From: Synechococcus sp. PCC 7502
GTDB lineage: Bacteria > Cyanobacteriota > Cyanobacteriia > Pseudanabaenales > Pseudanabaenaceae
Reading direction: 5' to 3'
Assembly: GCF_000317085.1 (NCBI RefSeq)
Contig: NC_019702.1
Span: forward strand, 3,378,394 to 3,442,393
DNA: 64,000 bases
Under the pieces are notes generated by a model, which was given only the letters and a program-made list of their open reading frames with translations, was not told where the DNA came from and searched no databases. Within the stretch, counting starts at the first letter, position 1, and each line of letters begins with the position of its first letter. Positions 1 to 64,000 of this stretch are shown here, piece after piece. The position numbers and the translations under genes are program-made.

Positions 1-1
1 G

Positions 2-271
2 ATCGCCCGTGCGGTTATGAGTCGCCCTAAATTGTTACTGTTAGATGAACCTAGTCTGGGGCTGGCTCCACAAATTGTCCAAGAAATATTTGGGGTGATT
101 CGTCAACTGCGCCAAGATGGAGTCACGATTTTATTAGTTGAACAAAACGCTAATCTAGCTCTGCAAACTGCGGATCGGGCTTATGTTTTGGAAGCAGGAA
201 AATTAACAATATCTGATCGGGCAGCTAACTTACTTCAAGATGAAAAAATCCGTAAAGCATACTTTGGGTAG
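2..271 (+). CDS. livF: Branched-chain amino acid ABC transporter ATPase, C-terminal part (5' truncated by window edge)
   Basis: The reading frame is open from base 2, so the gene enters from the left edge and only about the last 89 residues are visible. They contain the end of the signature helix, a Walker B motif (LLLLDEP), the D-loop with SLGLAP, and the H-loop region followed by VEQN. The wording DEPSLGLAP and VEQNA is typical of LivF/NatE-type ATPases that energise uptake of neutral amino acids; UrtE (urea) usually differs here. It would act on the cytoplasmic face with LivG-type ATPase and LivH/LivM permeases. A LivH-type permease lies 62 kb away at 61767-62666, not next to it. The assignment to LivF rather than another HAAT-family ATPase is by motif only. 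Confidence 0.85.
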   Translation: MARAVMSRPKLLLLDEPSLGLAPQIVQEIFGVIRQLRQDGVTILLVEQNANLALQTADRAYVLEAGKLTISDRAANLLQDEKIRKAYFG

Positions 272-272
272 A

Positions 273-1952
273 TTAACTTACCTCAGCTTTGACAACTGTA
301 ATTAGTTCTTGTAAAAGTTGATCCAAGCCTTGGCGTTGCATAGCGGAAACATAAATTGCATCAGGATATTTTGCTTTAATTTCATCTAAATCTGGCACGG
401 CATCAATTTTATTAAATACGGTTAGGGTGGCTCCGACAGCAATCGGCATATCCGCTAAAATCTGATTCACAGCTTCTAATTGGGATTCCCACGCCTCATG
501 GGAAATATCAACTAAGTGAATTAATACATCGGCTTCGGTGACTTCTTCAAGGGTGGCGCGAAAAGCATTGACCAGAGGTGGTGGCAGTTCGTGAATAAAT
601 CCAACGGTATCAGTGATCAGAATGGTTTGGGGATTAGGATCATGCTCTTGATCACGAATATGCAAACGGCGGGTGGTTGGATCAAGGGTGGCAAATAGCT
701 TGTCAGCAGCATAAACCGTGGACTTGGTTAAGGCATTGAGTAAAGTTGATTTACCTGCATTGGTGTATCCCACGATCGCTACCGTCGGAATTTCTTGATC
801 AATCCGTTGTTGCCGCATTCTTGCCCGTTGGGATTGGAGTTGATCGACTTGATGTTGCAGTTGGGTAATCCGTTTTTGAATAACACGGCGATCAGTTTCC
901 AGTTTGGTTTCTCCAGGTCCTCTGGTACCAATTCCACCACCTAATCGGGATAAAGCCATACCTCTACCTGCTAAACGGGGTAAACGATATTGCAATTGAG
1001 CTAATTCTACTTGCAACTTTCCTGCGGCAGACTGGGCGCGTTGGGCAAATATATCTAAAATTACTTCCGTGCGATCGCTAACCCTAATTCCCATTAATCT
1101 TTCTAAATTCCGAATTTGGGCAGGGGATAATTCTCGGTCAAATACAATTAAGTTAGCTCCCTGAGTTTGAGCCGCAAGGGCAATTTCTTGAACTTTACCT
1201 TCACCTAATACGGTTTGGGGATGGGGGCGATCGCGTTTTTGGAGAATTGTACTGAGAACTACACCGCCTGCACTATCTACTAACTGCCCTAGTTCGGATA
1301 GAAGTTCTTGGGGCTTTTGGGTTGATTTTTTGTGAGAGGAACGATAGGAAGCATCACTGGTAATTAGACCGACTAAAATTACTCGATCTTGTTCATCTTC
1401 AACAACTTGGGCTTTATATTCGCGCCGAAACTGATCTTCTAGCCCCGAAACTAATTCTAAAAAATCCTGTTTACTAACAGCATCCAAACTTTGGGGAGGA
1501 GAAACATACCAAGATTCACCATCTATTGACTCAGGTAAAATATGGGCGGTATAGGCACGATCAACATAGCCTTTACTAGTGATAGTTACGGTAATCAAAC
1601 TATCCAGCCGTTGCATAGCCATAGCCGTTAAATCTGTAATACTGGGCGGCTCGTGCTTAAGATTAGTGGCAATACAGCGCAGTCCACATAAACGTTCTTC
1701 CCCATACCGAGGTAACTCCATTAACGGAATTTTGGCATGGTTGGGCGTACCTAATCCGACCCTAATTACCTGCCCCCGCCGATTTACGAATACACATACA
1801 GGTTTATTTATATCACTGCTAATACCTGCCAGTCGTTGGGCAAATTCGGGAGTTGTCAAAGATTCAATGGGCAGTCTTTGGCGATATAGACGCTCTAGTT
1901 GCTTAATCTGGCTTGGTTTTAAGCCTTGGGTATCTCCGTAAATATTCTCGAT
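273..1952 (-). CDS. hflX: GTPase HflX (probable non-AUG start)
   Basis: HflX is a ribosome-associated GTPase that splits stalled or stress-arrested ribosomes. The protein shows the N-terminal HflX domain with a glycine-rich GGGIGTRGPGE segment, then the G domain: G1 GYTNAGKST, G3 DTVGF followed by IHELPP, and G4 NKID. The first conventional start in frame is TTG at 1859 (528 aa). However, the frame stays open upstream and encodes residues typical of cyanobacterial HflX N-termini (IYGDTQGLKPSQIKQLERLY). No ATG, GTG or TTG occurs in that extension before the TGA at 1962-1964. An ATC at 1950-1952 has GAGG seven bases upstream and gives about 559 aa, so I place the start there. If ATC is not used, the TTG start is the fallback. 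It converges tail to tail with the ABC ATPase gene. Confidence 0.9.
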   Translation of the reverse strand: MENIYGDTQGLKPSQIKQLERLYRQRLPIESLTTPEFAQRLAGISSDINKPVCVFVNRRGQVIRVGLGTPNHAKIPLMELPRYGEERLCGLRCIATNLKHEPPSITDLTAMAMQRLDSLITVTITSKGYVDRAYTAHILPESIDGESWYVSPPQSLDAVSKQDFLELVSGLEDQFRREYKAQVVEDEQDRVILVGLITSDASYRSSHKKSTQKPQELLSELGQLVDSAGGVVLSTILQKRDRPHPQTVLGEGKVQEIALAAQTQGANLIVFDRELSPAQIRNLERLMGIRVSDRTEVILDIFAQRAQSAAGKLQVELAQLQYRLPRLAGRGMALSRLGGGIGTRGPGETKLETDRRVIQKRITQLQHQVDQLQSQRARMRQQRIDQEIPTVAIVGYTNAGKSTLLNALTKSTVYAADKLFATLDPTTRRLHIRDQEHDPNPQTILITDTVGFIHELPPPLVNAFRATLEEVTEADVLIHLVDISHEAWESQLEAVNQILADMPIAVGATLTVFNKIDAVPDLDEIKAKYPDAIYVSAMQRQGLDQLLQELITVVKAEVS

Positions 1953-2036
1953 AAAACTGCCTCAAACTAAATTACATACTTTTTTCATCATACATTACCC
2001 CTTAAATTAACCGTTGAAATGCACTATCCAGACCGC

Positions 2037-2810
2037 TTAAAACAGATTAAATCGCTCTAAATGAATGGCGATCGCTGCGGGTAATTCTCTAATTAGAGCA
2101 TTGTAGTTAATCACAGTTAAACGTTGATGAATGGGTAAGTCAAAGGGAAAAGTACCTTGATCTGGACTACCAACTTGGATTAATAATATCTGCTCCGATC
2201 GCTTTACCTGAAGAGCATAACCAACCTCTACACACACATGGGGACTGGGAATTAACTGGGGTGGATCACTATTAATTTCGGCATTAATTTGGGCGATCGC
2301 ACTGACATCGGCAATAAATAATAGCGAACGTTTGAGCTTAGAAAATAAAGTACTTTTGAGCTTAATGGGTTCATCAGTAGAACGGAAAGATTGCTCTAGG
2401 GTTAACTTGATCCGAGATGTGCGATTAATTTGGGCGATCGTAGATTCCAGTGCCTCTCTAATCAATTCGCTGTAATGAGGTTGCTGAGTTTGATAGCTAA
2501 AAAATATGGTGGGGTCTAGCTGAGACAGTGCCTCTTGCTTAGTAAAGTAAACCTCATGGCTAATTAGATCAATGTTAGCGATCGCATAGCTGCCACTACC
2601 TTCTACATAGAATTCAATCGTCTCGCCTGCTAAATATCGCTGAAACCACTCAGATTCTCGCACTACAGATACTTCATCTAAAAAATCTGCTCTCAGTGCC
2701 GACTTCAGTAAACTATTTTTCGCCAATCTTAAGTCATGGGGACGCTCAAACAGCGATCGCAAAGGTTCGTATTCAGGAATATACCAAGCTCTTAACGCAA
2801 TAATTGCCAT
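2037..2810 (-). CDS. Conserved cyanobacterial protein with a C-terminal TIR/deoxyribosyltransferase-like Rossmann segment
   Basis: This 257-residue soluble protein is not one I can name. The N-terminal half (about 1-95) reads like a conserved cyanobacterial family, with PHDLRLAKNSLLKSALRADFL and a stretch ending YFTKQEAL. The C-terminal third contains SLLFIADVSAIA, then SPHVCVEVGYALQ, ILLIQ and PFDL followed by QRLTVINY. That order (ADVS, P.V..E.GYA, ILL, PFDL, R..Y) resembles nucleotide-binding TIR-like and nucleoside 2-deoxyribosyltransferase-like Rossmann folds, where the Glu before GYA is often catalytic. This is motif resemblance, not proof. No signal peptide or membrane span is visible. 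It lies alone between hflX and a divergent small gene. Confidence 0.7.
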   Translation of the reverse strand: MAIIALRAWYIPEYEPLRSLFERPHDLRLAKNSLLKSALRADFLDEVSVVRESEWFQRYLAGETIEFYVEGSGSYAIANIDLISHEVYFTKQEALSQLDPTIFFSYQTQQPHYSELIREALESTIAQINRTSRIKLTLEQSFRSTDEPIKLKSTLFSKLKRSLLFIADVSAIAQINAEINSDPPQLIPSPHVCVEVGYALQVKRSEQILLIQVGSPDQGTFPFDLPIHQRLTVINYNALIRELPAAIAIHLERFNLF

Positions 2811-2916
2811 AATCTACTAAGCCCAACTTTTAGAGATAGATTACACTAAATTTTTTAGCGATCGTGGGTAATAATTAACAAACTACATTAAATTACATTA
2901 TTTGTTGGAATCAGAT

Positions 2917-3087
2917 ATGACTACCCATTTCATCACTGCCGAAATTGACTTAAACCAGAATCAAGAAGACTTAGTAGAAACAATTAAAAATACCCTTTCT
3001 ACCCAAGGTGAACCCCTACGTTGGGCAGTTACCGAAGTTGACACCAATAATCAAATCGCCACGGTTGAAGCAGTAGTAACGACATAA
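2917..3087 (+). CDS. Small conserved cyanobacterial protein (56 aa)
   Basis: A short acidic protein beginning MTTHFITAEIDL and ending VEAVVTT. A TTG-initiated extension to 2902 is possible, but ATG 2917 gives the usual start (MTTHF) as I recall it for this small family. It has no cysteines, membrane span or signal peptide, and its role is unknown. It is divergent from the 2037-2810 gene and about 215 bases upstream of ffh. That gap holds a GCGATCGC site and AT-rich sequence with a direct repeat of TTTGCGTTTT, but no clear gene. Confidence 0.7.
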   Translation: MTTHFITAEIDLNQNQEDLVETIKNTLSTQGEPLRWAVTEVDTNNQIATVEAVVTT

Positions 3088-3304
3088 TTTCACTTTTTAA
3101 GTTAATTTGCCCCTACATCGAAGAAAACGTATTTTTTAGAATTTGCGTTTTGTTTTTGCGTTTTAGCGGGGAAAGTAAAAATTCAAGTAAATGCAAAAAT
3201 TGAGTGCCCGATTGCTAGACTAGATAAACCTATGACTTTACTCAATAATGGCGATCGCATATTTGCCACCCAATTTAATTGGATAATTTTAAATATTTAA
3301 GATC

Positions 3305-4717
3305 ATGTTTGATGAAATTTCCGATAAGTTTGAACAGGCTTGGAAAAAGCTGCGTGGTCAGGACAAAATCACCACATCTAATATTCAAGGTGCAATTCGA
3401 GAAGTCCGCCGCGCCTTATTAGAAGCTGATGCTAACCTCCAAGTAGTTAAAGATTTTAGCGATCGCCTTACCCAGAAAGCCCAAGGTGCCGATGTTATAG
3501 CAGGAGTACGTCCCGACCAGCAATTCATCAAAATTGTCTATGATGAGTTAGTTCAAGTCATGGGTAGCGAAAATGCACCCTTGGCTGAGGCAGAGACTGC
3601 ACCGACCGTCATTTTAATGGCAGGCTTACAGGGTACAGGTAAAACCACTGCTTCCGCTAAATTAGCCCTACATCTCCGCAAACTTAACCGCACTACTCTT
3701 TTAGTTGCCACCGATATTTACCGCCCTGCAGCGATCGATCAGTTAATCACCCTTGGCAATCAGATCGATGTACCCGTGTTTCAGTTGGGTACCGATGCTA
3801 ATCCCGTGGAAATTGCCCGACAGGGGGTTGCCCATGCCAAAGCTGAAGGGATAAATACTGTAATTGTGGATACGGCTGGACGCTTGCAGATTGATGAAAC
3901 CATGATGGCTGAGCTTGTCCAAATTAAACAGGCGATCGCTCCCCACGAAGTTTTATTAGTAGTAGATGCCATGACTGGACAGGAGGCAGCCAACCTCACC
4001 CGCACCTTCCATGACCAAATTGGTATCACTGGCGCAATTTTAACTAAGCTTGATGGCGATACTAGAGGTGGGGCGGCACTATCAGTACGGGAGATTTCGG
4101 GGCAACCGATTAAATTTGTGGGTGTGGGCGAAAAAGTCGAAGCATTACAGCCGTTTTATCCCGAACGTATGGCTTCACGGATTTTGGGGATGGGTGATGT
4201 CCTGACCCTTGTGGAAAAAGCGCAGGAAGAAATTAATATTGCCGATGCCGAAAAACTGCAAGAAAAGATTCTATCCGCTAAGTTTGATTTTGATGACTTC
4301 CTCAAAAATACCCGCATGATGAAAAGCATGGGTTCCTTTGGCGGACTCCTCAAAATGCTCCCAGGCATGAAAATCAATGATGCTCAAATTAAAGAGGCAG
4401 AAAATCAACTAAAACGCTGCGAGGCAATGATCAGTTCGATGACTAAGCAGGAACGCCAAGACCCCGACCTCCTAGCAAAAAGTCCTAGCCGTAAACAGCG
4501 CATTGCCAAAGGATCAGGCTATCAACTCCAAGATGTGACAAAATTGGTTTCCGACTTTCAAAGAATGCGGACAATGATGCAACAAATGGGTAAAGGTAAA
4601 ATGCCCGGAATGCCCGGTGGTGGATTTCCCGATATGATGGGTGGTAATATGCCCCCCGGTAGTCAACCAAGCTACGGTAAAAAGAAAAAAAAGAAAAAAG
4701 GCTTTGGCGAACTTTAA
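3305..4717 (+). CDS. ffh: Signal recognition particle protein Ffh (SRP54)
   Basis: Ffh binds SRP RNA and signal sequences of nascent membrane proteins and delivers ribosomes to FtsY. The 470-residue length is normal. Order of domains: N domain (1-90), G domain with P-loop GLQGTGKTT near residue 108, DTAGR near 193 and TKLDGD near 249, then a methionine-rich M domain (about 300-440) with repeated MM/GM clusters. The tail is lysine-rich (KKKKKKKG). The ATG at 3305 is directly before the conserved MFDEISDKFEQAWKKLRG. It ends 11 bases before the DUF2288-type gene, so the two may be cotranscribed. Confidence 0.97.
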   Translation: MFDEISDKFEQAWKKLRGQDKITTSNIQGAIREVRRALLEADANLQVVKDFSDRLTQKAQGADVIAGVRPDQQFIKIVYDELVQVMGSENAPLAEAETAPTVILMAGLQGTGKTTASAKLALHLRKLNRTTLLVATDIYRPAAIDQLITLGNQIDVPVFQLGTDANPVEIARQGVAHAKAEGINTVIVDTAGRLQIDETMMAELVQIKQAIAPHEVLLVVDAMTGQEAANLTRTFHDQIGITGAILTKLDGDTRGGAALSVREISGQPIKFVGVGEKVEALQPFYPERMASRILGMGDVLTLVEKAQEEINIADAEKLQEKILSAKFDFDDFLKNTRMMKSMGSFGGLLKMLPGMKINDAQIKEAENQLKRCEAMISSMTKQERQDPDLLAKSPSRKQRIAKGSGYQLQDVTKLVSDFQRMRTMMQQMGKGKMPGMPGGGFPDMMGGNMPPGSQPSYGKKKKKKKGFGEL

Positions 4718-4728
4718 TAGTTTTTGTA

Positions 4729-5025
4729 ATGAACGAATTAAGAACTCACTTACAGGATTTAGTTGATACAGCCGTTTGGGAATGGCTAGAGGAACACGCT
4801 CAAGAAGGTCGAATGCTCATTGTGGCACCCCATTTAGAATTAGTAGATGTGGGTCTAGCATTAGCCGAAGATGACATTAGTATTGTGAAGCAGTGGCTAG
4901 ATGATGGCTGGTTATATCGACCGACCGATGGACAAATTAGTCATTGGCAAAACGATAAAAACTTGGAATTTAAAAGTTTAATAATTCAGCCTTTTGTGTT
5001 GTGCCGATTGCCAGCAGATGGGTAA
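4729..5025 (+). CDS. DUF2288 family protein
   Basis: A 98-residue acidic protein recognised by the pattern EWLEEHAQEG, LELVDVGLALAEDD, a central WL..G.L.RPT segment and the closing IIQPFVL, which together mark the DUF2288 family. Function unknown; soluble, no signal peptide. It starts 11 bases after ffh and probably shares its transcript. About 20 bases past the stop is a perfect 6-bp inverted repeat (GTTCCA...TGGAAC) that could form a hairpin, but it has no clear T-run. Confidence 0.85.
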   Translation: MNELRTHLQDLVDTAVWEWLEEHAQEGRMLIVAPHLELVDVGLALAEDDISIVKQWLDDGWLYRPTDGQISHWQNDKNLEFKSLIIQPFVLCRLPADG

Positions 5026-5157
5026 TAGTTAAATTAAAGTCTAGGTTCCAGCACATATTGGAACTGCTTTATCCCATTAAAAGTCGCCACTTTAGTATGC
5101 TACGATCGCTGTAATTAGTAATAAATAGCATTAGTTTAAATAATTAAGTTAATATCC

Positions 5158-5865
5158 ATGCAAACAACTGAAAAACCTCTACAAAGTTCTGCCCGTGACC
5201 TATTTCAGGCTGCTTACGAAAATCGCTATACATGGGACTCTAACTTTCCGGGCTTCAGTGCCGATGTCTCTGTCAGCATAGATGGTATGACTCGTACAGG
5301 TAGGGCAACTATCACCAAAGACCTAACCGTAGAAGTAATTATGGACGATCAAAAGCTAATTACTCGTACCAGTCGCACTCCCAGTGGTGAAGAAAAAACA
5401 ATCACCGTCGATGAAGAACAGGAATGGTTAACCAATCAATTAAAAGATGTCGTCACCCACCGCAAACGTAAATCCTTTGAAGATGCTCATGGCAAGTCTA
5501 GTTTTTCTATGGGCGATCGCGATGCCTCAGGTGCTGTAGAAATTTTAGTATCTGGCGACTCAATGGGTTCCAACTATAAAGTCAAGGATAATCAGATTTC
5601 CCTGGTTAGTCGGGTCATGGGTCGCATTGGTTTTGTCATTAATCATTTAGCGCACTTGGATACAGGTGAAGGCTATATTTCTAGTGCCTATAACGCTATA
5701 TTCCGTAATCCTCAAACCGATGCCATTACCCGTCAGGCAAAATTTGAAGATAACTACGAAAAAATTGGTAACTACTATGTGATGACTAGTCAATTTGTCC
5801 AAGTTAACGAGCAAGGTACTCAAAAAACTTACGAGATCAAATTTTCTAATATTCAGCTTTCTTAG
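5158..5865 (+). CDS. DUF3386 family protein
   Basis: A 235-residue soluble protein typical of cyanobacteria and plastids. Family landmarks are ARDLFQAAYENRYTWDSNFPG near the N-terminus, VVTHRKRKSFEDAHGK in the middle, SGDSMGSNYKVKDNQI, and a C-terminal beta-rich part ending in YEIKFSNIQLS. Biochemical function unknown. It has its own upstream region of about 130 bases. It converges on the hydrolase gene at 5946; the 80-base gap contains a weak GGGG/TCCC hairpin followed by a T-run near 5915-5925, possibly a shared terminator. Confidence 0.88.
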   Translation: MQTTEKPLQSSARDLFQAAYENRYTWDSNFPGFSADVSVSIDGMTRTGRATITKDLTVEVIMDDQKLITRTSRTPSGEEKTITVDEEQEWLTNQLKDVVTHRKRKSFEDAHGKSSFSMGDRDASGAVEILVSGDSMGSNYKVKDNQISLVSRVMGRIGFVINHLAHLDTGEGYISSAYNAIFRNPQTDAITRQAKFEDNYEKIGNYYVMTSQFVQVNEQGTQKTYEIKFSNIQLS

Positions 5866-5945
5866 TTAAAGGTAAACATTAATCAGAATAGTTGGTGATT
5901 GGGGGCAGGTAGTTCCCTTTTTTTATGAATTACCTTCAAAAATTA

Positions 5946-6620
5946 TTACGGCTCTAAATAACTAGCCCACTTATGTACCAATTCGGGCGAACCATACCAC
6001 AGACCAGCTTTAGGTGAGTGATTTGCCCCTTCTAAAACTAAATTCTCCGCACCTGCTAAGTGAGCGCATTCAATCGGAATAATGCCATCTCCCCAAGTAT
6101 TGCCTATTCCACAGGTTAATTCATAGCTACTATATGCCAACCAAGACTTCCATGTCTTCTCCCCATAAACAGCCTTACCCGCTATACAAATATATTTGAG
6201 GTTTTGATGAAAAGCATCAGGGTAATTGTTATTGACAAAATCTAAATTCGGGGCAGCCCAAGGTTCTTTACTGCGATGGGGAGTGCCTAGGCTAATTAAA
6301 CGCGCAACCTGAGCATTTGCACCCCAAACTCTCCCATAGTAAGGAGTTTCACCCAAATAAATTCTGGAAACCCAACCTCCTGCGGAATGGGCAATTAAGT
6401 TAACCTGAGATACTTGCAACTCTTGACATATTTGCTTAACGGCTTGATCTAACTTTAGTAAAATTGGTGCGATCGATCTGCCGCCCACTGTGGGGAGCCA
6501 TTCCCACCACTCCAACGGCACTATGGTTGCTTTAAAGCCTAAATTTTCTAAGGACATTTGCAAACCTAGATAATCCTTGGCACCAGCTAAATAGCCGGGG
6601 AGAATTAAATTAGGAATCAT
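5946..6620 (-). CDS. Alpha/beta hydrolase, lipase/esterase-like
   Basis: A 224-residue protein with an alpha/beta-hydrolase outline: a hydrophobic start (LILPGYLAGAKDY), a nucleophile elbow AHSAGG in the middle, a following GTPHRS motif common in lipases, an Asp in GDGIIPIECAHL and a late His in GANHSPKAG that complete a plausible Ser-Asp-His triad. The GTPHR motif suggests a lipase or PGAP1-like acylhydrolase; the substrate is unknown. No signal peptide is evident, so it is probably cytoplasmic. Its ATG overlaps the hisZ stop (ATGA), implying translational coupling. Confidence 0.85.
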   Translation of the reverse strand: MIPNLILPGYLAGAKDYLGLQMSLENLGFKATIVPLEWWEWLPTVGGRSIAPILLKLDQAVKQICQELQVSQVNLIAHSAGGWVSRIYLGETPYYGRVWGANAQVARLISLGTPHRSKEPWAAPNLDFVNNNYPDAFHQNLKYICIAGKAVYGEKTWKSWLAYSSYELTCGIGNTWGDGIIPIECAHLAGAENLVLEGANHSPKAGLWYGSPELVHKWASYLEP

Positions 6621-7801
6621 AGGTTTTCTGTACTCAAGACTCCAGAGCTACTGACCCAAGCCACTTGTTTAATCCCGCGCGATCGCCCATAGGCAACAAC
6701 TGCATCCCGATCACGAAACTCTAGTTCTAACTCTACAGCAACTCCGTACTTAGTCCGTAAATCTGAGGCATAGCTAAAGGCATTATTAACTGCATCAGGA
6801 GCGATCGCCACCACTAACCAAGCACTAGGCTCAATTTCCCTTGGCAGTGTTGGCATTAAAACCTTATGTAAGTCTTCTAAGTTTAAACAAAAACCAATAC
6901 TAGGATGACTTTCACATTGGGCGTTATAAAGTCCGAGCAGTTGATCATAACGTCCGCCTTGGGCAATGACATAGTTTCCGCTTACGACTTCAAACACAAT
7001 GCCAGTGTAGTAGCCAAAACTCTGAACCAAACTTAGGTCTAGGATCGGAGTCACAGGAAAGCTATGCTCTATTAGTGCAATCAATGACTGCAAATATTGT
7101 ATTTCAGTATCTAAATGTTTAACCCATGTTAGAGATAATATCCGCTCTAAAACCTCATGGGGCTGACCACGGAGATCAATTAAATCTAAAGCCTGTGACT
7201 TTAACTGCTCTGGCATAGCTAAATTTAGTAAACCGATCCGATCTAGCTCAGCAATACACCTACGAACTTTAGCTTGATATTGGACAGGAAAAGTATTTAG
7301 TAAAGCCGTAGTTAATCCCACATCACCTAACACCATCTGCCAATTATTTAAACTAGTACTCTCTAGACATTTTGCCAGTAACAGTAAAATTTCAGCGTCG
7401 GCTAATATCCCTGCTCCCCCTAATAGCTCCACTCCTGACTGATAATATTCCTGTTGGCGATTACTTGAAGGCAACTTCCGAAATACATTATCGTTGTAGT
7501 ACAAACGTTGAGGACTAGTAACCTTTCCTAATCTTGACGCATAGGCACGGGCGATCGAAGCCGTTAGTTCAGGTCGCAAGCCCAAAACTTCAGCATTACT
7601 CCCATCTACTTGAATTACTGATTCCAGTTTTACAGCCCCACCTACGGTCAGGGTGCCTAAATGTTCAAGAGTTGGGGTAATAATGCAATGATAGCCCCAT
7701 GATCGAAATACTGATTGCAGGCGAGTTTCAATCCACTGCTTTTGAGCTACGTCCAAGGGTAGTAAATCCCTAGCCCCTATAGGAAGTGTTAAATTTACCA
7801 T
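6617..7801 (-). CDS. hisZ: ATP phosphoribosyltransferase regulatory subunit HisZ
   Basis: HisZ is a catalytically dead paralogue of histidyl-tRNA synthetase that pairs with short HisG to form the first enzyme of histidine synthesis. The 394-residue protein has class II synthetase-like motifs: GARDLLP at the start, motif 2-like RYYNDNVFRK (degenerate), SGVELLGG, and a motif 3-like AQGGRYDQLLGLY followed by SIGFCLNLE. It lacks a full HisS anticodon-binding domain, which together with its length favours HisZ over HisS. Its stop overlaps the start of the downstream hydrolase by 4 bases. The hisG partner is not in this window. Confidence 0.92.
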   Translation of the reverse strand: MVNLTLPIGARDLLPLDVAQKQWIETRLQSVFRSWGYHCIITPTLEHLGTLTVGGAVKLESVIQVDGSNAEVLGLRPELTASIARAYASRLGKVTSPQRLYYNDNVFRKLPSSNRQQEYYQSGVELLGGAGILADAEILLLLAKCLESTSLNNWQMVLGDVGLTTALLNTFPVQYQAKVRRCIAELDRIGLLNLAMPEQLKSQALDLIDLRGQPHEVLERILSLTWVKHLDTEIQYLQSLIALIEHSFPVTPILDLSLVQSFGYYTGIVFEVVSGNYVIAQGGRYDQLLGLYNAQCESHPSIGFCLNLEDLHKVLMPTLPREIEPSAWLVVAIAPDAVNNAFSYASDLRTKYGVAVELELEFRDRDAVVAYGRSRGIKQVAWVSSSGVLSTENL

Positions 7802-7853
7802 TTAATAGTGGTTAGAATTAGTTGTTCCAAGTTATTTTAAGTTTAATATAGGA

Positions 7854-8960
7854 TCAGTTGCCACTCAGCCAACCAAAGAACCCACCCTTTTTAGATTTTG
7901 GTTTGTCCTTACCTTTAGGGTCATCTTTTTTACCTGAAGCATCTAAGCTATTTATATATTTTAAGGCTAGAGGTTCCTGAGGATTTAATCTCAAAGCTTT
8001 TTGAAAATTAGACTTTGCCAACCCCATCAGTTTTTGATTCATATAAACTAAACCCAACAGGGCATAGCATTTACTACTCCCATTATCAATCTGCTCTGCT
8101 TTAGTTAACTCATTACGTGCCATTGACCATTGGTTTTTAGCAATATAGTCCTCTGCTAGCTTAAGGTAGGGCTGAATTGAAACCTTGGGTTTAGTCGGTT
8201 CTTGGTTAATTTGTGATTCTTGCTGTAGTCTAGTATTTGCCTGAGAATCAATTTTATTTGATTTACTCGATCCTCCTGTAGGTGGGGGGTAAATAATATC
8301 GGTTTTAGGTTTATATATACCAGTGTTGCCAAGATTACCAGTATTGCTACTTCTATAACTCGGATACATTGGCGGTGGACTGGGGGGCGGTGGTGGGGTA
8401 GTTTGAATAAAAGTATTATCAGTTTGGGGTGTCCCTGCTCCTTGAGGTCTAGGTGCGCTATTGGAGAAATGTTTATAACCCTCTTGATATAGGATATACA
8501 CCAAGTTTAGTTCACTTATTTGTCCTGAATATTCCAAAATTGTATCCAATGACTGGAATTGGTACTCAGCAACCTCCTGTACTGCTTTTTCATAGCTAAA
8601 GTCGCTGGGGAAATAAAGTAATTGACGTGCTACTTCTGACTGAGGGTTAATTCTTTGTCCCTTTTTCATAAGTCTTTTGCCAAGTAGCTTAAGTACGGCA
8701 GTGTATGCAGTTCTTTCAAGGGGTTGGTTTAAAACATGATAGGCGGGGTTAACCAGTTTAGCTAGATACTGGGTTGCTAGATGTTTTTCAAGGGGAGGAC
8801 GACCATAAATATCAGGGTGCAAAATTTTGGCTATGGATAGGTATCTTTTACGCAAAGTGACTGCATCTGCCGTTATAGGGACTCCTAGGGCAGCATAGTA
8901 ATCATTAAAATCGAATTGACATATTCCTTGATCAATCCGAAATGGTTGCAGCTTTTTCAC
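7854..8960 (-). CDS. DnaJ-domain protein with TPR repeats
   Basis: The 368-residue protein opens with a J domain (about residues 17-80): DYYAALGVP, then RKRYLSIAKILHPDIYG with the HPD tripeptide needed to stimulate Hsp70 ATPase. A proline/glycine/serine-rich linker (about 170-245, including PPPPPPSPPP) follows. The C-terminal part (about 260-345) has at least two TPR-like helix pairs (AEDYIAKNQWSMARNELTKA; YALLGLVYMNQKLMGLAKSN). The end is very lysine-rich before GGFFGWLSGN. It lacks the zinc-finger and substrate domains of true DnaJ, so it is a specialised DnaK cochaperone. It is 52 bases upstream of hisZ on the same strand. Confidence 0.88.
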   Translation of the reverse strand: MKKLQPFRIDQGICQFDFNDYYAALGVPITADAVTLRKRYLSIAKILHPDIYGRPPLEKHLATQYLAKLVNPAYHVLNQPLERTAYTAVLKLLGKRLMKKGQRINPQSEVARQLLYFPSDFSYEKAVQEVAEYQFQSLDTILEYSGQISELNLVYILYQEGYKHFSNSAPRPQGAGTPQTDNTFIQTTPPPPPSPPPMYPSYRSSNTGNLGNTGIYKPKTDIIYPPPTGGSSKSNKIDSQANTRLQQESQINQEPTKPKVSIQPYLKLAEDYIAKNQWSMARNELTKAEQIDNGSSKCYALLGLVYMNQKLMGLAKSNFQKALRLNPQEPLALKYINSLDASGKKDDPKGKDKPKSKKGGFFGWLSGN

Positions 8961-9303
8961 TACGTCTATCCTTTGAGAGTCAAAATTATTGCAAACGATT
9001 CAACTTTACCTAATCTTAGGACTATCTTAGAGCAAGTTTTATAGTTAGCTATAGGCTAAATAATATTAATAAGCTTTAAATAATGGTACTTATACTAGCA
9101 TAGGTTGAGGCTATAAAACCCTCATATACGGCTAATTAAGACAAGTTAACATGCTCTCCACAGATTACACAGTAATGTTGGTGCGGCGACAAGTGACAAA
9201 ATAGGATTAGTTATAAAAATATTGCAAGGGAGGAAGTACTTAGTTTTTGGGCTAAAGCTCTTATCCATGTAGAATAGCTAGAAGAAATCACCACAGTTTA
9301 ATC
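8961..9303. other. Intergenic region between divergent DnaJ/TPR gene and dapL
   Basis: About 340 bases of AT-rich DNA that must hold the promoters of both divergent genes. I see no open frame with coding character, no tRNA-like fold and no strong regulatory motif. A purine-rich patch (GGGAGGAAG near 9230) is too far from the dapL start to be its ribosome binding site. Confidence 0.6.
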
Positions 9304-10536
9304 ATGGCAACAATCAACGACAATTATCTAAAGCTCAAAGCAGGCTATCTTTTCCCTGAAATTGCGAGGCGAGTTAATGCCTTTGCCCAAGCTAATCCTG
9401 AAGCTAAGATTATTAAATTAGGAATTGGGGATGTAACTGAGCCTTTACCTGCTGCCTGTTGTGATGCTATGACTAAAGCTATTGTGGATATGGGCGATCG
9501 CTCCAAGTTTCAAGGCTATGGTCCTGAACAGGGATATGCTTGGCTGCGAGAAAAAATTGCTAAGTATGATTTTCAAGCACGGGGCTGTGATATTGATGCT
9601 TCCGAGATTTTTGTATCCGATGGTTCTAAGTGTGATACGGGTAATATTCTTGATATTTTTGGTGATCGCAACTCCATAGCAGTAACTGATCCTGTTTATC
9701 CTGTGTATGTAGATACCAATGTGATGGCGGGACATACGGGCGATGTCAATGAAAAAGGAGAATATGGCGGTTTAGTCTATCTACCCATTATTGCTGAAAA
9801 TAACTTCACTGCCGAAATTCCCACAGAAAAAGTCGATTTAATCTATCTCTGCTTCCCCAATAATCCTACGGGCGCTACTGCCACTAAAGAATATTTGCAA
9901 GCTTGGGTTGACTATGCCTTGGCGTATGGTTCCATAATTTTCTTTGATGCCGCCTACGAATCATTTATTACCGATCCAGATTTACCTCACTCCATATATG
10001 AAATTGCAGGGGCTAGGAACTGTGCGATCGAGTTTAGATCATTTTCTAAAAGTGCGGGATTTACTGGAACCCGTTGTGCTTTTACGGTTGTGCCGAAAAC
10101 CTTAACAGCCAAAGCTGCCGATGGTAGTGATGTTGAGCTATGGAAGCTATGGAACCGTCGTCAATCCACCAAATTTAATGGGGTTTCCTATATTGTGCAA
10201 CGGGGGGCAGAGGCGGTTTATAGTTCTGAAGGACAAGCGCAAGTTAAGGCTTTAGTGCAGTTTTATTTGGAAAATGCTCAGATCATTCGCCAAAAGCTAA
10301 TCGCCGCAGGTATAGCAGTTTACGGTGGAGTGAATGCTCCCTACGTTTGGGTTAAAACGCCTAATGAATTATCTAGCTGGGATTTCTTTGATCAGTTATT
10401 GCATGGCTGCCATGTGGTTTGCACCCCTGGATCGGGATTTGGTGCAGCAGGAGAAGGGTATGTGAGAATTTCAGCTTTTAATAGTCGTACCAATGTGGAA
10501 GAAGCTATGACACGGATTACCCACAAGCTCAGCTAA
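9304..10536 (+). CDS. dapL: LL-diaminopimelate aminotransferase
   Basis: DapL converts tetrahydrodipicolinate directly to LL-diaminopimelate using glutamate and PLP, the lysine/peptidoglycan shortcut used by cyanobacteria, plants and chlamydiae. The 410-residue protein carries the class I/II aminotransferase fold: [47 protein letters not shown], the PLP lysine in [15 protein letters not shown], and the C-terminal [19 protein letters not shown]. Starting [20 protein letters not shown] is standard for the family. It is monocistronic by layout. Confidence 0.96.
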
Positions 10537-10738
10537 GCTCTAAGGATTCGCTACCATAGGTTTGATGGCTTGTATGCAGTTTTTGCAATTATTTATGTGA
10601 TTATATCAAGAAGTATGATAATGAGTGATTTAGATCACATATATTTATACTTTTTTCATTTAAATGAAATGACACTAACTTAGTTGAGTTATCAATCGAG
10701 TTATCTATTTACAGAACAACATCGATGAATGTTCTCAA

Positions 10739-13030
10739 ATGCTTAATTTGCAGCCTGTCATTCTTAGCTCCCAAATATCCGTTGATCAAGCGATCGCCCA
10801 ACTCCATACTCATAATCAAACCTATGCTGTAGTTATCAATCCCAATGCTTCAATTTTAGGTATCCTGACCCAAACAGATATTCTTAAGGCAATTGCTATG
10901 CTTCCCCATTGGCAAAATCAGGCGATCGCTTCCATTACCAATACAAAGATATTACTCCAGACTGAAGTTCCCAAAGACCCAAGCTCCATGCTGAAATTAC
11001 TGGAACAGAAAGGTGTAAGTTACTCGATTGTGATCGACTCGGAACAGCAAATTCTAGGCGTAATTAGTGCCGATCATCTGGCTAAATATATTTCCTTAAG
11101 TCCCAAGCCTTGTATCTGTCAAAGGATTATTGAAACCACGCCCAATATTATTTCAATTTATAATCTCGATATTCATGCCACTTCCTATGTAAATTTTAGG
11201 GTGCAAACTATCTTGGGCTATTCCCTTGCACAAATTATCGGGATGGGGGCAGAGGTTGCGGTTAAGCTGATTCATCCCCATGATCTACCTAGACTCAACC
11301 AACATTTAGAACAATGCCGTAGTCTTGCCGATGGAGAAACGCTAGAAATTGAATATCAAGCCAAGCATCTCAACGGTTACTGGTTATGGTTGCATAGTAG
11401 GCATACCCCTTTTCGGCGGGGGGAAGAGGGTCAAGTTATAGAAATTCTGGGGATTAGTCAAGACATTACTGCCCGCAAATTGGCAATTACAGCGATGGAG
11501 CAGCTTAATCTTGACCTTGAAGCTCAGGTTAGCGATCGCACCAAATCCCTGAGATATATTAACCAAGAGCTACTTGCAGAAATATCAGAACGTAAACTCG
11601 CAACCGCAGCCCTACGCTACAGTGAGGATAAATTTCGACATATTTTTGAGGACAGTCCAATTGGCATTAATTTGGTGGGCTTAGATGGCAAGTACATGCA
11701 AGTTAATCCCGCTTTTTGTCAAATGCTTGGCTATGAAGACTCGGAACTTAGAAAATTATCGGTTTTTGAAGTTACTCATCCCCCTAATATTTCCGCCGAG
11801 AAAGACCTGATGAGCAAAATTACCCGAGGCGTTATTAATCAATACCATCTCGAAAAGATATATATCACAAAGGAGCGACAGCTAATTAGGACTAGCCAGA
11901 CCACTGCCACGATTAGGGATGCCAGAGATAATATTCGGTTTTTGATTAATATGGTTGAAGATATTAGCGATCGCTTTAAAGCCGCCGAAGATTTAAGACG
12001 AAGTGAAGAAAGATTTCGCAAAATTTTTGAAGACAGTCCAATCGGCATGGTGCTTTTGGGGTTAGATCAGAAAATCGTCAAGACCAATAAGGCTCTTAAT
12101 CAAATGCTGGGATATTCCGAGCTAGACTTGGTTAAGCAACACCTAAATGCTCTTACCCATCCCGACGATCAAGAAGTTACAAATCGCCTTACCCATTATT
12201 TATACCAAGGACAAATCTCCAGCTACCAACTTGAACAACGTTGCCTTGCCAAAAATGGACTAAACATTTGGGTGAAGCTAAATACATCTGTGGTCAAAGA
12301 TCAGGAGCATCAGCAACTTTTGCATGTTCTAATCATGATCCAAGATATTACCAGAGAAAAAGAGTCCCAAAAATTGATAGCCCACTCCTTAGCTGAAAAG
12401 GAATTACTTTTACAAGAAATTCACCATCGTGTCAAAAATAATCTTCATGTCATAGCGAGCTTACTGGAGTTGCAGGCTAGAACAAGCAAAGATGATTATG
12501 TGATCAACCTTTTTAGCGAAAGTCAAAATCGTATTTACTCCATGGCATTAATTCACGAACAACTATGCCTATCTCCACAGTTTGAACATATAGACTTTAG
12601 TGAATATTTGCAGAAATTAGTAAGTAACTTATTCGCCTCCTATGGGGTTAATCCTAATCTAATTCAATGTGTACTGGAGATAAAGCCCATAACTATTGGA
12701 TTTCAGACTGCTCTGCCCTGTGGCTTGATCCTAAATGAAATTGTTTCTAATTCCCTTAAATATGCTTTTATTGGCTGCGATCGGGGGGAAATTCAGATTC
12801 GCTTTTCTCAGCAAGCAGACATCCTCAATTTAGTTATTAGTGATAATGGGGTGGGGCTACCTCCAGACTTAGATTGGCATAGAGTTAATACCCTTGGATT
12901 ACGACTAGTCAAGATTTTAGCTCGACAGCTAGATGCTAGTATTAGCCTCGATCGCAGTAATGGTACTAAGTTTAACTTAAGTTTTAGCGCAGCTAGTCCA
13001 TCACCGAAGAAACTCTATGCCCACACCTAA
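10739..13030 (+). CDS. CBS-PAS-PAS-PAS sensor histidine kinase (HisKA_2 type)
   Basis: A 763-residue soluble sensor kinase. Domains in order: a CBS pair (about 5-118), PAS with PAC (about 130-245; ends LGISQDITARK), a coiled coil (245-290), a second PAS (about 298-410) and a third (about 420-545). A HisKA_2 dimerisation domain follows, with the phosphoacceptor motif EIHHRVKNNLHVIASLLELQ, then a HATPase_c domain with NEIVSNSLKYA (N box) and ISDNGVGLPP (G1 box). No membrane spans occur, so it senses in the cytoplasm; CBS domains usually bind adenine nucleotides. Its last 14 bases overlap the next gene, a receiver-kinase hybrid, indicating a coupled phosphorelay. The ATG at 10739 lacks an obvious Shine-Dalgarno sequence. 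Confidence 0.92.
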   Translation: MLNLQPVILSSQISVDQAIAQLHTHNQTYAVVINPNASILGILTQTDILKAIAMLPHWQNQAIASITNTKILLQTEVPKDPSSMLKLLEQKGVSYSIVIDSEQQILGVISADHLAKYISLSPKPCICQRIIETTPNIISIYNLDIHATSYVNFRVQTILGYSLAQIIGMGAEVAVKLIHPHDLPRLNQHLEQCRSLADGETLEIEYQAKHLNGYWLWLHSRHTPFRRGEEGQVIEILGISQDITARKLAITAMEQLNLDLEAQVSDRTKSLRYINQELLAEISERKLATAALRYSEDKFRHIFEDSPIGINLVGLDGKYMQVNPAFCQMLGYEDSELRKLSVFEVTHPPNISAEKDLMSKITRGVINQYHLEKIYITKERQLIRTSQTTATIRDARDNIRFLINMVEDISDRFKAAEDLRRSEERFRKIFEDSPIGMVLLGLDQKIVKTNKALNQMLGYSELDLVKQHLNALTHPDDQEVTNRLTHYLYQGQISSYQLEQRCLAKNGLNIWVKLNTSVVKDQEHQQLLHVLIMIQDITREKESQKLIAHSLAEKELLLQEIHHRVKNNLHVIASLLELQARTSKDDYVINLFSESQNRIYSMALIHEQLCLSPQFEHIDFSEYLQKLVSNLFASYGVNPNLIQCVLEIKPITIGFQTALPCGLILNEIVSNSLKYAFIGCDRGEIQIRFSQQADILNLVISDNGVGLPPDLDWHRVNTLGLRLVKILARQLDASISLDRSNGTKFNLSFSAASPSPKKLYAHT

Positions 13031-14180
13031 ACCCAAAATTCTCGTAGTAGAAGATGAAGCAATTGTGGCAGAAAACCTTGCCGATCATCTTACAGACAAT
13101 GGTTATGACATTATCGGTATTGTTGATTCAGGCTCTGAAGCGATCGCCTATGCAGCTAAAAATGCTCCCGATCTAGTCCTGATGGATATTGTGCTAAAAG
13201 GGGAAACCGATGGCATTGTGGCGGCGGAAATTATTAGTTCCCAGTTGGCAATCCCCATTGTTTACATGACTGCCTATGGCGATGACAAAACCCTCGAACG
13301 CTCCAAGTCTGCTAAGCCCTTGGCATATTTAATTAAGCCTTTTAGACCTCAAGCACTCAAAGCGGCGATCGAAATTGCCCTCAACAAACATAAACTTGAC
13401 CAAGAACAGGCAAAAGCTCTAACTTCGTTGGAAAATTTACTCGCCCAAACCCAAACCCAAAGTGAATTTAAGTCCCAATTTATCAACATGATTTCCCATG
13501 AATTCAGGAATCCCCTTACCAATATTAATCTCTCCACCGATATATTAGAAAGCCAAGCAGGACAGTGGTCTGAGCAAAAACGTCAAGATCGATTTCAACG
13601 GATTAGAAAAGCGATTGCCCAAATGACCCGATTATTGGATGATGCCCTTACCATTAGTAAAATCGAAGCGGGAAATTTAAGTCTCCAACCCCATAGTTTT
13701 AATCTATATAACTTTTGTGCCGATCTAGCCCATGATTTAGAGCTAGCCTTAGGCAATCAATCAGGTAATCAATATCACATCCATTGTTTTAGTAATCAAC
13801 ATGATCGCTTAGTGCATCTTGATCAAAGCCTAATGGAATATATTCTGCTCAATCTTCTATCCAATGCCATTAAGTATTCCCCTACAGGTGGTCTGATTGA
13901 ACTAGGAATTAAGTACTCTGAGCCCAATTCATCAGATAATTCGCCAGATACCGTTACACTCGAAGTTAAGGATTATGGCATTGGCATTTCCGCCGCAGAC
14001 CAAAAGCAGTTATTTGATCCATTTTTTCGCTCCCCCCATGTTGTTAATATCAAGGGGGATGGGCTAGGGTTATCAATTACCCTGCAGTTGGTAAAGCTAC
14101 TCAATGGTCAGATATTTGTCAAAAGTGAGCAAAGCACTGGCAGCACATTCACAGTGGTTTTACCCCTGATCTCATCCTAA
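13017..14180 (+). CDS. Response regulator-histidine kinase hybrid (receiver first)
   Basis: The 387-residue protein starts with a receiver domain (about 1-125): acidic pocket E12/D13, phosphoacceptor D57 in LVLMDIVLKG, conserved T/S in YMTAYGD and K in LIKPF. After a short coiled linker comes a HisKA domain with the phosphorylatable His in FINMISHEFRNPL, then HATPase_c with LNLLSNAIKYSP, VKDYGIGIS and GDGLGLSI. Receiver-first kinases often relay phosphate from an upstream kinase; here the obvious donor is the overlapping CBS-PAS kinase. The output regulator is not in the immediate neighbourhood. Confidence 0.93.
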   Translation: MPTPKPKILVVEDEAIVAENLADHLTDNGYDIIGIVDSGSEAIAYAAKNAPDLVLMDIVLKGETDGIVAAEIISSQLAIPIVYMTAYGDDKTLERSKSAKPLAYLIKPFRPQALKAAIEIALNKHKLDQEQAKALTSLENLLAQTQTQSEFKSQFINMISHEFRNPLTNINLSTDILESQAGQWSEQKRQDRFQRIRKAIAQMTRLLDDALTISKIEAGNLSLQPHSFNLYNFCADLAHDLELALGNQSGNQYHIHCFSNQHDRLVHLDQSLMEYILLNLLSNAIKYSPTGGLIELGIKYSEPNSSDNSPDTVTLEVKDYGIGISAADQKQLFDPFFRSPHVVNIKGDGLGLSITLQLVKLLNGQIFVKSEQSTGSTFTVVLPLISS

Positions 14181-14337
14181 TTAATTACAATATTAATTAC
14201 AGTGTTGACTATAAGCCAGTTTCAGCTTACTTAGATCAGTGTGCCATGCTGGAAAGAGAATGAATAAGCTATAAAAAAGATGAAGAGAATTATCATTCCT
14301 ATTCTATGATGTTCTAAAGTTGTTATTCCATTCCATT

Positions 14338-14904
14338 ATGAGTCTAGATTTCCCTCCCGATCTGCAATCAAACTTACAAGAGCTTCAGGATTACTATCAA
14401 AAACTAGTTGATCATGCTACTTCCCAACTAGCACATGTCCAAGCACTGCTACAAAGCCCAGTTGCCCCTTCCGTTCCAACTATTCCAGAAGAATCTGTGG
14501 TTAAAGAGATCACTCCTCCTGCAAGTAAAAAGAAGGCAAAACCAGCAATCTTTAGTCCCTCAGTTCCAGTTTCTACACCCGTAGTCAAAACTTCTGGTAA
14601 AGGGAAAGCTAAAACTAAAACAACCACAAAGATCAAACCCAGTTCCATTCTTCCCCTGCTACCTCCCTATCAGGGTTTAACTCTACTCACAGCGATCGCT
14701 CAGGTATTAAAGAACCATGAAGGCGAAAAAGTTAACGCCGATACGGTTGTTAAGGAACTGCATGGAGACTTGTCCACCGATAAGTTTAGAATTGCCAAAG
14801 AACGAGTCACTAAAAACCTTTCTAAGGGCAAAATCGAGAACAAATGGGATAGCGTACCCGATCAAACTGGTCTTTACACATTCTCTTTGAGCAAGCTTAA
14901 GTAA
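14338..14904 (+). CDS. Conserved cyanobacterial protein, coiled coil plus basic linker plus winged-helix-like C-terminus
   Basis: I choose ATG 14338 (MSLDFPPDLQ, 188 aa) over a TTG six codons upstream. The N-terminus (about 1-40) is a helical, probably coiled-coil segment. Residues 45-110 are a Pro/Ser/Thr/Lys-rich, strongly basic linker (KKKAKP, GKGKAKTKTTTK). The last 75 residues (PPYQGLTLLTAIAQVL to LYTFSLSKLK) look like a compact helical/winged-helix domain with many lysines. A nucleic-acid-binding role is plausible but not demonstrated. I have no family name for it. It stands alone downstream of the two-component pair. Confidence 0.75.
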   Translation: MSLDFPPDLQSNLQELQDYYQKLVDHATSQLAHVQALLQSPVAPSVPTIPEESVVKEITPPASKKKAKPAIFSPSVPVSTPVVKTSGKGKAKTKTTTKIKPSSILPLLPPYQGLTLLTAIAQVLKNHEGEKVNADTVVKELHGDLSTDKFRIAKERVTKNLSKGKIENKWDSVPDQTGLYTFSLSKLK

Positions 14905-15083
14905 CAAGCTGATTATTTCTGGTTAACTTCTCGGTTCTAACTACAGCGTTAATTGTGAGGGTTCAATAAAACCTAAAAATTAGGCGCATATTTACCTCAT
15001 CTTTCCCAAGGAAAAACCCAAAAATCAGAGTCATTCATACTCCTATGAACTTATCAGATGCTAGATCAAACGTTAGATAAATT

Positions 15084-15848
15084 TTAGGAATGGGTGGCTC
15101 TGTTAATTTTGTTGATACTATCTTGTAATGATGGAAAAAGAGCTTGCTCAGCTTGTAACTGACAATTACATACTTCTGCTTTTCCGTTTAAGACATTTTT
15201 GCCATCTAAGCCATCTAAGTTAAGCCAACTTTGCATACTTTGTCCAATGAGGGATATAGCCATACATGTTACAGCCCCTGAAATGAGAATGCTAATTATG
15301 CCATCCGCCCAGTTCCAGCCCAACCAAGATACAGCGATAGCCGCTAATATCGCACCAATAGAACCCAGCATATCAGCCACAAAATGTAAGAACGCAGCCT
15401 TTAGATTTAAATCATTATGACAACAGCCATGCAAATAGAAGGCATTAATACTGTTAATAATTAAACCCACAGTGCCAGCAATCAACATGGGAAATCCCAA
15501 AATTTCATGACTAGGGGAACTTAAGCGGATAATTGCTTCCCAAATTGTCCAACCAGCAACCACTAATAAACTAATTCCATTCACTAAAGCGGCGATCGCC
15601 TCAAGTCGATACTGTTTAAACCAACTATAGCCATCTAAAGACTGTCGAGAGAGCCAAACCACCAAGAGAGACAAGGCAATTGCGCCCACATCCATACACA
15701 CATGCTCGGCATCCGCTAAAAGTGCCAGACTATGACTAAATATTCCTAGACTTAGCTCTACGGCTAACAAGCTAGCTAATAGACATAATGCTAATTGCAG
15801 AAGCTTTAGTTTTTGCGATGTCGGCTCAAGTTCTGCTTTTAATCCCAT
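15084..15848 (-). CDS. Cation diffusion facilitator (CDF) metal transporter, short form
   Basis: A 254-residue membrane protein with about six hydrophobic spans. The two metal-binding HxxxD pairs of the CDF family are visible: AEHVCMDVGA in the second span and LHFVADMLGS in the fifth. It should export divalent metal, probably zinc or cobalt, against protons. A short poly-histidine loop is absent, and the usual C-terminal cytoplasmic domain (about 80 aa) is missing or reduced to about 45 residues, so this is a truncated architecture that may still transport. The N-terminus is intact (MGLKAELEPTSQKLKLLQLAL). Confidence 0.85.
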   Translation of the reverse strand: MGLKAELEPTSQKLKLLQLALCLLASLLAVELSLGIFSHSLALLADAEHVCMDVGAIALSLLVVWLSRQSLDGYSWFKQYRLEAIAALVNGISLLVVAGWTIWEAIIRLSSPSHEILGFPMLIAGTVGLIINSINAFYLHGCCHNDLNLKAAFLHFVADMLGSIGAILAAIAVSWLGWNWADGIISILISGAVTCMAISLIGQSMQSWLNLDGLDGKNVLNGKAEVCNCQLQAEQALFPSLQDSINKINRATHS

Positions 15849-15954
15849 ATATATTTAGGTATTTAGGAAGGTATTATGGATAGCTATCTTTTTCACAATA
15901 CCATTGGGAGTAAACCTTTCTAGGAATAATTGATAAGTTTATTTCACAACCTAG

Positions 15955-16010
15955 GGATACGTTGGGGTGTGGGACTGCCCTGTACTACGCAAACCCATAA
16001 AAGACTGTAC
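15955..16010. repeat. Short interspersed repeat, copy A
   Basis: The sequence GGATACGTTGGGGTGTGGG followed by CAAACCCATAAAAGACTGTA recurs, slightly diverged and with a longer centre, at 34143-34218 in the same orientation. It lies directly downstream of cydB. The origin is unknown; it looks like a small non-coding element. Confidence 0.65.
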
Positions 16011-17023
16011 TAATCATGATAAGCATGACCTGTAACCTTACCTTGGAAAACAATATATTGATAGATATTATAAAAAAGCATAATCGGAATTAGAAAGCCC
16101 ACAAAAATCAGCATAAATACCAAAGCACTGGGAGAGGCGGCAGCTTGATAAATCGTAATTTGGTTAGGAATAATAATTGGAAATATGATCAGCCCTAGTC
16201 CTAAAAATGTGAGAAGAAATAACAGGGCTGTCCACACAAAAGGAGCAACTTCTGCCTTACGATTCAAACTACTGATTAACTGCCAAATTATTAATACTCC
16301 TAAAATGGGAATAAGTGCAAATAGATACAGCAATGGTGGCTCTAATAACCTAGTTCTAGCACTCTCATAAAAAACGGGAGTGATTACTGTAATTAGCACT
16401 GCTCCAATTAGAGTAGTCCAAGCGGCAATTTTAGCAGTACGGTAATGATTCTCCTGTAATTCTCCCGTGGTTTTGATAATTAGATAAGTAGAGCCAATCA
16501 GAACATAGCCCTGAATCAAAGTAAGTGCCACTAATACCGATTGCCAGCTTAACCAATCCCATGTGCCGCCAATAAAATGGCCATCGACATCAACCTTAAT
16601 TCCTTCCAAAACACTGCCTAGGGCAAATCCCTGATTGAGTGCTGCCAAAAAACTACCGATGCCAAAAGCATAGTTCCAAAATAGTTTACGATTAGAATGC
16701 TCACGAAACTCAAAGGCTACTGCTCGAAAAATCAGCCCAAACAGCATACCCATAATAGGAATATAGAGAGATGAGAGAATTGTACTGTAGGCAAGAGGAA
16801 ATGCACCAAATAAGGCACCACCCATTAGCACCAACCAAGTTTCATTAGCATCCCAAACATTCCCCAAGCTGGTCATTAGCATACTACGGCGTTCTTCATT
16901 GGAGGAAGTCAGTGAGAGAATTCCTACACCCAAATCAAATCCGTCAAGCAAGACATACAAAAGCAAAAATAATCCCAAAATTACAAACCATACCTGAGGT
17001 AAAAAGTGCTGAAGAGCTTCCAT
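16010..17023 (-). CDS. cydB: Cytochrome bd quinol oxidase subunit II
   Basis: Subunit II of the bd-type terminal oxidase, which oxidises quinol and reduces oxygen to water without proton pumping. The 337-residue protein is a multi-span membrane protein with CydB landmarks: LLLYVLLDGFDLGVGIL near the start, GNVWDANETWLVLMGGALFGAFPLAYS, and FEFREHSNRKLFW. It follows cydA with a 26-base gap on the same strand, forming the cydAB operon. In cyanobacteria this oxidase relieves over-reduction of the plastoquinone pool. A CydX-like small subunit was not found. Confidence 0.96.
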   Translation of the reverse strand: MEALQHFLPQVWFVILGLFLLLYVLLDGFDLGVGILSLTSSNEERRSMLMTSLGNVWDANETWLVLMGGALFGAFPLAYSTILSSLYIPIMGMLFGLIFRAVAFEFREHSNRKLFWNYAFGIGSFLAALNQGFALGSVLEGIKVDVDGHFIGGTWDWLSWQSVLVALTLIQGYVLIGSTYLIIKTTGELQENHYRTAKIAAWTTLIGAVLITVITPVFYESARTRLLEPPLLYLFALIPILGVLIIWQLISSLNRKAEVAPFVWTALLFLLTFLGLGLIIFPIIIPNQITIYQAAASPSALVFMLIFVGFLIPIMLFYNIYQYIVFQGKVTGHAYHD

Positions 17024-17049
17024 AGTTTTTGATCGTTTTGTTTGATGAT

Positions 17050-18480
17050 TTACTGTTGTGCTTCCACAGGACGGCTATCTTCAATATGTTCCGCAGGAGT
17101 AAGCACTATTTCTTCTCCAGGGATTGGTAATTCTAAATTTGCGCCTTTACGAATAATGCGACTACCAAAATAGAGTGTAGAGATAAAGAGAATGGAATAA
17201 ATAACAGTAAAAATTGATAAAGAAGTCAAAACATTACTTGCAGGTATGTTGGAAACACCATCAGCGGTGCGAATCTGTCCATAGACGACCCAAGGCTGTC
17301 TGCCAACACAGCGTACAATCCAACCTGATTCCACGGCAATATATCCCAATGGCGCAGCAAATATCCAGCCCCGCATTAACCATTTCTGTGAGGTGATTGC
17401 GCCCTCTGCTAATTTACCTCTTAACCATTGGACGACACTCCACAGCATTAATCCCACTAAGAAGAACCCAATTCCACTCATGATTCTAAAAGAATAATAA
17501 ACCAGTCCTACCATGCGCGGACGATCTTCGGACTTCCACTCTTTCAGTCCTAAAACTGGCTCAGTCAGATTTTTCTTGAATTCTAAAATGTACCCTAATC
17601 CGTTAGGAATTTTAATTTCCCAGTCATTACTTTGAGTCTTATTATTGGGGACTGCAAGTAGGCTCCAATCGGCTGGTTTTCCTGCTGGTGCAGTTTCCCA
17701 TTTTGCTTCCATTGCCGCTAGTTTGCTGGGCTGATATTGATACACCTGTTCAGCACTTAAATGTCCAATATAGATTTGGAGGGGAGCCACAGCGATCGCT
17801 GCCGCTAAAGCTATTTTAAAGGACTTGGTAAAAAATACAGCTTGATGTTGATTAAGAATGTACCAAGCACTAATACCGCCAATCACAAACAAAGAAGTCT
17901 CTAAAGTGCCAAAGAACATATGCAGAATACTCTTGAAGGCAAAAGGATTCATAATTGCCTGAAAATAGTCACTGACTATAAATTTACCAGCAACAAAATC
18001 GCCGCCCGCAGGTGATTGCAACCAAGAATTAGCCACTAAAATCCACACGGTTGATAGGTTTGCACCAAAGGCAACCATGATAGTCGCAAAATAGTGGATC
18101 CCAGGTGGTACTCGCCCCCACCCAAATAACATAATGCCGAGAAAACCTGCTTCTAACATGAAGGCAACTGCACCTTCAAAGCCAAGGATACTACCAAAAA
18201 AGTCTCCTACTGCTTCTGAAAAGGGTGCCCAGTTGGTGCCGAACTGAAATTCCATCGGTAGCCCTGAAGCTACGCCAATCCCAAAATTTAGAACGTAAAG
18301 TTTTGCCCAAAATCTAGCATGACGATAATAATCAGGGTTTTTAGTTTTGAGCCACATTCCTTCTACAATCACCAAAAATATGCCCATACCCGTTGTTAGG
18401 ACGGGCCAGAGCATGTGAAAAATTGCTGTCAGAGCAAATTGCATTCGTGATAGTGCAACTGTATTTGAGAGAAATTCCAT
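17050..18480 (-). CDS. cydA: Cytochrome bd quinol oxidase subunit I
   Basis: The 476-residue membrane protein carries haems b558, b595 and d. It starts with ALSRMQFALTAIFHMLWP, where H22 is the equivalent of the haem-ligand His near the N-terminus. Further landmarks are GLPMEFQFGTNW, a His in YIGHLSAEQVYQYQPSKLAAMEA, and GRQPW near residue 390. The loop between these is compact, the short Q-loop form, and contains an insertion around WSLLAVPNNKTQ. It is the first gene of cydAB; downstream partner cydB is complete. Confidence 0.96.
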   Translation of the reverse strand: MEFLSNTVALSRMQFALTAIFHMLWPVLTTGMGIFLVIVEGMWLKTKNPDYYRHARFWAKLYVLNFGIGVASGLPMEFQFGTNWAPFSEAVGDFFGSILGFEGAVAFMLEAGFLGIMLFGWGRVPPGIHYFATIMVAFGANLSTVWILVANSWLQSPAGGDFVAGKFIVSDYFQAIMNPFAFKSILHMFFGTLETSLFVIGGISAWYILNQHQAVFFTKSFKIALAAAIAVAPLQIYIGHLSAEQVYQYQPSKLAAMEAKWETAPAGKPADWSLLAVPNNKTQSNDWEIKIPNGLGYILEFKKNLTEPVLGLKEWKSEDRPRMVGLVYYSFRIMSGIGFFLVGLMLWSVVQWLRGKLAEGAITSQKWLMRGWIFAAPLGYIAVESGWIVRCVGRQPWVVYGQIRTADGVSNIPASNVLTSLSIFTVIYSILFISTLYFGSRIIRKGANLELPIPGEEIVLTPAEHIEDSRPVEAQQ

Positions 18481-18684
18481 AGGTATTTTTTTGCTTATCG
18501 TAATCTACTGAATTTACTAATCTTGGATCGGAGAGTGCTTTTAGCTGAAATAACCTAACCCTAATCGCCTTAAAGTAAAATTATCGATTTGAGCGTAAAA
18601 CATTTAACCTTTGGAACAATTCCCAATTGTTGTGAGTAAGATATCGGTAATTTTCTCTTCCCAAGTTAGTTTTGGTTTTGATTT

Positions 18685-18933
18685 TTAAATCATGGTGCTT
18701 TGGGCGATCGCCAATGTGGGCATTTGTGAGAACTTAGACACATCTCGAAAAAAGTTGGGATTGATTAATTCCTTGGGGAAAACGGAAATATCTGGAGTTG
18801 GACTATTGTTAATACCTAACGTAAGCTCTGGTAATGCTTCAAACTGTTTGTATCTTTGTAACTGTTTGGAAATTTGAGTGCAAATATAATTATGCTTCAA
18901 AGATGATAGTAGAGTCACATTATCAGTAAGCAT
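18685..18933 (-). pseudogene. Uma2 family endonuclease remnant next to IS630
   Basis: The 82-residue frame encodes an Uma2 (DUF820) N-terminal half: TLLSSLKHNYICTQISKQL, FEALPELTL, then PTPDISVFPKELI and FSQMPTLAI. Normal Uma2 proteins run about 180-200 residues with a PD-(D/E)XK core; here the frame stops shortly after the TPDISV strand. Codons for VQPEV lie just upstream, and the IS630 copy 1 boundary is only about 20 bases before the ATG, so the 5' end and promoter were displaced by the insertion. It is almost certainly non-functional. Confidence 0.7.
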
Positions 18934-18955
18934 AACTTCTGGCTGAACAGTTATA

Positions 18956-20082
18956 CCAAATCGTTAAATACGAGCTACAGATAAAGCCTCTAAAATATAA
19001 TCCCACCCAACAATCGAAGCAATTACCTCCTGAGTCATAACTTCTAACCTTTCCCGCATTAATGCACGCAACTGGTCAAGATCTTTTGGCAGTTTCCACC
19101 TCAACCCTAATTTGAAATGCTGCCACACTCTTTCAATGGGATTAGTCTCAGGTGCATGGGCAGGCTGAAATAGCAAAATAATATTTTTAGGAATCTTTAA
19201 CCGTTTTGCTCTGTGTGCTCCTGCTTGATCCACTTGCATAACGATGATGTCACCTTGAAAATATGCGCTTACTAAGTTCAGAAATACTTGGAAGCATTCA
19301 CTATTAAGGTGAGTAAATTCATAGAAAAAGCTTTCCCCTGTTGATGGTTCTACAATTCGATAGAGGTAAGTTGCCTTAAACTGCCACTGAACTTTACCTT
19401 TGGGTTTGACTCCTCTTGCTGTGATCTTCCTTCCACTAATTGTCTTTAACCCAATTCGTGTTTCATCTTGACAAAAGAATCTCACTTTGCCATTTAGTCC
19501 GATTATATTAATGCCAAACCAAGCAATCATGCTTATAATACTGGCAAGGTTTTTTATATGCTTCTACTTGCTCTTCTGACTTTCCTGCGCTGACTGGACG
19601 TGTCACTTTCGGTCTGGCTTTCAGCCGATATCGGACTAGATGATGCACAGTTTTATAGTTTGATTTGATTCCTAATTGGTTCTCTAACCATTGGCAGATC
19701 TGCCCATAACTTTCAAAGCCTTCTGCTTCTTCCAGCTTTTTATCAATGCTTTCTGCGCCCATTGTGGAATACTCTGTTTTCGCCCTGTTCTAGGTTTAGT
19801 CCTACTATTCCCCCTTTGCGATAATTCCCTAACCAATCTTGCAATGTAACTCGATGCCGTCCCAGTATTGTCGATGCTGTCTGGATTGTGCTTGCTTGTT
19901 TTGTTTTTAACAGATACAGCATCTGAATTCTTTCTTTATCTGATGCGGTCTTTTGCACTCTCAGCATATGTTTTAGCTCTTCTTCACTTTCTTTGATCTC
20001 TAATTTGTATACTCCTGCCATTTTTTTCTTTGAACTCGGTTTATATATTTATACCATCTGTAGCCTATACTCTTCGATTTGG
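18956..20082 (-). mobile_element. IS630-family insertion sequence, copy 1 (1127 bp)
   Basis: The element is bounded by CCAAATCG and CGATTTGG, each flanked by TA, the target dinucleotide that IS630/Tc1-mariner elements duplicate. Inside the ends the inverted repeats are imperfect but include CTACAGAT on both sides. A nearly identical element in the opposite orientation lies at 47927-49055 and is exactly 2 bases longer. This copy separated the Uma2 remnant from its upstream region. Confidence 0.9.
18964..20021 (-). pseudogene. IS630 transposase, broken into three frames
   Basis: Three overlapping frames make one transposase. First (20021-19743): helix-turn-helix half, MAGVYKLEIKESEEELKHML to GGIVGLNLEQ. 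Second (19762-19508): linker with SYGQICQWLENQLGIKSNYKT. Third (19530-18964): DDE catalytic domain with CQDETRIGLKT, MQVDQAGAHRAKRLKIP and NPIERVWQHFK, which hold the three acidic residues. The first break is shared with copy 2. This copy has one A fewer than copy 2 in each of two A-runs (A5 near 19740, A6 near 19550), adding frame breaks. It is probably inactive unless rescued by frameshifting. Confidence 0.85.
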
Positions 20083-20162
20083 TATAATTTATTTGCCAGA
20101 GTAGAACTAATGATTTATTCTCTATCTTGTACTTAACTCTTGGGTGCAATCTAAAGTCAGAC

Positions 20163-20567
20163 ATGAAAAAAACGAATTCCTCTAGTCCATCAACTCAAAT
20201 TTCTCAGTCATTTTCTCAGCAATCTGTATCTAAAATTTCAGCTAGGTCTAATCATACTAAGTCTTACGAAGCTCTGGCGACCATAGTAGTTAATGTTTTG
20301 CTTTCCACGGCGGCGATCGCTGGGCTAGTTAGATTAATCCCTGCTCAGACCGTGCAAATTGGTAAGCTCCATGAACTCGATCAAGAAGTTGCCTCCATGG
20401 AAAAATCGGTTAGTTGTCTAAAGGATGAATTTTCTCAATCTTTTGATTTAGGAAGCTCTCAGGCTGCTAGTCTTAGGGAAAAGGGCTTAATCAGTGCCAC
20501 CCAAAGACCTATTAAGTTTACGGATACTAATTCTCCTAAATTACCTGTAGCGACAAGGTGCAATTAA
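20163..20567 (+). CDS. Conserved cyanobacterial single-span membrane protein
   Basis: ATG 20163 (MKKTNSSSPSTQISQ, 134 aa) is preferred to a TTG 12 codons upstream. A Ser/Gln-rich N-terminus (about 1-45) leads into one transmembrane helix (ALATIVVNVLLSTAAIAGLV, about 48-67) and then a helical segment with LHELDQEVASMEKSVSCLKDEFSQSFD likely to be coiled coil. The arrangement resembles small septum- or envelope-associated proteins but no family function is known to me. It converges on mreD with a 12-base gap. Confidence 0.7.
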   Translation: MKKTNSSSPSTQISQSFSQQSVSKISARSNHTKSYEALATIVVNVLLSTAAIAGLVRLIPAQTVQIGKLHELDQEVASMEKSVSCLKDEFSQSFDLGSSQAASLREKGLISATQRPIKFTDTNSPKLPVATRCN

Positions 20568-20579
20568 ATTAATTCCGAT

Positions 20580-21116
20580 TTAATTCCGAACAAACTTTAG
20601 TCTAAGGGTGAAATGCAGTACAGGAGACCATAGACTGGTTAGGATCGCTGAACCTAGGGTGATTTGCTGCTGAGCTTGCCATACCTGTGCCAAACTTTGT
20701 CCCAAAACTGTTAATTGCAGAGCGATCGCTGTTTCAGAAATTATAGTCATGCCAAAGACAATTAGGGCTATGGAGATAAAGTCCTCTTGAATGTAACGCT
20801 CTTTTTGCATGAGTGCCGTTAACCCCGCGGTGATCGCCATCCCAATAGCATGAGTTGGGGCAATTACTGCACTACTAGGAATAGTCATGGCATCTTGAAT
20901 GAATCCCAGACATATCCCCATAATCACCGCCAAAAACACAGGACGTTTAAGACTCCATACTACTAGCCAAATTAATAACCAGTTGGGAGACAAGCCCAAA
21001 AGTGTCATATAGGGAAATCGGGCATATAAGGCAAGGGTACATAGTCCCAAAGATAGTAATCCAAGGACCCACTGTATCCAACTACCTAAGTTTAAGTCTG
21101 TGTCTTGATCTTGCAT
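20580..21116 (-). CDS. mreD: Rod shape-determining protein MreD
   Basis: MreD is the integral membrane component of the elongasome that links MreB/MreC to peptidoglycan synthesis. The 178-residue protein has about five hydrophobic helices and cyanobacterial MreD landmarks GLSPNWLLIWLVVWSLKRP, LGFIQDAMT and KERYIQEDFISIALIVFGM. In many bacteria it follows mreBC; here neither is adjacent, so the cluster is split. It is divergent from gcvT with only 29 bases between start codons. Confidence 0.88.
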   Translation of the reverse strand: MQDQDTDLNLGSWIQWVLGLLSLGLCTLALYARFPYMTLLGLSPNWLLIWLVVWSLKRPVFLAVIMGICLGFIQDAMTIPSSAVIAPTHAIGMAITAGLTALMQKERYIQEDFISIALIVFGMTIISETAIALQLTVLGQSLAQVWQAQQQITLGSAILTSLWSPVLHFTLRLKFVRN

Positions 21117-21145
21117 AGAAGTAGAATAGTATAAAAACTAAACCT

Positions 21146-22231
21146 ATGACAGACTTGCTTAAACACACCCCTTTGTTCGATCTTCATCTAGACGCAAAAG
21201 CTAAAATGGTCGAATTTGGTGGTTGGCAGATGCCATTGCAATACCAAGGAATTATCGCCGAACATCAAGCTGTACGGTCATCGGTGGGAATGTTTGATGT
21301 CTCGCACATGGGAAAATTTGCGATCGCTGGCAAAAATGCCTTAGGTTCACTGCAAAAGTTAGTACCCTCAAACCTAGCTAGGTTAAAAGCTGGGCAAGCC
21401 CAGTACACGGCTTTACTCAATCCTGAGGGCGGTATTATTGATGATGTGATTGTTTATTGCCACGGTGGTGATCATTGGTCAATAATTGTTAATGCCGCAA
21501 CTATAGATAAAGATCGAGGATGGATTACTGATCATTTAGAGGATTGTGAATTTAGCGATCGCTCCTCTACTCAAACTTTAATTGCCATTCAAGGCAAAAA
21601 TGCCCTTAGATATTTACAAGGAATTATTAATACTGACTTAACTCAACTTAAAAGGTTTGGACATATTAACACTGAGGTTTTAAGTAAAACTAGTTTTGTG
21701 GCACGCACAGGCTATACAGGAGAAGATGGCTTTGAACTCATGACTGATATTTCGGTGGGGCAGGAACTGTGGGCAAAATTAATAGACGCAGGTGTGACAC
21801 CATGCGGGCTGGGATGTCGAGATACCCTGAGACTAGAAGCTGGGATGCATTTGTATGGACAGGATATGAACGATCAGATTACCCCTTGGGAAGCAGATTT
21901 AGGTTGGATCATCCATTTATCTGAAAAAGCAGAATTTATTGGGCGATCGGCTTTGGAAACTCAACTGCAATCGGGTATATCCAAGCAACTAGTAGCACTG
22001 GAAATGCAGGGTAAAAATATAGCCCGTCATGACTATCCGATCGTGTTTGTGGATGAAGTTGTGGGAGTAATTACCAGTGGTACCCTATCGCCAACATTAG
22101 GAAAACCGATCGCTCTTGGTTATGTGCCAGTTTATTTAGCAGCGATCGGACAAATTGTAGAAGTACAAATTCGGAATCAAACCTATCCCGCCCAAATTGT
22201 GAAACGTCCCTTTTATAAAAGTAGTAAATAA
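21146..22231 (+). CDS. gcvT: Aminomethyltransferase (glycine cleavage T protein)
   Basis: GcvT transfers the methylene group of aminomethylated H protein to tetrahydrofolate, releasing ammonia; in cyanobacteria this serves photorespiratory glycine breakdown. The 361-residue protein contains GGWQMPLQYQGI, the catalytic-region FDVSHMG, LLNPEGGIIDDVIVY, ARTGYTGEDGFEL, CGLGCRDTLRLEAGMHLYGQDM and GVITSGTLSPTLGKPIALGYV. The family's C-terminal barrel is complete. The other glycine cleavage genes (gcvH, gcvP) are not nearby. Confidence 0.96.
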   Translation: MTDLLKHTPLFDLHLDAKAKMVEFGGWQMPLQYQGIIAEHQAVRSSVGMFDVSHMGKFAIAGKNALGSLQKLVPSNLARLKAGQAQYTALLNPEGGIIDDVIVYCHGGDHWSIIVNAATIDKDRGWITDHLEDCEFSDRSSTQTLIAIQGKNALRYLQGIINTDLTQLKRFGHINTEVLSKTSFVARTGYTGEDGFELMTDISVGQELWAKLIDAGVTPCGLGCRDTLRLEAGMHLYGQDMNDQITPWEADLGWIIHLSEKAEFIGRSALETQLQSGISKQLVALEMQGKNIARHDYPIVFVDEVVGVITSGTLSPTLGKPIALGYVPVYLAAIGQIVEVQIRNQTYPAQIVKRPFYKSSK

Positions 22232-22245
22232 GCTCAAAAGATAAA

Positions 22246-22335
22246 ATGACTCGCTTATTTTCGTGCATAGGTATTTCAGCATTATGTTGGACATTATTAA
22301 TAAGTATTATTCTTGCTATTCGACCCGCAAAATAA
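22246..22335 (+). CDS. Possible 29-residue hydrophobic peptide
   Basis: A short frame just after gcvT, starting MTRLFSCIG and ending IRPAK, has one hydrophobic stretch of about 18 residues bracketed by Arg and Arg/Lys, like the tiny single-span subunits of photosynthetic complexes. It does not match PetM, PetN, PsbM, PsaM or Psb30 as I recall them, and the upstream AAAAGATAAA is a weak ribosome binding site. It could be chance. Confidence 0.2.
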   Translation: MTRLFSCIGISALCWTLLISIILAIRPAK

Positions 22336-22432
22336 GATAAAAAATTATGCCAAACGCTTATGCTGCTACTGTTAGATGGTATTGCATCAATTTTAGTAAA
22401 TTGGAAACTATCAGCACAGATATCTAAAAACT

Positions 22433-22708
22433 CTAAAGCGTTCCTGTCTCTACTTGATCTAAGTATATAAAATCAGGAGACTTTACTCCAGCTTCAGCTC
22501 TAATCTTTACAAGTTGAGGAGATTCAAAAAAATGCTTTGCATCTTCGATAGATGTCCATGATGAAAAATGTATCACTTTATTAGGATTATTGTCGCACTT
22601 TAAAATCTGATATGTTCTCTCTCCTGCTTCTTTGCGAATTGCCGCAGCGTTATCAAAAACTTGCTTCCAAGATTCATAATCTTCAACTTCAATTAATACA
22701 TATTGCAT
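22433..22708 (-). CDS. Small dimeric alpha/beta-barrel protein, ABM-like
   Basis: A 91-residue protein, MQYVLIEVEDYESWKQVFD to YLDQVETGTL. The pattern of a hydrophobic strand, DYESWKQVFDNAAAIRKEAG helix, ILKCDNNPNKVIHFSSW strand pair, then SIEDAKHFFESPQLVKIRAEAGV helix is that of stand-alone dimeric ferredoxin-like barrels such as the antibiotic biosynthesis monooxygenase superfamily. A catalytic role cannot be read from sequence. It lies alone, downstream of and convergent with gcvT. Confidence 0.75.
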   Translation of the reverse strand: MQYVLIEVEDYESWKQVFDNAAAIRKEAGERTYQILKCDNNPNKVIHFSSWTSIEDAKHFFESPQLVKIRAEAGVKSPDFIYLDQVETGTL

Positions 22709-22765
22709 AATTTAATTGAACTGGTAGTATTTGATGACTATTAAATAATGAGTTCCTAATTTTTA

Positions 22766-22886
22766 GGACTTACGCACTCAAATTTACAAAGTACTTATAG
22801 ACGGGAGTTTGAGGGCGTAGCCCTCAATTGGGGCAAAGCCCCAAGCCCCATTTAATCAAGGTTTTTCTTTTATAATGCGTAAGTTC
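22766..22886. repeat. MITE-like element, copy 1
   Basis: About 120 non-coding bases bounded by GGACTTACGCACT and its imperfect complement ATGCGTAAGTTC. The interior holds a hairpin-prone stretch, GCCCTCAATTGGGGC. The same element in reverse orientation lies at 34261-34377. Terminal inverted repeats, small size and no coding capacity fit a miniature inverted-repeat element mobilised by a transposase elsewhere. Confidence 0.7.
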
Positions 22887-22928
22887 TGATTTTAAAATTC
22901 TGATTTCTAAAAGGACTAATCCGATATA

Positions 22929-22965
22929 AAAAATAACCCTACCTTCAGGAAACTTAGGGTGGGTT
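22929..22965 (-). terminator. Rho-independent terminator of sigA
   Basis: On the minus strand, AACCCACC and GGTAGGGTT can pair (eight pairs with one bulged A) around a 14-base loop, followed by ATTTTTTAT. It sits about 35 bases after the sigA stop codon. Confidence 0.75.
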
Positions 22966-22999
22966 AGAATTGATGAACTAAGTAGATTAATCAGTTTGG

Positions 23000-24181
23000 C
23001 TAACGGATATATTCTTTAAGGACACTATTCCGATTGGGATGGCGTAATTTACGAAGTGCTTTTGCTTCAATTTGGCGAATACGCTCACGGGTAACATTAA
23101 AGATTTGTCCAATTTCTTCAAGGGTTTTCATGCGTCCATCATCCAATCCGTAACGCAATCTCAATACATCTCTTTCCCTAGGGCTGAGGGTTCCTAATAC
23201 GCTTTCTAGGTCTTCACGCAGTAAATTCTTGGCAACTTGATCATCGGGAGTTTCTCCATCAGATTCAATAAAATCACCTAAACGTGAATCTTCTTCTTTT
23301 CCAATTGGGGTTTCTAAAGAGATGGGTAGTTGAGCCGATTTTGCAATAAATCTTAACTTCTCAATGGTCATTTCCATTCGAGTGGCAATTTCTTCTTCAC
23401 TGGGCTTACGTCCCATTTCTTGAGAGAGCAGCTTTGTAGTTTTTTTAATCCGAGAGATAGTTTCGTAAAGGTGAACAGGCAGACGAATGGTACGAGATTG
23501 ATCGGCGATCGCTCGGGTAATTGCTTGGCGAATCCACCATGTAGCGTAGGTAGAAAATTTATATCCCTTTTCATGATCAAATTTTTCGGCGGCGCGAATT
23601 AAGCCTAAGCTACCTTCTTGAATTAAGTCTTGAAAGGATAAGCCTCGGTTCATATATTTTTTAGCGATCGAAACCACTAGCCGCAAATTAGACTGCACCA
23701 TTTTGTCCTTGGCACGGCGACCAGAATGCAGACGATTTTTAAACTTGTCCAAGGGCATATCCATTTCGACTGCCCAGTCTTCCAAATTTACATCCTCAAG
23801 GTCACAATCATGTTGTTCCGCCAGTTCTCTCTGTTTATCTTCCAGTTGTAAAAGATCAGCAATTTTACGAGCAAGTTCAATTTCTTCATCGGCTCTCAGC
23901 AGTCGAATCCGCCCAATTTCCTGTAAATATAGGCGAATGGAATCTTCGGTATAGTGCTTTTTCTTAGTTTGGGCAGTAGCTTTACGTCCCCGCCGAGCCT
24001 TTGTAACTTTTCCACCTTCTCCTTCCACAGCAGGGTCTAGGGTTTCATCAATTTCATCTAGGTCATCATCTTTATCTAGGGATGCCAAGTCCATTAGGCT
24101 AGGCTCTGCTATTTGTCTGATTCTGCTGGATGATTGATTAGGCACCAGAATTTCCGTGAGTAGGTCAGTGGCTGTGGTCAT
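23000..24181 (-). CDS. rpoD: Principal RNA polymerase sigma factor (group 1, SigA/RpoD)
   Basis: The 393-residue sigma-70 factor has the acidic variable N-terminus seen in cyanobacterial SigA ([20 protein letters not shown]), region 1.2 ([21 protein letters not shown]), region 2 with [26 protein letters not shown] and [20 protein letters not shown] (2.3/2.4, -10 recognition), region 3, and region 4.2 helix-turn-helix [20 protein letters not shown]. It therefore reads as the housekeeping sigma factor. The ATG lies about 375 bases from the divergent DUF2854 gene, leaving room for a complex promoter. A terminator follows the gene. Confidence 0.95.
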
Positions 24182-24557
24182 GCCGAACTCCTGTATTGAT
24201 TGCTAAAGTAAATTGTAATAATTGGGAGGTTTAGTGTTTTCAGTTAAGCGAGATTCAAGTTACCAAGACTTGCGGTAATACCAAACTGTTGAGATGCTTG
24301 AGTTAACATCATACATCTTTGTTTTTGAGATTGGTGATATGTTGATCAACTTGTGTAATCGGAACCCGTTCAATGAATACATGTTACCCAATTTTAATAG
24401 CTAAATAACTGCGATCGCAGACATCCTTAAATAAAGTTTTAAATAAAAAGTTTTAAATAAATTAGCAAGGGTTTTCACGCTTCTTCCCCAGATTATCCTA
24501 CTGGTAGATTTTGTACCAATAAATCAGATAGATTGGATTGATAATTAAGTAGGCATT
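24182..24557. other. Intergenic region upstream of sigA
   Basis: About 375 bases between divergent genes. It contains a GCGATCGC site, an AT-rich tandem repeat of roughly AAATAAAGTTTT in about three units (24427-24465), and no frame with coding character. It presumably carries the sigA and DUF2854 promoters; no clear operator was recognised. Confidence 0.5.
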
Positions 24558-25118
24558 ATGTTAAGAAAAATTTCCTTAGGTAGTATTGGTTTATTTATTG
24601 GAGGCACACTAGCCGTAGTGGGTATGATTGCTTATACAACTGGTAATTCCACCCTCAGCCTAGCTGGACTATTTTATGGGGTTCCGATTTTACTGGGTGG
24701 GGCAGCCTTAAAGTCCTCAGAAGTTAAACCCGTTCCAGTTATTCAGACTCCTTCAGAGGCAGTAATCAAATTACGCAATGAGCAGGCTACTTCTACACAA
24801 AATAAACTGCGCTTAGATGTTACCCGTTATCGCTATGGAGTCGAGGCACATTTAGATGAAGTCCTAAAAAAGCTAGGCATGAGTCCCACCGATGAAGAGC
24901 GTCCTGTTTTAAGTGCCATATATGAAGAGATTACAGAGCAGGGCTACTATAGCTTGATTCTACAGTTCGCTTCACCCTTAATTCCACCTGAAACGTGGGA
25001 ACAGAAGCAGGAGAAACTTACCCGATTTTTTGGTCCTGGGATTGTTGCAGAAATTGTACCCTTGGACAATAAAGAAATTGCCTTGAAATTAATTACGGTT
25101 CCCACTAGTCCTAATTAA
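24558..25118 (+). CDS. DUF2854 family membrane protein
   Basis: A 186-residue protein beginning MLRKISLGSIGLFIGGTL, with two N-terminal membrane spans (about 5-28 and 35-52) separated by a Gly/Asn-rich turn, then a soluble domain with DVTRYRYGVEAHLDEVLKKLGMSPTDEERPVL and a closing WEQKQEKLTRFFGPGI. These are landmarks of DUF2854, found in cyanobacteria and plastids; function unknown. It converges on the glycosyltransferase gene with a 14-base gap. Confidence 0.88.
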   Translation: MLRKISLGSIGLFIGGTLAVVGMIAYTTGNSTLSLAGLFYGVPILLGGAALKSSEVKPVPVIQTPSEAVIKLRNEQATSTQNKLRLDVTRYRYGVEAHLDEVLKKLGMSPTDEERPVLSAIYEEITEQGYYSLILQFASPLIPPETWEQKQEKLTRFFGPGIVAEIVPLDNKEIALKLITVPTSPN

Positions 25119-25132
25119 TATTTGCAGCCTCA

Positions 25133-26299
25133 CTATAATCGCAGGGTTACTTTTTGTTGATGCAAAACTTGGGAATACATTTTTTCTAACTGGGTGATAT
25201 TTGCACCTAAGCTGTACTGCTCTAAAACCCTTTGTCGAGCTTTGCGACCTAAAACATGGATCATTTCTGGATGTAAAGCAAATAAAGGTAATAGAGTACA
25301 AAGCTGGGAAATAACTTTTCTCGGATCGAGGACAATGCCAGCCCCATTAGCAAGCACCTCCCCGTCAGCACCCACATCCGTTGCTATACAGGCAACTCCG
25401 CAGGACATAGCTTCTAGGAGTGAAAGGGATAGCCCTTCGACTAAGGAAGGCAAAATAAACACATCTGCTCCCCTTAAAATTTCAATGCGTCTCTGTTCAT
25501 CGGCAATATAACCCATCCAGATAATGCCATCTTCAGAACCATAGTTGGATTTAAGGGTGGCACCCACTGGTCCATCGCCCACGATCGCTAATTTGCAATT
25601 ACTGGGCATTTTTAGTTTGCGCCAAGCACTTAATAGGGACTCAACATTTTTTTCGGCTGCCAGTCGTCCTTGATAGACATATAACCTTTCCGCTTTTAGT
25701 TCTTGCTTAATCGTAGAATAGCCGGGGGAAAATTTTTCGGGGTCAACACCGTTGGGAATTACGACAATTCTTTTTTCAGGTACACCTAATCTATGGAGAA
25801 GCGATCGCTGAATTTGTGAGAACACAATTACTTGATTATATTCTGCCAACGATGGGGCATAGATTTGATAGGTAAGCTGCTGGGTACTAGAGGTAATATT
25901 CCGCTTTTTCAGATCAAAGGGAGGATGGAACGTGGCGACCAGAGGTAGGTTTAAGTCTGCACAAATTTCTGGCAGTAAAAAATCTAGGGGAGATAAAGCC
26001 AAGGAAGCATGAACTAGATCGGGCTTGAGATTGCGTAAGGATTCGATTAAAACTTTACTACTGCGAGGAGAAGGCAGGGTATAAATTGTGGATTTATATA
26101 AAAATGGGAGAGAAACCTCTTGACTATTAAGATTATTTAACAAATGGAGGTCTTGGGGATAGTCATTAACCTCGGATTCGTCGGCAAAGTGCAAAAAATC
26201 AATGCAATGTCCTCGATCTAAAAGGGCATTAGTGATCTCACGACAGTAGGTTACGTTCCCACAAAAAGGACTTTTTTTTCCTAGCCAAGCTATACGCAT
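25133..26299 (-). CDS. Glycosyltransferase family 4 (GT-B fold)
   Basis: A 388-residue GT-B enzyme. The N-terminal Rossmann domain opens MRIAWLGKKSPFCGNVTYC. The second domain has VVIPNGVDPEKFSPGY, YQGRLAAEKNVESLL, LAIVGDGPVG and the retaining-enzyme acidic pair LPSLVEGLSLSLLEAMSCG (E, seven residues, E). It transfers a sugar from a nucleotide-sugar donor to an unknown acceptor, perhaps in exopolysaccharide or glycolipid synthesis. No membrane anchor. It is divergent from the sensor kinase gene at 26475. Confidence 0.9.
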   Translation of the reverse strand: MRIAWLGKKSPFCGNVTYCREITNALLDRGHCIDFLHFADESEVNDYPQDLHLLNNLNSQEVSLPFLYKSTIYTLPSPRSSKVLIESLRNLKPDLVHASLALSPLDFLLPEICADLNLPLVATFHPPFDLKKRNITSSTQQLTYQIYAPSLAEYNQVIVFSQIQRSLLHRLGVPEKRIVVIPNGVDPEKFSPGYSTIKQELKAERLYVYQGRLAAEKNVESLLSAWRKLKMPSNCKLAIVGDGPVGATLKSNYGSEDGIIWMGYIADEQRRIEILRGADVFILPSLVEGLSLSLLEAMSCGVACIATDVGADGEVLANGAGIVLDPRKVISQLCTLLPLFALHPEMIHVLGRKARQRVLEQYSLGANITQLEKMYSQVLHQQKVTLRL

Positions 26300-26474
26300 G
26301 AATTACTAGAGCCTACTCTTTAAGAATTAATTGAAGTATTAATTAACTTAAGTGTTAATTTAAACCCATCTAAGAATATATCAGCATAGAGTCACCATAA
26401 ATAACGGGTTAGCTAGTGATTAATTACAGGCTAAAATAATGGTTACATAACCCCAATTTGGCTCAGCTAAAGCT

Positions 26475-29219
26475 ATGCTCGAAGCACTGGAAGAGCTTTT
26501 AGAACATATTGATTACGGCATATTTGTAATCGCAGTTTCTCCACATCCACATTCACAGCTACATTTTTTGTCCATCAACTCCAGTTGTGCTGAGGTATTT
26601 AATTTTTCTGGTCATGTAACTGGATTGGAGCCAGCTAAAGTATTACCCCTCGATTGCGCCCAGAGATTAGTCGATAACTGTAATCGAGCTATAGAGAGTA
26701 AGCATAAGGTTGACTATGAGGAGATTTTCAAGTTTCCCCATAGTTGTAATGCTACTAATGTCATCGCTATTCACCTATCGCCCGTGCTTGATGCTGGTGG
26801 TAATGTGCAGAAAATTATTGGTTCTGTCAATGATTTGAGTCATAGCCGACTTGGCAAAATTAATCGAGATATTTTTTCTTGCTTAGTGACAGGGGATACG
26901 GATGCCGTGATAGTGGTGGATCGGGAAGGGGTAGTACGGTTTGTGAATCCTGCTGCCGAAGTTTTATTTGATCGCTCTGCTCAGGAACTAGAAGGAGAAC
27001 AGTTTGGGTTGCCAATCGTCTCGGGTGAACAAACAGAAGTTGATATTTTACGCCCTAATGGGCAATCTACCCCCGCAGAACTGCGAATTTCTCATACTCA
27101 AGGTGAAGATGAAATTGTCTATATTATTGCCAGCCTTAGGGATATCAGTGTCCGTAAATTGGGCGAGGAGTCTTTGCGCTTGCGAGATCGAGCCTTAGCT
27201 GCGAGTGTGAATGGAATTATCATCGTTGATGCCAAGCAGCCTGATAATCCGATTATTTATATTAATCCTAGCTTTGAGAGAATTACAGGCTATAAAGCCA
27301 GTGAAGTAATTGGTAGCAATTGTCGATTTTTACAGGGGGGCGATCGCTCCCAAGAAGGATTAAGCACGATTAGAGAGGCTGTTAAACAAGGGAAATCCTG
27401 TTATACGGTTCTCCGCAACTATCGTAAAGATGGCACCTTATTTTGGGTGGAGTTATGGGTTTCTCCTGTTCATAATGAGATGGGAGAGTTAACTAACTTT
27501 ATTGGCATTCAAAATGATATTACTTCTCGAGTGTTGAATGAAATAGAAAGGCAGGAAAGTGAAGAAGTATTAAGAACGGTTTTAAGTGCAGTGAAAGAGG
27601 GGATTACCTTCAGTGATGAACGGGGCAAGTTCCTTATTTTTAATCAAGAAATGGAAAACCTGACGGGTTATTCTATGGCAGAGGCAAATTCCTGTCCCAA
27701 CTTTATTAGTCTGATTCATCCTGAAGAGCAAGGTGCTGCGATCGCTCAAATCCAAAAACTGAGGCAGTTTCATAGTCCCGTAGAGTCGGAGGTTAAAATT
27801 CAGACAAAAGCGGGTGTAATTAGAAATGTTCTGGTTTGCTCATCAATGGTTTCCTATAAGGGTAAAACCATGTACTTAAGTGCCTATCGGGATATTACCG
27901 AACGTAAGGAGGCAGAAGAAAAACTACGGCAGACAGCGGAACGGGATCGATTAATTAGTGCGATCGCCCTACGAATCAGAAATTCTATTGACTTAACTAA
28001 CATTCTCCAAAATACGGTCGCAGAAGTTAGAGAGTTTCTCCAAACTGATCGGGTATTAATCTATCAATTTCAAGATGAGGGTGAGGGTAAAATTGTGGTT
28101 GAGTCTGTACTGAATCAATGCTTGGGTACCCTAGGGCGAGAAATCAATGATGATTGCTTTAGTAAAGACTATCTTTTAGCCTATCCCCAAGGTCGGGTTA
28201 CCATAATTGATGATACCGATGATCCTGAACTTGATCTCTGCCATGCCGAATTTTTGAAGAGATTTGAAGTTAGGGCAAATTTGGTGGTACCAATTACCTG
28301 TACTGATCGGGTGTGGGGATTATTAATTGCCCATCAATGTACTGATACTCGCGTCTGGAAGGAAGAGGAAATTACCCTATTAACGGGTTTGGCGGAACAG
28401 GTGGCGATCGGCATTAGGCAAGCTGAGCTTTTACAAAAAGTGCAGACTCTAAATACAGATTTAGAACAGCAGGTGGAAGAACGCACGGCTAAGTTAAGTC
28501 TGGCATTGTCCCGAGAAAAGGAATTAGGGGAAATGAAATCACGGTTTGTATCGATGGCATCCCATGAATTCCGTACGCCCTTAGCAATTATTCAAGCTTC
28601 CAGTGATTTACTTAAGCACTATAACCATAAGCTGACCGAGGATAAGCGCATTGAAAAGTTGGATAAAATTCAGTTAGAGGTGAGAAACATGACTGAATTA
28701 CTGGAAGATGTGTTAGTCATTGGTAAGATTGAAATGGGCAAAATGCACCTGAATCGGGTTTCTTTGGATTTAGAAAAGTTTTGTCTGGAATCAATCGCCG
28801 AATTTAAATCATCTCTGACTTCAAGCGATCGCATTACATTTAGAGTAGAAAATCGCCAAGGGACTGAGCCTTCCGAGCTTTTAGCTGATCCTAAGCTGTT
28901 ACGCCAGATTATGATTAACTTGCTCTCCAATGGGATTAAGTATTCCCTAAATAGTCCCAAAGAGGTTACTGTCAATTTATACTACGATACCGAAAGCTTT
29001 GATTTGGAATTTATTGATCAGGGTATTGGTATTCCGCCCGATGAACAGGATAAAATCTTTGAGTCGTTCCATCGTGCCGAAAACGTAGGAAATATTCCCG
29101 GAACTGGCTTGGGATTAGCGATTACCAAAGTATCAGTGGAATTACACAAGGGTAAAATTAGGGTTGATAGCCAAGTTAATATTGGTACCAAGATCACAAT
29201 TACGATTCCCTATCAATAG
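26475..29219 (+). CDS. Hybrid photoreceptor histidine kinase: PAS, PAS, LOV, PAS, cyanobacteriochrome GAF, HisKA-HATPase
   Basis: A 914-residue soluble sensor kinase. Domains: PAS-like (about 1-120), PAS (130-235), LOV-type PAS (240-350), PAS (355-480), GAF (490-660), a coiled coil, HisKA with H697 in MASHEFRTPLAI, and HATPase_c with NLLSNGIKYS, FIDQGIGIP and GTGLGLAI. The LOV module holds GSNCRFLQG with photoactive C283, N315 in RNYRKDG and Q346 in FIGIQND; the usual Asn of FWN is V325. The GAF holds D559-D-C561-F and C589-H590, 28 residues apart, as in DXCF cyanobacteriochromes that bind phycocyanobilin, plus FEVRANLVVPI and RVWGLLIAHQC. Both chromophore assignments are inferred from motifs. 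It is followed 20 bases later by its probable partner, a receiver-GGDEF-EAL protein. Confidence 0.9.
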   Translation: MLEALEELLEHIDYGIFVIAVSPHPHSQLHFLSINSSCAEVFNFSGHVTGLEPAKVLPLDCAQRLVDNCNRAIESKHKVDYEEIFKFPHSCNATNVIAIHLSPVLDAGGNVQKIIGSVNDLSHSRLGKINRDIFSCLVTGDTDAVIVVDREGVVRFVNPAAEVLFDRSAQELEGEQFGLPIVSGEQTEVDILRPNGQSTPAELRISHTQGEDEIVYIIASLRDISVRKLGEESLRLRDRALAASVNGIIIVDAKQPDNPIIYINPSFERITGYKASEVIGSNCRFLQGGDRSQEGLSTIREAVKQGKSCYTVLRNYRKDGTLFWVELWVSPVHNEMGELTNFIGIQNDITSRVLNEIERQESEEVLRTVLSAVKEGITFSDERGKFLIFNQEMENLTGYSMAEANSCPNFISLIHPEEQGAAIAQIQKLRQFHSPVESEVKIQTKAGVIRNVLVCSSMVSYKGKTMYLSAYRDITERKEAEEKLRQTAERDRLISAIALRIRNSIDLTNILQNTVAEVREFLQTDRVLIYQFQDEGEGKIVVESVLNQCLGTLGREINDDCFSKDYLLAYPQGRVTIIDDTDDPELDLCHAEFLKRFEVRANLVVPITCTDRVWGLLIAHQCTDTRVWKEEEITLLTGLAEQVAIGIRQAELLQKVQTLNTDLEQQVEERTAKLSLALSREKELGEMKSRFVSMASHEFRTPLAIIQASSDLLKHYNHKLTEDKRIEKLDKIQLEVRNMTELLEDVLVIGKIEMGKMHLNRVSLDLEKFCLESIAEFKSSLTSSDRITFRVENRQGTEPSELLADPKLLRQIMINLLSNGIKYSLNSPKEVTVNLYYDTESFDLEFIDQGIGIPPDEQDKIFESFHRAENVGNIPGTGLGLAITKVSVELHKGKIRVDSQVNIGTKITITIPYQ

Positions 29220-29239
29220 CTTGTTTACTGTTTGGGCAA

Positions 29240-30964
29240 ATGACAAAAATTCTGGTAATTGAAGATACGGAATCCCTGCGTGAGGAAATTATTGAAACTC
29301 TTGGACTGGAGGGTTTTGAAGTTGAGGGTGCCGCAAACGGTGAAGTTGGGGTCGAACTGGCTAAACAATATTTGCCTGATTTAATTATTTGTGATGTGAT
29401 GATGCCCGAGCTTGATGGCTATGGCACCTTAGAGGCTTTACAAGGTTATCCCCCCACAGCTACTACGCCCTTTATATTTTTGACTGCTAAAGCTGATCGG
29501 GTAGATATGCGCCACGGTATGGAATTGGGAGCAAATGATTATTTAACTAAACCCTTTGCGAGTTCAGAACTTTTAGGGGCGATCGCTGCTCAGTTAAAAA
29601 AAATTCAAACTATACAATCCCAGCATGAGACTGCGATCCAACTGGCAATTGATAAACATGAACTTAAATTGCAAGAACTAAGGACTAGTAACGATCCCCT
29701 CACCCGCCTGCCCAATCGCCTAGCATTTAATCAGTATCTTCAAGAGTCTATCCTCTATGCCCAAACCCATCAGTGTTCCTTGGCGGTGATTTTAATTGAT
29801 ATTGATGATTTTAATATTGTCAATAACTCCCTCGGGCATAAGATTGGGGATGTTTTATTTAAGGCGATCGCCGAACGACTGCGCCGCTACACCTCTCCGT
29901 GTGACCCCCTAGCCCGCATGCAGGGAGATCAATTTGGGTTAATTCTGATCGATCAATTTGAGCCAGAAAACCTGAAACAATCTAGCCAAGAAATCTTGGA
30001 AGTAATTTCTAGACCTTACCGCATCTTTGGGCATGAAATATTTGTTACTGCCTGCATGGGAATTACCATTTATCCCCAGGATCATTTTGAAACTGCTGGT
30101 TTGATTAAAAATGCGGATATGGCACTTTATTATGCTAAGTCTCAAGGCAGAAACAATTATAAGTTTTATAGTTCTAACTTAAATACCAAACTAGCCGAAC
30201 AGATGGCGATCGAAAATAGTTTGCACCGTGCCTTAGAGCGCAAAGAGTTTCGTTTGTATTACCAACCCGTGATTAATAGTCTTACCAAAAAAATTATTGG
30301 AGCTGAGGCATTAATTCGCTGGCAGCATCCAGATATAGGTATTGTTGCCCCTAATAAATTTATTCCTCTGGCGGAAAGCATGGGCATGATTACTCCAATT
30401 ACGGAATGGGTGATTGAGCAAGCCTGCAAACAGCTAAAAATCTGGCAGGAATTTACAGAAATGTATATAGCGATTAATCTCTCCACTTTTAACTTTAAGC
30501 AAGATAATCTGGTGGATATGATTACTGAGAAAATTAAAGCTGCAGGTGTTTACTTTACCCAAGTGGAACTGGAAATTACCGAAGGCATATTAGTCCAAAA
30601 TCTGGATGAAACCATTGTCAGTTTATCAAAGCTGCGTAACCTAGGGATTAAGATTGCGATCGATGATTTCGGTGTGGGTTTTTCTTCCTTAAGTTACCTT
30701 AAACATTTTCCTGTAGATAAACTTAAGATTGATAAATGCTTTGTCCAAGATATGTTGAAGGATAAGCGAGATGCGGCAATTACCTTAGCAATTATTGAAC
30801 TGGCACATAGTTTAAATTTGGGGGTGGTAGCTGAGGGCGTGGAAACTAAGGAACAACTGCAATATTTACAGGAAAATCAATGTGAAGTAATTCAAGGCTA
30901 TCTATTTAGTCCACCTTTACCTGCGGAGCAGTTTACCCAATTTTTGGTTGCTGAAAAGGTTTAA
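29240..30964 (+). CDS. Response regulator with degenerate GGDEF and intact EAL domain (c-di-GMP phosphodiesterase)
   Basis: The 574-residue protein has a receiver (1-122) with E8/D9, phosphoacceptor D52 in IICDVMMPELDGYG and K in LTKPF. A GGDEF domain (about 150-320) follows, whose active site reads QGDQF (228-232) instead of GGDEF, so cyclase activity is unlikely. The EAL domain (about 335-570) keeps E356-A-L-I-R-W, INLS, LEITEG, AIDDFGVGFSSLSYL, LKIDKCFV, AEGVET and QGYLFSPPLP, the residues needed for metal binding and c-di-GMP hydrolysis. It lies 20 bases behind the LOV/GAF kinase, which should phosphorylate D52. Predicted output: lower c-di-GMP in response to light. Confidence 0.94.
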   Translation: MTKILVIEDTESLREEIIETLGLEGFEVEGAANGEVGVELAKQYLPDLIICDVMMPELDGYGTLEALQGYPPTATTPFIFLTAKADRVDMRHGMELGANDYLTKPFASSELLGAIAAQLKKIQTIQSQHETAIQLAIDKHELKLQELRTSNDPLTRLPNRLAFNQYLQESILYAQTHQCSLAVILIDIDDFNIVNNSLGHKIGDVLFKAIAERLRRYTSPCDPLARMQGDQFGLILIDQFEPENLKQSSQEILEVISRPYRIFGHEIFVTACMGITIYPQDHFETAGLIKNADMALYYAKSQGRNNYKFYSSNLNTKLAEQMAIENSLHRALERKEFRLYYQPVINSLTKKIIGAEALIRWQHPDIGIVAPNKFIPLAESMGMITPITEWVIEQACKQLKIWQEFTEMYIAINLSTFNFKQDNLVDMITEKIKAAGVYFTQVELEITEGILVQNLDETIVSLSKLRNLGIKIAIDDFGVGFSSLSYLKHFPVDKLKIDKCFVQDMLKDKRDAAITLAIIELAHSLNLGVVAEGVETKEQLQYLQENQCEVIQGYLFSPPLPAEQFTQFLVAEKV

Positions 30965-30978
30965 AATTATTGATCTCT

Positions 30979-31341
30979 TTAACCCTTGTTAGACCTTTGT
31001 ACTTCCACCGCCACACTACCCTGAAAATTAGCGATCGGAGGATGTTTTCGCACAATTAACTGCACTTTATCAACTTTTGGATCGGCAATGATTTGATCAG
31101 CGATCGCTCCCGCCAGTCTTTCAATGAGAGCAAATTTACTGGTTTGAATTAAAGTCTCAATGGTACTAATAGCTTTACGGTAATCGTAGGTATCTGCGAT
31201 TTGATCATTTTTAGTGGCAGCTTCAAAATCTACCCAAAGGGTTATATCCACTTCAAACCATTGTCCCAAGACATTTTCTTCAGGCAGTAATCCTACATAG
31301 CCGTACGCTCTAACCCCTGTTAGATGAATTTTAGTGGTCAT
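30979..31341 (-). CDS. folB: Dihydroneopterin aldolase
   Basis: FolB converts 7,8-dihydroneopterin to 6-hydroxymethyl-dihydropterin in folate synthesis. The 120-residue protein carries the family pattern: GVRAYGYVGLLPEENVLGQ with the catalytic-region Glu, WFEVDITL, DTYDYRKAIS, FALIERLAGAIADQI and VRKHPPIANFQGSVAVEV with the conserved Lys. Length is normal for the octameric enzyme. Its ATG lies inside the 3' end of shc (11-base overlap), so the two are probably translated from one message despite unrelated pathways. Confidence 0.93.
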   Translation of the reverse strand: MTTKIHLTGVRAYGYVGLLPEENVLGQWFEVDITLWVDFEAATKNDQIADTYDYRKAISTIETLIQTSKFALIERLAGAIADQIIADPKVDKVQLIVRKHPPIANFQGSVAVEVQRSNKG

Positions 31342-33322
31342 AGTTTGTTTTTGCCTTAAGATAACGTCCCAATGCTGTCAAGGAAAAATGTTGCTGATAT
31401 AGATGATACTTCAGATAAAAATGACAGGGGAAACCTGTGCCTGTAAATTCTGCCTCATACCAATCCCCAAGCGATCGCTGCGTAGAAACTAAATACTCAA
31501 TCCCTTTGTCAATTTGATCCCAAGCAAAATTCCCTGTTGCCTCTCCAGCAGCAAGTAAGCCAATTACTGCCCAGCCCGTCTGCGAAGCGGTGCTAACCCC
31601 CTGCCCTTTCAAAGACGGATCATTGTAGCTGCGACAGGTTTCTCCCCAGCCCCCGTCAGGATTTTGACAACTTATTAGCCAAGTTGCGCCATTTTTGATC
31701 AGGGGAGTATGGGAATCGGCGGCAATTCCAGCCAAAGCTGCTAGTACACCACTCGTGCCATAGATATAATTTACTCCCCACCGCCCAAACCAACAGCCTT
31801 CGGCTTCCTGCTCAGCTTGGAGGTAATTTAATGCCCTCAGAATTTGCCAAGAGGTAATAGATTTATCAACTTTTTTTACTCTTTTTTGATTGGATTGTTG
31901 ATTAGAACTGTCTAAGGAGCGACGCACATAGCCAATCATTTCTAAAACCCGAGCCGTAACATCCGCCGTATTTGGATCAATCATTGCCTTTAGATCAGCG
32001 TATGGTAGTAAATTCAACCAATCCTGATCATTATCCAAATCAAAAGCTGCCCAGCCCCCCGCCTTACACTGCATCGTCGAAATCCATGCCACAGATCGAG
32101 CGATCGCCTCCCATTTTAAGTCCTCTAGGTTCTCAGTAGGTAATTGCACCTGACACAATGCCATTACCACCACTGCCGTATCATCAACATCGGGATAAAA
32201 GCGATTATCAAACTCAAACGCCCATGCCCCGGGTTTACCCTGTTTATTTTTAACCGCCCAATCACCATAATCCAGAATTTGCTTCTCGATTAACCATTCC
32301 CCTGCTTTAACAAGGTGCGGATCATCATTACTCATGCCCGAATCTATAAGCGATCGCATAACCAAAGCTGTATCCCACACTGGCGAAACACAGGGCTGAA
32401 CTCGATAAAAATCAGCTGTTTCAATTACAAATCGATCCAGTGCTGCCATACCTCGCACAATTACTGGATCAGCAAGATCATAATCCAGAGCCTTTAGTCC
32501 TAGCATGGAATTCAGCATAGCAGGAATGATTCCGCCCCAGTCTCCAGTTGCTTCTTGTCGCTCTAAAATCCATTTTTCCGACGCTTTAATCCCCTCTTCC
32601 CGAAATGGAACTAAATTCAGAGATTCACCTATTTTAAATAAATCATCTAAATTAACAAAAATATCTGTCCAATCAGAATTGCGAGGCAGTTGATACTTGA
32701 CATTGGCAAACCCTTCACTGTAAAGCTCATTCAGGTTAATTTGAGGATTTAGGTTATAAACGGGCTTGCGATCGAACACAATTAATAAAGGTACGGTGCT
32801 ACCCCTTGCCCAGCTTGACATCTCGTAAATATTAAAGGGAAATGCGTCTGGCAATAAAATTACCCAAGGCGGTATGGAAGGTAATCCTTTCCAGTTGTAA
32901 CAGCCAATTAAGGCAAGGTGCATTTTCGTAAAGATGCGAGTTTTGGTAATGCCACCACGGGCAAGGATAAACTCTTTGGCACGGATTAAAGCTGGATCAT
33001 CTGCCACCACACCCAACAGCCGTAATGCCATATATGCTTCCACAGAAGTACTAAGGTCTCCGCCATCGCCGTAGAATAATTCCCATCCCCCGTGATTTCT
33101 TTGTTCGGCTCTTAGATAAGTTTCAACTTTATGCAGGTTACGACCCTGCTCTGAACCCCAAATTTTATGTAAAAGTACCGTCTCGGCTGTAATTGTCACA
33201 TTAGACTCTAGCTCTGCCCACCAATAACCCGACGAATCCTGTAGTGATAATAAATATGCCTGACTCTTGGCGATCGCCTCTGTAACTAAATTTTTAAGGT
33301 TTTTTGTCGATAAAGCCTGCAT
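31331..33322 (-). CDS. shc: Squalene-hopene cyclase
   Basis: This enzyme cyclises squalene to hopene, the precursor of membrane hopanoids. The 663-residue protein has the diagnostic catalytic DXDD motif as PDVDDTAVVVMALC, several QW repeats (for example QDSSGYWWAEL, QNPDGGWGETC, QRSLGDWYEAEF), and the C-terminal FTGTGFPCHFYLKYHLY. The start MQALSTKNLKNLVTEAIAKS fits the family. It acts as a monotopic membrane protein. Downstream folB overlaps it. No squalene synthase or other hopanoid genes lie in the window. Confidence 0.96.
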   Translation of the reverse strand: MQALSTKNLKNLVTEAIAKSQAYLLSLQDSSGYWWAELESNVTITAETVLLHKIWGSEQGRNLHKVETYLRAEQRNHGGWELFYGDGGDLSTSVEAYMALRLLGVVADDPALIRAKEFILARGGITKTRIFTKMHLALIGCYNWKGLPSIPPWVILLPDAFPFNIYEMSSWARGSTVPLLIVFDRKPVYNLNPQINLNELYSEGFANVKYQLPRNSDWTDIFVNLDDLFKIGESLNLVPFREEGIKASEKWILERQEATGDWGGIIPAMLNSMLGLKALDYDLADPVIVRGMAALDRFVIETADFYRVQPCVSPVWDTALVMRSLIDSGMSNDDPHLVKAGEWLIEKQILDYGDWAVKNKQGKPGAWAFEFDNRFYPDVDDTAVVVMALCQVQLPTENLEDLKWEAIARSVAWISTMQCKAGGWAAFDLDNDQDWLNLLPYADLKAMIDPNTADVTARVLEMIGYVRRSLDSSNQQSNQKRVKKVDKSITSWQILRALNYLQAEQEAEGCWFGRWGVNYIYGTSGVLAALAGIAADSHTPLIKNGATWLISCQNPDGGWGETCRSYNDPSLKGQGVSTASQTGWAVIGLLAAGEATGNFAWDQIDKGIEYLVSTQRSLGDWYEAEFTGTGFPCHFYLKYHLYQQHFSLTALGRYLKAKTNYDH

Positions 33323-33477
33323 TAGTAATCCTCAAATCCTCTAACAGTTAAGCATAAAATTCAATATCTCTAACAGTTGGATATCGACTTAGGCTGAACA
33401 GCAACATAATCCCCTAAGTACAGGACAACAAAGGACAAAAAGTTTTCTAGAAATAAGCAGAGCTATATCTGCATAAT

Positions 33478-33510
33478 AAAAAACCGACAGAAATAACTAG
33501 TCTCCATCGG
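33478..33510 (-). terminator. Rho-independent terminator of glnB
   Basis: On the minus strand, CCGA and TCGG enclose a partly paired inner region (AGA/TCT) and are followed by six T. It lies about 30 bases past the glnB stop codon. Confidence 0.65.
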
Positions 33511-33538
33511 CAAAAAATTTAGTAAAACCAGACCAAGC

Positions 33539-33997
<459 letters not shown>

Positions 33998-34142
33998 TTA
34001 TCCTAATCTACATAAGCATTATGACAGATATTAATAGTCACTAATGGTTACTAAAGGTACAGACTTAATATACTGCAAACTTTTTCAGTCATATTCATCC
34101 CCCAAATGTGTAACCACTATTACAGCCTATTTTACGACCAAT

Positions 34143-34218
34143 GGATACTTTGGGGTGTGGGGCTGCGCCCCAAGCAGAGTTTCCACCCCTGTATACACAA
34201 ACCCATAAAAGACTGTAT
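34143..34218. repeat. Short interspersed repeat, copy B
   Basis: A diverged, slightly longer version of the 15955-16010 repeat, in the same orientation: GGATACTTTGGGGTGTGGGG at the left and CAAACCCATAAAAGACTGTA at the right. The centre contains GGGGCTGCGCCCC, which can form a hairpin that copy A has lost or never had. Confidence 0.65.
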
Positions 34219-34260
34219 CTAACTAATAATCTGAGCTTAGAATTGCTGACAATAAATACA

Positions 34261-34377
34261 GGACTTACGCACTATTAAACAAAAACTAGATTTAAAAGGG
34301 GTTTAGGGCAAAGCCTCAATTGAGGGCTACATCCTCAGACTCCCACATTATTTTGCAAATTTGAGTGTGTAAGTTAT
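34261..34377. repeat. MITE-like element, copy 2 (inverted)
   Basis: About 117 bases beginning GGACTTACGCACTATT and ending GAGTGTGTAAGTTA. Its reverse complement aligns along its length with 22766-22886, including the central block around GTAGCCCTCAATTG. It is immediately upstream of the tRNA-Tyr promoter. Confidence 0.7.
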
Positions 34378-34390
34378 AGAATATTCATGG

Positions 34391-34418
34391 TTGATTAACT
34401 AGTACATTGTGTTATACT
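34391..34418 (+). promoter_or_regulatory. Sigma-70-type promoter of tRNA-Tyr
   Basis: TTGATT (34391-34396) and TATACT (34413-34418) with a 16-base spacer resemble -35/-10 boxes. Transcription would begin about 20 bases before the mature tRNA. The promoter lies just past the end of MITE copy 2. Confidence 0.6.
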
Positions 34419-34445
34419 AGCATCCTTGAATAAATCTGATAAATA

Positions 34446-34527
34446 GGGTCGATGCCCGAGTGGTTAATGGGGGCGGACTGTAAATCCGCTGGCTACGCCT
34501 ACGCTGGTTCAAATCCAGCTCGGCCCA
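34446..34527 (+). tRNA. tRNA-Tyr (GUA)
   Basis: A class II tRNA with a long variable arm. The acceptor stem GGGTCGA pairs with TCGGCCC (one G-T pair), the D arm contains GAGTGGTTAATGG, the anticodon stem is GCGGA/TCCGC around the loop CTGTAAA giving anticodon GTA, and the T arm contains GGTTCAAATCC. The discriminator base is A and the CCA end is not encoded. Confidence 0.95.
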
Positions 34528-34661
34528 TCAATTTTTCACCTGTAGTCTGACTTCTTAGTAAATCCAAAAATACTAAGAAAAAAATATGTTTGTTACAATT
34601 AGTACAATTACCAAGTAAAATAGCTTCTGTTCCAAATAAGATTAATTGACTGTAATGTTAG

Positions 34662-34928
34662 ATGTCCGAAACCTATCTTAATCATCCCACCTTTGGACTG
34701 CTATCTCGAGTCTGCCTTGTGGATGAGCATAGAAGCCTATTCACTACTCTTTACGCCCAACGTTTATTTTTCTTAATTATTCAAAGCCCGAGCGGTTTAC
34801 AGTTTGATCCTATAACTCGTTCTGATGCCAAGATGATGGTAGAGAATCGGATGAGAGCAGTTAAACGTCAAGGCTATTTTGATGAGCACGACACATTACA
34901 AATTATCTACAAGCGTACTTTTTCTTAG
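34662..34928 (+). CDS. pipX: PII-interacting protein X, NtcA coactivator
   Basis: PipX shuttles between PII (low 2-oxoglutarate) and NtcA (high 2-oxoglutarate), tuning nitrogen gene expression. The 88-residue protein is unmistakable: ETYLNHPTFGLLSRVCLVDE, LFTTLYAQRLFFL, a Tudor-like beta sheet, then two helices with ITRSDAKMMVENRMR and TLQIIYKRTF. It is confined to cyanobacteria. It sits between tRNA-Tyr and a Crp-family regulator on the same strand, about 0.8 kb from glnB, placing both PII partners in one neighbourhood. The ribosome binding site is weak. Confidence 0.94.
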   Translation: MSETYLNHPTFGLLSRVCLVDEHRSLFTTLYAQRLFFLIIQSPSGLQFDPITRSDAKMMVENRMRAVKRQGYFDEHDTLQIIYKRTFS

Positions 34929-35160
34929 ATATTTTCTTAGACACTTGTAACTGCTTTCAAAGTTGCTTTTAATAGGTCTTATTCCCATTGTCATAAAGTT
35001 AGAACTATATTTAGTCTTAATAATTCTTGATTTGATCCTGATCGCCTGATTGATAACGTTTTTAGGAAAATATTTGTTTGTAGTCCTTGATACCTTAACC
35101 TTGGCTTAAAAATGGGGACTTAAGATTTTATAGAGCTAAGAATTAAGAAGTTAAGCAAAT

Positions 35161-35772
35161 ATGACCTATTCTTCAAGAACTGATACACAGACTGATTGGC
35201 GGGAATTTTTAGAAAATGTTTACAGAGGGAGAAACTTATATCCCTTTGCTAGCGGACATGAGATTTCTATGTACCCCCATGAAGTCTGGATTGTATGCAG
35301 AGGCGTAGTTCAACTTAATACTATTCACTCAAGCGGGACAGAGGTGATCTTGGGCGTTGTTGGTACCTCTATGCCCTTTGGGTTGCCCTTAACAACCTTA
35401 AATCCCTATCAAGCGATCGCTCTCTCAGACGTTGATCTTATGCGGTTTTCTATGGCAGAAGTTGAACATTCTCCAATTCTATCTCAGGGAATATTCCGCC
35501 ATCTGATTCGGAGACTACAACAAACTGAAGCCATGCTATCGGTTATTAACCATAGGCGCGTTGAAGATAGATTAAAGCAATTACTGTTAATGCTAAAAAA
35601 TGAAGTTGGACAAGATACACCTCATGGAGTTTGTTTAAATATAAGGCTAACGCATCAGCACCTAGCAAATGCAATTAGTAGTACTAGGGTCACTGTGACT
35701 AGAGCTTTAGGGGAGTTGCAGGCAGAGGGATGGTTGAGTTTTGATAAAAATCGCTATATTCTAATTCATTGA
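35161..35772 (+). CDS. Crp/Fnr-family transcription regulator (not NtcA)
   Basis: A 203-residue regulator with an N-terminal cyclic-nucleotide-binding-like beta roll (about 25-110: GHEISMYPHEVWIVCRGVVQLNTIHSSGTEVILGVVG), a dimerisation helix (110-150) and a C-terminal winged helix with HQHLANAISSTRVTVTRALGEL as the recognition unit. That recognition helix is very like NtcA's, but the N-terminal half and overall length differ from NtcA, and the phosphate-binding cassette of true CRP is lacking, so the ligand is unknown. It belongs to a cyanobacterial Crp subgroup. Downstream is a degenerate histidine kinase on the same strand. Confidence 0.85.
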   Translation: MTYSSRTDTQTDWREFLENVYRGRNLYPFASGHEISMYPHEVWIVCRGVVQLNTIHSSGTEVILGVVGTSMPFGLPLTTLNPYQAIALSDVDLMRFSMAEVEHSPILSQGIFRHLIRRLQQTEAMLSVINHRRVEDRLKQLLLMLKNEVGQDTPHGVCLNIRLTHQHLANAISSTRVTVTRALGELQAEGWLSFDKNRYILIH

Positions 35773-35863
35773 TATTACTTATACTAAACTCATATAAATA
35801 ACTAGTGATAGCTAATCCTCAAGGGTAAGGTTTTGGGCTATAACCCCAATAGTAAATAAATAA

Positions 35864-37129
35864 ATGCCTATTAACTCTTTGTATGATGCTCTTGAGGGAA
35901 ATCAGTTTGTAGAAACAATTTATCAAACTCCTAGGCAGGAATATTGGCTTAAAGCAATCATCACCCTACGACAGTTTTGGAATGAGATTTCATCCAATCA
36001 GACCAGTAATAAAAGCGATAAAGGGATATTTTTAACCAACTCTCCGCAGTTACTGTCGAGGAATTTTTATGGCGATTTATCAGTTCAAGCTTGGTTTTTT
36101 ACCGCTAATCAGTCGTTTTTATTTCCTCCCCAATTTCAGGCAATCCAGTCAACACAGGTAGTTCAAGTAAATACTATTAATGCCTATACAGAGTACTTTT
36201 TAATTCTAGCTACGAATAAATTTGCGATATTACTGATTTCAAGTGACCAAAAGTTTTTATTTTCCCTACATCCTGATGCGATCGCTCCTGCACTTTCAGT
36301 CATCAAATCTCTTGTTTCCGATCATGTACAGGCTAGAGAACTAGAGCAAAATCTGCAAAATTTTCGGCTTGTAGTGCCACCCTATCAAGTTATCAGCAAA
36401 TTTGCCCTTGCTTTACTTACCCAATCATTTCAGCAGGAATTACCGATTCCCGAAATTAAGGAAGTTGATATTATTAAAGCGATCGCCCATGAAGTTAAAA
36501 CTCCACTTACGACCATTAGGACCTTAGTACAATCTTTACTACGGCGGCAAGATGTGAGCCAGATCATAAGGAACCGTTTAGAGAAGATAGACTTTGAATG
36601 CCAAGATCAAATTGGCAGGTTTAACTTAATTTTTGAAATTGTTAATTTAAATCGGCAGGTTATTCGGACAGAACCAACTAGTTTAGGTAAAATTTTGGAC
36701 ACTAGTCTGAGCCTCTGGCAGCAGCAAGCTCAACGCCGTCACCTGAGTATAGAAGTAGTTTCTCTAAACCCGTTACCTGTTATCATCACCAATAGGCAAC
36801 TATTAACACAATTGCTTAATAGCATAGTTGATCGGATAACTCGTAGTATCCCTGCGGGTAGTCATATCAGGATCAGCATAAACATTGCTGGCAAGTATGT
36901 TAAATTGCAATTTAAATCTGATAGTGATCCCACAAATGAAAAACTAACCCATAAAGCATTAGGGCAATGGCTAATGCTCCAACCAGAAACAGGAACATTA
37001 AGCCTAAGCTTGATGATTAGTAAAGTTTTATTTGAGCTAATCGGCGGGAAACTAACAATTAGAAATCATCCAACCATAGGTGCCTATGATGGTGAGCTTT
37101 TAACTATATTTCTTGTACTCAATAACTAA
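35864..37129 (+). CDS. Sensor histidine kinase-like protein with degenerate ATPase domain
   Basis: A 421-residue soluble protein. The N-terminal 200 residues form an unrecognised, probably GAF/PAS-like sensory region with alternating strands (AYTEYFLILATNKFAILLISSDQKFLF). The HisKA domain (about 205-270) is intact with IAHEVKTPLTTIRTLVQSLL, the phosphoacceptor His present. The HATPase region (about 290-421) is recognisable by LLTQLLNSIVD and SLSLMISKVLFELIGGKLTIRN, but the N-box Asn and the DxGxG G1 box are not evident (the position reads FKSDSDPTNEK). It may be a pseudokinase or a phosphotransfer scaffold. It is 91 bases after the Crp-family gene. Confidence 0.82.
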   Translation: MPINSLYDALEGNQFVETIYQTPRQEYWLKAIITLRQFWNEISSNQTSNKSDKGIFLTNSPQLLSRNFYGDLSVQAWFFTANQSFLFPPQFQAIQSTQVVQVNTINAYTEYFLILATNKFAILLISSDQKFLFSLHPDAIAPALSVIKSLVSDHVQARELEQNLQNFRLVVPPYQVISKFALALLTQSFQQELPIPEIKEVDIIKAIAHEVKTPLTTIRTLVQSLLRRQDVSQIIRNRLEKIDFECQDQIGRFNLIFEIVNLNRQVIRTEPTSLGKILDTSLSLWQQQAQRRHLSIEVVSLNPLPVIITNRQLLTQLLNSIVDRITRSIPAGSHIRISINIAGKYVKLQFKSDSDPTNEKLTHKALGQWLMLQPETGTLSLSLMISKVLFELIGGKLTIRNHPTIGAYDGELLTIFLVLNN

Positions 37130-37143
37130 AACCTAACCAAAAC

Positions 37144-37641
37144 TTACTGGGATGCTAAAAGTAGTTGCTTAAATTTCTCTAGCTCTGCTGCCCAGCGTGG
37201 GTCGGGCTGGTGGGACTCTTCAGTTGTTGATACTTGAGAGGTAGAAGAGTTACGAGTGTTATTAGAACGACGAGATTTGCCACTATTGCTACTATTTTGC
37301 TTGGTAGCTTTAGGTGTAGGAGGGGTAAATTTAGGTGACTCAGAGGTTTCATCACTGGAATCAGACCCATCAATAGTCTTGGATTGCCCCTTAGTACGAG
37401 GTAATGCCTCTTCGAGTTTTAGTAAAGCCCCATTGAAATCATAGCCATTAAACTTTTCGATCACGGTGGTAGCTGCTTCAGGAGTTTCAACGGTTACAAA
37501 CCCAAAGCCCCGACATTTACCAGTTTTAGTGTCACTGATAATTTTCAAGGACACAGAATCACCAGATTCACTAAAAATCTTTTCTAAACCTTCACGATCC
37601 AGTTCTGCTGGCAGATTGCCAACGTAAAGACGAATTGACAT
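37144..37641 (-). CDS. RNA-binding protein with a single RRM (cyanobacterial Rbp type)
   Basis: The 165-residue protein has one RRM (1-80) with RNP2 RLYVGNLP and RNP1 CRGFGFVTV, preceded by the standard MSIRLYVGNLPAELDREGLE. The rest is a low-complexity Ser/Thr/Asn/Lys-rich tail (SSNSGKSRRSNNTRNSSTS) ending in WAAELEKFKQLL, longer than the glycine-rich tail of cold-induced Rbp proteins. Such proteins bind single-stranded RNA, and some locate photosystem mRNAs to thylakoids. Convergent with the degenerate kinase gene, with a 14-base gap. Confidence 0.92.
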   Translation of the reverse strand: MSIRLYVGNLPAELDREGLEKIFSESGDSVSLKIISDTKTGKCRGFGFVTVETPEAATTVIEKFNGYDFNGALLKLEEALPRTKGQSKTIDGSDSSDETSESPKFTPPTPKATKQNSSNSGKSRRSNNTRNSSTSQVSTTEESHQPDPRWAAELEKFKQLLLASQ

Positions 37642-37861
37642 GATACAGACAAACCTCTAACTTAACTTAAAAAAATTCTTTTTACTGACTTGCAGCTCTG
37701 ATAATTAAACCGTTTCAGACTTGGATGAGTGATGGCTACTAATTGCTGCTGCCTATAGACCACATATTAAAATACCATAGAAATTTGGTTTTTTATATAT
37801 TCTTAAGATTAATAAGATCAAATAGGGATGAACCGCAGCCACCCCATAGAACATATAGTTA

Positions 37862-38809
37862 CTAGTTAAGAGCTTCGGCACCGCCCACTACTTCCAGAAT
37901 TTCTTGGGTAATACTAGCTTGGCGAGCCTTATTGTACTGTAAGGTCAAGTTGCCAACGATTTCTACGGCGTTATCACTGGCATTACTCATAGCTGTCATC
38001 CGTGAAGCTAGTTCGCTAGCAGCAGATTCTTGGAGGGCGCGTAAAAGTTGGTAGTTAATATATAAGGGCAGTAAAGCTTCCAAAATTTCCACTGGTTCCT
38101 GCTCAAAGATCATTTCGCTGGGAATTTCACGCACCGTGGTTTCTAGTTTTTCCCGATCAACTTCAAATTTGCCGCCTCTGACGATTAGTCTAAATATCTC
38201 ATCATCACTGGCTTCTAGTCCTTGGGGACTAAGGGGAATAAGGGTTTGGACTACGGGACGTGAGCTAATTAAAGAAACAAAACGGGTATAAATAATTTCT
38301 ACTCGATCAATGCGACCTGCTAAAAATGCCGAGAGAACTTCATCGGCGATCGCATTTGCTTCTGAAACAGCAGGAATTTGATCTAGCCCCATATATTGGG
38401 CTTCAATTGGCTGGCTGCGACGGGTAAAGTACTGTACTGCTTTGCGTCCGACTAAAATATACTGATAGCCGATGCCCTGTTCGGTTAGCTCCTTGGCTCT
38501 ATTTTCAGCCCTGCGAATTACGGTGGTGTTGTAACCCCCGCAGAGTCCGCGATCGCCACTGATGACTAAAATTCCAACATTTTTAACTGGACGATTTGCT
38601 AGCAGTGGTAAACTGACATCTTCAAACTTGAGGCGACTTTGTAAACGATATAAAACTTGGGCAAGGCGATCGGCAAAGGGGCGAGTTGCTAAAACCTGCT
38701 GTTGAGCTTTTCTAACTTTAGCAGCAGCAACAAGGCGCATAGCCTCGGTAATTTTTCTGGTATTTTTAACGCTAGCGATACTATCTCGAATCGTTTTAAG
38801 GTTAGCCAT
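37862..38809 (-). CDS. atpG: ATP synthase gamma subunit
   Basis: The central rotor shaft of F1, called atpC in cyanobacterial nomenclature. The 315-residue protein opens [36 protein letters not shown] and closes with [49 protein letters not shown]. It has the extra segment of phototrophs (about 195-235, [20 protein letters not shown]) without the two regulatory cysteines found in chloroplast gamma. It stands apart: no other atp gene is adjacent, although in most cyanobacteria gamma follows atpA. Confidence 0.97.
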
Positions 38810-39047
38810 TGGGATTAAAAGTGGACTAAAGTGATTATATTTTGCAGTTAATGACCATAATAATACGAGGTGGTATCCTCAACCCAAGAGGTTTAGTTTA
38901 AAGTTCTTCAGTAATGTTCAGTAAGTTATTGAGTAAATAGCAAGTAGGGCTAATTTACCTGAATTTATGAACGATTTATTGATTAATTACATAGTTCTCT
39001 AATCAAGGGTTAGTTATAATTACTACTTGTTAAACCAGAATAATTGA

Positions 39048-40733
<1,686 letters not shown>

Positions 40734-41026
40734 CTTTTAGTTTTAACAAAATATTTAACCCTAAAATTGACAATTGTTAAATTACCTTAATAGTAAAGAT
40801 TAGATAAGCGTTGTTGCCCCAAAGTCCTGTATTTTAATAATATTAGGTGGAAAATATATAAAAATAATCTAGCTTTAAGTCTATGCTGCAGGTTTTCTAG
40901 TGCATATTTGTTCGGTAAGTGCGAATTAATTTCACGGTACAACCCAGAGTCACCTAGGCTTGATCAAAAGTTCTAATCAATTGTTAAATTTAATTTGTTT
41001 AATTAATATCTAAGGGAGAAATTTTT

Positions 41027-41524
41027 ATGCAGGATGCCGTAACCACCCTGATTGGTATATACGATGCTACAGGGCGTTATTTAGATCGAGATGCGATCGA
41101 TGAGCTTAAATCTTATTTTGGCACTGGTACGGCTAGGTTAAAGGCTGCATCCACAATTACTGCTAATGCGGCTGGGTTAGTCCGTCAAGCAGGCACTAAG
41201 CTATTTGAAGTTGTACCCGATTTGATCCGTCCGGGTGGAAATGCCTATACAACTCGGCGTTATGCAGCTTGTTTAAGAGATTTAGACTATTACCTGCGTT
41301 ATGCTACCTATGCTTTAGTTGCTGGTGATAACTATGTTTTAGATGAAAGAGTTTTACAGGGGCTACGGGAAACCTATAACTCTCTGGGAGTGCCAATTGG
41401 TCCTACGGTTCAGGGTATTCAAATTATTAAGGATGCCGTGATTGAGTTGGTTGGGGTAAATGCAGATTGGTTAACTGATCCCTTTGATTACATCTCTCGT
41501 CAGCTTAGTGAGACTAATATTTAG
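41027..41524 (+). CDS. apcF: Allophycocyanin beta-18 subunit ApcF
   Basis: ApcF is a minor beta-type allophycocyanin of the phycobilisome core that pairs with ApcE. The 165-residue protein matches the phycobilin lyase-substrate fold: MQDAVTTLIGIYDATGRYL, RPGGNAYTTRRYAACLRDLDYYLRYATYALVAGD with the chromophore-attachment C82, and RETYNSLGVPIGPTVQGIQIIKD. The divergent AVTTLIGIYDATGRYLDRDAID and the slightly shortened C-terminal loop fit ApcF rather than ApcB. A GGAGA ribosome binding site is 8-9 bases upstream, and a clear terminator follows. It is monocistronic; no other phycobilisome gene is in the window. Confidence 0.93.
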   Translation: MQDAVTTLIGIYDATGRYLDRDAIDELKSYFGTGTARLKAASTITANAAGLVRQAGTKLFEVVPDLIRPGGNAYTTRRYAACLRDLDYYLRYATYALVAGDNYVLDERVLQGLRETYNSLGVPIGPTVQGIQIIKDAVIELVGVNADWLTDPFDYISRQLSETNI

Positions 41525-41567
41525 TTCTTGTTTTGTATAGCGTTAGTTCAAAATTTCTAATATTTAT

Positions 41568-41596
41568 AGGGTGTATTTGATTGCGCCCTTTTTTTT
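41568..41596 (+). terminator. Rho-independent terminator of apcF
   Basis: AGGGTG pairs with CGCCCT (one G-T pair) around a 10-base loop, followed by eight T counting the last stem base. It is 44 bases past the apcF stop. Confidence 0.8.
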
Positions 41597-41611
41597 GCTC
41601 AAGAATTAAAT

Positions 41612-42547
41612 TTAAGTATGGGGAGAATTAAGATAGCGATCGCGCGCTTGATTTTTGATCATAGTTAATGATTCTGCCCTAGTCCAATGCTTAACTTTGG
41701 GTAAGGGGGGAGTATTTTCAAATCTAGTTAACTCCAACCCATCTCCTAAAATATCGGCAATAACCTCGGCGATCGCTTTACAGCACTGACGGGGATAACG
41801 CACCACCTGTTCTTCACAAAAACGGATAACAATCCAACCTCGATCTATAAAAAATTGATTACGGCGATCATCTTGTCCAATAAAATGAATGGGCTGGCGA
41901 TGACTGTAAGGTTCGTCTATTTCAATATCTATATATAAATTTAAGCCTCGATCTATGTAGGCAAAATCGGGAGAATAGGGTTTAGGAGAATTAGGAATAT
42001 TTAAGGTAAGTCGTTCGTAGATATTTGTATCGAAGTACCGGTTCAAATGCTTGACAAATTTAGCTTCGGACATTCCTCTACGGGCTTTACTGTTGGTGCC
42101 ATCGTGAGGTTTTGTTTGTTTTAGTGTATCTAGGAGCAGTCGTTGCCGAAATTCTAAAATATATTCTGGACTTTGTAAGCGTTCAACTTCTTGATCGTAT
42201 TCGAGTTTGAGTTGATTAAAAGCCTCTAATTTGCTGGGATATGCTCTAACCTCTTGCTCGTATTTCTGTAAACGGGTGGGAAAGTTATTTTTTAAGATTA
42301 AAGCTTGGATGGCGATCACTATAAACCCAAAAACTAAAACCCCAATACCTATGGTCAGATTAACTAAACCTATTCCTATACTTATCCCAATTACTGCTAA
42401 GGATTCTATGAAGATTAACTTGATTTCTATAGGCTGAGGAATTTGGGGCGATCGGGGTTGTTTCTCCCGAAATTTAGGTATCTTGGGCATTGCGGTTTTG
42501 ATATGTTGCAATGGCTTAGGAATGATAATAATCGGGTAATAGTTCAT
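41612..42547 (-). CDS. Membrane protein with C-terminal PD-(D/E)XK nuclease-like domain
   Basis: I choose ATG 42547 because it overlaps the radC stop as ATGA; a start seven codons earlier is possible. The 311-residue protein has a basic N-terminus, two hydrophobic spans (about 55-72 and 75-95), a helical segment, and a C-terminal domain (about 175-260) with [27 protein letters not shown] and [21 protein letters not shown]. The D...(I)EID pattern followed by GW.VIRF is that of restriction-endonuclease-like folds such as DUF559-type nucleases. No activity can be claimed. It is translationally coupled to radC. Confidence 0.75.
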
Positions 42548-43275
42548 GAATTTGGGTAATTTTGCCACAAATTGGTAGTCTCACGAATACTCTTAAAGTT
42601 ACCATTACCTAACACGAGATGGTCAAGGAGGGGAATATTCAAAAAGTTAGCACCTTGAAGTAATTGCTCAGTTAGTAAAATATCTTCAGGGCTGGGTTCA
42701 GGATTACCCGAAGGATGGTTATGGGCAACGATTAATTTTACTGCCCCAGATTTCAGCACCTCTCGAAAAATATCGCGGGGATGGGCAAGGGTTTCTGTGG
42801 CTGTACCAATCGTAATTACTTTTTGCGCCATAATTCGGTTTTTACTATCTAGCATTAAAACTGCCAAACGTTCTTGAGGTTGCCACATTAGTTCAGCACT
42901 TAAAGCAGCCACAGCAATCGTTGGATCGGTAATTTGCACCCGTTCAGGAGGACGAGCATAAAAAGTACGCTTACCTAGTTCAATCGCCGCCAAGATTGTG
43001 GTTGCCTTAGCTATACCAATTCCTGAAATTTCTGTAAGCTGCTGAATCGAGACATTCTGTAATCCTTCAAGGGGATCGCTCACATTCTGCCCAACGGTTT
43101 TAAGAATTAACTGCCCCAACCCGATCGCCGAGAGCTTTCCTGCTCCTTGACCTGTCCCTAATAAAATTGCCAAAAGTTCCGCCGTAGATAGTTGAGCTAC
43201 TCCGTGGGTTAGTAACCTCTCTCTGGGGCGTTCAGAGGCACTCATGTCGGAAATTCTAAGGGAATAGCCAGTCAT
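42544..43275 (-). CDS. radC: RadC/MPN-domain protein
   Basis: The 243-residue protein has an N-terminal helix-hairpin-helix part ([43 protein letters not shown]) and a C-terminal JAB1/MPN metalloprotease-like domain with [15 protein letters not shown], whose His-His-Asp would bind zinc. The family was once linked to recombination repair, but its function is uncertain. It lies 4 bases after the META-domain gene and its stop overlaps the next start, within a glcF-META-radC-nuclease-like gene run. Confidence 0.93.
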
Positions 43276-43279
43276 GGTT

Positions 43280-44161
43280 TTACTTTCCGCAGGTTAATTC
43301 TTCACTAATAGCCGTAAGTTTGATATTCTCAGTTGCATTACTATTTGCTACTTTCATTTGCAATTGCAGATTTGTATCCGTGAGTTCCAGAATCGTAAGA
43401 GTGAATGCCAGTTTTTGCTTGATTTGAACTTTCAAAACCTGGGGAGCAGTTTTATCAATAGTCCAAGTGGTGATCGCATAGGAATTATTACAACTAGTTT
43501 CCAGAAAAGTACCATTGGGTAGAAACACATAAACAAATTTTTTTAAGCCCTGAGTTTGCCAAGCTCTACTAAAAAGCTGGCTGAGGTCATTATTTGCAGG
43601 TTTAAGATCGGGTTTAGGGTTTAGTTGAGTGAATTTTAAGGGGCGATCGCTACCATTGACATAAATCCATAAAAATGAGCCATCTAATTTGATTCGATAT
43701 GCCTGTCTGAGAGCAGCTAAAAATTTCTGTTCTTGATTCATAACCGCAGGTGAGCAGAGTTTTTGGGTAGTGGCGATCGCCTTTATTCTGATCGGTAACT
43801 CTGAAGGTCTGTTAATCTCTCTAGTTGTGAGTTCGGATATATAGCGATTACACCCCCCCATACCAGTAATCTGTCCAGTGTTTTGACTAGAAGTTCCTGC
43901 TTGGGTAAATTTGAGTGTGGATTGGAGATTATCAATTACTCCTGCGCCATTTAGGTCTTCTAAAAGCCATTCCGTATTTACCAACTGATGACACCATAAC
44001 TTTTTGCTCGGTGACCATACTTCCTTGGTTAAGCAATTAAATTTTGTGGATTTGAAGACAATGGATTGATTTTGGAATTGATTTGGAAACTGAGCGTTTG
44101 CCTGAATTGGAGATAGAGAAATGGTGGCGATCGCTAAGGCTAGGGTAGCTAACTTTTGCAT
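43280..44161 (-). CDS. Secreted META-domain (HslJ-like) protein
   Basis: ATG 44161 gives a clean signal peptide ([24 protein letters not shown]) and a 7-base gap to glcF; a start 12 codons earlier would overlap glcF and mask the signal. After processing, a META domain (about 50-175) follows: [11 protein letters not shown], then [25 protein letters not shown] and [22 protein letters not shown]. The C-terminal 110 residues form a second beta-rich unit ([25 protein letters not shown]). META/HslJ proteins are periplasmic or envelope factors linked to stress and antibiotic resistance; the function here is unknown. Confidence 0.8.
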
Positions 44162-44168
44162 TATGTAA

Positions 44169-45557
44169 TTATTTAATTTTGACTCCTCGAATGGCATAGT
44201 CTAATAGTTCCATCGGATGTCTGAGCATAGTAGATTGTCCCTGAAGCTCAAGATGCTTACGGATTTGGATCGTACAACCAACATTGGACGAAGCAATTAG
44301 ACTTGCTCCTGTATTGACTAAATTTTCGACTTTTTGTTTACCTAATTCGGCACCAATTTCAGGCTGCAAAATATTGTATACACCTGCACTACCACAACAT
44401 AAAGCGGCATCTATGGGTTCTCTGAGCTTGAGGTTGGGAATTTGCCTAAGTAAACGGCGGGGCTGCATACTAATTTTTTGTCCGTGCAACATATGACAGG
44501 CATCTTGGTAAACCACAGATAGGGGTTCGAGATCATCAGTGAGAGCCGAAAGTTGGGTTACTAAACCGACTTGATCTAAAAATTCTTGAACATCTTTAAC
44601 CTTATGGGCAAATTCTTGGGCAGGTTTAGCATATTTGAGATCATCTTTCAGAATGCGATCGTATTCTTTGAGGCTATGTCCGCAGCCCGAAGCATTGATC
44701 AAAATGGCATCTAACTCACCTACTTGATTAGAAGCAAAAGTATCGATCATCTGTCGAGCTAAATCTTGGGTCTGAGCCTCCTGTCCTTGGTGGTGGGATA
44801 AAGCTCCGCAGCAGCCTTGTACTTTAGGAATTACCACCTCACAGCCATTGGCAGTTAAAACCCTAATTGTGGCAGCATTAACTTCGGGTAAAAACATCCT
44901 TTGCACACAGCCTAAAATTACCCCAACCCTAAATCTTGTGCGTCCTTGAGCAGGGATGACTTCAGGATAGGAACTATTAAAAGCCTCAACTGAAATTTCT
45001 GGTAACACCGATTCCATTGCCGCAATTTGTTTTGGTAACAGTAAATTTAGTAATCCTGATTTTCTAATTAGTTTTTGGATTCCTAGTTTTTGGTAAGGGA
45101 TCAGTGGTGCTAGGAAAAGTTTTAAGCGATCGGGATAGGGAAATACATTAAAAATAAATTGTCGTAATAGCTTCTCTTGCCATGATCGAGGATGGTTACG
45201 CTCAATTTGGGGACGCATAGCCGATATTAACTTATCGTACTCTACGCCACTTGGACAGGTGGTCACACAGGCAAGGCAACCTAAACAGGTATCAAAATGC
45301 TCTACGGTAGCGGATGAGAGGGGAATTTCACCATTATTGATGGCAGCCATTAAATAAATTCTGCCCCGTGGGGAGTCGGTTTCTTTGCCAATCACTCGAT
45401 AGCTGGGACAGGTAGAAAGGCAAAAGCCACAGTGGACACAGGCACTAATTAAATTCTGATCGGGGGGATGTTGAGAGTCAAAACCTTGAAATTGTGTTTG
45501 AAATTGCACTTCCAATTGGGAGAGAGTGGATTCAGGGGATGAATCGGTTAAGGACAT
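44169..45557 (-). CDS. glcF: Glycolate oxidase iron-sulfur subunit
   Basis: GlcF is the Fe-S subunit of membrane-associated glycolate dehydrogenase, which feeds photorespiratory glycolate into glyoxylate. The 462-residue protein has two [4Fe-4S] motifs, CVHCGFCLSTCPSYR and CLGCLACVTTCPSGV, and two CCG-type cysteine-rich domains, GCCGALSHHQG and LCCGSAGVYNI. The glcD and glcE partners are not in the window. It is first in a four-gene run on the minus strand. Confidence 0.94.
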   Translation of the reverse strand: MSLTDSSPESTLSQLEVQFQTQFQGFDSQHPPDQNLISACVHCGFCLSTCPSYRVIGKETDSPRGRIYLMAAINNGEIPLSSATVEHFDTCLGCLACVTTCPSGVEYDKLISAMRPQIERNHPRSWQEKLLRQFIFNVFPYPDRLKLFLAPLIPYQKLGIQKLIRKSGLLNLLLPKQIAAMESVLPEISVEAFNSSYPEVIPAQGRTRFRVGVILGCVQRMFLPEVNAATIRVLTANGCEVVIPKVQGCCGALSHHQGQEAQTQDLARQMIDTFASNQVGELDAILINASGCGHSLKEYDRILKDDLKYAKPAQEFAHKVKDVQEFLDQVGLVTQLSALTDDLEPLSVVYQDACHMLHGQKISMQPRRLLRQIPNLKLREPIDAALCCGSAGVYNILQPEIGAELGKQKVENLVNTGASLIASSNVGCTIQIRKHLELQGQSTMLRHPMELLDYAIRGVKIK

Positions 45558-45662
45558 TTTTTAGACCAATAATTGCTTATCTAATTATTATCTGAATGAT
45601 CTATGCTTTTATCAGCTTTTGTGGATTTGCAAGTTTTCAGCCTAACCAATCAAGAAATATGC

Positions 45663-45790
45663 TTAAATTTCTACTTCTGCCCTGCGGAGAATACGATCGC
45701 CTAGTATATAGCCCCGCTTAAGTTCCTTGGTGATGATTTGACTTCCTAAATTACTTTCTAAAAAGGTTGGTACTTGGTTTACAGTTTCAT
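45663..45790 (-). pseudogene. GrpE C-terminal fragment
   Basis: A frame without a start encodes HETVNQVPTFLESNLGSQII then TKELKRGYILGDRILRRAEVEI and a stop. The ELKRGYILGDRILR pattern is the C-terminal beta domain of GrpE (usually ELQ.GY.L.DRVLRPA.V). It overlaps the end of the DUF2283 gene in another frame. It is a remnant, not a working gene. Confidence 0.6.
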
Positions 45791-45934
45791 GCCAATTGGT
45801 TCGCCGTTTTCAGCATCTTTGATTAAAATTACGCCGTTGCCCAGATCAGTACAAATTTGATTTTTGCATGGGGGTTGCCAAAAAACATTCAAAATCTCCA
45901 TTTCTGGTTCGTAGTAGATTTTTACTTGTGCCAT
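45779..45934 (-). CDS. DUF2283 family small protein
   Basis: A 51-residue protein starting MAQVKIYYEPEMEILNVFW and ending GEPIGMKL. The YYEPEME opening and IGMKL ending place it in DUF2283, small proteins often encoded next to DUF4258/RelE-like partners. Its ATG overlaps the upstream gene by 13 bases, so they are coupled. The protein ends a little earlier than usual for the family (after IGMEL there are normally a few more residues). Confidence 0.7.
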   Translation of the reverse strand: MAQVKIYYEPEMEILNVFWQPPCKNQICTDLGNGVILIKDAENGEPIGMKL

Positions 45935-46224
45935 ATTAATTCTCCTTCTTTAATTGGATCGGTTTGGTAGGCGGTAATCAGAATTTCATCACCATTTAAG
46001 AGTTTGGTTACGGCGACAACCCAGCGTTTTGATTTATGTACACTATAAAATAGTATATTTCGATCTCGACTGCTATGGCGAAATTCGTCTGGGTTGGCAA
46101 GTGCTTGTTCTCCTTCTAATTCGAGGTCGGCAATATCAGGATATTTAGTTATTACTTTTTGCCAATATTCTTCAGAGGTGTGAACAGTGAAGCCAAGGGG
46201 TGTTAGGATTTCAAATTTATTCAT
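45922..46224 (-). CDS. Small protein paired with DUF2283, toxin-like candidate
   Basis: A 100-residue soluble protein: MNKFEILTPLGFTVHTSEEYWQKV, then a helix, LANPDEFRHSSRDRNILFYSV, RWVVAVTKLLNGDEILITAYQTD and IKEGELIW. The strand-rich end with D..ILF, VVAV and ITAYQTD resembles the phage-type or RelE/DUF4258-like fold, but residues for RNase activity are not identifiable. It overlaps DUF2283 downstream and the methyltransferase fragment upstream (ATGA), so it was part of that operon. Confidence 0.65.
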   Translation of the reverse strand: MNKFEILTPLGFTVHTSEEYWQKVITKYPDIADLELEGEQALANPDEFRHSSRDRNILFYSVHKSKRWVVAVTKLLNGDEILITAYQTDPIKEGELIWHK

Positions 46225-46568
46225 ATAATCAACCCTCTTTCTACATCACGGTGGGCGTTAAGTGCTGATTGTTTAACTGGGTCTGGGACGATGGGAAAGG
46301 TGGTAAGAATATGGGCAAATTCGACTTCGGTAAGTTGGGAGAGGTGGGCAATAATACCATCTAGCTCAGCTCTGAGTTTAGCTCTTTGGACTTCGTTGGT
46401 TACGCCGTTAAGATGAGAACCCAAATCTACTTCTTTTGCTAGCTCATCCAATTTTGGGGTGATGCAGATTAGCTTGGTGGCTCGTTCTACTATTTGCTCA
46501 AACCATTTGTCGCCCTTTTGCAGTCGCAGGATTTGAGAACTATAAACTAAAAAAGGGGTAGTGATCAA
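46221..46568 (-). pseudogene. C-terminal fragment of an Eco57I-like DNA methyltransferase
   Basis: The 115-residue frame (TTG-initiated only by chance) contains FEQIVERATKLICITPKLDELAKEVDLGSHLNGVTNEVQRAKLRAELDGIIAHL and TFPIVPDPVKQSALNA. This matches the C-terminal specificity/helical region of large class I SAM-dependent methyltransferases of type IIG/Eco57I systems as I know them. The catalytic N-terminal part, hundreds of residues, is missing and is replaced upstream by an IS1-like remnant. Confidence 0.7.
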
Positions 46569-46615
46569 GAGGGCATGATAGATAATAAAAGGGGTAAAAC
46601 AAAACAGAAGTAACT

Positions 46616-47225
46616 ATGGAAGTAAAATGTCCTTACTGTGAAAGTGACCAGATAGTTAAGAATGGCATAACCCGTCACAAAAAACAAAACTACAAATGTA
46701 AAAAGTGTAATCGTCAATTTGTGATTAATCCCAAAAACCAGCCAATAGCTGAATCCACAATTAAATTAGTCGATAATCTGCTGCTAGAACGTATATCCAT
46801 GCGAGGGATTAAGCGTCTTGATAAGGTGTCAGAGTTATGTAAATGGTAAGTCTATCAGTCTAGAGCCGCAAATTAAGGTAATTCCTAAAAAAAGCACGCC
46901 TGACTATTGAAAGTGATGAACTATGGTCATTTGTAGAGGATAAAAACCTAAGGTATGGATTTGCTTAGCAATTGACCGAAATACTAGATAAATTGTTGAA
47001 GTGTTTTTTGGTAGTCGAAACCAAGAAACAGCCTTGGGGTTATGGCAATCTTTACCAACCGTTTATCGACAATGTGCTTTTTGCCTAAAAAATGCCATAA
47101 GGCTGTGGGCAAAGAAATCATATTGAAAGGTTCAGCTGTATTTTAAGGCAAAGGGTTGATCGTCTGGTCAGAAAAACTCTTTCTTTTTCTAGGAAATTAG
47201 AGAATTATATTGGAGCTAATTTAAT
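46616..47225 (+). pseudogene. IS1-family transposase remnant
   Basis: The first 77 codons are intact and InsA-like: CPYCESDQIVKNGITRHKKQ then YKCKKCNRQF, a four-cysteine zinc ribbon. Beyond that, frames are scrambled but still recognisable as InsB: DELWSFV near 46915, KCHKAVGKE near 47100, and [25 protein letters not shown] near 47140-47215. Multiple indels and stops show a dead element. Its right end borders IS982. Confidence 0.8.
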
Positions 47226-47926
47226 AATCTAACCTAAGTTGCTACCCATAGATTAACGCTAAGAGCAAGGACAAAGAGCATAGCTTTAAGCTCAAATCCC
47301 TTAGCCGTGACAGCATGAATAGATTTAGGTAAAAGTTGGGATATTAAACTGCCAGTGGTTTCAATAACTTTGCGCTTATGGTGTTGAAGAAACTGAACAT
47401 AACCAGCAAGAGGTAGAGTTGAGCTGCTTTTTCGCATAGCTGAGAGCTGGATATTTTCAGCTTCAAGCAACAAATCCTCAATCTCATAATCGTTGTAAGC
47501 TCTATCTGCATAGACCACAGAGCCTTCAGGTAAATCAAATGGAAATACTCTCAAGCCCTTAACATCAGCAAATGAACCATTAGTTAGAAAAAATTCCACA
47601 GGCTCTCCTGACTCCGTCACCATCAGATGAATTTTAATACCATAAAAGTATCTTCTCTTGCTGGCTTGATAGCCTCGATACTCTTGTTTGCCATCATAGA
47701 TTTTTGACCTTGGAATGCGGATATTGGCACAGACAGGTATGGGAAAACTATCAATGCTGTAAACCCATTCCGTGTTTAGTTGTTTCCATGTTTGCCCCAA
47801 CGCTTCAAACAATATCAACAGCATTTGCTCAACTCGATATAGTCTGCGGTTGATCTGATAAATATTTTCTTTCCCTCTCGTAATTTCCACAAAAATACAT
47901 AGTGGCAATACTATTTCTATGTAATA

Positions 47927-49055
47927 CCAAATCGAAGAGTATAGGCTACAGATGGTATAAATATATAAACCGAGTTCAAAGAAAAAAATGGCAGGAGTAT
48001 ACAAATTAGAGATCAGCGAAAGTGAAGAAGAGCTAAAACATATGCTGAGAGTGCAAAAGACCGCATCAGATAAAGAAAGAATTCAGATGCTGTATCTGTT
48101 AAAAACAAAACAAGCAAGCACAATCCAGACAGCATCGACAATACTGGGACGGCATCGAGTTACATTGCAAGATTGGTTAGGGAATTATCGCAAAGGGGGA
48201 ATAGTAGGACTAAACCTAGAACAGGGCGAAAACAGAGTATTCCACAATGGGCGCAGAAAGCATTGATAAAAAAGCTGGAAGAAGCAGAAGGCTTTGAAAG
48301 TTATGGGCAGATCTGCCAATGGTTAGAGAACCAATTAGGAATCAAATCAAACTATAAAACTGTGCATCATCTAGTCCGATATCGGCTGAAAGCCAGACCG
48401 AAAGTGACACGTCCAGTCAGCGCAGGAAAGTCAGAAGAGCAAGTAGAAGCATATAAAAAAACCTTGCCAGTATTATAAGCATGATTGCTTGGTTCGGCAT
48501 TAATATAATCGGACTAAATGGCAAAGTGAGATTCTTTTGTCAAGATGAAACACGAATTGGGTTAAAGACAATTAGTGGAAGGAAGATCACAGCAAGAGGA
48601 GTCAAACCCAAAGGTAAAGTTCAGTGGCAGTTTAAGGCAACTTACCTCTATCGAATTGTAGAACCATCAACAGGGGAAAGCTTTTTCTATGAATTTACTC
48701 ACCTTAATAGTGAATGCTTCCAAGTATTTCTGAACTTAGTAAGCGCATATTTTCAAGGTGACATCATCGTTATGCAAGTGGATCAAGCAGGAGCACACAG
48801 AGCAAAACGGTTAAAGATTCCTAAAAATATTATTTTGCTATTTCAGCCTGCCCATGCACCTGAGACTAATCCCATTGAAAGAGTGTGGCAGCATTTCAAA
48901 TTAGGGTTGAGGTGGAAACTGCCAAAAGATCTTGACCAGTTGCGTGCATTAATGCGGGAAAGGTTAGAAGTTATGACTCAAGAGGTAATTGCTTCGATTG
49001 TTGGGTGGGATTATATTTTAGAGACTTTATCTGTAGCTCGTATTTAACGATTTGG
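47927..49055 (+). mobile_element. IS630-family insertion sequence, copy 2 (1129 bp)
   Basis: Same ends as copy 1 (CCAAATCG...CGATTTGG) with flanking TA at 47925-47926 and 49056-49057. It lies inside the IS982 transposase gene in the reverse orientation to that gene. It is 2 bases longer than copy 1, matching the two extra A residues in its A-runs. Confidence 0.92.
47988..49047 (+). pseudogene. IS630 transposase, three frames
   Basis: Frames at 47988-48266 (helix-turn-helix), 48173-48478 (linker; TGRKQSIPQWAQKALIKKLE) and 48481-49047 (DDE domain) together spell one transposase. Each junction needs a -1 shift. The second junction is a run of seven A (about 48456-48462), a natural slippery site; reading one extra A would give YKKNLASIIS and join directly to MIAWFG. 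The first junction, near GCGAAAAC (about 48229-48236), is shared with copy 1. It may be active by programmed frameshifting, or dead. Only two residues differ from copy 1 in the compared frames (S/K near residue 10, T/A near the end). Confidence 0.8.
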
Positions 49056-49247
49056 TATTACTTCGCCATCACTCATTTCTTGTTGTCGATCACCACGATG
49101 ATTCATTGCTCTTAGAATGTCATCGCATAAGCAATAAATCGCTATAATTTCATCATTCATTTTTCTTGCTGCTACTTGCATCTTTCCCTCAGCTATTAGG
49201 TAGCAACTTGGGTTAATCTACTAATACTGCTAAGTAATCGCCTCAAT

Positions 49248-49766
49248 TTAGGTTTCTGAATTTAAAATTGGTGACTCAATAAATCGCAGGTCACGTTTGA
49301 GAAAGCTTTGTTCACCTTTACTTGTCTGCACTGTTGCCATCAGCATTCCTACTTTGACTATGGATAGCTTTTCCAGAAAATGTGGACTACCCTGATCTCG
49401 AATTTGGACTAGATCGCCAATTTGTAAAGCTCTAACCGTTGGGACTGATGGAGATAAATTAGAAACTGATCTAGGGTGATCGCTTTCCTGTAATTTTTGT
49501 GTGAATTCTTTATCTAATTGTTCTGTCGGTTTGTGGTCTATTTTCTTGTCAATATTTTTAAATTTGGCAGCTAATTTTTCTTCTAGTTTCTGTTCTAACT
49601 TCTCTCCTAAGTATTTATCGATAATCTTAGACAGACTAGATTCGTCAATACCAAACATTAATTTAATGGCATTTTGGATAACTTCTGTTTCACTACAACC
49701 TAAATTCTGAGCTTCAGAAGCGATCGCCGCATACATCCAATCTTCTAGTTCAATATTAATATTCAT
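49248..49766 (-). CDS. Conserved cyanobacterial protein, helical N-terminus, coiled coil and SH3-like C-terminus
   Basis: The 172-residue protein starts MNINIELEDWMYAAIASEAQNLGCSETEVIQNAIKLMFG, which resembles a ribbon-helix-helix DNA-binding unit. A Lys/Glu-rich coiled coil follows (about 45-90), then a C-terminal beta-rich segment VRALQIGDLVQIRDQGSPHFLEKLSIVKVGMLMATVQT resembling KOW/SH3-like folds. Its function is unknown. It lies 20 bases after nadC and is probably the last gene of panB-nadC. Confidence 0.7.
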   Translation of the reverse strand: MNINIELEDWMYAAIASEAQNLGCSETEVIQNAIKLMFGIDESSLSKIIDKYLGEKLEQKLEEKLAAKFKNIDKKIDHKPTEQLDKEFTQKLQESDHPRSVSNLSPSVPTVRALQIGDLVQIRDQGSPHFLEKLSIVKVGMLMATVQTSKGEQSFLKRDLRFIESPILNSET

Positions 49767-49786
49767 GGGTCTTGATCAATTAATCA

Positions 49787-50638
49787 TCAGTGAATATTCA
49801 TGCTTAAATCCAACCAAGCTGATCTAGTCACCATCGCACTGGTAGAAATATAATCCATACCTAATTCGGCAACTTTATGAATTGTATCTAGGGTAATGTT
49901 ACCCGATGCTTCGATTTTAACTTCATGACTATGATTACGGATCAGGGCGATCGCTTGTTTCATTAACTCTGTCGGCATATTATCCAGCATAATTACATCA
50001 ACATCCATCTCTAAAGCTGCTTGCACTTGGTCAATAGACTCAGTTTCGACTTCAATTGCAGTTGTAAAGGGAATTACTTTTCGCACTCGGTTTACTGCCT
50101 CTTTAATTCCACCAGCCGCCGCAATGTGATTATCTTTGATCATGACCGCATCATCCAAGCCAAACCGATGATTTATGGCTCCGCCAATATAGGTAGCATA
50201 CTTTTCAAATAGCCTTAGTCCAGGCGTAGATTTGCGTGTATCCACAAGAGTTACAGGAAATTGAGCGATCGCCGCCACATATTTTTGGGTTAAGGTACTA
50301 ACTCCTGATAAACGCATAACTAAATTTAAAGCCACTCTTTCCCCAGTCAGTAAAGTTGCTAAGCTACCTCTCACTTCAGCAATTTTTTGTCCTGCATAAC
50401 ACCTATCACCATCTTTGACTAGTGCCTTAAATTCAACTGCGTGATCTAGTAACTGAAAAACCCGTTGAGCGATTGGTAAGCCTGCTATGGTGCCATCTGC
50501 TTTCGCAATCCAAACCGCCTCACCCTCTGGGGCATCGTGATTAGGAAATAGTCCCATAGTTGTGCGATCGCCGCGTCCAATATCTTCACGCAACCACGAC
50601 TCAAGGATAGGATCAAGAACAACATTAGGAGGCAGCAT
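49787..50638 (-). CDS. nadC: Nicotinate-nucleotide pyrophosphorylase
   Basis: NadC makes nicotinate mononucleotide from quinolinate and PRPP in NAD synthesis. The 283-residue protein has REDIGRGDRTT, the quinolinate/PRPP-binding DTRKSTPGLRLFEKYA and GGAINHRFGLDDAVMIKDNHI, EVETES, and the barrel end VDVIMLDNM, KIEASGNITL and MDYISTSAMV. All recognisable active-site blocks are intact. It follows panB by 52 bases on the minus strand, coupling two cofactor genes. Confidence 0.96.
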   Translation of the reverse strand: MLPPNVVLDPILESWLREDIGRGDRTTMGLFPNHDAPEGEAVWIAKADGTIAGLPIAQRVFQLLDHAVEFKALVKDGDRCYAGQKIAEVRGSLATLLTGERVALNLVMRLSGVSTLTQKYVAAIAQFPVTLVDTRKSTPGLRLFEKYATYIGGAINHRFGLDDAVMIKDNHIAAAGGIKEAVNRVRKVIPFTTAIEVETESIDQVQAALEMDVDVIMLDNMPTELMKQAIALIRNHSHEVKIEASGNITLDTIHKVAELGMDYISTSAMVTRSAWLDLSMNIH

Positions 50639-50690
50639 AGTTTGTTATTTGTGTTTTTGGGTATTTTTAATTTAGAAATTAAGAGATTAA

Positions 50691-51464
50691 TTATGGAAAC
50701 TGGCGATCACGAACATCATGGCAATAATTACTGACAGCATTACTAATTACTGTTTGTAAATCGGCGTACTTTTTCACAAAGCTCGGCTGCCATTCCGATA
50801 GACCCAGTAGATCGTGAGTAACTAAAATCTGCCCATCACAGCCACTACCTGCCCCAATGCCAATGGTGGGAATTGCTATGGTTTGACTAATTTCCTGTGC
50901 CAATTCGCTAGGTATATGCTCTAGGACGATCGCAAATGCTCCTGCATCAGCAATATCCTTAGCCTGAATAAATATTTTTTCGGCACTAATCGGTTCATTG
51001 CCCTGACGACGATAACCAGTTTGATGCACAGATTGCGGAGTTAATCCGATATGTCCCATCACAGGAATTCCCCTTTCTACCAATTTTTCAATGGTTTGAA
51101 TCATATCAGGGTAGCCGCCCTCTAGTTTTACCGCCTTGGCATCAGTTTCCTTTAAAATTTTGCCTGCGGAAGCGATCGCCTGTTCATAACTAATTTGATA
51201 ACTTAAAAACGGTAAATCCACTACTAGCAAAGCATTACTAATCCCTCGACCCACAGCTTTCGCATGGTGAATAATATCATCAAGAGTCAAAGCTAAGGTA
51301 TTTTTATAGCCCAAAGCCACCATTCCCAAGGAATCACCGACTAAGATCAAATCCACACCAGCCCTATCCATAATTTTGGCAGTAGCATACTCAGTGGCAG
51401 TTAAAGCAGCGATCGCTCGCCCCTCAGACTTCCAAGTTAGTAATTGTGAAATGGTGACTGGCAT
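50691..51464 (-). CDS. panB: 3-methyl-2-oxobutanoate hydroxymethyltransferase
   Basis: PanB makes ketopantoate, the first step of pantothenate and CoA synthesis. The 257-residue TIM-barrel protein shows [28 protein letters not shown] (metal-binding Asp), [31 protein letters not shown] and [25 protein letters not shown]. It is complete. A decayed copy of an internal part of this gene lies at 52415-52490, beyond the HEAT-repeat gene. Confidence 0.96.
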
Positions 51465-51667
51465 TAGTAATCTTTAAAATATTTGAATTTTGAATATTTA
51501 GTAGTGATTTAGTTGAATAAATTATTTACCCTTACATACTATTATTCCTGATTAGTTAGGCATTAATCGATTTGATCACCTTTTAGCATCATCAAGTGCG
51601 ATCGCTTTTGTAGTCTAGGTCAAGCTAGCATGTATGATGACTAGACATTATCACAAGATAAATAGGT

Positions 51668-52366
51668 ATGAAGCAACAAAAGCAAGCAAAAGCCATTTTA
51701 CTAAGCATGATATTGAGCTTAGGGCTTGGAGCTATAGCTAATTTACAACCACTATTTGCTCAAAACTCCTCTGATAAATGTTCTGAAGCTAAAGTTACCA
51801 AGTACATTAGAGAGGTTTCCCAAGGTTCAAACGAGGCTAGAGGTTCATTATTTCAGTGTAAATCTAAAGTAGTACCTGCTCTCATTACTGCCCTCAAAGA
51901 CCCCGATCCAAAGGTACGATCCAGTGCTGCTGCTTCCTTGGGCTGGATAGGCAAAGATGCTAAGAATGCTGTTCCTGCTTTAGTTAATGCTCTCAAAGAC
52001 CCTAATACGGATGTACGTACTAGTACTGCACTTGCCCTAGGGAATATTGGTAAAGACGCTAAGAATGCTGTCCCTGCTCTCATTACTGCTCTCAAAGACC
52101 CTGATCAAAAGGTGCGCTTTTGGACTGCACTGGCATTGGGAGGAATTGGCAAAGATGCGAAGGATGCTGTTCCTGATCTCATTACCCTCTTAAAAGACTT
52201 TGATTCAGGTGTGCGGTCTAGTGCTGCATCTGCATTAGGAAGTATAGGTAAAGATTCTAAGAATGCCATCCCTGCCTTACTTAAGGCTCTCAAAGATTCT
52301 AATGAATCAGTCCGCTCTGAGGCTGCTAACGCTCTAAAGCAAATAGATTCAAGCATTAAATTTTAG
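51668..52366 (+). CDS. Secreted HEAT-repeat protein
   Basis: The 232-residue protein has a signal peptide (KQAKAILLSMILSLGLGAIA...FA/Q), then five to six HEAT repeats of about 37 residues, each like GKDAKNAVPALITALKDPD followed by VRSSAAASLGWI. The repeats are very similar to one another, also in DNA. HEAT proteins with PBS-lyase-like repeats often bind other proteins; here there is no lyase domain. It is exported, presumably to the periplasm. It lies between panB and a panB fragment. Confidence 0.85.
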   Translation: MKQQKQAKAILLSMILSLGLGAIANLQPLFAQNSSDKCSEAKVTKYIREVSQGSNEARGSLFQCKSKVVPALITALKDPDPKVRSSAAASLGWIGKDAKNAVPALVNALKDPNTDVRTSTALALGNIGKDAKNAVPALITALKDPDQKVRFWTALALGGIGKDAKDAVPDLITLLKDFDSGVRSSAASALGSIGKDSKNAIPALLKALKDSNESVRSEAANALKQIDSSIKF

Positions 52367-52414
52367 TACCTCTGAATTGTGCTACTAGCGATCGCATTTG
52401 CAAGAATAAACCAA

Positions 52415-52490
52415 CGTAGAGCGATTGCCTGTTGATAACTAGATTGATAGCTTAAAAATGGTAACCCCGCTACCAGTGAAGCATTAATCG
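52415..52490 (-). pseudogene. Decayed internal fragment of panB
   Basis: Roughly four in five bases of 52421-52490 match panB at 51172-51240. The minus-strand frame reads ASLVAGLPFLSYQSSYQQAI, against [20 protein letters not shown] in PanB. No start, no flanking panB sequence. It is a duplication remnant, or the last trace of an older paralogue. Confidence 0.7.
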
Positions 52491-52508
52491 ATCGCTAACC
52501 CAAACTAA

Positions 52509-53189
52509 CTATTTCCGTCTGTTAGCCTCTAGTAACCTAGAAAAATAGAATCTTGTACTGGTCATTTCCTCCCGTTTTACTAAAAAATCAGCACGGGCAA
52601 GTATATTTCTGATTTCAGATTCTGGATGCAAATAGGCACGGGTAGCTTTACTCGCACCGGGGAAGAACTCACCTACTTTCTTCAGCCAGTCTAGGTATGG
52701 AGTTGATGGGGCAAAACTTAAAATTAATTTTGATTTTGCTAAAGAGGCTAGATGTTTAATCATTGGTTCCACTTCCTCTAGGGGATAGTGAATTAAAACA
52801 TCCAAACAAATTACAGTATCATATTCCCCTGTTAAAGATTCCAAATCACTGACGCTAAAGGTAGGGTTATTAGCATTAGCAGCCCGATTTTTTGCCTCTT
52901 GCACCATTTTTTCGGATATGTCGCTACCATAAACTTCTGCCCCCGCGATCGCCAAGGGAAAACTCAAACTACCCACCCCACAACCTGCGTCACAAATTTT
53001 AGCCCCAGCCAAATTACCATCAGCTTTCAGCCAAGCCACTACTTTATCCACTGTTTGCTGATGTCCTGTGCGAATATCATATTGAACTTTATTAACATCA
53101 TCAGTACCATAAATGCGTCGCCAGCGATCGAATCCTACAGAGTTAAAGTAATTACGAACGGTATCTTTATCGTTAGTGCCAGTAGTCAT
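52509..53189 (-). CDS. chlM: Magnesium-protoporphyrin IX methyltransferase
   Basis: ChlM methylates Mg-protoporphyrin IX with SAM, an early chlorophyll-specific step. The 226-residue protein has the family N-terminus NYFNSVGFDRWRRIYG, the SAM-binding CDAGCGVGSLSFPLA, VYGSDISEKMV, DTVICLDVLIHYP and a C-terminal ILSFAPSTPYLDWLKKVGEFFPGASKATRAYLH. It is complete, cytoplasmic/thylakoid-associated, and divergent from pcrA. Confidence 0.96.
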   Translation of the reverse strand: MTTGTNDKDTVRNYFNSVGFDRWRRIYGTDDVNKVQYDIRTGHQQTVDKVVAWLKADGNLAGAKICDAGCGVGSLSFPLAIAGAEVYGSDISEKMVQEAKNRAANANNPTFSVSDLESLTGEYDTVICLDVLIHYPLEEVEPMIKHLASLAKSKLILSFAPSTPYLDWLKKVGEFFPGASKATRAYLHPESEIRNILARADFLVKREEMTSTRFYFSRLLEANRRK

Positions 53190-53265
53190 GGGTGCATTAA
53201 TATGGGAAGTATGATTAAAGTATGTAAGTCTAAGCTTACAATCATCTAACCACCTAAGTTAAGTA

Positions 53266-55659
53266 ATGACTGCTAAATTTCTCAACCATCTTAATCCCTC
53301 TCAGCAAAAAGCCGCGAGTCACAGTGCAGGACCACTTTTAGTCGTAGCTGGGGCGGGATCGGGCAAAACTCGCACCCTTACCTATCGTATTGCCAATTTG
53401 ATCTTGAATGAGGGTGTTGATCCCTATCATATTTTGGCGGTGACTTTTACCAATAAGGCGGCTAAGGAGATGAAGGATCGGATTCAGACTTTATTTGCTC
53501 AAGAATTAAGCTTGGCGGAGAAGGGTGTGATGCTGTCGCAATTATCAGACTTAGAACAAAATGAATTGCGATCGCAGGTCTATAAAAAATACACAAAAAA
53601 TCTCTGGATTGGCACGTTTCATAGTTTGTGTGGCAGAATTTTAAGATTTGATATTGATAAATATACTGATAGTCATGGACGCAAATGGACAAAGAATTTC
53701 TCGATTTTTGATGAATCCGATGTGCAGTCTTTGGTTAAAGAAATTGTGGTCAAGCAACTAAATTTAGATGAGAAAAAGTTTGATCCAAAATCTGTACGCT
53801 ATGCCATCAGTGGTGCCAAAAATAAAGGATTAACACCCCAAGAATTATTATTTAGTGATCCAAGTTTTCGGAATCGTCAAATTGCTGAAGTCTATGAAAT
53901 CTATCAGGCAAAACTTAATGAAAATAATGCTTTAGATTTTGATGATTTGATCTTTCTGCCTGTCCAATTATTTAAGCAAAGTCCAGAGGTTTTAACTTCT
54001 TGGCATCGACGGTTTCAACATATTTTAGTAGATGAATATCAAGATACTAACCGTACTCAATACGATTTAATTCGCCTGTTAGTTACTAATAATCAAAGCA
54101 TTGCTAGTAATACTAGCCTATGGCAGAATCGGTCTGTATTTGTGGTAGGTGATGCCGATCAATCTATCTATTCTTTTAGGCTGGCGGATTTTACGATTTT
54201 AATGGAGTTCCAAGAAACCTTTGGCGATCGCCTGCCCGATCATCAAACCCAAACCATGATTAAGCTGGAGGAAAATTATCGTTCCTGTGCCAATATTTTA
54301 ACGGTCGCCAATGAATTAATTAGTAATAATACCCAGCGCATTGATAAAAGCTTAGTGGCAACCCGTGGGGATGGTGAGTTAATAAATTTATATAAAGCCC
54401 ACGATGAAGTGGATGAATCCAGCTATGTAATTAGTCAAATTCAAGCCACGAAATCTAAAATTCCTAATGCTAGTTTTGGTCACTTTGCTATTCTCTATCG
54501 CACTAATGCCCAGTCCCGTCCCCTAGAAGAGTTATTAGTACGGATGAATATTCCTTACAAAATTGTTGGCGGTTTAAGATTTTACGATCGCAAAGAAATT
54601 AAAGATATTCTGGCATATTTAAGATTACTTTCTAATCCCAATGATTCTGTGAGTTTAATGCGGGTAATTAATGTGCCGAAACGGGGAATTGGTAATGCTA
54701 CCACAGACAAATTTACCCAATTGGCTTTAAGTGCAGGAGTAACAGTGTGGGAATTATTAAATGATGAAAATACAGTTAGAGAAGTGGCGGGACGATCAGC
54801 TAAACCTGTTTTAGAGTTTGTGAAATTAATTAATAAATGGCGATCGCAAGTTGATGATTTACCTGCTAGCGAAATTATTAAAGGGATTATTCAAGATTCT
54901 GGCTATGCTGATGATTTGAAATTACAGGGAACCGATGAGGCAAGCGATCGCCTAGCTAACTTAGCGGAATTAAATAATGCTGCCCTCCAATATGCCGAAG
55001 AAAATGAAGATATTTCCCTAGATTCTTTTATTGCCAATGCTGCCCTATCTTCCAGTTTAGATGAAGCCCCTGAAGAGTCGCAAAAAGTGACCCTCATGAC
55101 TTTACACGCTGCCAAAGGCTTAGAATTTCCCGTGGTGTTTTTAGTGGGCTTAGAACAGGGACTATTTCCGGGCTTCCGTTCCTTGAATGATCCGATGGCT
55201 TTGGAAGAAGAACGTCGGCTTTTATATGTGGGCATTACCCGCGCCCAAGAGCAGTTACACCTAACCTATGCCGATGAACGCCGTTTGTATGGAAATTATG
55301 AAAAGGCAGTACCTTCACAGTTTTTAGCGGAGTTACCTAAACAACTTCTAACTCAAAAAAATCTGAAGTCTAAGTCTCAAACTAAACTTGGGATTGTTTC
55401 CCCAAATACAATCGCTTCTATAAATCCGATTAAAACAGATAAATCATCTCAGCGTAAAACCGAAGGCAAACCCGTTGAAGTACCCGTAGTTAAGGAAAAT
55501 TGGCAAGTGGGCGATCGCCTAACTCATAAAAAATTTGGCGAAGGTGTGATTTTCGGTATTTTAGGAAGTGGTGAAAAAACTTCTCTTGTTGTTACCTTTA
55601 GTGGCATGGGCAGAAGAATTATTGACCCTAACTTTGCCCCTATTCAAAGAATTACCTAG
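53266..55659 (+). CDS. pcrA: UvrD/PcrA-type DNA helicase
   Basis: The 797-residue superfamily 1A 3'-5' helicase shows motif I VVAGAGSGKTRTLTYRIA, TFTNKAAKEMKDRI, GTFHSLCGRILR, motif II VDEYQDTNRTQY, VVGDADQSIYSFR, ENYRSC, TLHAAKGLEFPVVFLVGLEQG (motif V) and VGITRAQEQLHLTYA (motif VI). The C-terminus ends with the Tudor-like region (VGDRLTHKKFGEGVIFGILG). It acts in repair and in removing blocks ahead of replication. It converges on valS with 19 bases between. Confidence 0.95.
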   Translation: MTAKFLNHLNPSQQKAASHSAGPLLVVAGAGSGKTRTLTYRIANLILNEGVDPYHILAVTFTNKAAKEMKDRIQTLFAQELSLAEKGVMLSQLSDLEQNELRSQVYKKYTKNLWIGTFHSLCGRILRFDIDKYTDSHGRKWTKNFSIFDESDVQSLVKEIVVKQLNLDEKKFDPKSVRYAISGAKNKGLTPQELLFSDPSFRNRQIAEVYEIYQAKLNENNALDFDDLIFLPVQLFKQSPEVLTSWHRRFQHILVDEYQDTNRTQYDLIRLLVTNNQSIASNTSLWQNRSVFVVGDADQSIYSFRLADFTILMEFQETFGDRLPDHQTQTMIKLEENYRSCANILTVANELISNNTQRIDKSLVATRGDGELINLYKAHDEVDESSYVISQIQATKSKIPNASFGHFAILYRTNAQSRPLEELLVRMNIPYKIVGGLRFYDRKEIKDILAYLRLLSNPNDSVSLMRVINVPKRGIGNATTDKFTQLALSAGVTVWELLNDENTVREVAGRSAKPVLEFVKLINKWRSQVDDLPASEIIKGIIQDSGYADDLKLQGTDEASDRLANLAELNNAALQYAEENEDISLDSFIANAALSSSLDEAPEESQKVTLMTLHAAKGLEFPVVFLVGLEQGLFPGFRSLNDPMALEEERRLLYVGITRAQEQLHLTYADERRLYGNYEKAVPSQFLAELPKQLLTQKNLKSKSQTKLGIVSPNTIASINPIKTDKSSQRKTEGKPVEVPVVKENWQVGDRLTHKKFGEGVIFGILGSGEKTSLVVTFSGMGRRIIDPNFAPIQRIT

Positions 55660-55678
55660 AATCACCAAACACTCAAGT

Positions 55679-58381
55679 TTAACCTAGCTCTTTGAGTCGC
55701 GATCGCAGGATAATTTCCTGTTGTTTTGCAGATTCTAGTTCAGCTTTTACACTAGCAATTAGCTCGGCTGGCGCTTTTTGAATGAAACTCTCATTACTTA
55801 AACGAGATTGGGTAGAGGCGATCGCTGTTTCAATTTTTGTTAAATTGCGTTGAAGTTTTTGCTTAAATTTTTCTAGATCGATTACTCCAGTTAGAGGTAG
55901 TAAAATTTGAACTGTGTTTGCCACCCCTGCTAAAGTTTGTCCAAGGTTTTCTGGTACTTGATTAGAGATAATAATTTCCTCAATTTTGCCTAAATTAGCA
56001 ATATAACTATCTCCAATTCTTAATGCTGTCAATTCAGCTTCATTTTCTGATTGCAGAATGATTTTAACTTTTTGGCTAGGCTTAACTTCTGCTTCGGCTC
56101 TGAGGTTGCGGACAGTACGGATAACTTCAAATATGAGCTTAAATTGATTTTCAAGATTTAGATCAATCTGTGTGCGATCACCTTGGGGAAATTCCTGTAA
56201 AGATAGTGAAGTCTTACCATCTGTTCCAGTTAGAACTTGCCATATCTCTTCGGTAATATGGGGCATATAGGGATGAAGTAAAGAAACAGTACCAATTAAA
56301 ACTGAAAGTAGAACTGATTGCGCCGTTGATTTTGATATGCTGTCTTCCCCCTGTAGTCTCGGTTTTACCAACTCAATATAGTAATCACAAAAATCTCCCC
56401 AGATAAATTCATAGAGTGATCGGGCGGCTTCACCTAAACTGTAACTAGAGATATATTGATTCACTTCTAGGGCAGTTTGATTAAATCTCGATAAAACCCA
56501 GCGATCGCATAGTTCTAAATTATCCTTAACTTCTTCTGGTTTTAAAACCGCACTAGGTTCTAAATTCATCAATACAAATCTCGAAGCATTCCATAACTTA
56601 TTAGCAAAATTGCGAGCGGATTCCACATTTTGAGATTCATCGGTTTTACGGTTATAGTCAAGTCGAATATCTTGCCCCGCCCCAATTACTTCCTTAATCA
56701 GAGCATAACGCAAAGCATCTGTTCCGTATTTTTCTATAAGTAAAAGCGGATCAATACCATTATTTTTGGATTTGGACATCTTTTGATTATTCTCATCCCG
56801 AATCAAGCCATGAATATACACAGTCTTAAAAGGGATTTTATCTGTGAAATACTTAGACATCATCGTCATCCGTGCTACCCAGAAAAAGATAATATCAAAA
56901 CCACAGACTAGGACACTAGTGGGATAAAATGCTTTAAAGTCTTCCGTTTCGTTTTTGCCATCCCATCCTAAGGTAGAAAAACACCATAAACCTGAAGAGA
57001 ACCAAGTATCTAAAACATCAAAATCCTGTTCTAAGGTAATATCTTCTCTTCCTAGCTTTGCCTTTGCCTGAATATATGCCTCTTCTTTAGTTCTTGCCAC
57101 AAATAGATCGCCTTCAGGGGTGTACCAAGCAGGAATCTGATGTCCCCACCACAACTGCCGAGAAATACACCAATCCTTTAATTTAACTAGCCAATCTCGA
57201 TATACCTTACCCCAGCGATCGGGTACGAAATTCGGTGAATTATGCTGATCAAATTCATTTAAGGCATCATCTGCTAAGGGGCGAATCTTGACAAACCACT
57301 GGGTAGAAAGAAATGGTTCTACAGGGACTTTACCTCGTTCAGAATAGGGGACAGAATGGGTATAATCTTCAATTTTTTCGACTAATCCTAACTCTGTCAG
57401 TTTTGCGACTATATTTTTTCTAGCCACAAAGCGATCGCTCCCCATAAATTCACCACCATTAGCATTAATAGTTCCATCCTTATTTAAAATATTAACTATG
57501 GGCAGATTATGTCTTTTTCCCATCTCAAAATCATTGGGATCGTGAGCAGGCGTAATTTTGACACAGCCCGAACCGAACTCTTGATCTACATATTCATCAC
57601 CAATAATCGGAATCTCTCGATTCATCAGAGGTAGAGTGACAGTCTTACCAATAAGGCTTTGATACCGAGGATCGGTGGGATTCACAGCTACGGCGGTATC
57701 ACCGAGCATGGTTTCTGGTCTGGTTGTAGCAACTACGATATAGCCCGATCCATCACTGAGCGGATAACGAAAATGCCAAAGATGTCCATTCACTTCTTGA
57801 TTATCAACTTCTAAATCTGATACTGCCGATTGCGAAGATGGGCACCAATTTACTAAATATTCACCACGATAAATTAAATTCTCTTCGTACAGCTTGACAA
57901 ATGCTTCTATAACAGCTTTTGAGAGTCCTTCATCCATTGTGAAGCGTTCTCTTTGCCAATCAACCGATGCTCCTAACTTACGAATCTGATTGGTAATTGT
58001 ACTGCCAGACTCAGCTTTCCATGCCCATGCCCGTTCTAGGAATTTTTCTCTTCCCAAGTCATCTTTTTTAATTCCTTCTTGCTTTAATTGCTTTTCCAAT
58101 ATAGTCTGCACGGCAATACTGGCATGATCTGTGCCTGGCAGCCATAGGGTGTTAAATCCACTCATGCGGTGGTAGCGTACTAAAACATCAATAATTGCCT
58201 CCTCAAAGGCGTGTCCCATATGCAAACTACCCGTGACATTGGGCGGGGGAATCATAATCGAGTATGAAGGCTTATTGCTTGATGCGTCTGGATGGTAAAT
58301 ACCTTGCTTTTCCCAATACTCCTGCCACTTTGACTCGGTTTCTTGAGGGACATATTGTTTGGGCAGATTATCGGTGGTCAT
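55679..58381 (-). CDS. valS: Valyl-tRNA synthetase
   Basis: The 900-residue class Ia enzyme has the HIGH-type motif [16 protein letters not shown], the editing (CP1) domain with [22 protein letters not shown] loop [13 protein letters not shown], the anticodon-binding region, and a C-terminal coiled-coil tRNA-binding arm ([21 protein letters not shown]) before the stop. Full length, no anomalies. Isolated in orientation from neighbours. Confidence 0.97.
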
Positions 58382-58503
58382 GGCAATTTAGCTTTTATTA
58401 CTTTGGATACCTATTTTAAGACTTATTTGCTAAAATCTCTGTCTGAGTTAAGCTGAAATTATGTTTTACTTCTCAAATTAGCAGTTAGCTTCTGGAGGAT
58501 AAT

Positions 58504-59067
58504 TTGGAAGACATCTTGGACAATCTTGATAATCTTGTATATCTCGATCTTGAATTCATCTCACGAAAATTTGAAGAGATTACGGGTACTGATCCATCAA
58601 CAAAAATAAACAAGCAAGGAGGCTCTAAAGCTGAATTTAAAGCATTATTTGCAAATGCAGGCATAAGTACTCAGGAATCCAGAACATATTCAATAACCTC
58701 AAGAGAAATGCTACGAGACCTTTGGAAGCATCTGACCTCTCACTATGACCAATTTGCTGGATTTGAAAACAATAAAGGAACCAGAACTGTATGGGTGGAG
58801 GGACATCTTACACTTGGATATTGGGAAGAAGAAAACACTGATAAACCTGCTTACGAATATTTTGAACTTATCCATAAAGGTGAACGAATCGCACTTCTTA
58901 CGGACGAGACATACCTTGCTGCTGGTTTTTCAAAGGTTTTGAGTGCCTCCCCTGCACTAAAGGGAAATATCTATATTCCAGTTAAATGTCTTGTCAGAAT
59001 TATGTGGCACTATACCATTGCAGAAAACTATGTTGCTTGTCCTTACGTTATTGTGGAACATAGCTAA
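58504..59067 (+). CDS. Unrecognised 187-residue protein
   Basis: Start is TTG at 58504 with GGAGG five bases upstream. The protein begins LDNLDNLVYLDLEFISRKFEEITGTDPST and ends VPYVIVEH-like. It has no membrane span or signal peptide. The middle holds TYSITSREMLRDLWKHLTSHYDQF, a helical patch, and a strand-rich C-terminal half. I do not recognise the family. It lies between housekeeping valS and a decayed toxin-antitoxin/transposon region, so it may belong to an accessory islet. Confidence 0.65.
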   Translation: MEDILDNLDNLVYLDLEFISRKFEEITGTDPSTKINKQGGSKAEFKALFANAGISTQESRTYSITSREMLRDLWKHLTSHYDQFAGFENNKGTRTVWVEGHLTLGYWEEENTDKPAYEYFELIHKGERIALLTDETYLAAGFSKVLSASPALKGNIYIPVKCLVRIMWHYTIAENYVACPYVIVEHS

Positions 59068-59230
59068 CCTTTAGTGGTGCCTTAAATCAGGATGCTTTTT
59101 AATGTGAATTTATTGGGTGATCGCGTGTTGAGAGAATTTAGAGGTGCGACACATTTTGAGAGAGTTAAAGTTGTGATCGCTTACAATGTTTTTTAGCTAA
59201 CTCTAGTGAAACCATTAAAAATGCTAAGTC

Positions 59231-59400
59231 TTGCGAGATGGAAAGCATGTTGCAGTCATCTTAGATATTGATGTTTATGAAGAAATGCTAGAACAGATTG
59301 AAGGAATAGAAGACCTAGAATATTTAGAAAAAGTACGTCAAAAAACTACAGAATTTCGTTCTCTTGATAATTTTCTCCAAGAATATTCCCCCAATGTATG
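59231..59400 (+). pseudogene. RelB-like antitoxin remnant, N-terminally truncated
   Basis: The frame LRDGKHVAVILDIDVYEEMLEQIEGIEDLEYLEKV to FLQEYSPNV is a RelB/YefM-like antitoxin C-terminal part. No ATG; a TTG at 59231 is the only start, and a stop precedes it at 59225. The typical N-terminal DNA-binding strand is missing. It overlaps the toxin frame at 59393. Confidence 0.6.
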
Positions 59401-59648
59401 AGATTCTCCTAGAAAAATAGGCAGAAAAAGACCTCAAAAACTTACCAATTCAGATATTTGATCATGTAATCCCAGCCATTAAGGATTTAAGTGTTAATCC
59501 TAGACCTTCTGGGTGCCTTAAATTAAAGAATTCATTACAAGATTATCGGATTCGAGTGGGAGATTACCGAATTATCTATGAAATTGATGATAAGAATCAG
59601 ATTGTAAAAGTAATGCAAGTTCGGCATCGGCGAGAAAGCTATCGTTAA
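59393..59648 (+). pseudogene. RelE-like toxin with in-frame stop
   Basis: MYEILLEK, then TAG at 59417-59419, then AEKDLKNLPIQIFDHVIPAI, LSVNPRPSGCLKLKNSLQDYRIRVGDYRIIYEI and VMQVRHRRESYR. This is the RelE/ParE fold with its basic YRIRVGDYRIIYEI signature. The normal codon before AEKDL would be CAG (Gln); a single C-to-T change made TAG. Toxin inactive as read. Confidence 0.7.
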
Positions 59649-59835
59649 ACTTATATATTCGAGATTAGGGGAGAAGTGATCGCATTGAAGAATTAGTAGG
59701 GCGATCACATTCTGAAGTCAAAGTTTCAAGGTCTAAGCTCAAACGATCACTATTATTCACTTCTTTAGCTTATCCACCTGAGATTAGTAACGTAATTTGA
59801 ATCTATGAATAGCAGTGAATAGCAGTTTACTCAAA

Positions 59836-59952
59836 GTGATTAAATCCCAGCAGATTTTTCCCACTGATGAAGCTGCATTTAAGTTGGTTATGTGAAATAT
59901 CTCCAAAAAGTGGACGATGCCTATTAAGGATTGGAAACCTGCTCTCAATTAG
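59836..59952 (+). pseudogene. IS256-type transposase C-terminal scar
   Basis: The frame VIKSQQIFPTDEAAFKLV then a stop, then NISKKWTMPIKDWKPALN and another stop corresponds to the C-terminal end of IS256/mutator-type transposases (TDEA.FK.VYLAL.NISKKW.MPI.DWK.ALN). About five codons between LV and NISKKW are deleted. Nothing of the upstream transposase is left. Confidence 0.7.
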
Positions 59953-60018
59953 GTTGGCTGGGATTATATTTTAGCGATTCCATCTGTAGCTGCTATTTAA
60001 AGATTTGATATTACTTGA
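59953..60018 (+). repeat. Degenerate IS630 end fused to the IS256 scar
   Basis: VGWDYILAIPSVAAI, in frame with the preceding scar, matches IS630 transposase C-terminus VGWDYILETLSVARI of the two full copies, and continues into AAAGATTTGATATTACTTG, near the IS end AACGATTTGGTATTACTTC of copy 2. It is a third, decayed relative of the IS630 family. Confidence 0.65.
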
Positions 60019-60062
60019 CTCTCTCCATATTCACCAATTAAACACTTAAATTAGCTCTTAAA

Positions 60063-61250
60063 TTAAACAGTGGCATAAACTGCCTGATTGCGTCCCTGTG
60101 CTTTGGCTAGATACAGAGCTTGATCGGCTTTAGTAATTAATTGCTCTGGTTTAGTACCTAGGGATGGAATTTGACAAAATACACCAATACTAATAGTTAC
60201 TTCTTGTAGAGGCGATCGCTTGTGGGGAATATGTAAATCTTGAACAAGTTTGCAGATGCGTTCAGCTACTTGAAGAGCCTCAGAGACGGAAGTATTACAT
60301 AAAATAATTACAAACTCCTCACCACCATACCGAGCTACTAAATCTTCATTATGTCTAATATCAGCTTGAATTGTGGCTGCGACTTTTTGGAGGCACTCAT
60401 CCCCTGCTTGATGTCCATAGGTATCATTAAATAATTTGAAGTAATCCACATCACAGAGCAAAATAGCAAGGTTATGGGTATCTGCTAATTCTTGATATTT
60501 AGTATTTAAGTGCTGATCAAAGCGGCGGCGGTTGGCAACTTGAGTTAAGCCATCAATGGCAACCAGTTTTTTTAATTCCTCATTAACCTTTTGTAGCTCT
60601 TGGGACTGTATTTGAATTGTGCGGTTATTAATAAATGACTCAATTCTAGCGTTATAGAGCATAGTCGCCACATACCACCCACCCAAAGTAGCAACAGTTC
60701 CAGAAAAATAGGCAATGGATTGATGATGAAAGGACTGTGCTGGAAAAACGGATATAAAAATTAAATAAAGAATAAAGTTAGTGCCATAGATTATAGTTCC
60801 CAAGCGATGGGGCTGATAAAACATTAAAGCATAGAGAAAAATTGCGATGACATAGGGGACATTTAGGTCAGTGCGTAGCCAAATAGTACAGAAAATCACA
60901 TTGACATAAATCAACATTGTGATCGAGTAAAACAGAATCAGTTGAGATTGAGTTTTAGTCAGTTCTGAGGAGGGTTGATATTGTAGAGAAGTATAAATTT
61001 TCCATAAACTGAAGGCTGAAGTTAAAAATATACCAACTAGAATTAATAGCTGTAGAGATAAATAGACTGGCTCAGACAGAGATAAGCTCAAGTACAGAAC
61101 TGGAGAAACAATGGCGGGGTAAATCAAAGTAAACCATGCCAAGATTCTCATGCGCGCAAGACAAGTTTCAATCCACTCCGCTCTAAAATCTGTTCGCCAC
61201 TGGGGAGGAATTTTGTCGAAGTCACCAAATATCAGGCTTGCCAATTTCAT
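60063..61250 (-). CDS. Membrane-bound diguanylate cyclase (GGDEF)
   Basis: The 395-residue protein has an N-terminal membrane domain (about 35-205) of six or so hydrophobic spans, a short helical linker (QIQSQELQKVNEELKKLVAI), and a C-terminal GGDEF domain (about 235-395) with DGLTQVANRRRFDQHL, CDVDYFKLFNDTYGHQAGDECL, and active site RYGGEEF. It lacks the upstream inhibitory RxxD in obvious form. It should produce c-di-GMP at the membrane, opposing the EAL protein at 29240-30964. Its position at the edge of a decayed islet is not informative. Confidence 0.92.
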   Translation of the reverse strand: MKLASLIFGDFDKIPPQWRTDFRAEWIETCLARMRILAWFTLIYPAIVSPVLYLSLSLSEPVYLSLQLLILVGIFLTSAFSLWKIYTSLQYQPSSELTKTQSQLILFYSITMLIYVNVIFCTIWLRTDLNVPYVIAIFLYALMFYQPHRLGTIIYGTNFILYLIFISVFPAQSFHHQSIAYFSGTVATLGGWYVATMLYNARIESFINNRTIQIQSQELQKVNEELKKLVAIDGLTQVANRRRFDQHLNTKYQELADTHNLAILLCDVDYFKLFNDTYGHQAGDECLQKVAATIQADIRHNEDLVARYGGEEFVIILCNTSVSEALQVAERICKLVQDLHIPHKRSPLQEVTISIGVFCQIPSLGTKPEQLITKADQALYLAKAQGRNQAVYATV

Positions 61251-61392
61251 AGTTCTTTAATTTACTATTAGCTGCAAATATGAAACTGCCCTTTAAGTGC
61301 ATAGATTTTTATATCCAGAATTTAGGTGAAAGAAATCTAATATACAGCAATCTAACATTTACTAACAATTATGTACGACAGATAATTTTCAC

Positions 61393-61421
61393 AAAAAAAT
61401 CTGGAGTTATCCTACCCCAGA
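61393..61421 (-). terminator. Rho-independent terminator of psaE
   Basis: On the minus strand, TCTGGGG and CTCCAGA form a seven-pair stem (one G-T) around TAGGATAA, followed by seven T. It lies about 40 bases past the psaE stop. Confidence 0.8.
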
Positions 61422-61459
61422 CTTGAGCTTATTTATAGCCAATTTTGTAGCTGAGAAAG

Positions 61460-61663
61460 CTATTTTTTGGGAGGTGCTACTTCTTCGACTTCATCGATCG
61501 CAAAGTTATTGGTAGCAACGTTAGAGTAGTTAACCTTATCAAAACGGACAATTACAGGGTAAATGATGCCGCTTTTATCAATGGATGCAACGGTACCTAC
61601 ATCACGATACCAGTAAGACTCTTTACGCAGAATACGAACAGTGGAACCACGTTGAATTGTCAT
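61460..61663 (-). CDS. psaE: Photosystem I reaction centre subunit IV
   Basis: PsaE is a stromal-side subunit with an SH3-like fold that helps dock ferredoxin and flavodoxin and supports cyclic electron flow. The 67-residue sequence is canonical: [59 protein letters not shown]. The tail (APPKK) is short. It has its own terminator and is not in an operon with other psa genes. Confidence 0.96.
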
Positions 61664-61766
61664 AAGAATATTAAAATAACGAGTAATGCCATCTAGGTTA
61701 ATCCAAGGCGATCGCCTCTGTCTATTGTTCAGGCATTAAGTTTTGTGTAAGGTTTTTCATCAAAGC

Positions 61767-62666
61767 TCAAGAGCTAGTCTTAAACAGTCCCTGAGGCTTA
61801 AATAACAGGACTAAAACCATAATTAATAAACCTACGCCAATTTTATACTCGGTACCAATGCAGTATTTAGCTAAATTCCCTAAACTGGCAGGACAGACCG
61901 TACTAACTTCCTGAGCTACACCAATTACCATTGCTCCAGCGATCGCTCCGTAGGGATTACCCACACCCCCTAAAATCACTGCGGCAAACATCGGTAAAAT
62001 TAAATACCAACCCATAGTCGGACGCACATTCGTAATTAAGCCATACATCCCTCCGCCAAGGGCTGTCAAAGTTCCTGCCATAATCCAAGTCCATAGGATT
62101 ACGGTTTCAACATTAATACCCGTAACTCTTGCTAATTCAGGGTTATCAGCCACTGCTCGCATTGCCTTACCAATTTGGGTATTTTGTAATAAATAGTAAA
62201 GCCCCGCAATTACGGCGATCGCCATCACAATTACGACAATACTATTACGGGTAATAATTAATCCCATAAAATTTAAGGCGGGAAATGTCGGCAGGTCATA
62301 TTTTTGTGGTGACGCTCCCCAAAGTAAAATAATGCCATTTCGCATCACCAATGCTAAGCCTACGGACACAATCAACATTGTGGTTTCACTTGCCCGTTTT
62401 TTTCTAAGCCCCGCCCATAGAATTTTTTCGCAGATTAATAAAAATATGACGGCACCCACACAACCGATCACAAAGGATAGCCAAATATTAAGCTTAAGTA
62501 CGGTATTAGCAAAAAAAGCAACGTAGGCACCAAGGGTCAAAACATCACCGTGGGCATAGTTCTGTAGTCTTAAAATCCCATAGGTTAAAGTCAGACCAAC
62601 GGCTGCTAGGGCAATAATGCTACCTAAAGCAATACCATCTATTCCTGATTGCAGGATTTCTTGCAT
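61767..62666 (-). CDS. livH: Branched-chain amino acid ABC transporter permease LivH type
   Basis: A 299-residue inner-membrane permease with eight or so hydrophobic spans and LivH landmarks: SGIDGIALGSIIALAAVGLTLTYGILRLQNYAHGD, KAMRAVADNPELARVTGINVETV, GVGNPYGAIAGAMVIGVAQEVS and FKPQGLF near the end. It should pair with a LivM permease and LivG/LivF ATPases; a LivF ATPase lies at the opposite end of the window and may or may not be its partner. Divergent from the RNase gene. Confidence 0.92.
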   Translation of the reverse strand: MQEILQSGIDGIALGSIIALAAVGLTLTYGILRLQNYAHGDVLTLGAYVAFFANTVLKLNIWLSFVIGCVGAVIFLLICEKILWAGLRKKRASETTMLIVSVGLALVMRNGIILLWGASPQKYDLPTFPALNFMGLIITRNSIVVIVMAIAVIAGLYYLLQNTQIGKAMRAVADNPELARVTGINVETVILWTWIMAGTLTALGGGMYGLITNVRPTMGWYLILPMFAAVILGGVGNPYGAIAGAMVIGVAQEVSTVCPASLGNLAKYCIGTEYKIGVGLLIMVLVLLFKPQGLFKTSS

Positions 62667-62761
62667 ACTGAAAAATTGAGAGTAAAGAGTTTTTTGATGT
62701 TATCGTGAAATGCTTAAATAAAATAGGATCATAAAATACTAGCAACCATAAAGGGGCATTT

Positions 62762-64000
62762 GTGGAGAAGGGAACAATGGTTGAGTTTCGGCTACATGGC
62801 GATCGCCGTCTAGCTGTAGTAGATCGACCCGAAGGTAAAAAGCATTTACAGGTTATTGATGAAAATGGGACTCCGCATATTCTCCATCCTCGCCAAATCG
62901 ATTTTGTAATTACAAGTTCAACAGAATCGCCTCGGTTTACGGTTAAGCAAATTCAAACTTTTTTCCAACAGGTACAAGAATTTCTCGACCCATCCAGCCT
63001 TGAAGTCGCATGGGAAATTTTAAGTGCCGATGTCCAATCCACAACTCCTGAAGATTTAGCCAGCTTACTATTTAGCGATGTTAGACCTGCTACCATCTAT
63101 GCTGCTTACTGGTTACTTAGTGACGATAAGCTCTATTTCAAGCAAAAAGGGCAGGTATATGAGCCTCGTCCCGCCTCTCAAGTTGCCGATCTCAAACATC
63201 AAAACCAATTGGCACAGGCACGCGCCCAAGAGGTAGCAAACTTTGTTAAAAAAATGCAGGATCGAGTTAATGGTGTGACCGTAGAATGGACAGCAAGCGA
63301 TCGCACTCGTCTGGAAAGTTTAGAACGATTTGCCATTCATGGGGATGAAGCCTCCGATAAATCCACAGCCTTTGAATATCTATCGGCACTGAAAAGAACT
63401 CGTAGCGAGGGCTCGGCATTTCAGCTACTTGTAGATTTAGGTATTTGGACAATTCACGAAAATTTAAATTTGCTACGGAGCCAAGTCCCCACTAAGTTTC
63501 CTGCGGATGTGCTGAATCACACTAAAGCCTGTATCGAAAACCCCAAGCCTGATCCCATGCACCGCTTGGACTTAACCCATCTCCATGTCTATACCATTGA
63601 TGATGAAAGCACTACGGAAATTGATGACGGCTTAAGTATTGAGACCTTACCGAATGGCAAACAGAGGTTATGGATTCACATTGCCGATCCCACCCGATGG
63701 ATGGAACCAAACGACATCTTAGATCGAGAAGCAAGAAAACGAGGTACTACGATCTATTTACCAACAGGGATGATTCCCATGTTCCCGCCCGCCTTGGCAA
63801 CGGGAGAGATGAGCTTAGTGCAAAGACAGATTTGCCATGCCCTTTCCTTTGCGGTGGAGTTAAGCGATCAAGGTGAAGTCGAATATTATGAAATTCATGC
63901 CAGTCTAATTAAGCCTAGCTATCGTTTGACCTACGAAGATGTGCAGGAAATGTTAGCATTAGGGGTAGAGGCAGATTTAGAAGCGATCGCTCACCATGCC
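62762..64000 (+). CDS. RNase II/RNR-family exoribonuclease, 5' part (3' truncated by window edge)
   Basis: The frame is open from GTG 62762 to the window end (413 codons visible). The GTG start gives (M)EKGTMVEFRLHGDRRLAVVDRPEGKK, the usual cyanobacterial N-terminus; the ATG at 62777 would cut this short. A non-canonical N-terminal domain precedes the RNB catalytic domain, whose signature YTIDDESTTEIDDGLSIE holds the metal-binding aspartates, followed by RLWIHIADPTRWMEP and GTTIYLPTGMIPMFPP. It is a 3'-5' processive exonuclease; assignment to RNase II or RNase R is open. Confidence 0.9.
   Translation, partial: MEKGTMVEFRLHGDRRLAVVDRPEGKKHLQVIDENGTPHILHPRQIDFVITSSTESPRFTVKQIQTFFQQVQEFLDPSSLEVAWEILSADVQSTTPEDLASLLFSDVRPATIYAAYWLLSDDKLYFKQKGQVYEPRPASQVADLKHQNQLAQARAQEVANFVKKMQDRVNGVTVEWTASDRTRLESLERFAIHGDEASDKSTAFEYLSALKRTRSEGSAFQLLVDLGIWTIHENLNLLRSQVPTKFPADVLNHTKACIENPKPDPMHRLDLTHLHVYTIDDESTTEIDDGLSIETLPNGKQRLWIHIADPTRWMEPNDILDREARKRGTTIYLPTGMIPMFPPALATGEMSLVQRQICHALSFAVELSDQGEVEYYEIHASLIKPSYRLTYEDVQEMLALGVEADLEAIAHHA

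Follow-up and report, generated by a model that had tools for sequence, protein, structure and literature searches.

Light control of c-di-GMP is established in cyanobacteria, through the cyanobacteriochromes (CBCRs) SesA/B/C (PMC9090330) and the LOV-GGDEF-EAL protein SL2 (PMC8846402). In the well-studied cyanobacterial routes of this kind, the sensor sits on the c-di-GMP enzyme itself. SesA/SesB/SesC of Thermosynechococcus place c-di-GMP synthesis and breakdown under CBCR control by blue versus teal/green light, with both activities carried by the photoreceptors themselves and without a LOV domain, a separate kinase or a response regulator (PMC9090330). SL2 of Synechococcus elongatus passes LOV input to c-di-GMP hydrolysis by a GGDEF-EAL module in one chain, with one photosensor and without phosphotransfer (PMC8846402). 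The nearest described system to the one reported here is CdgK/CdgS of Anabaena PCC 7120, an operon for a multi-PAS, GAF-bearing kinase and a REC-bearing c-di-GMP enzyme that acts in a phosphorylation-dependent manner; one CdgK PAS domain is reported to bind FMN (PMC9927289). Unlike the kinase described below, CdgK is a membrane-anchored CHASE hybrid kinase that uses a REC and Hpt phosphorelay, its output is a cyclase rather than an EAL protein, and no CBCR is reported in it (PMC9927289).

Natural fusions of a bilin sensor to a blue-light flavin sensor are represented by fern neochrome and Pycnococcus Dualchrome1. These differ from our kinase in being eukaryotic, in joining a phytochrome to a phototropin or a cryptochrome and in having other outputs (PMC8209157). 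Integration of two inputs is also found in the dual-sensor histidine kinase PPHK (PDB 6oap), whose GAF domain is the closest solved relative of ours but has no Cys at the DXCF position in the alignment to 6oap. We take the second input of PPHK to be a phosphorylation signal, not LOV, and 6oaq to be the BeF3 state.

Here we describe a kinase and response regulator (RR) pair from Synechococcus sp. PCC 7502, located within a 64,000-nucleotide stretch of the genome that was analysed as a whole (the window). The arrangement of the pair appears to be new, its parts and the pairwise links between them being already known, and it suggests a two-component, phosphorylation-gated light route to c-di-GMP breakdown. 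Its features are as follows, with coordinates in the window.

26475 to 29219, plus strand: gene for a soluble histidine kinase of 914 amino acids (ORF, Pfam, AlphaFold2)
Residues 1-121 of the kinase, plus strand: first PAS domain (Pfam, AlphaFold2)
Residues 122-224 of the kinase, plus strand: second PAS domain (Pfam, AlphaFold2)
27147 to 27521, plus strand: LOV domain, residues 225-349 (PDB matches, alignment)
Residues 350-474 of the kinase, plus strand: PAS domain between LOV and GAF (Pfam, AlphaFold2)
27897 to 28439, plus strand: DXCF-type CBCR GAF domain, residues 475-655 (PDB matches, alignment, AlphaFold2)
28533 to 29213, plus strand: kinase core, with HisKA (687-754), HATPase_c (805-913) and phospho-acceptor H697
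29220 to 29239, plus strand: intergenic gap of 20 bases from stop to ATG, with no terminator-like site within it
29240 to 30964, plus strand: gene for a REC-GGDEF-EAL RR of 574 amino acids (Pfam, motif residues)

A preliminary description of this DNA had proposed that two photosensor domain types share one kinase, and Pfam, PDB matches and orthologue conservation agree on this point. The HMM search that it had suggested as a check found PAS_9/PAS (three stretches), GAF, HisKA and HATPase_c, all far above cut-off. Together with an AlphaFold2 model, for which the alignment input was 17 orthologues, these matches give the layout PAS-PAS-LOV-PAS-GAF-HisKA-HATPase_c. The two N-terminal PAS domains and the PAS domain between LOV and GAF, seen in the model, go beyond the preliminary description. 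The kinase core is that of an orthodox HisKA histidine kinase: H697 is the H-box His within SHEFRTP and is kept in 33/33 orthologues, and the N, G1 and G2 boxes of HATPase_c are conserved. A fold search with the whole model returned mainly multi-domain kinases and told us little more than the identities of the domains.

Short LOV proteins from bacteria are the best PDB matches to the LOV region, with E values down to 1e-39. The adduct Cys, C283, was found where the preliminary description had placed it, in the LOV core NCRFLQ (GSNCRFLQ; codon 27321-27323), by ORF translation and alignment. The LOV core pattern has a single match in the source genome, which is the one in this kinase.

For the GAF region, the best PDB matches are CBCRs (6oap, RcaE, TePixJ and others), with 6oap the closest (E 3e-41, 44% identity). 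When modeled alone with AlphaFold2, the GAF domain superimposes on 6oaq with Z 25.5 and on TePixJ 4glq with Z 23.1 (rmsd 2.3, 149 residues aligned). Both cysteines named in the preliminary description are in place: in a gap-free alignment to TePixJ (3vv4), C561, within D559-D-C561-F562 (DDCF; codon 28155-28157), lies on the second Cys of TePixJ, and C589, within LCH and followed by H590 (codon 28239-28241), lies on the canonical one. The domain also carries the ANLVVPI and IAHQC stretches that are common to bilin-binding CBCRs. Typical DXCF domains bind phycocyanobilin (PCB), convert it to phycoviolobilin (PVB) and have a blue and a green state between which they switch (PMC11284453), and by analogy a blue/green colour is the expectation for this GAF domain. 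The source genome has one Fe-bilin reductase gene (Fe_bilin_red), and a phycobilin should therefore be available in the cell.

The second gene begins 20 bases after the kinase gene on the same strand and encodes a receiver-(degenerate GGDEF)-EAL protein, exactly as first proposed. No terminator-like site was found in the 20-base gap, and a promoter and terminator scan did no better on the DNA than on shuffles; the two genes are likely co-transcribed. Response_reg, GGDEF and EAL are all found in the RR far above cut-off by Pfam, and the receiver Asp, D52, is present. All eight EAL catalytic residues are in place (E356, N413, E448, D475, D476, K496, E532 and Q552). These were assigned by motif and spacing, on what we take to be the catalytic positions of RocR and BlrP1. 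The GGDEF motif reads QGDQF here, and QGDEF in a large sister genus, rather than GG(D/E)EF, and cyclase activity is therefore unlikely. Degenerate GGDEF domains in general have known regulatory roles, and such a role is possible for this one.

The pair is not confined to one strain. Among 38 genomes of the order, all of which belong to one family, 34 contain a strong match to the kinase. The kinase was found in each of 20 relatives' loci examined, and in 19 of them the RR gene adjoins it on the same strand; in the remaining genome, G036, no RR gene adjoins the kinase within the stretch examined. Thus, the kinase and the RR form a conserved operon throughout one cyanobacterial family. Kinase orthologues are about 50% identical. 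The LOV Cys is kept in 29 of 33 of them, C561 in 30/33 and C589 in 30/33, and because the same residues are kept in about 30 of 33, we do not regard them as chance occurrences. In the RR, D52 is present in 20/20 partners, E356, N413, E448, D475, D476, K496 and Q552 are invariant in the same 20, and E532 is kept in 16 of them.

The exceptions fall on one sensor at a time. Three genomes of one genus have no LOV domain and keep both the DXCF and the canonical Cys, and the kinase of G036 has a Cys-less LOV domain with its GAF cysteines kept. Conversely, the kinases of G007 (5512-8349 of locus L068) and G014 (locus L045) have an intact LOV domain and have lost both bilin cysteines, the motifs now reading DSNF and PSY. 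In G028 the canonical Cys is lost, and in G005 the second Cys. No orthologue among the 33 examined is without both sensors. From these sequences, each sensor can be lost alone, and because the bilin cysteines or the LOV domain are lost in some orthologues, the module can apparently work with one sensor. The LOV-less genus and the bilin-Cys-less genomes thus provide natural single-sensor controls.

To place the combination more widely, 390 genomes of the class were searched for the LOV core pattern, and 121 matched. In a sample of 100 of the matching regions outside the family, the motif lies inside a long ORF in 95. Most of these ORFs encode LOV-HK-REC or LOV-(PAS)-GGDEF-EAL proteins, and five of the 95 (L134-L137 and L159; L135 is a partial gene) carry a CBCR-like GAF domain with the canonical Cys. 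The idea that LOV-plus-CBCR kinases are unique to this family was thereby rejected. The kinases at L134 (4519-7494, G109), L136 (2451-4493, G085) and L137 (3411-5801, G064) have an H-box of the HEINNP type, L134 has two CBCR-like GAF domains, and no c-di-GMP gene was among the ORFs found beside these three kinases. A search of genome contigs for related loci returned distant kinases only.

The fifth case, L159 (G222; 1523-5876, minus strand), comes from an unrelated family and resembles ours in that a single kinase has both a DXCF CBCR and a LOV domain and is encoded next to a REC-GGDEF-EAL gene, the start of which overlaps the end of the kinase gene. The same kinase type occurs in G337 (L256; 91% identity), which makes two of 145 genomes of that family. 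It differs from our kinase in its kinase class, its reversed sensor order, its CBS domain and the position of its LOV domain elsewhere in the tree, the layout being CBS-CBCR(DPCF, PCH)-PAS-LOV-HisKA_2. On this sequence evidence, a similar design has been put together at least two times from different parts in cyanobacteria. The RR adjoining the L159 kinase is 32% identical to the one at 29240-30964 and has a degenerate EAL domain (DS for DD, AKGVE for AEGVE), so that c-di-GMP hydrolysis may be absent from it; because of this degeneracy, L159 is the weaker case as support for a phosphodiesterase output.

The ancestry of the LOV domain was followed in two unrooted trees of 106 and 78 LOV domains. 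In both, the family's LOV domains sit among the LOV domains of LOV-PAS-GGDEF-EAL proteins; support for this placement in the second tree is 77, which is not firm. A single clade of the family's LOV domains is not rejected (AU p 0.815), nor is a clade uniting them with those of L134-L137 (p 0.09). A single origin for the LOV domains of all LOV-CBCR kinases was rejected (AU p 0.0126). We also considered that the pair arose by fission of a LOV-PAS-GGDEF-EAL protein, and this was rejected since the GGDEF-EAL part of the RR lies outside the LOV-GGDEF-EAL clade (98 SH-aLRT in a quick tree). For the same reason, the LOV domain alone looks recruited. The simplest reading of these trees is that a CBCR kinase, already paired with an EAL protein, acquired a LOV domain akin to those found in c-di-GMP enzymes. 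Since the trees are unrooted, the LOV-less genus could represent either the state before this gain or a clean loss.

The domains, key residues, gene pairing, conservation and recurrence read in these sequences lead us to infer, with somewhat better than even confidence, a light-driven two-component system in which two photosensors in one kinase act on c-di-GMP breakdown. The LOV domain would bind FMN and form an adduct between C283 and the flavin in blue light. C589 of the GAF domain would be the attachment site of phycocyanobilin or of the isomer phycoviolobilin, while a reversible bond from C561 to C10 of the bilin would separate violet/blue from teal/green states. Both signals would travel through signalling helices, with LOV, PAS, GAF and DHp in series, to set the balance of kinase and phosphatase activities at H697. 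Phosphate would then pass from H697 to D52 of the REC-GGDEF-EAL protein and change its phosphodiesterase activity, upward or downward, with the QGDQF GGDEF domain probably regulatory (perhaps by binding GTP) and not a cyclase. In this way, c-di-GMP would follow the colour and amount of blue light, with motility, aggregation or biofilm as the most likely purpose.

There are alternatives at each sensor. In nearly all LOV domains, an Asn equivalent to AsLOV2 N492 makes contact with the flavin. At the flavin-contacting positions of AsLOV2 (N482, N492 and Q513), our LOV domain has N315 and Q346 and, at the N492 equivalent, V325, which occurs only here and in the genus mate G006, with Asn in the other 27 orthologues that have an intact LOV domain. 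This genus-specific Val, together with the three LOV-less orthologues and the Cys-less fourth that keep their GAF cysteines, would fit a kinase in which the CBCR is the sole working photosensor here and the LOV domain serves either as a redox sensor that binds FMN or as a structural PAS, roles that the other PAS domains of the chain may share. We consider this unlikely, since every one of the 29 orthologues whose LOV domain is intact, that of the source genome included, retains the adduct Cys together with both remaining flavin contacts, and since model LOV variants remain photoactive. The photocycle of AsLOV2 N492A persists (54 s versus 80 s; PMC3903614), and YtvA N104A shows a moderate change only (PMC4161478); Val was not among the substitutions noted in these two papers. 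Because both variants stay photoactive, we expect by analogy that the LOV domain is tuned and not dead. The opposite case, in which bilin binding by the GAF domain has been lost or altered and LOV is the sole working photosensor here, draws on G007, G014, G028 and G005, whose lost cysteines make bilin binding look dispensable in some relatives. The source genome has the DDCF, LCH, ANLVVPI and IAHQC stretches as well as a phycobilin reductase, and for this strain we judge that reading improbable.

At the output, the RR might act chiefly by binding c-di-GMP or as a trigger, and not as a phosphodiesterase; alternatively, other regulators might be the main targets of the kinase. GGDEF-EAL proteins with binding or trigger roles exist, namely FimX and LapD, and the replacement of E532 in the LOV-less genus and one other genome, along with the degenerate EAL domain of the G222 partner, points the same way. 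We hold this to be quite doubtful for the 29240-30964 protein, in which all eight catalytic positions are present and for which DosP and MucR, both phosphodiesterases, are among the nearest solved structures, together with the motility regulator 4rnh.

In a bolder reading, the kinase could be neochrome's counterpart in bacteria, computing jointly on a flavin sensor and a bilin sensor of the DXCF type, for example by combining the amount of blue light with the blue/green ratio, with c-di-GMP as output through a dedicated, phosphorylated EAL protein; the design would have been built more than once in cyanobacteria. We offer this extension tentatively, as somewhat short of an even chance. Two chemically different sensors, both covering blue, would here stand in series in one soluble kinase next to an output enzyme that can be assayed, and how one kinase integrates two photosensors thereby becomes testable. 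The preliminary description had not known the combination as described. This stands for the full combination in the papers searched, while LOV-plus-CBCR kinases as such recur and CdgK/CdgS is a precedent. The open-access literature yielded no report of a LOV-plus-CBCR kinase whose partner acts on c-di-GMP, although such fusions may be listed in a survey of bilin and flavin receptors from 2013, to which PMC4844311 refers. Literature searches that paired CBCR with Syn7502, or with both LOV and Pseudanabaena, returned nothing.

The source genome (3.58 Mb on three contigs, the main one of 3,510,253 bases) encodes 9 EAL and 13 GGDEF domains and further GAF domains with a canonical-type Cys. About 30 kb from the pair, at 60063-61250 on the minus strand, lies a gene for a GGDEF protein whose GGEEF motif is intact and whose N-terminal half is hydrophobic, likely a membrane diguanylate cyclase. 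On contig 3 of this genome, 1210500-1232000 (L235, L242) encodes large hybrid kinases of the multi-GAF type that include CBCR-like GAF domains with the canonical Cys, and a second REC-GGDEF-EAL gene lies near them; from its gene content, this cluster is possibly another light to c-di-GMP module.
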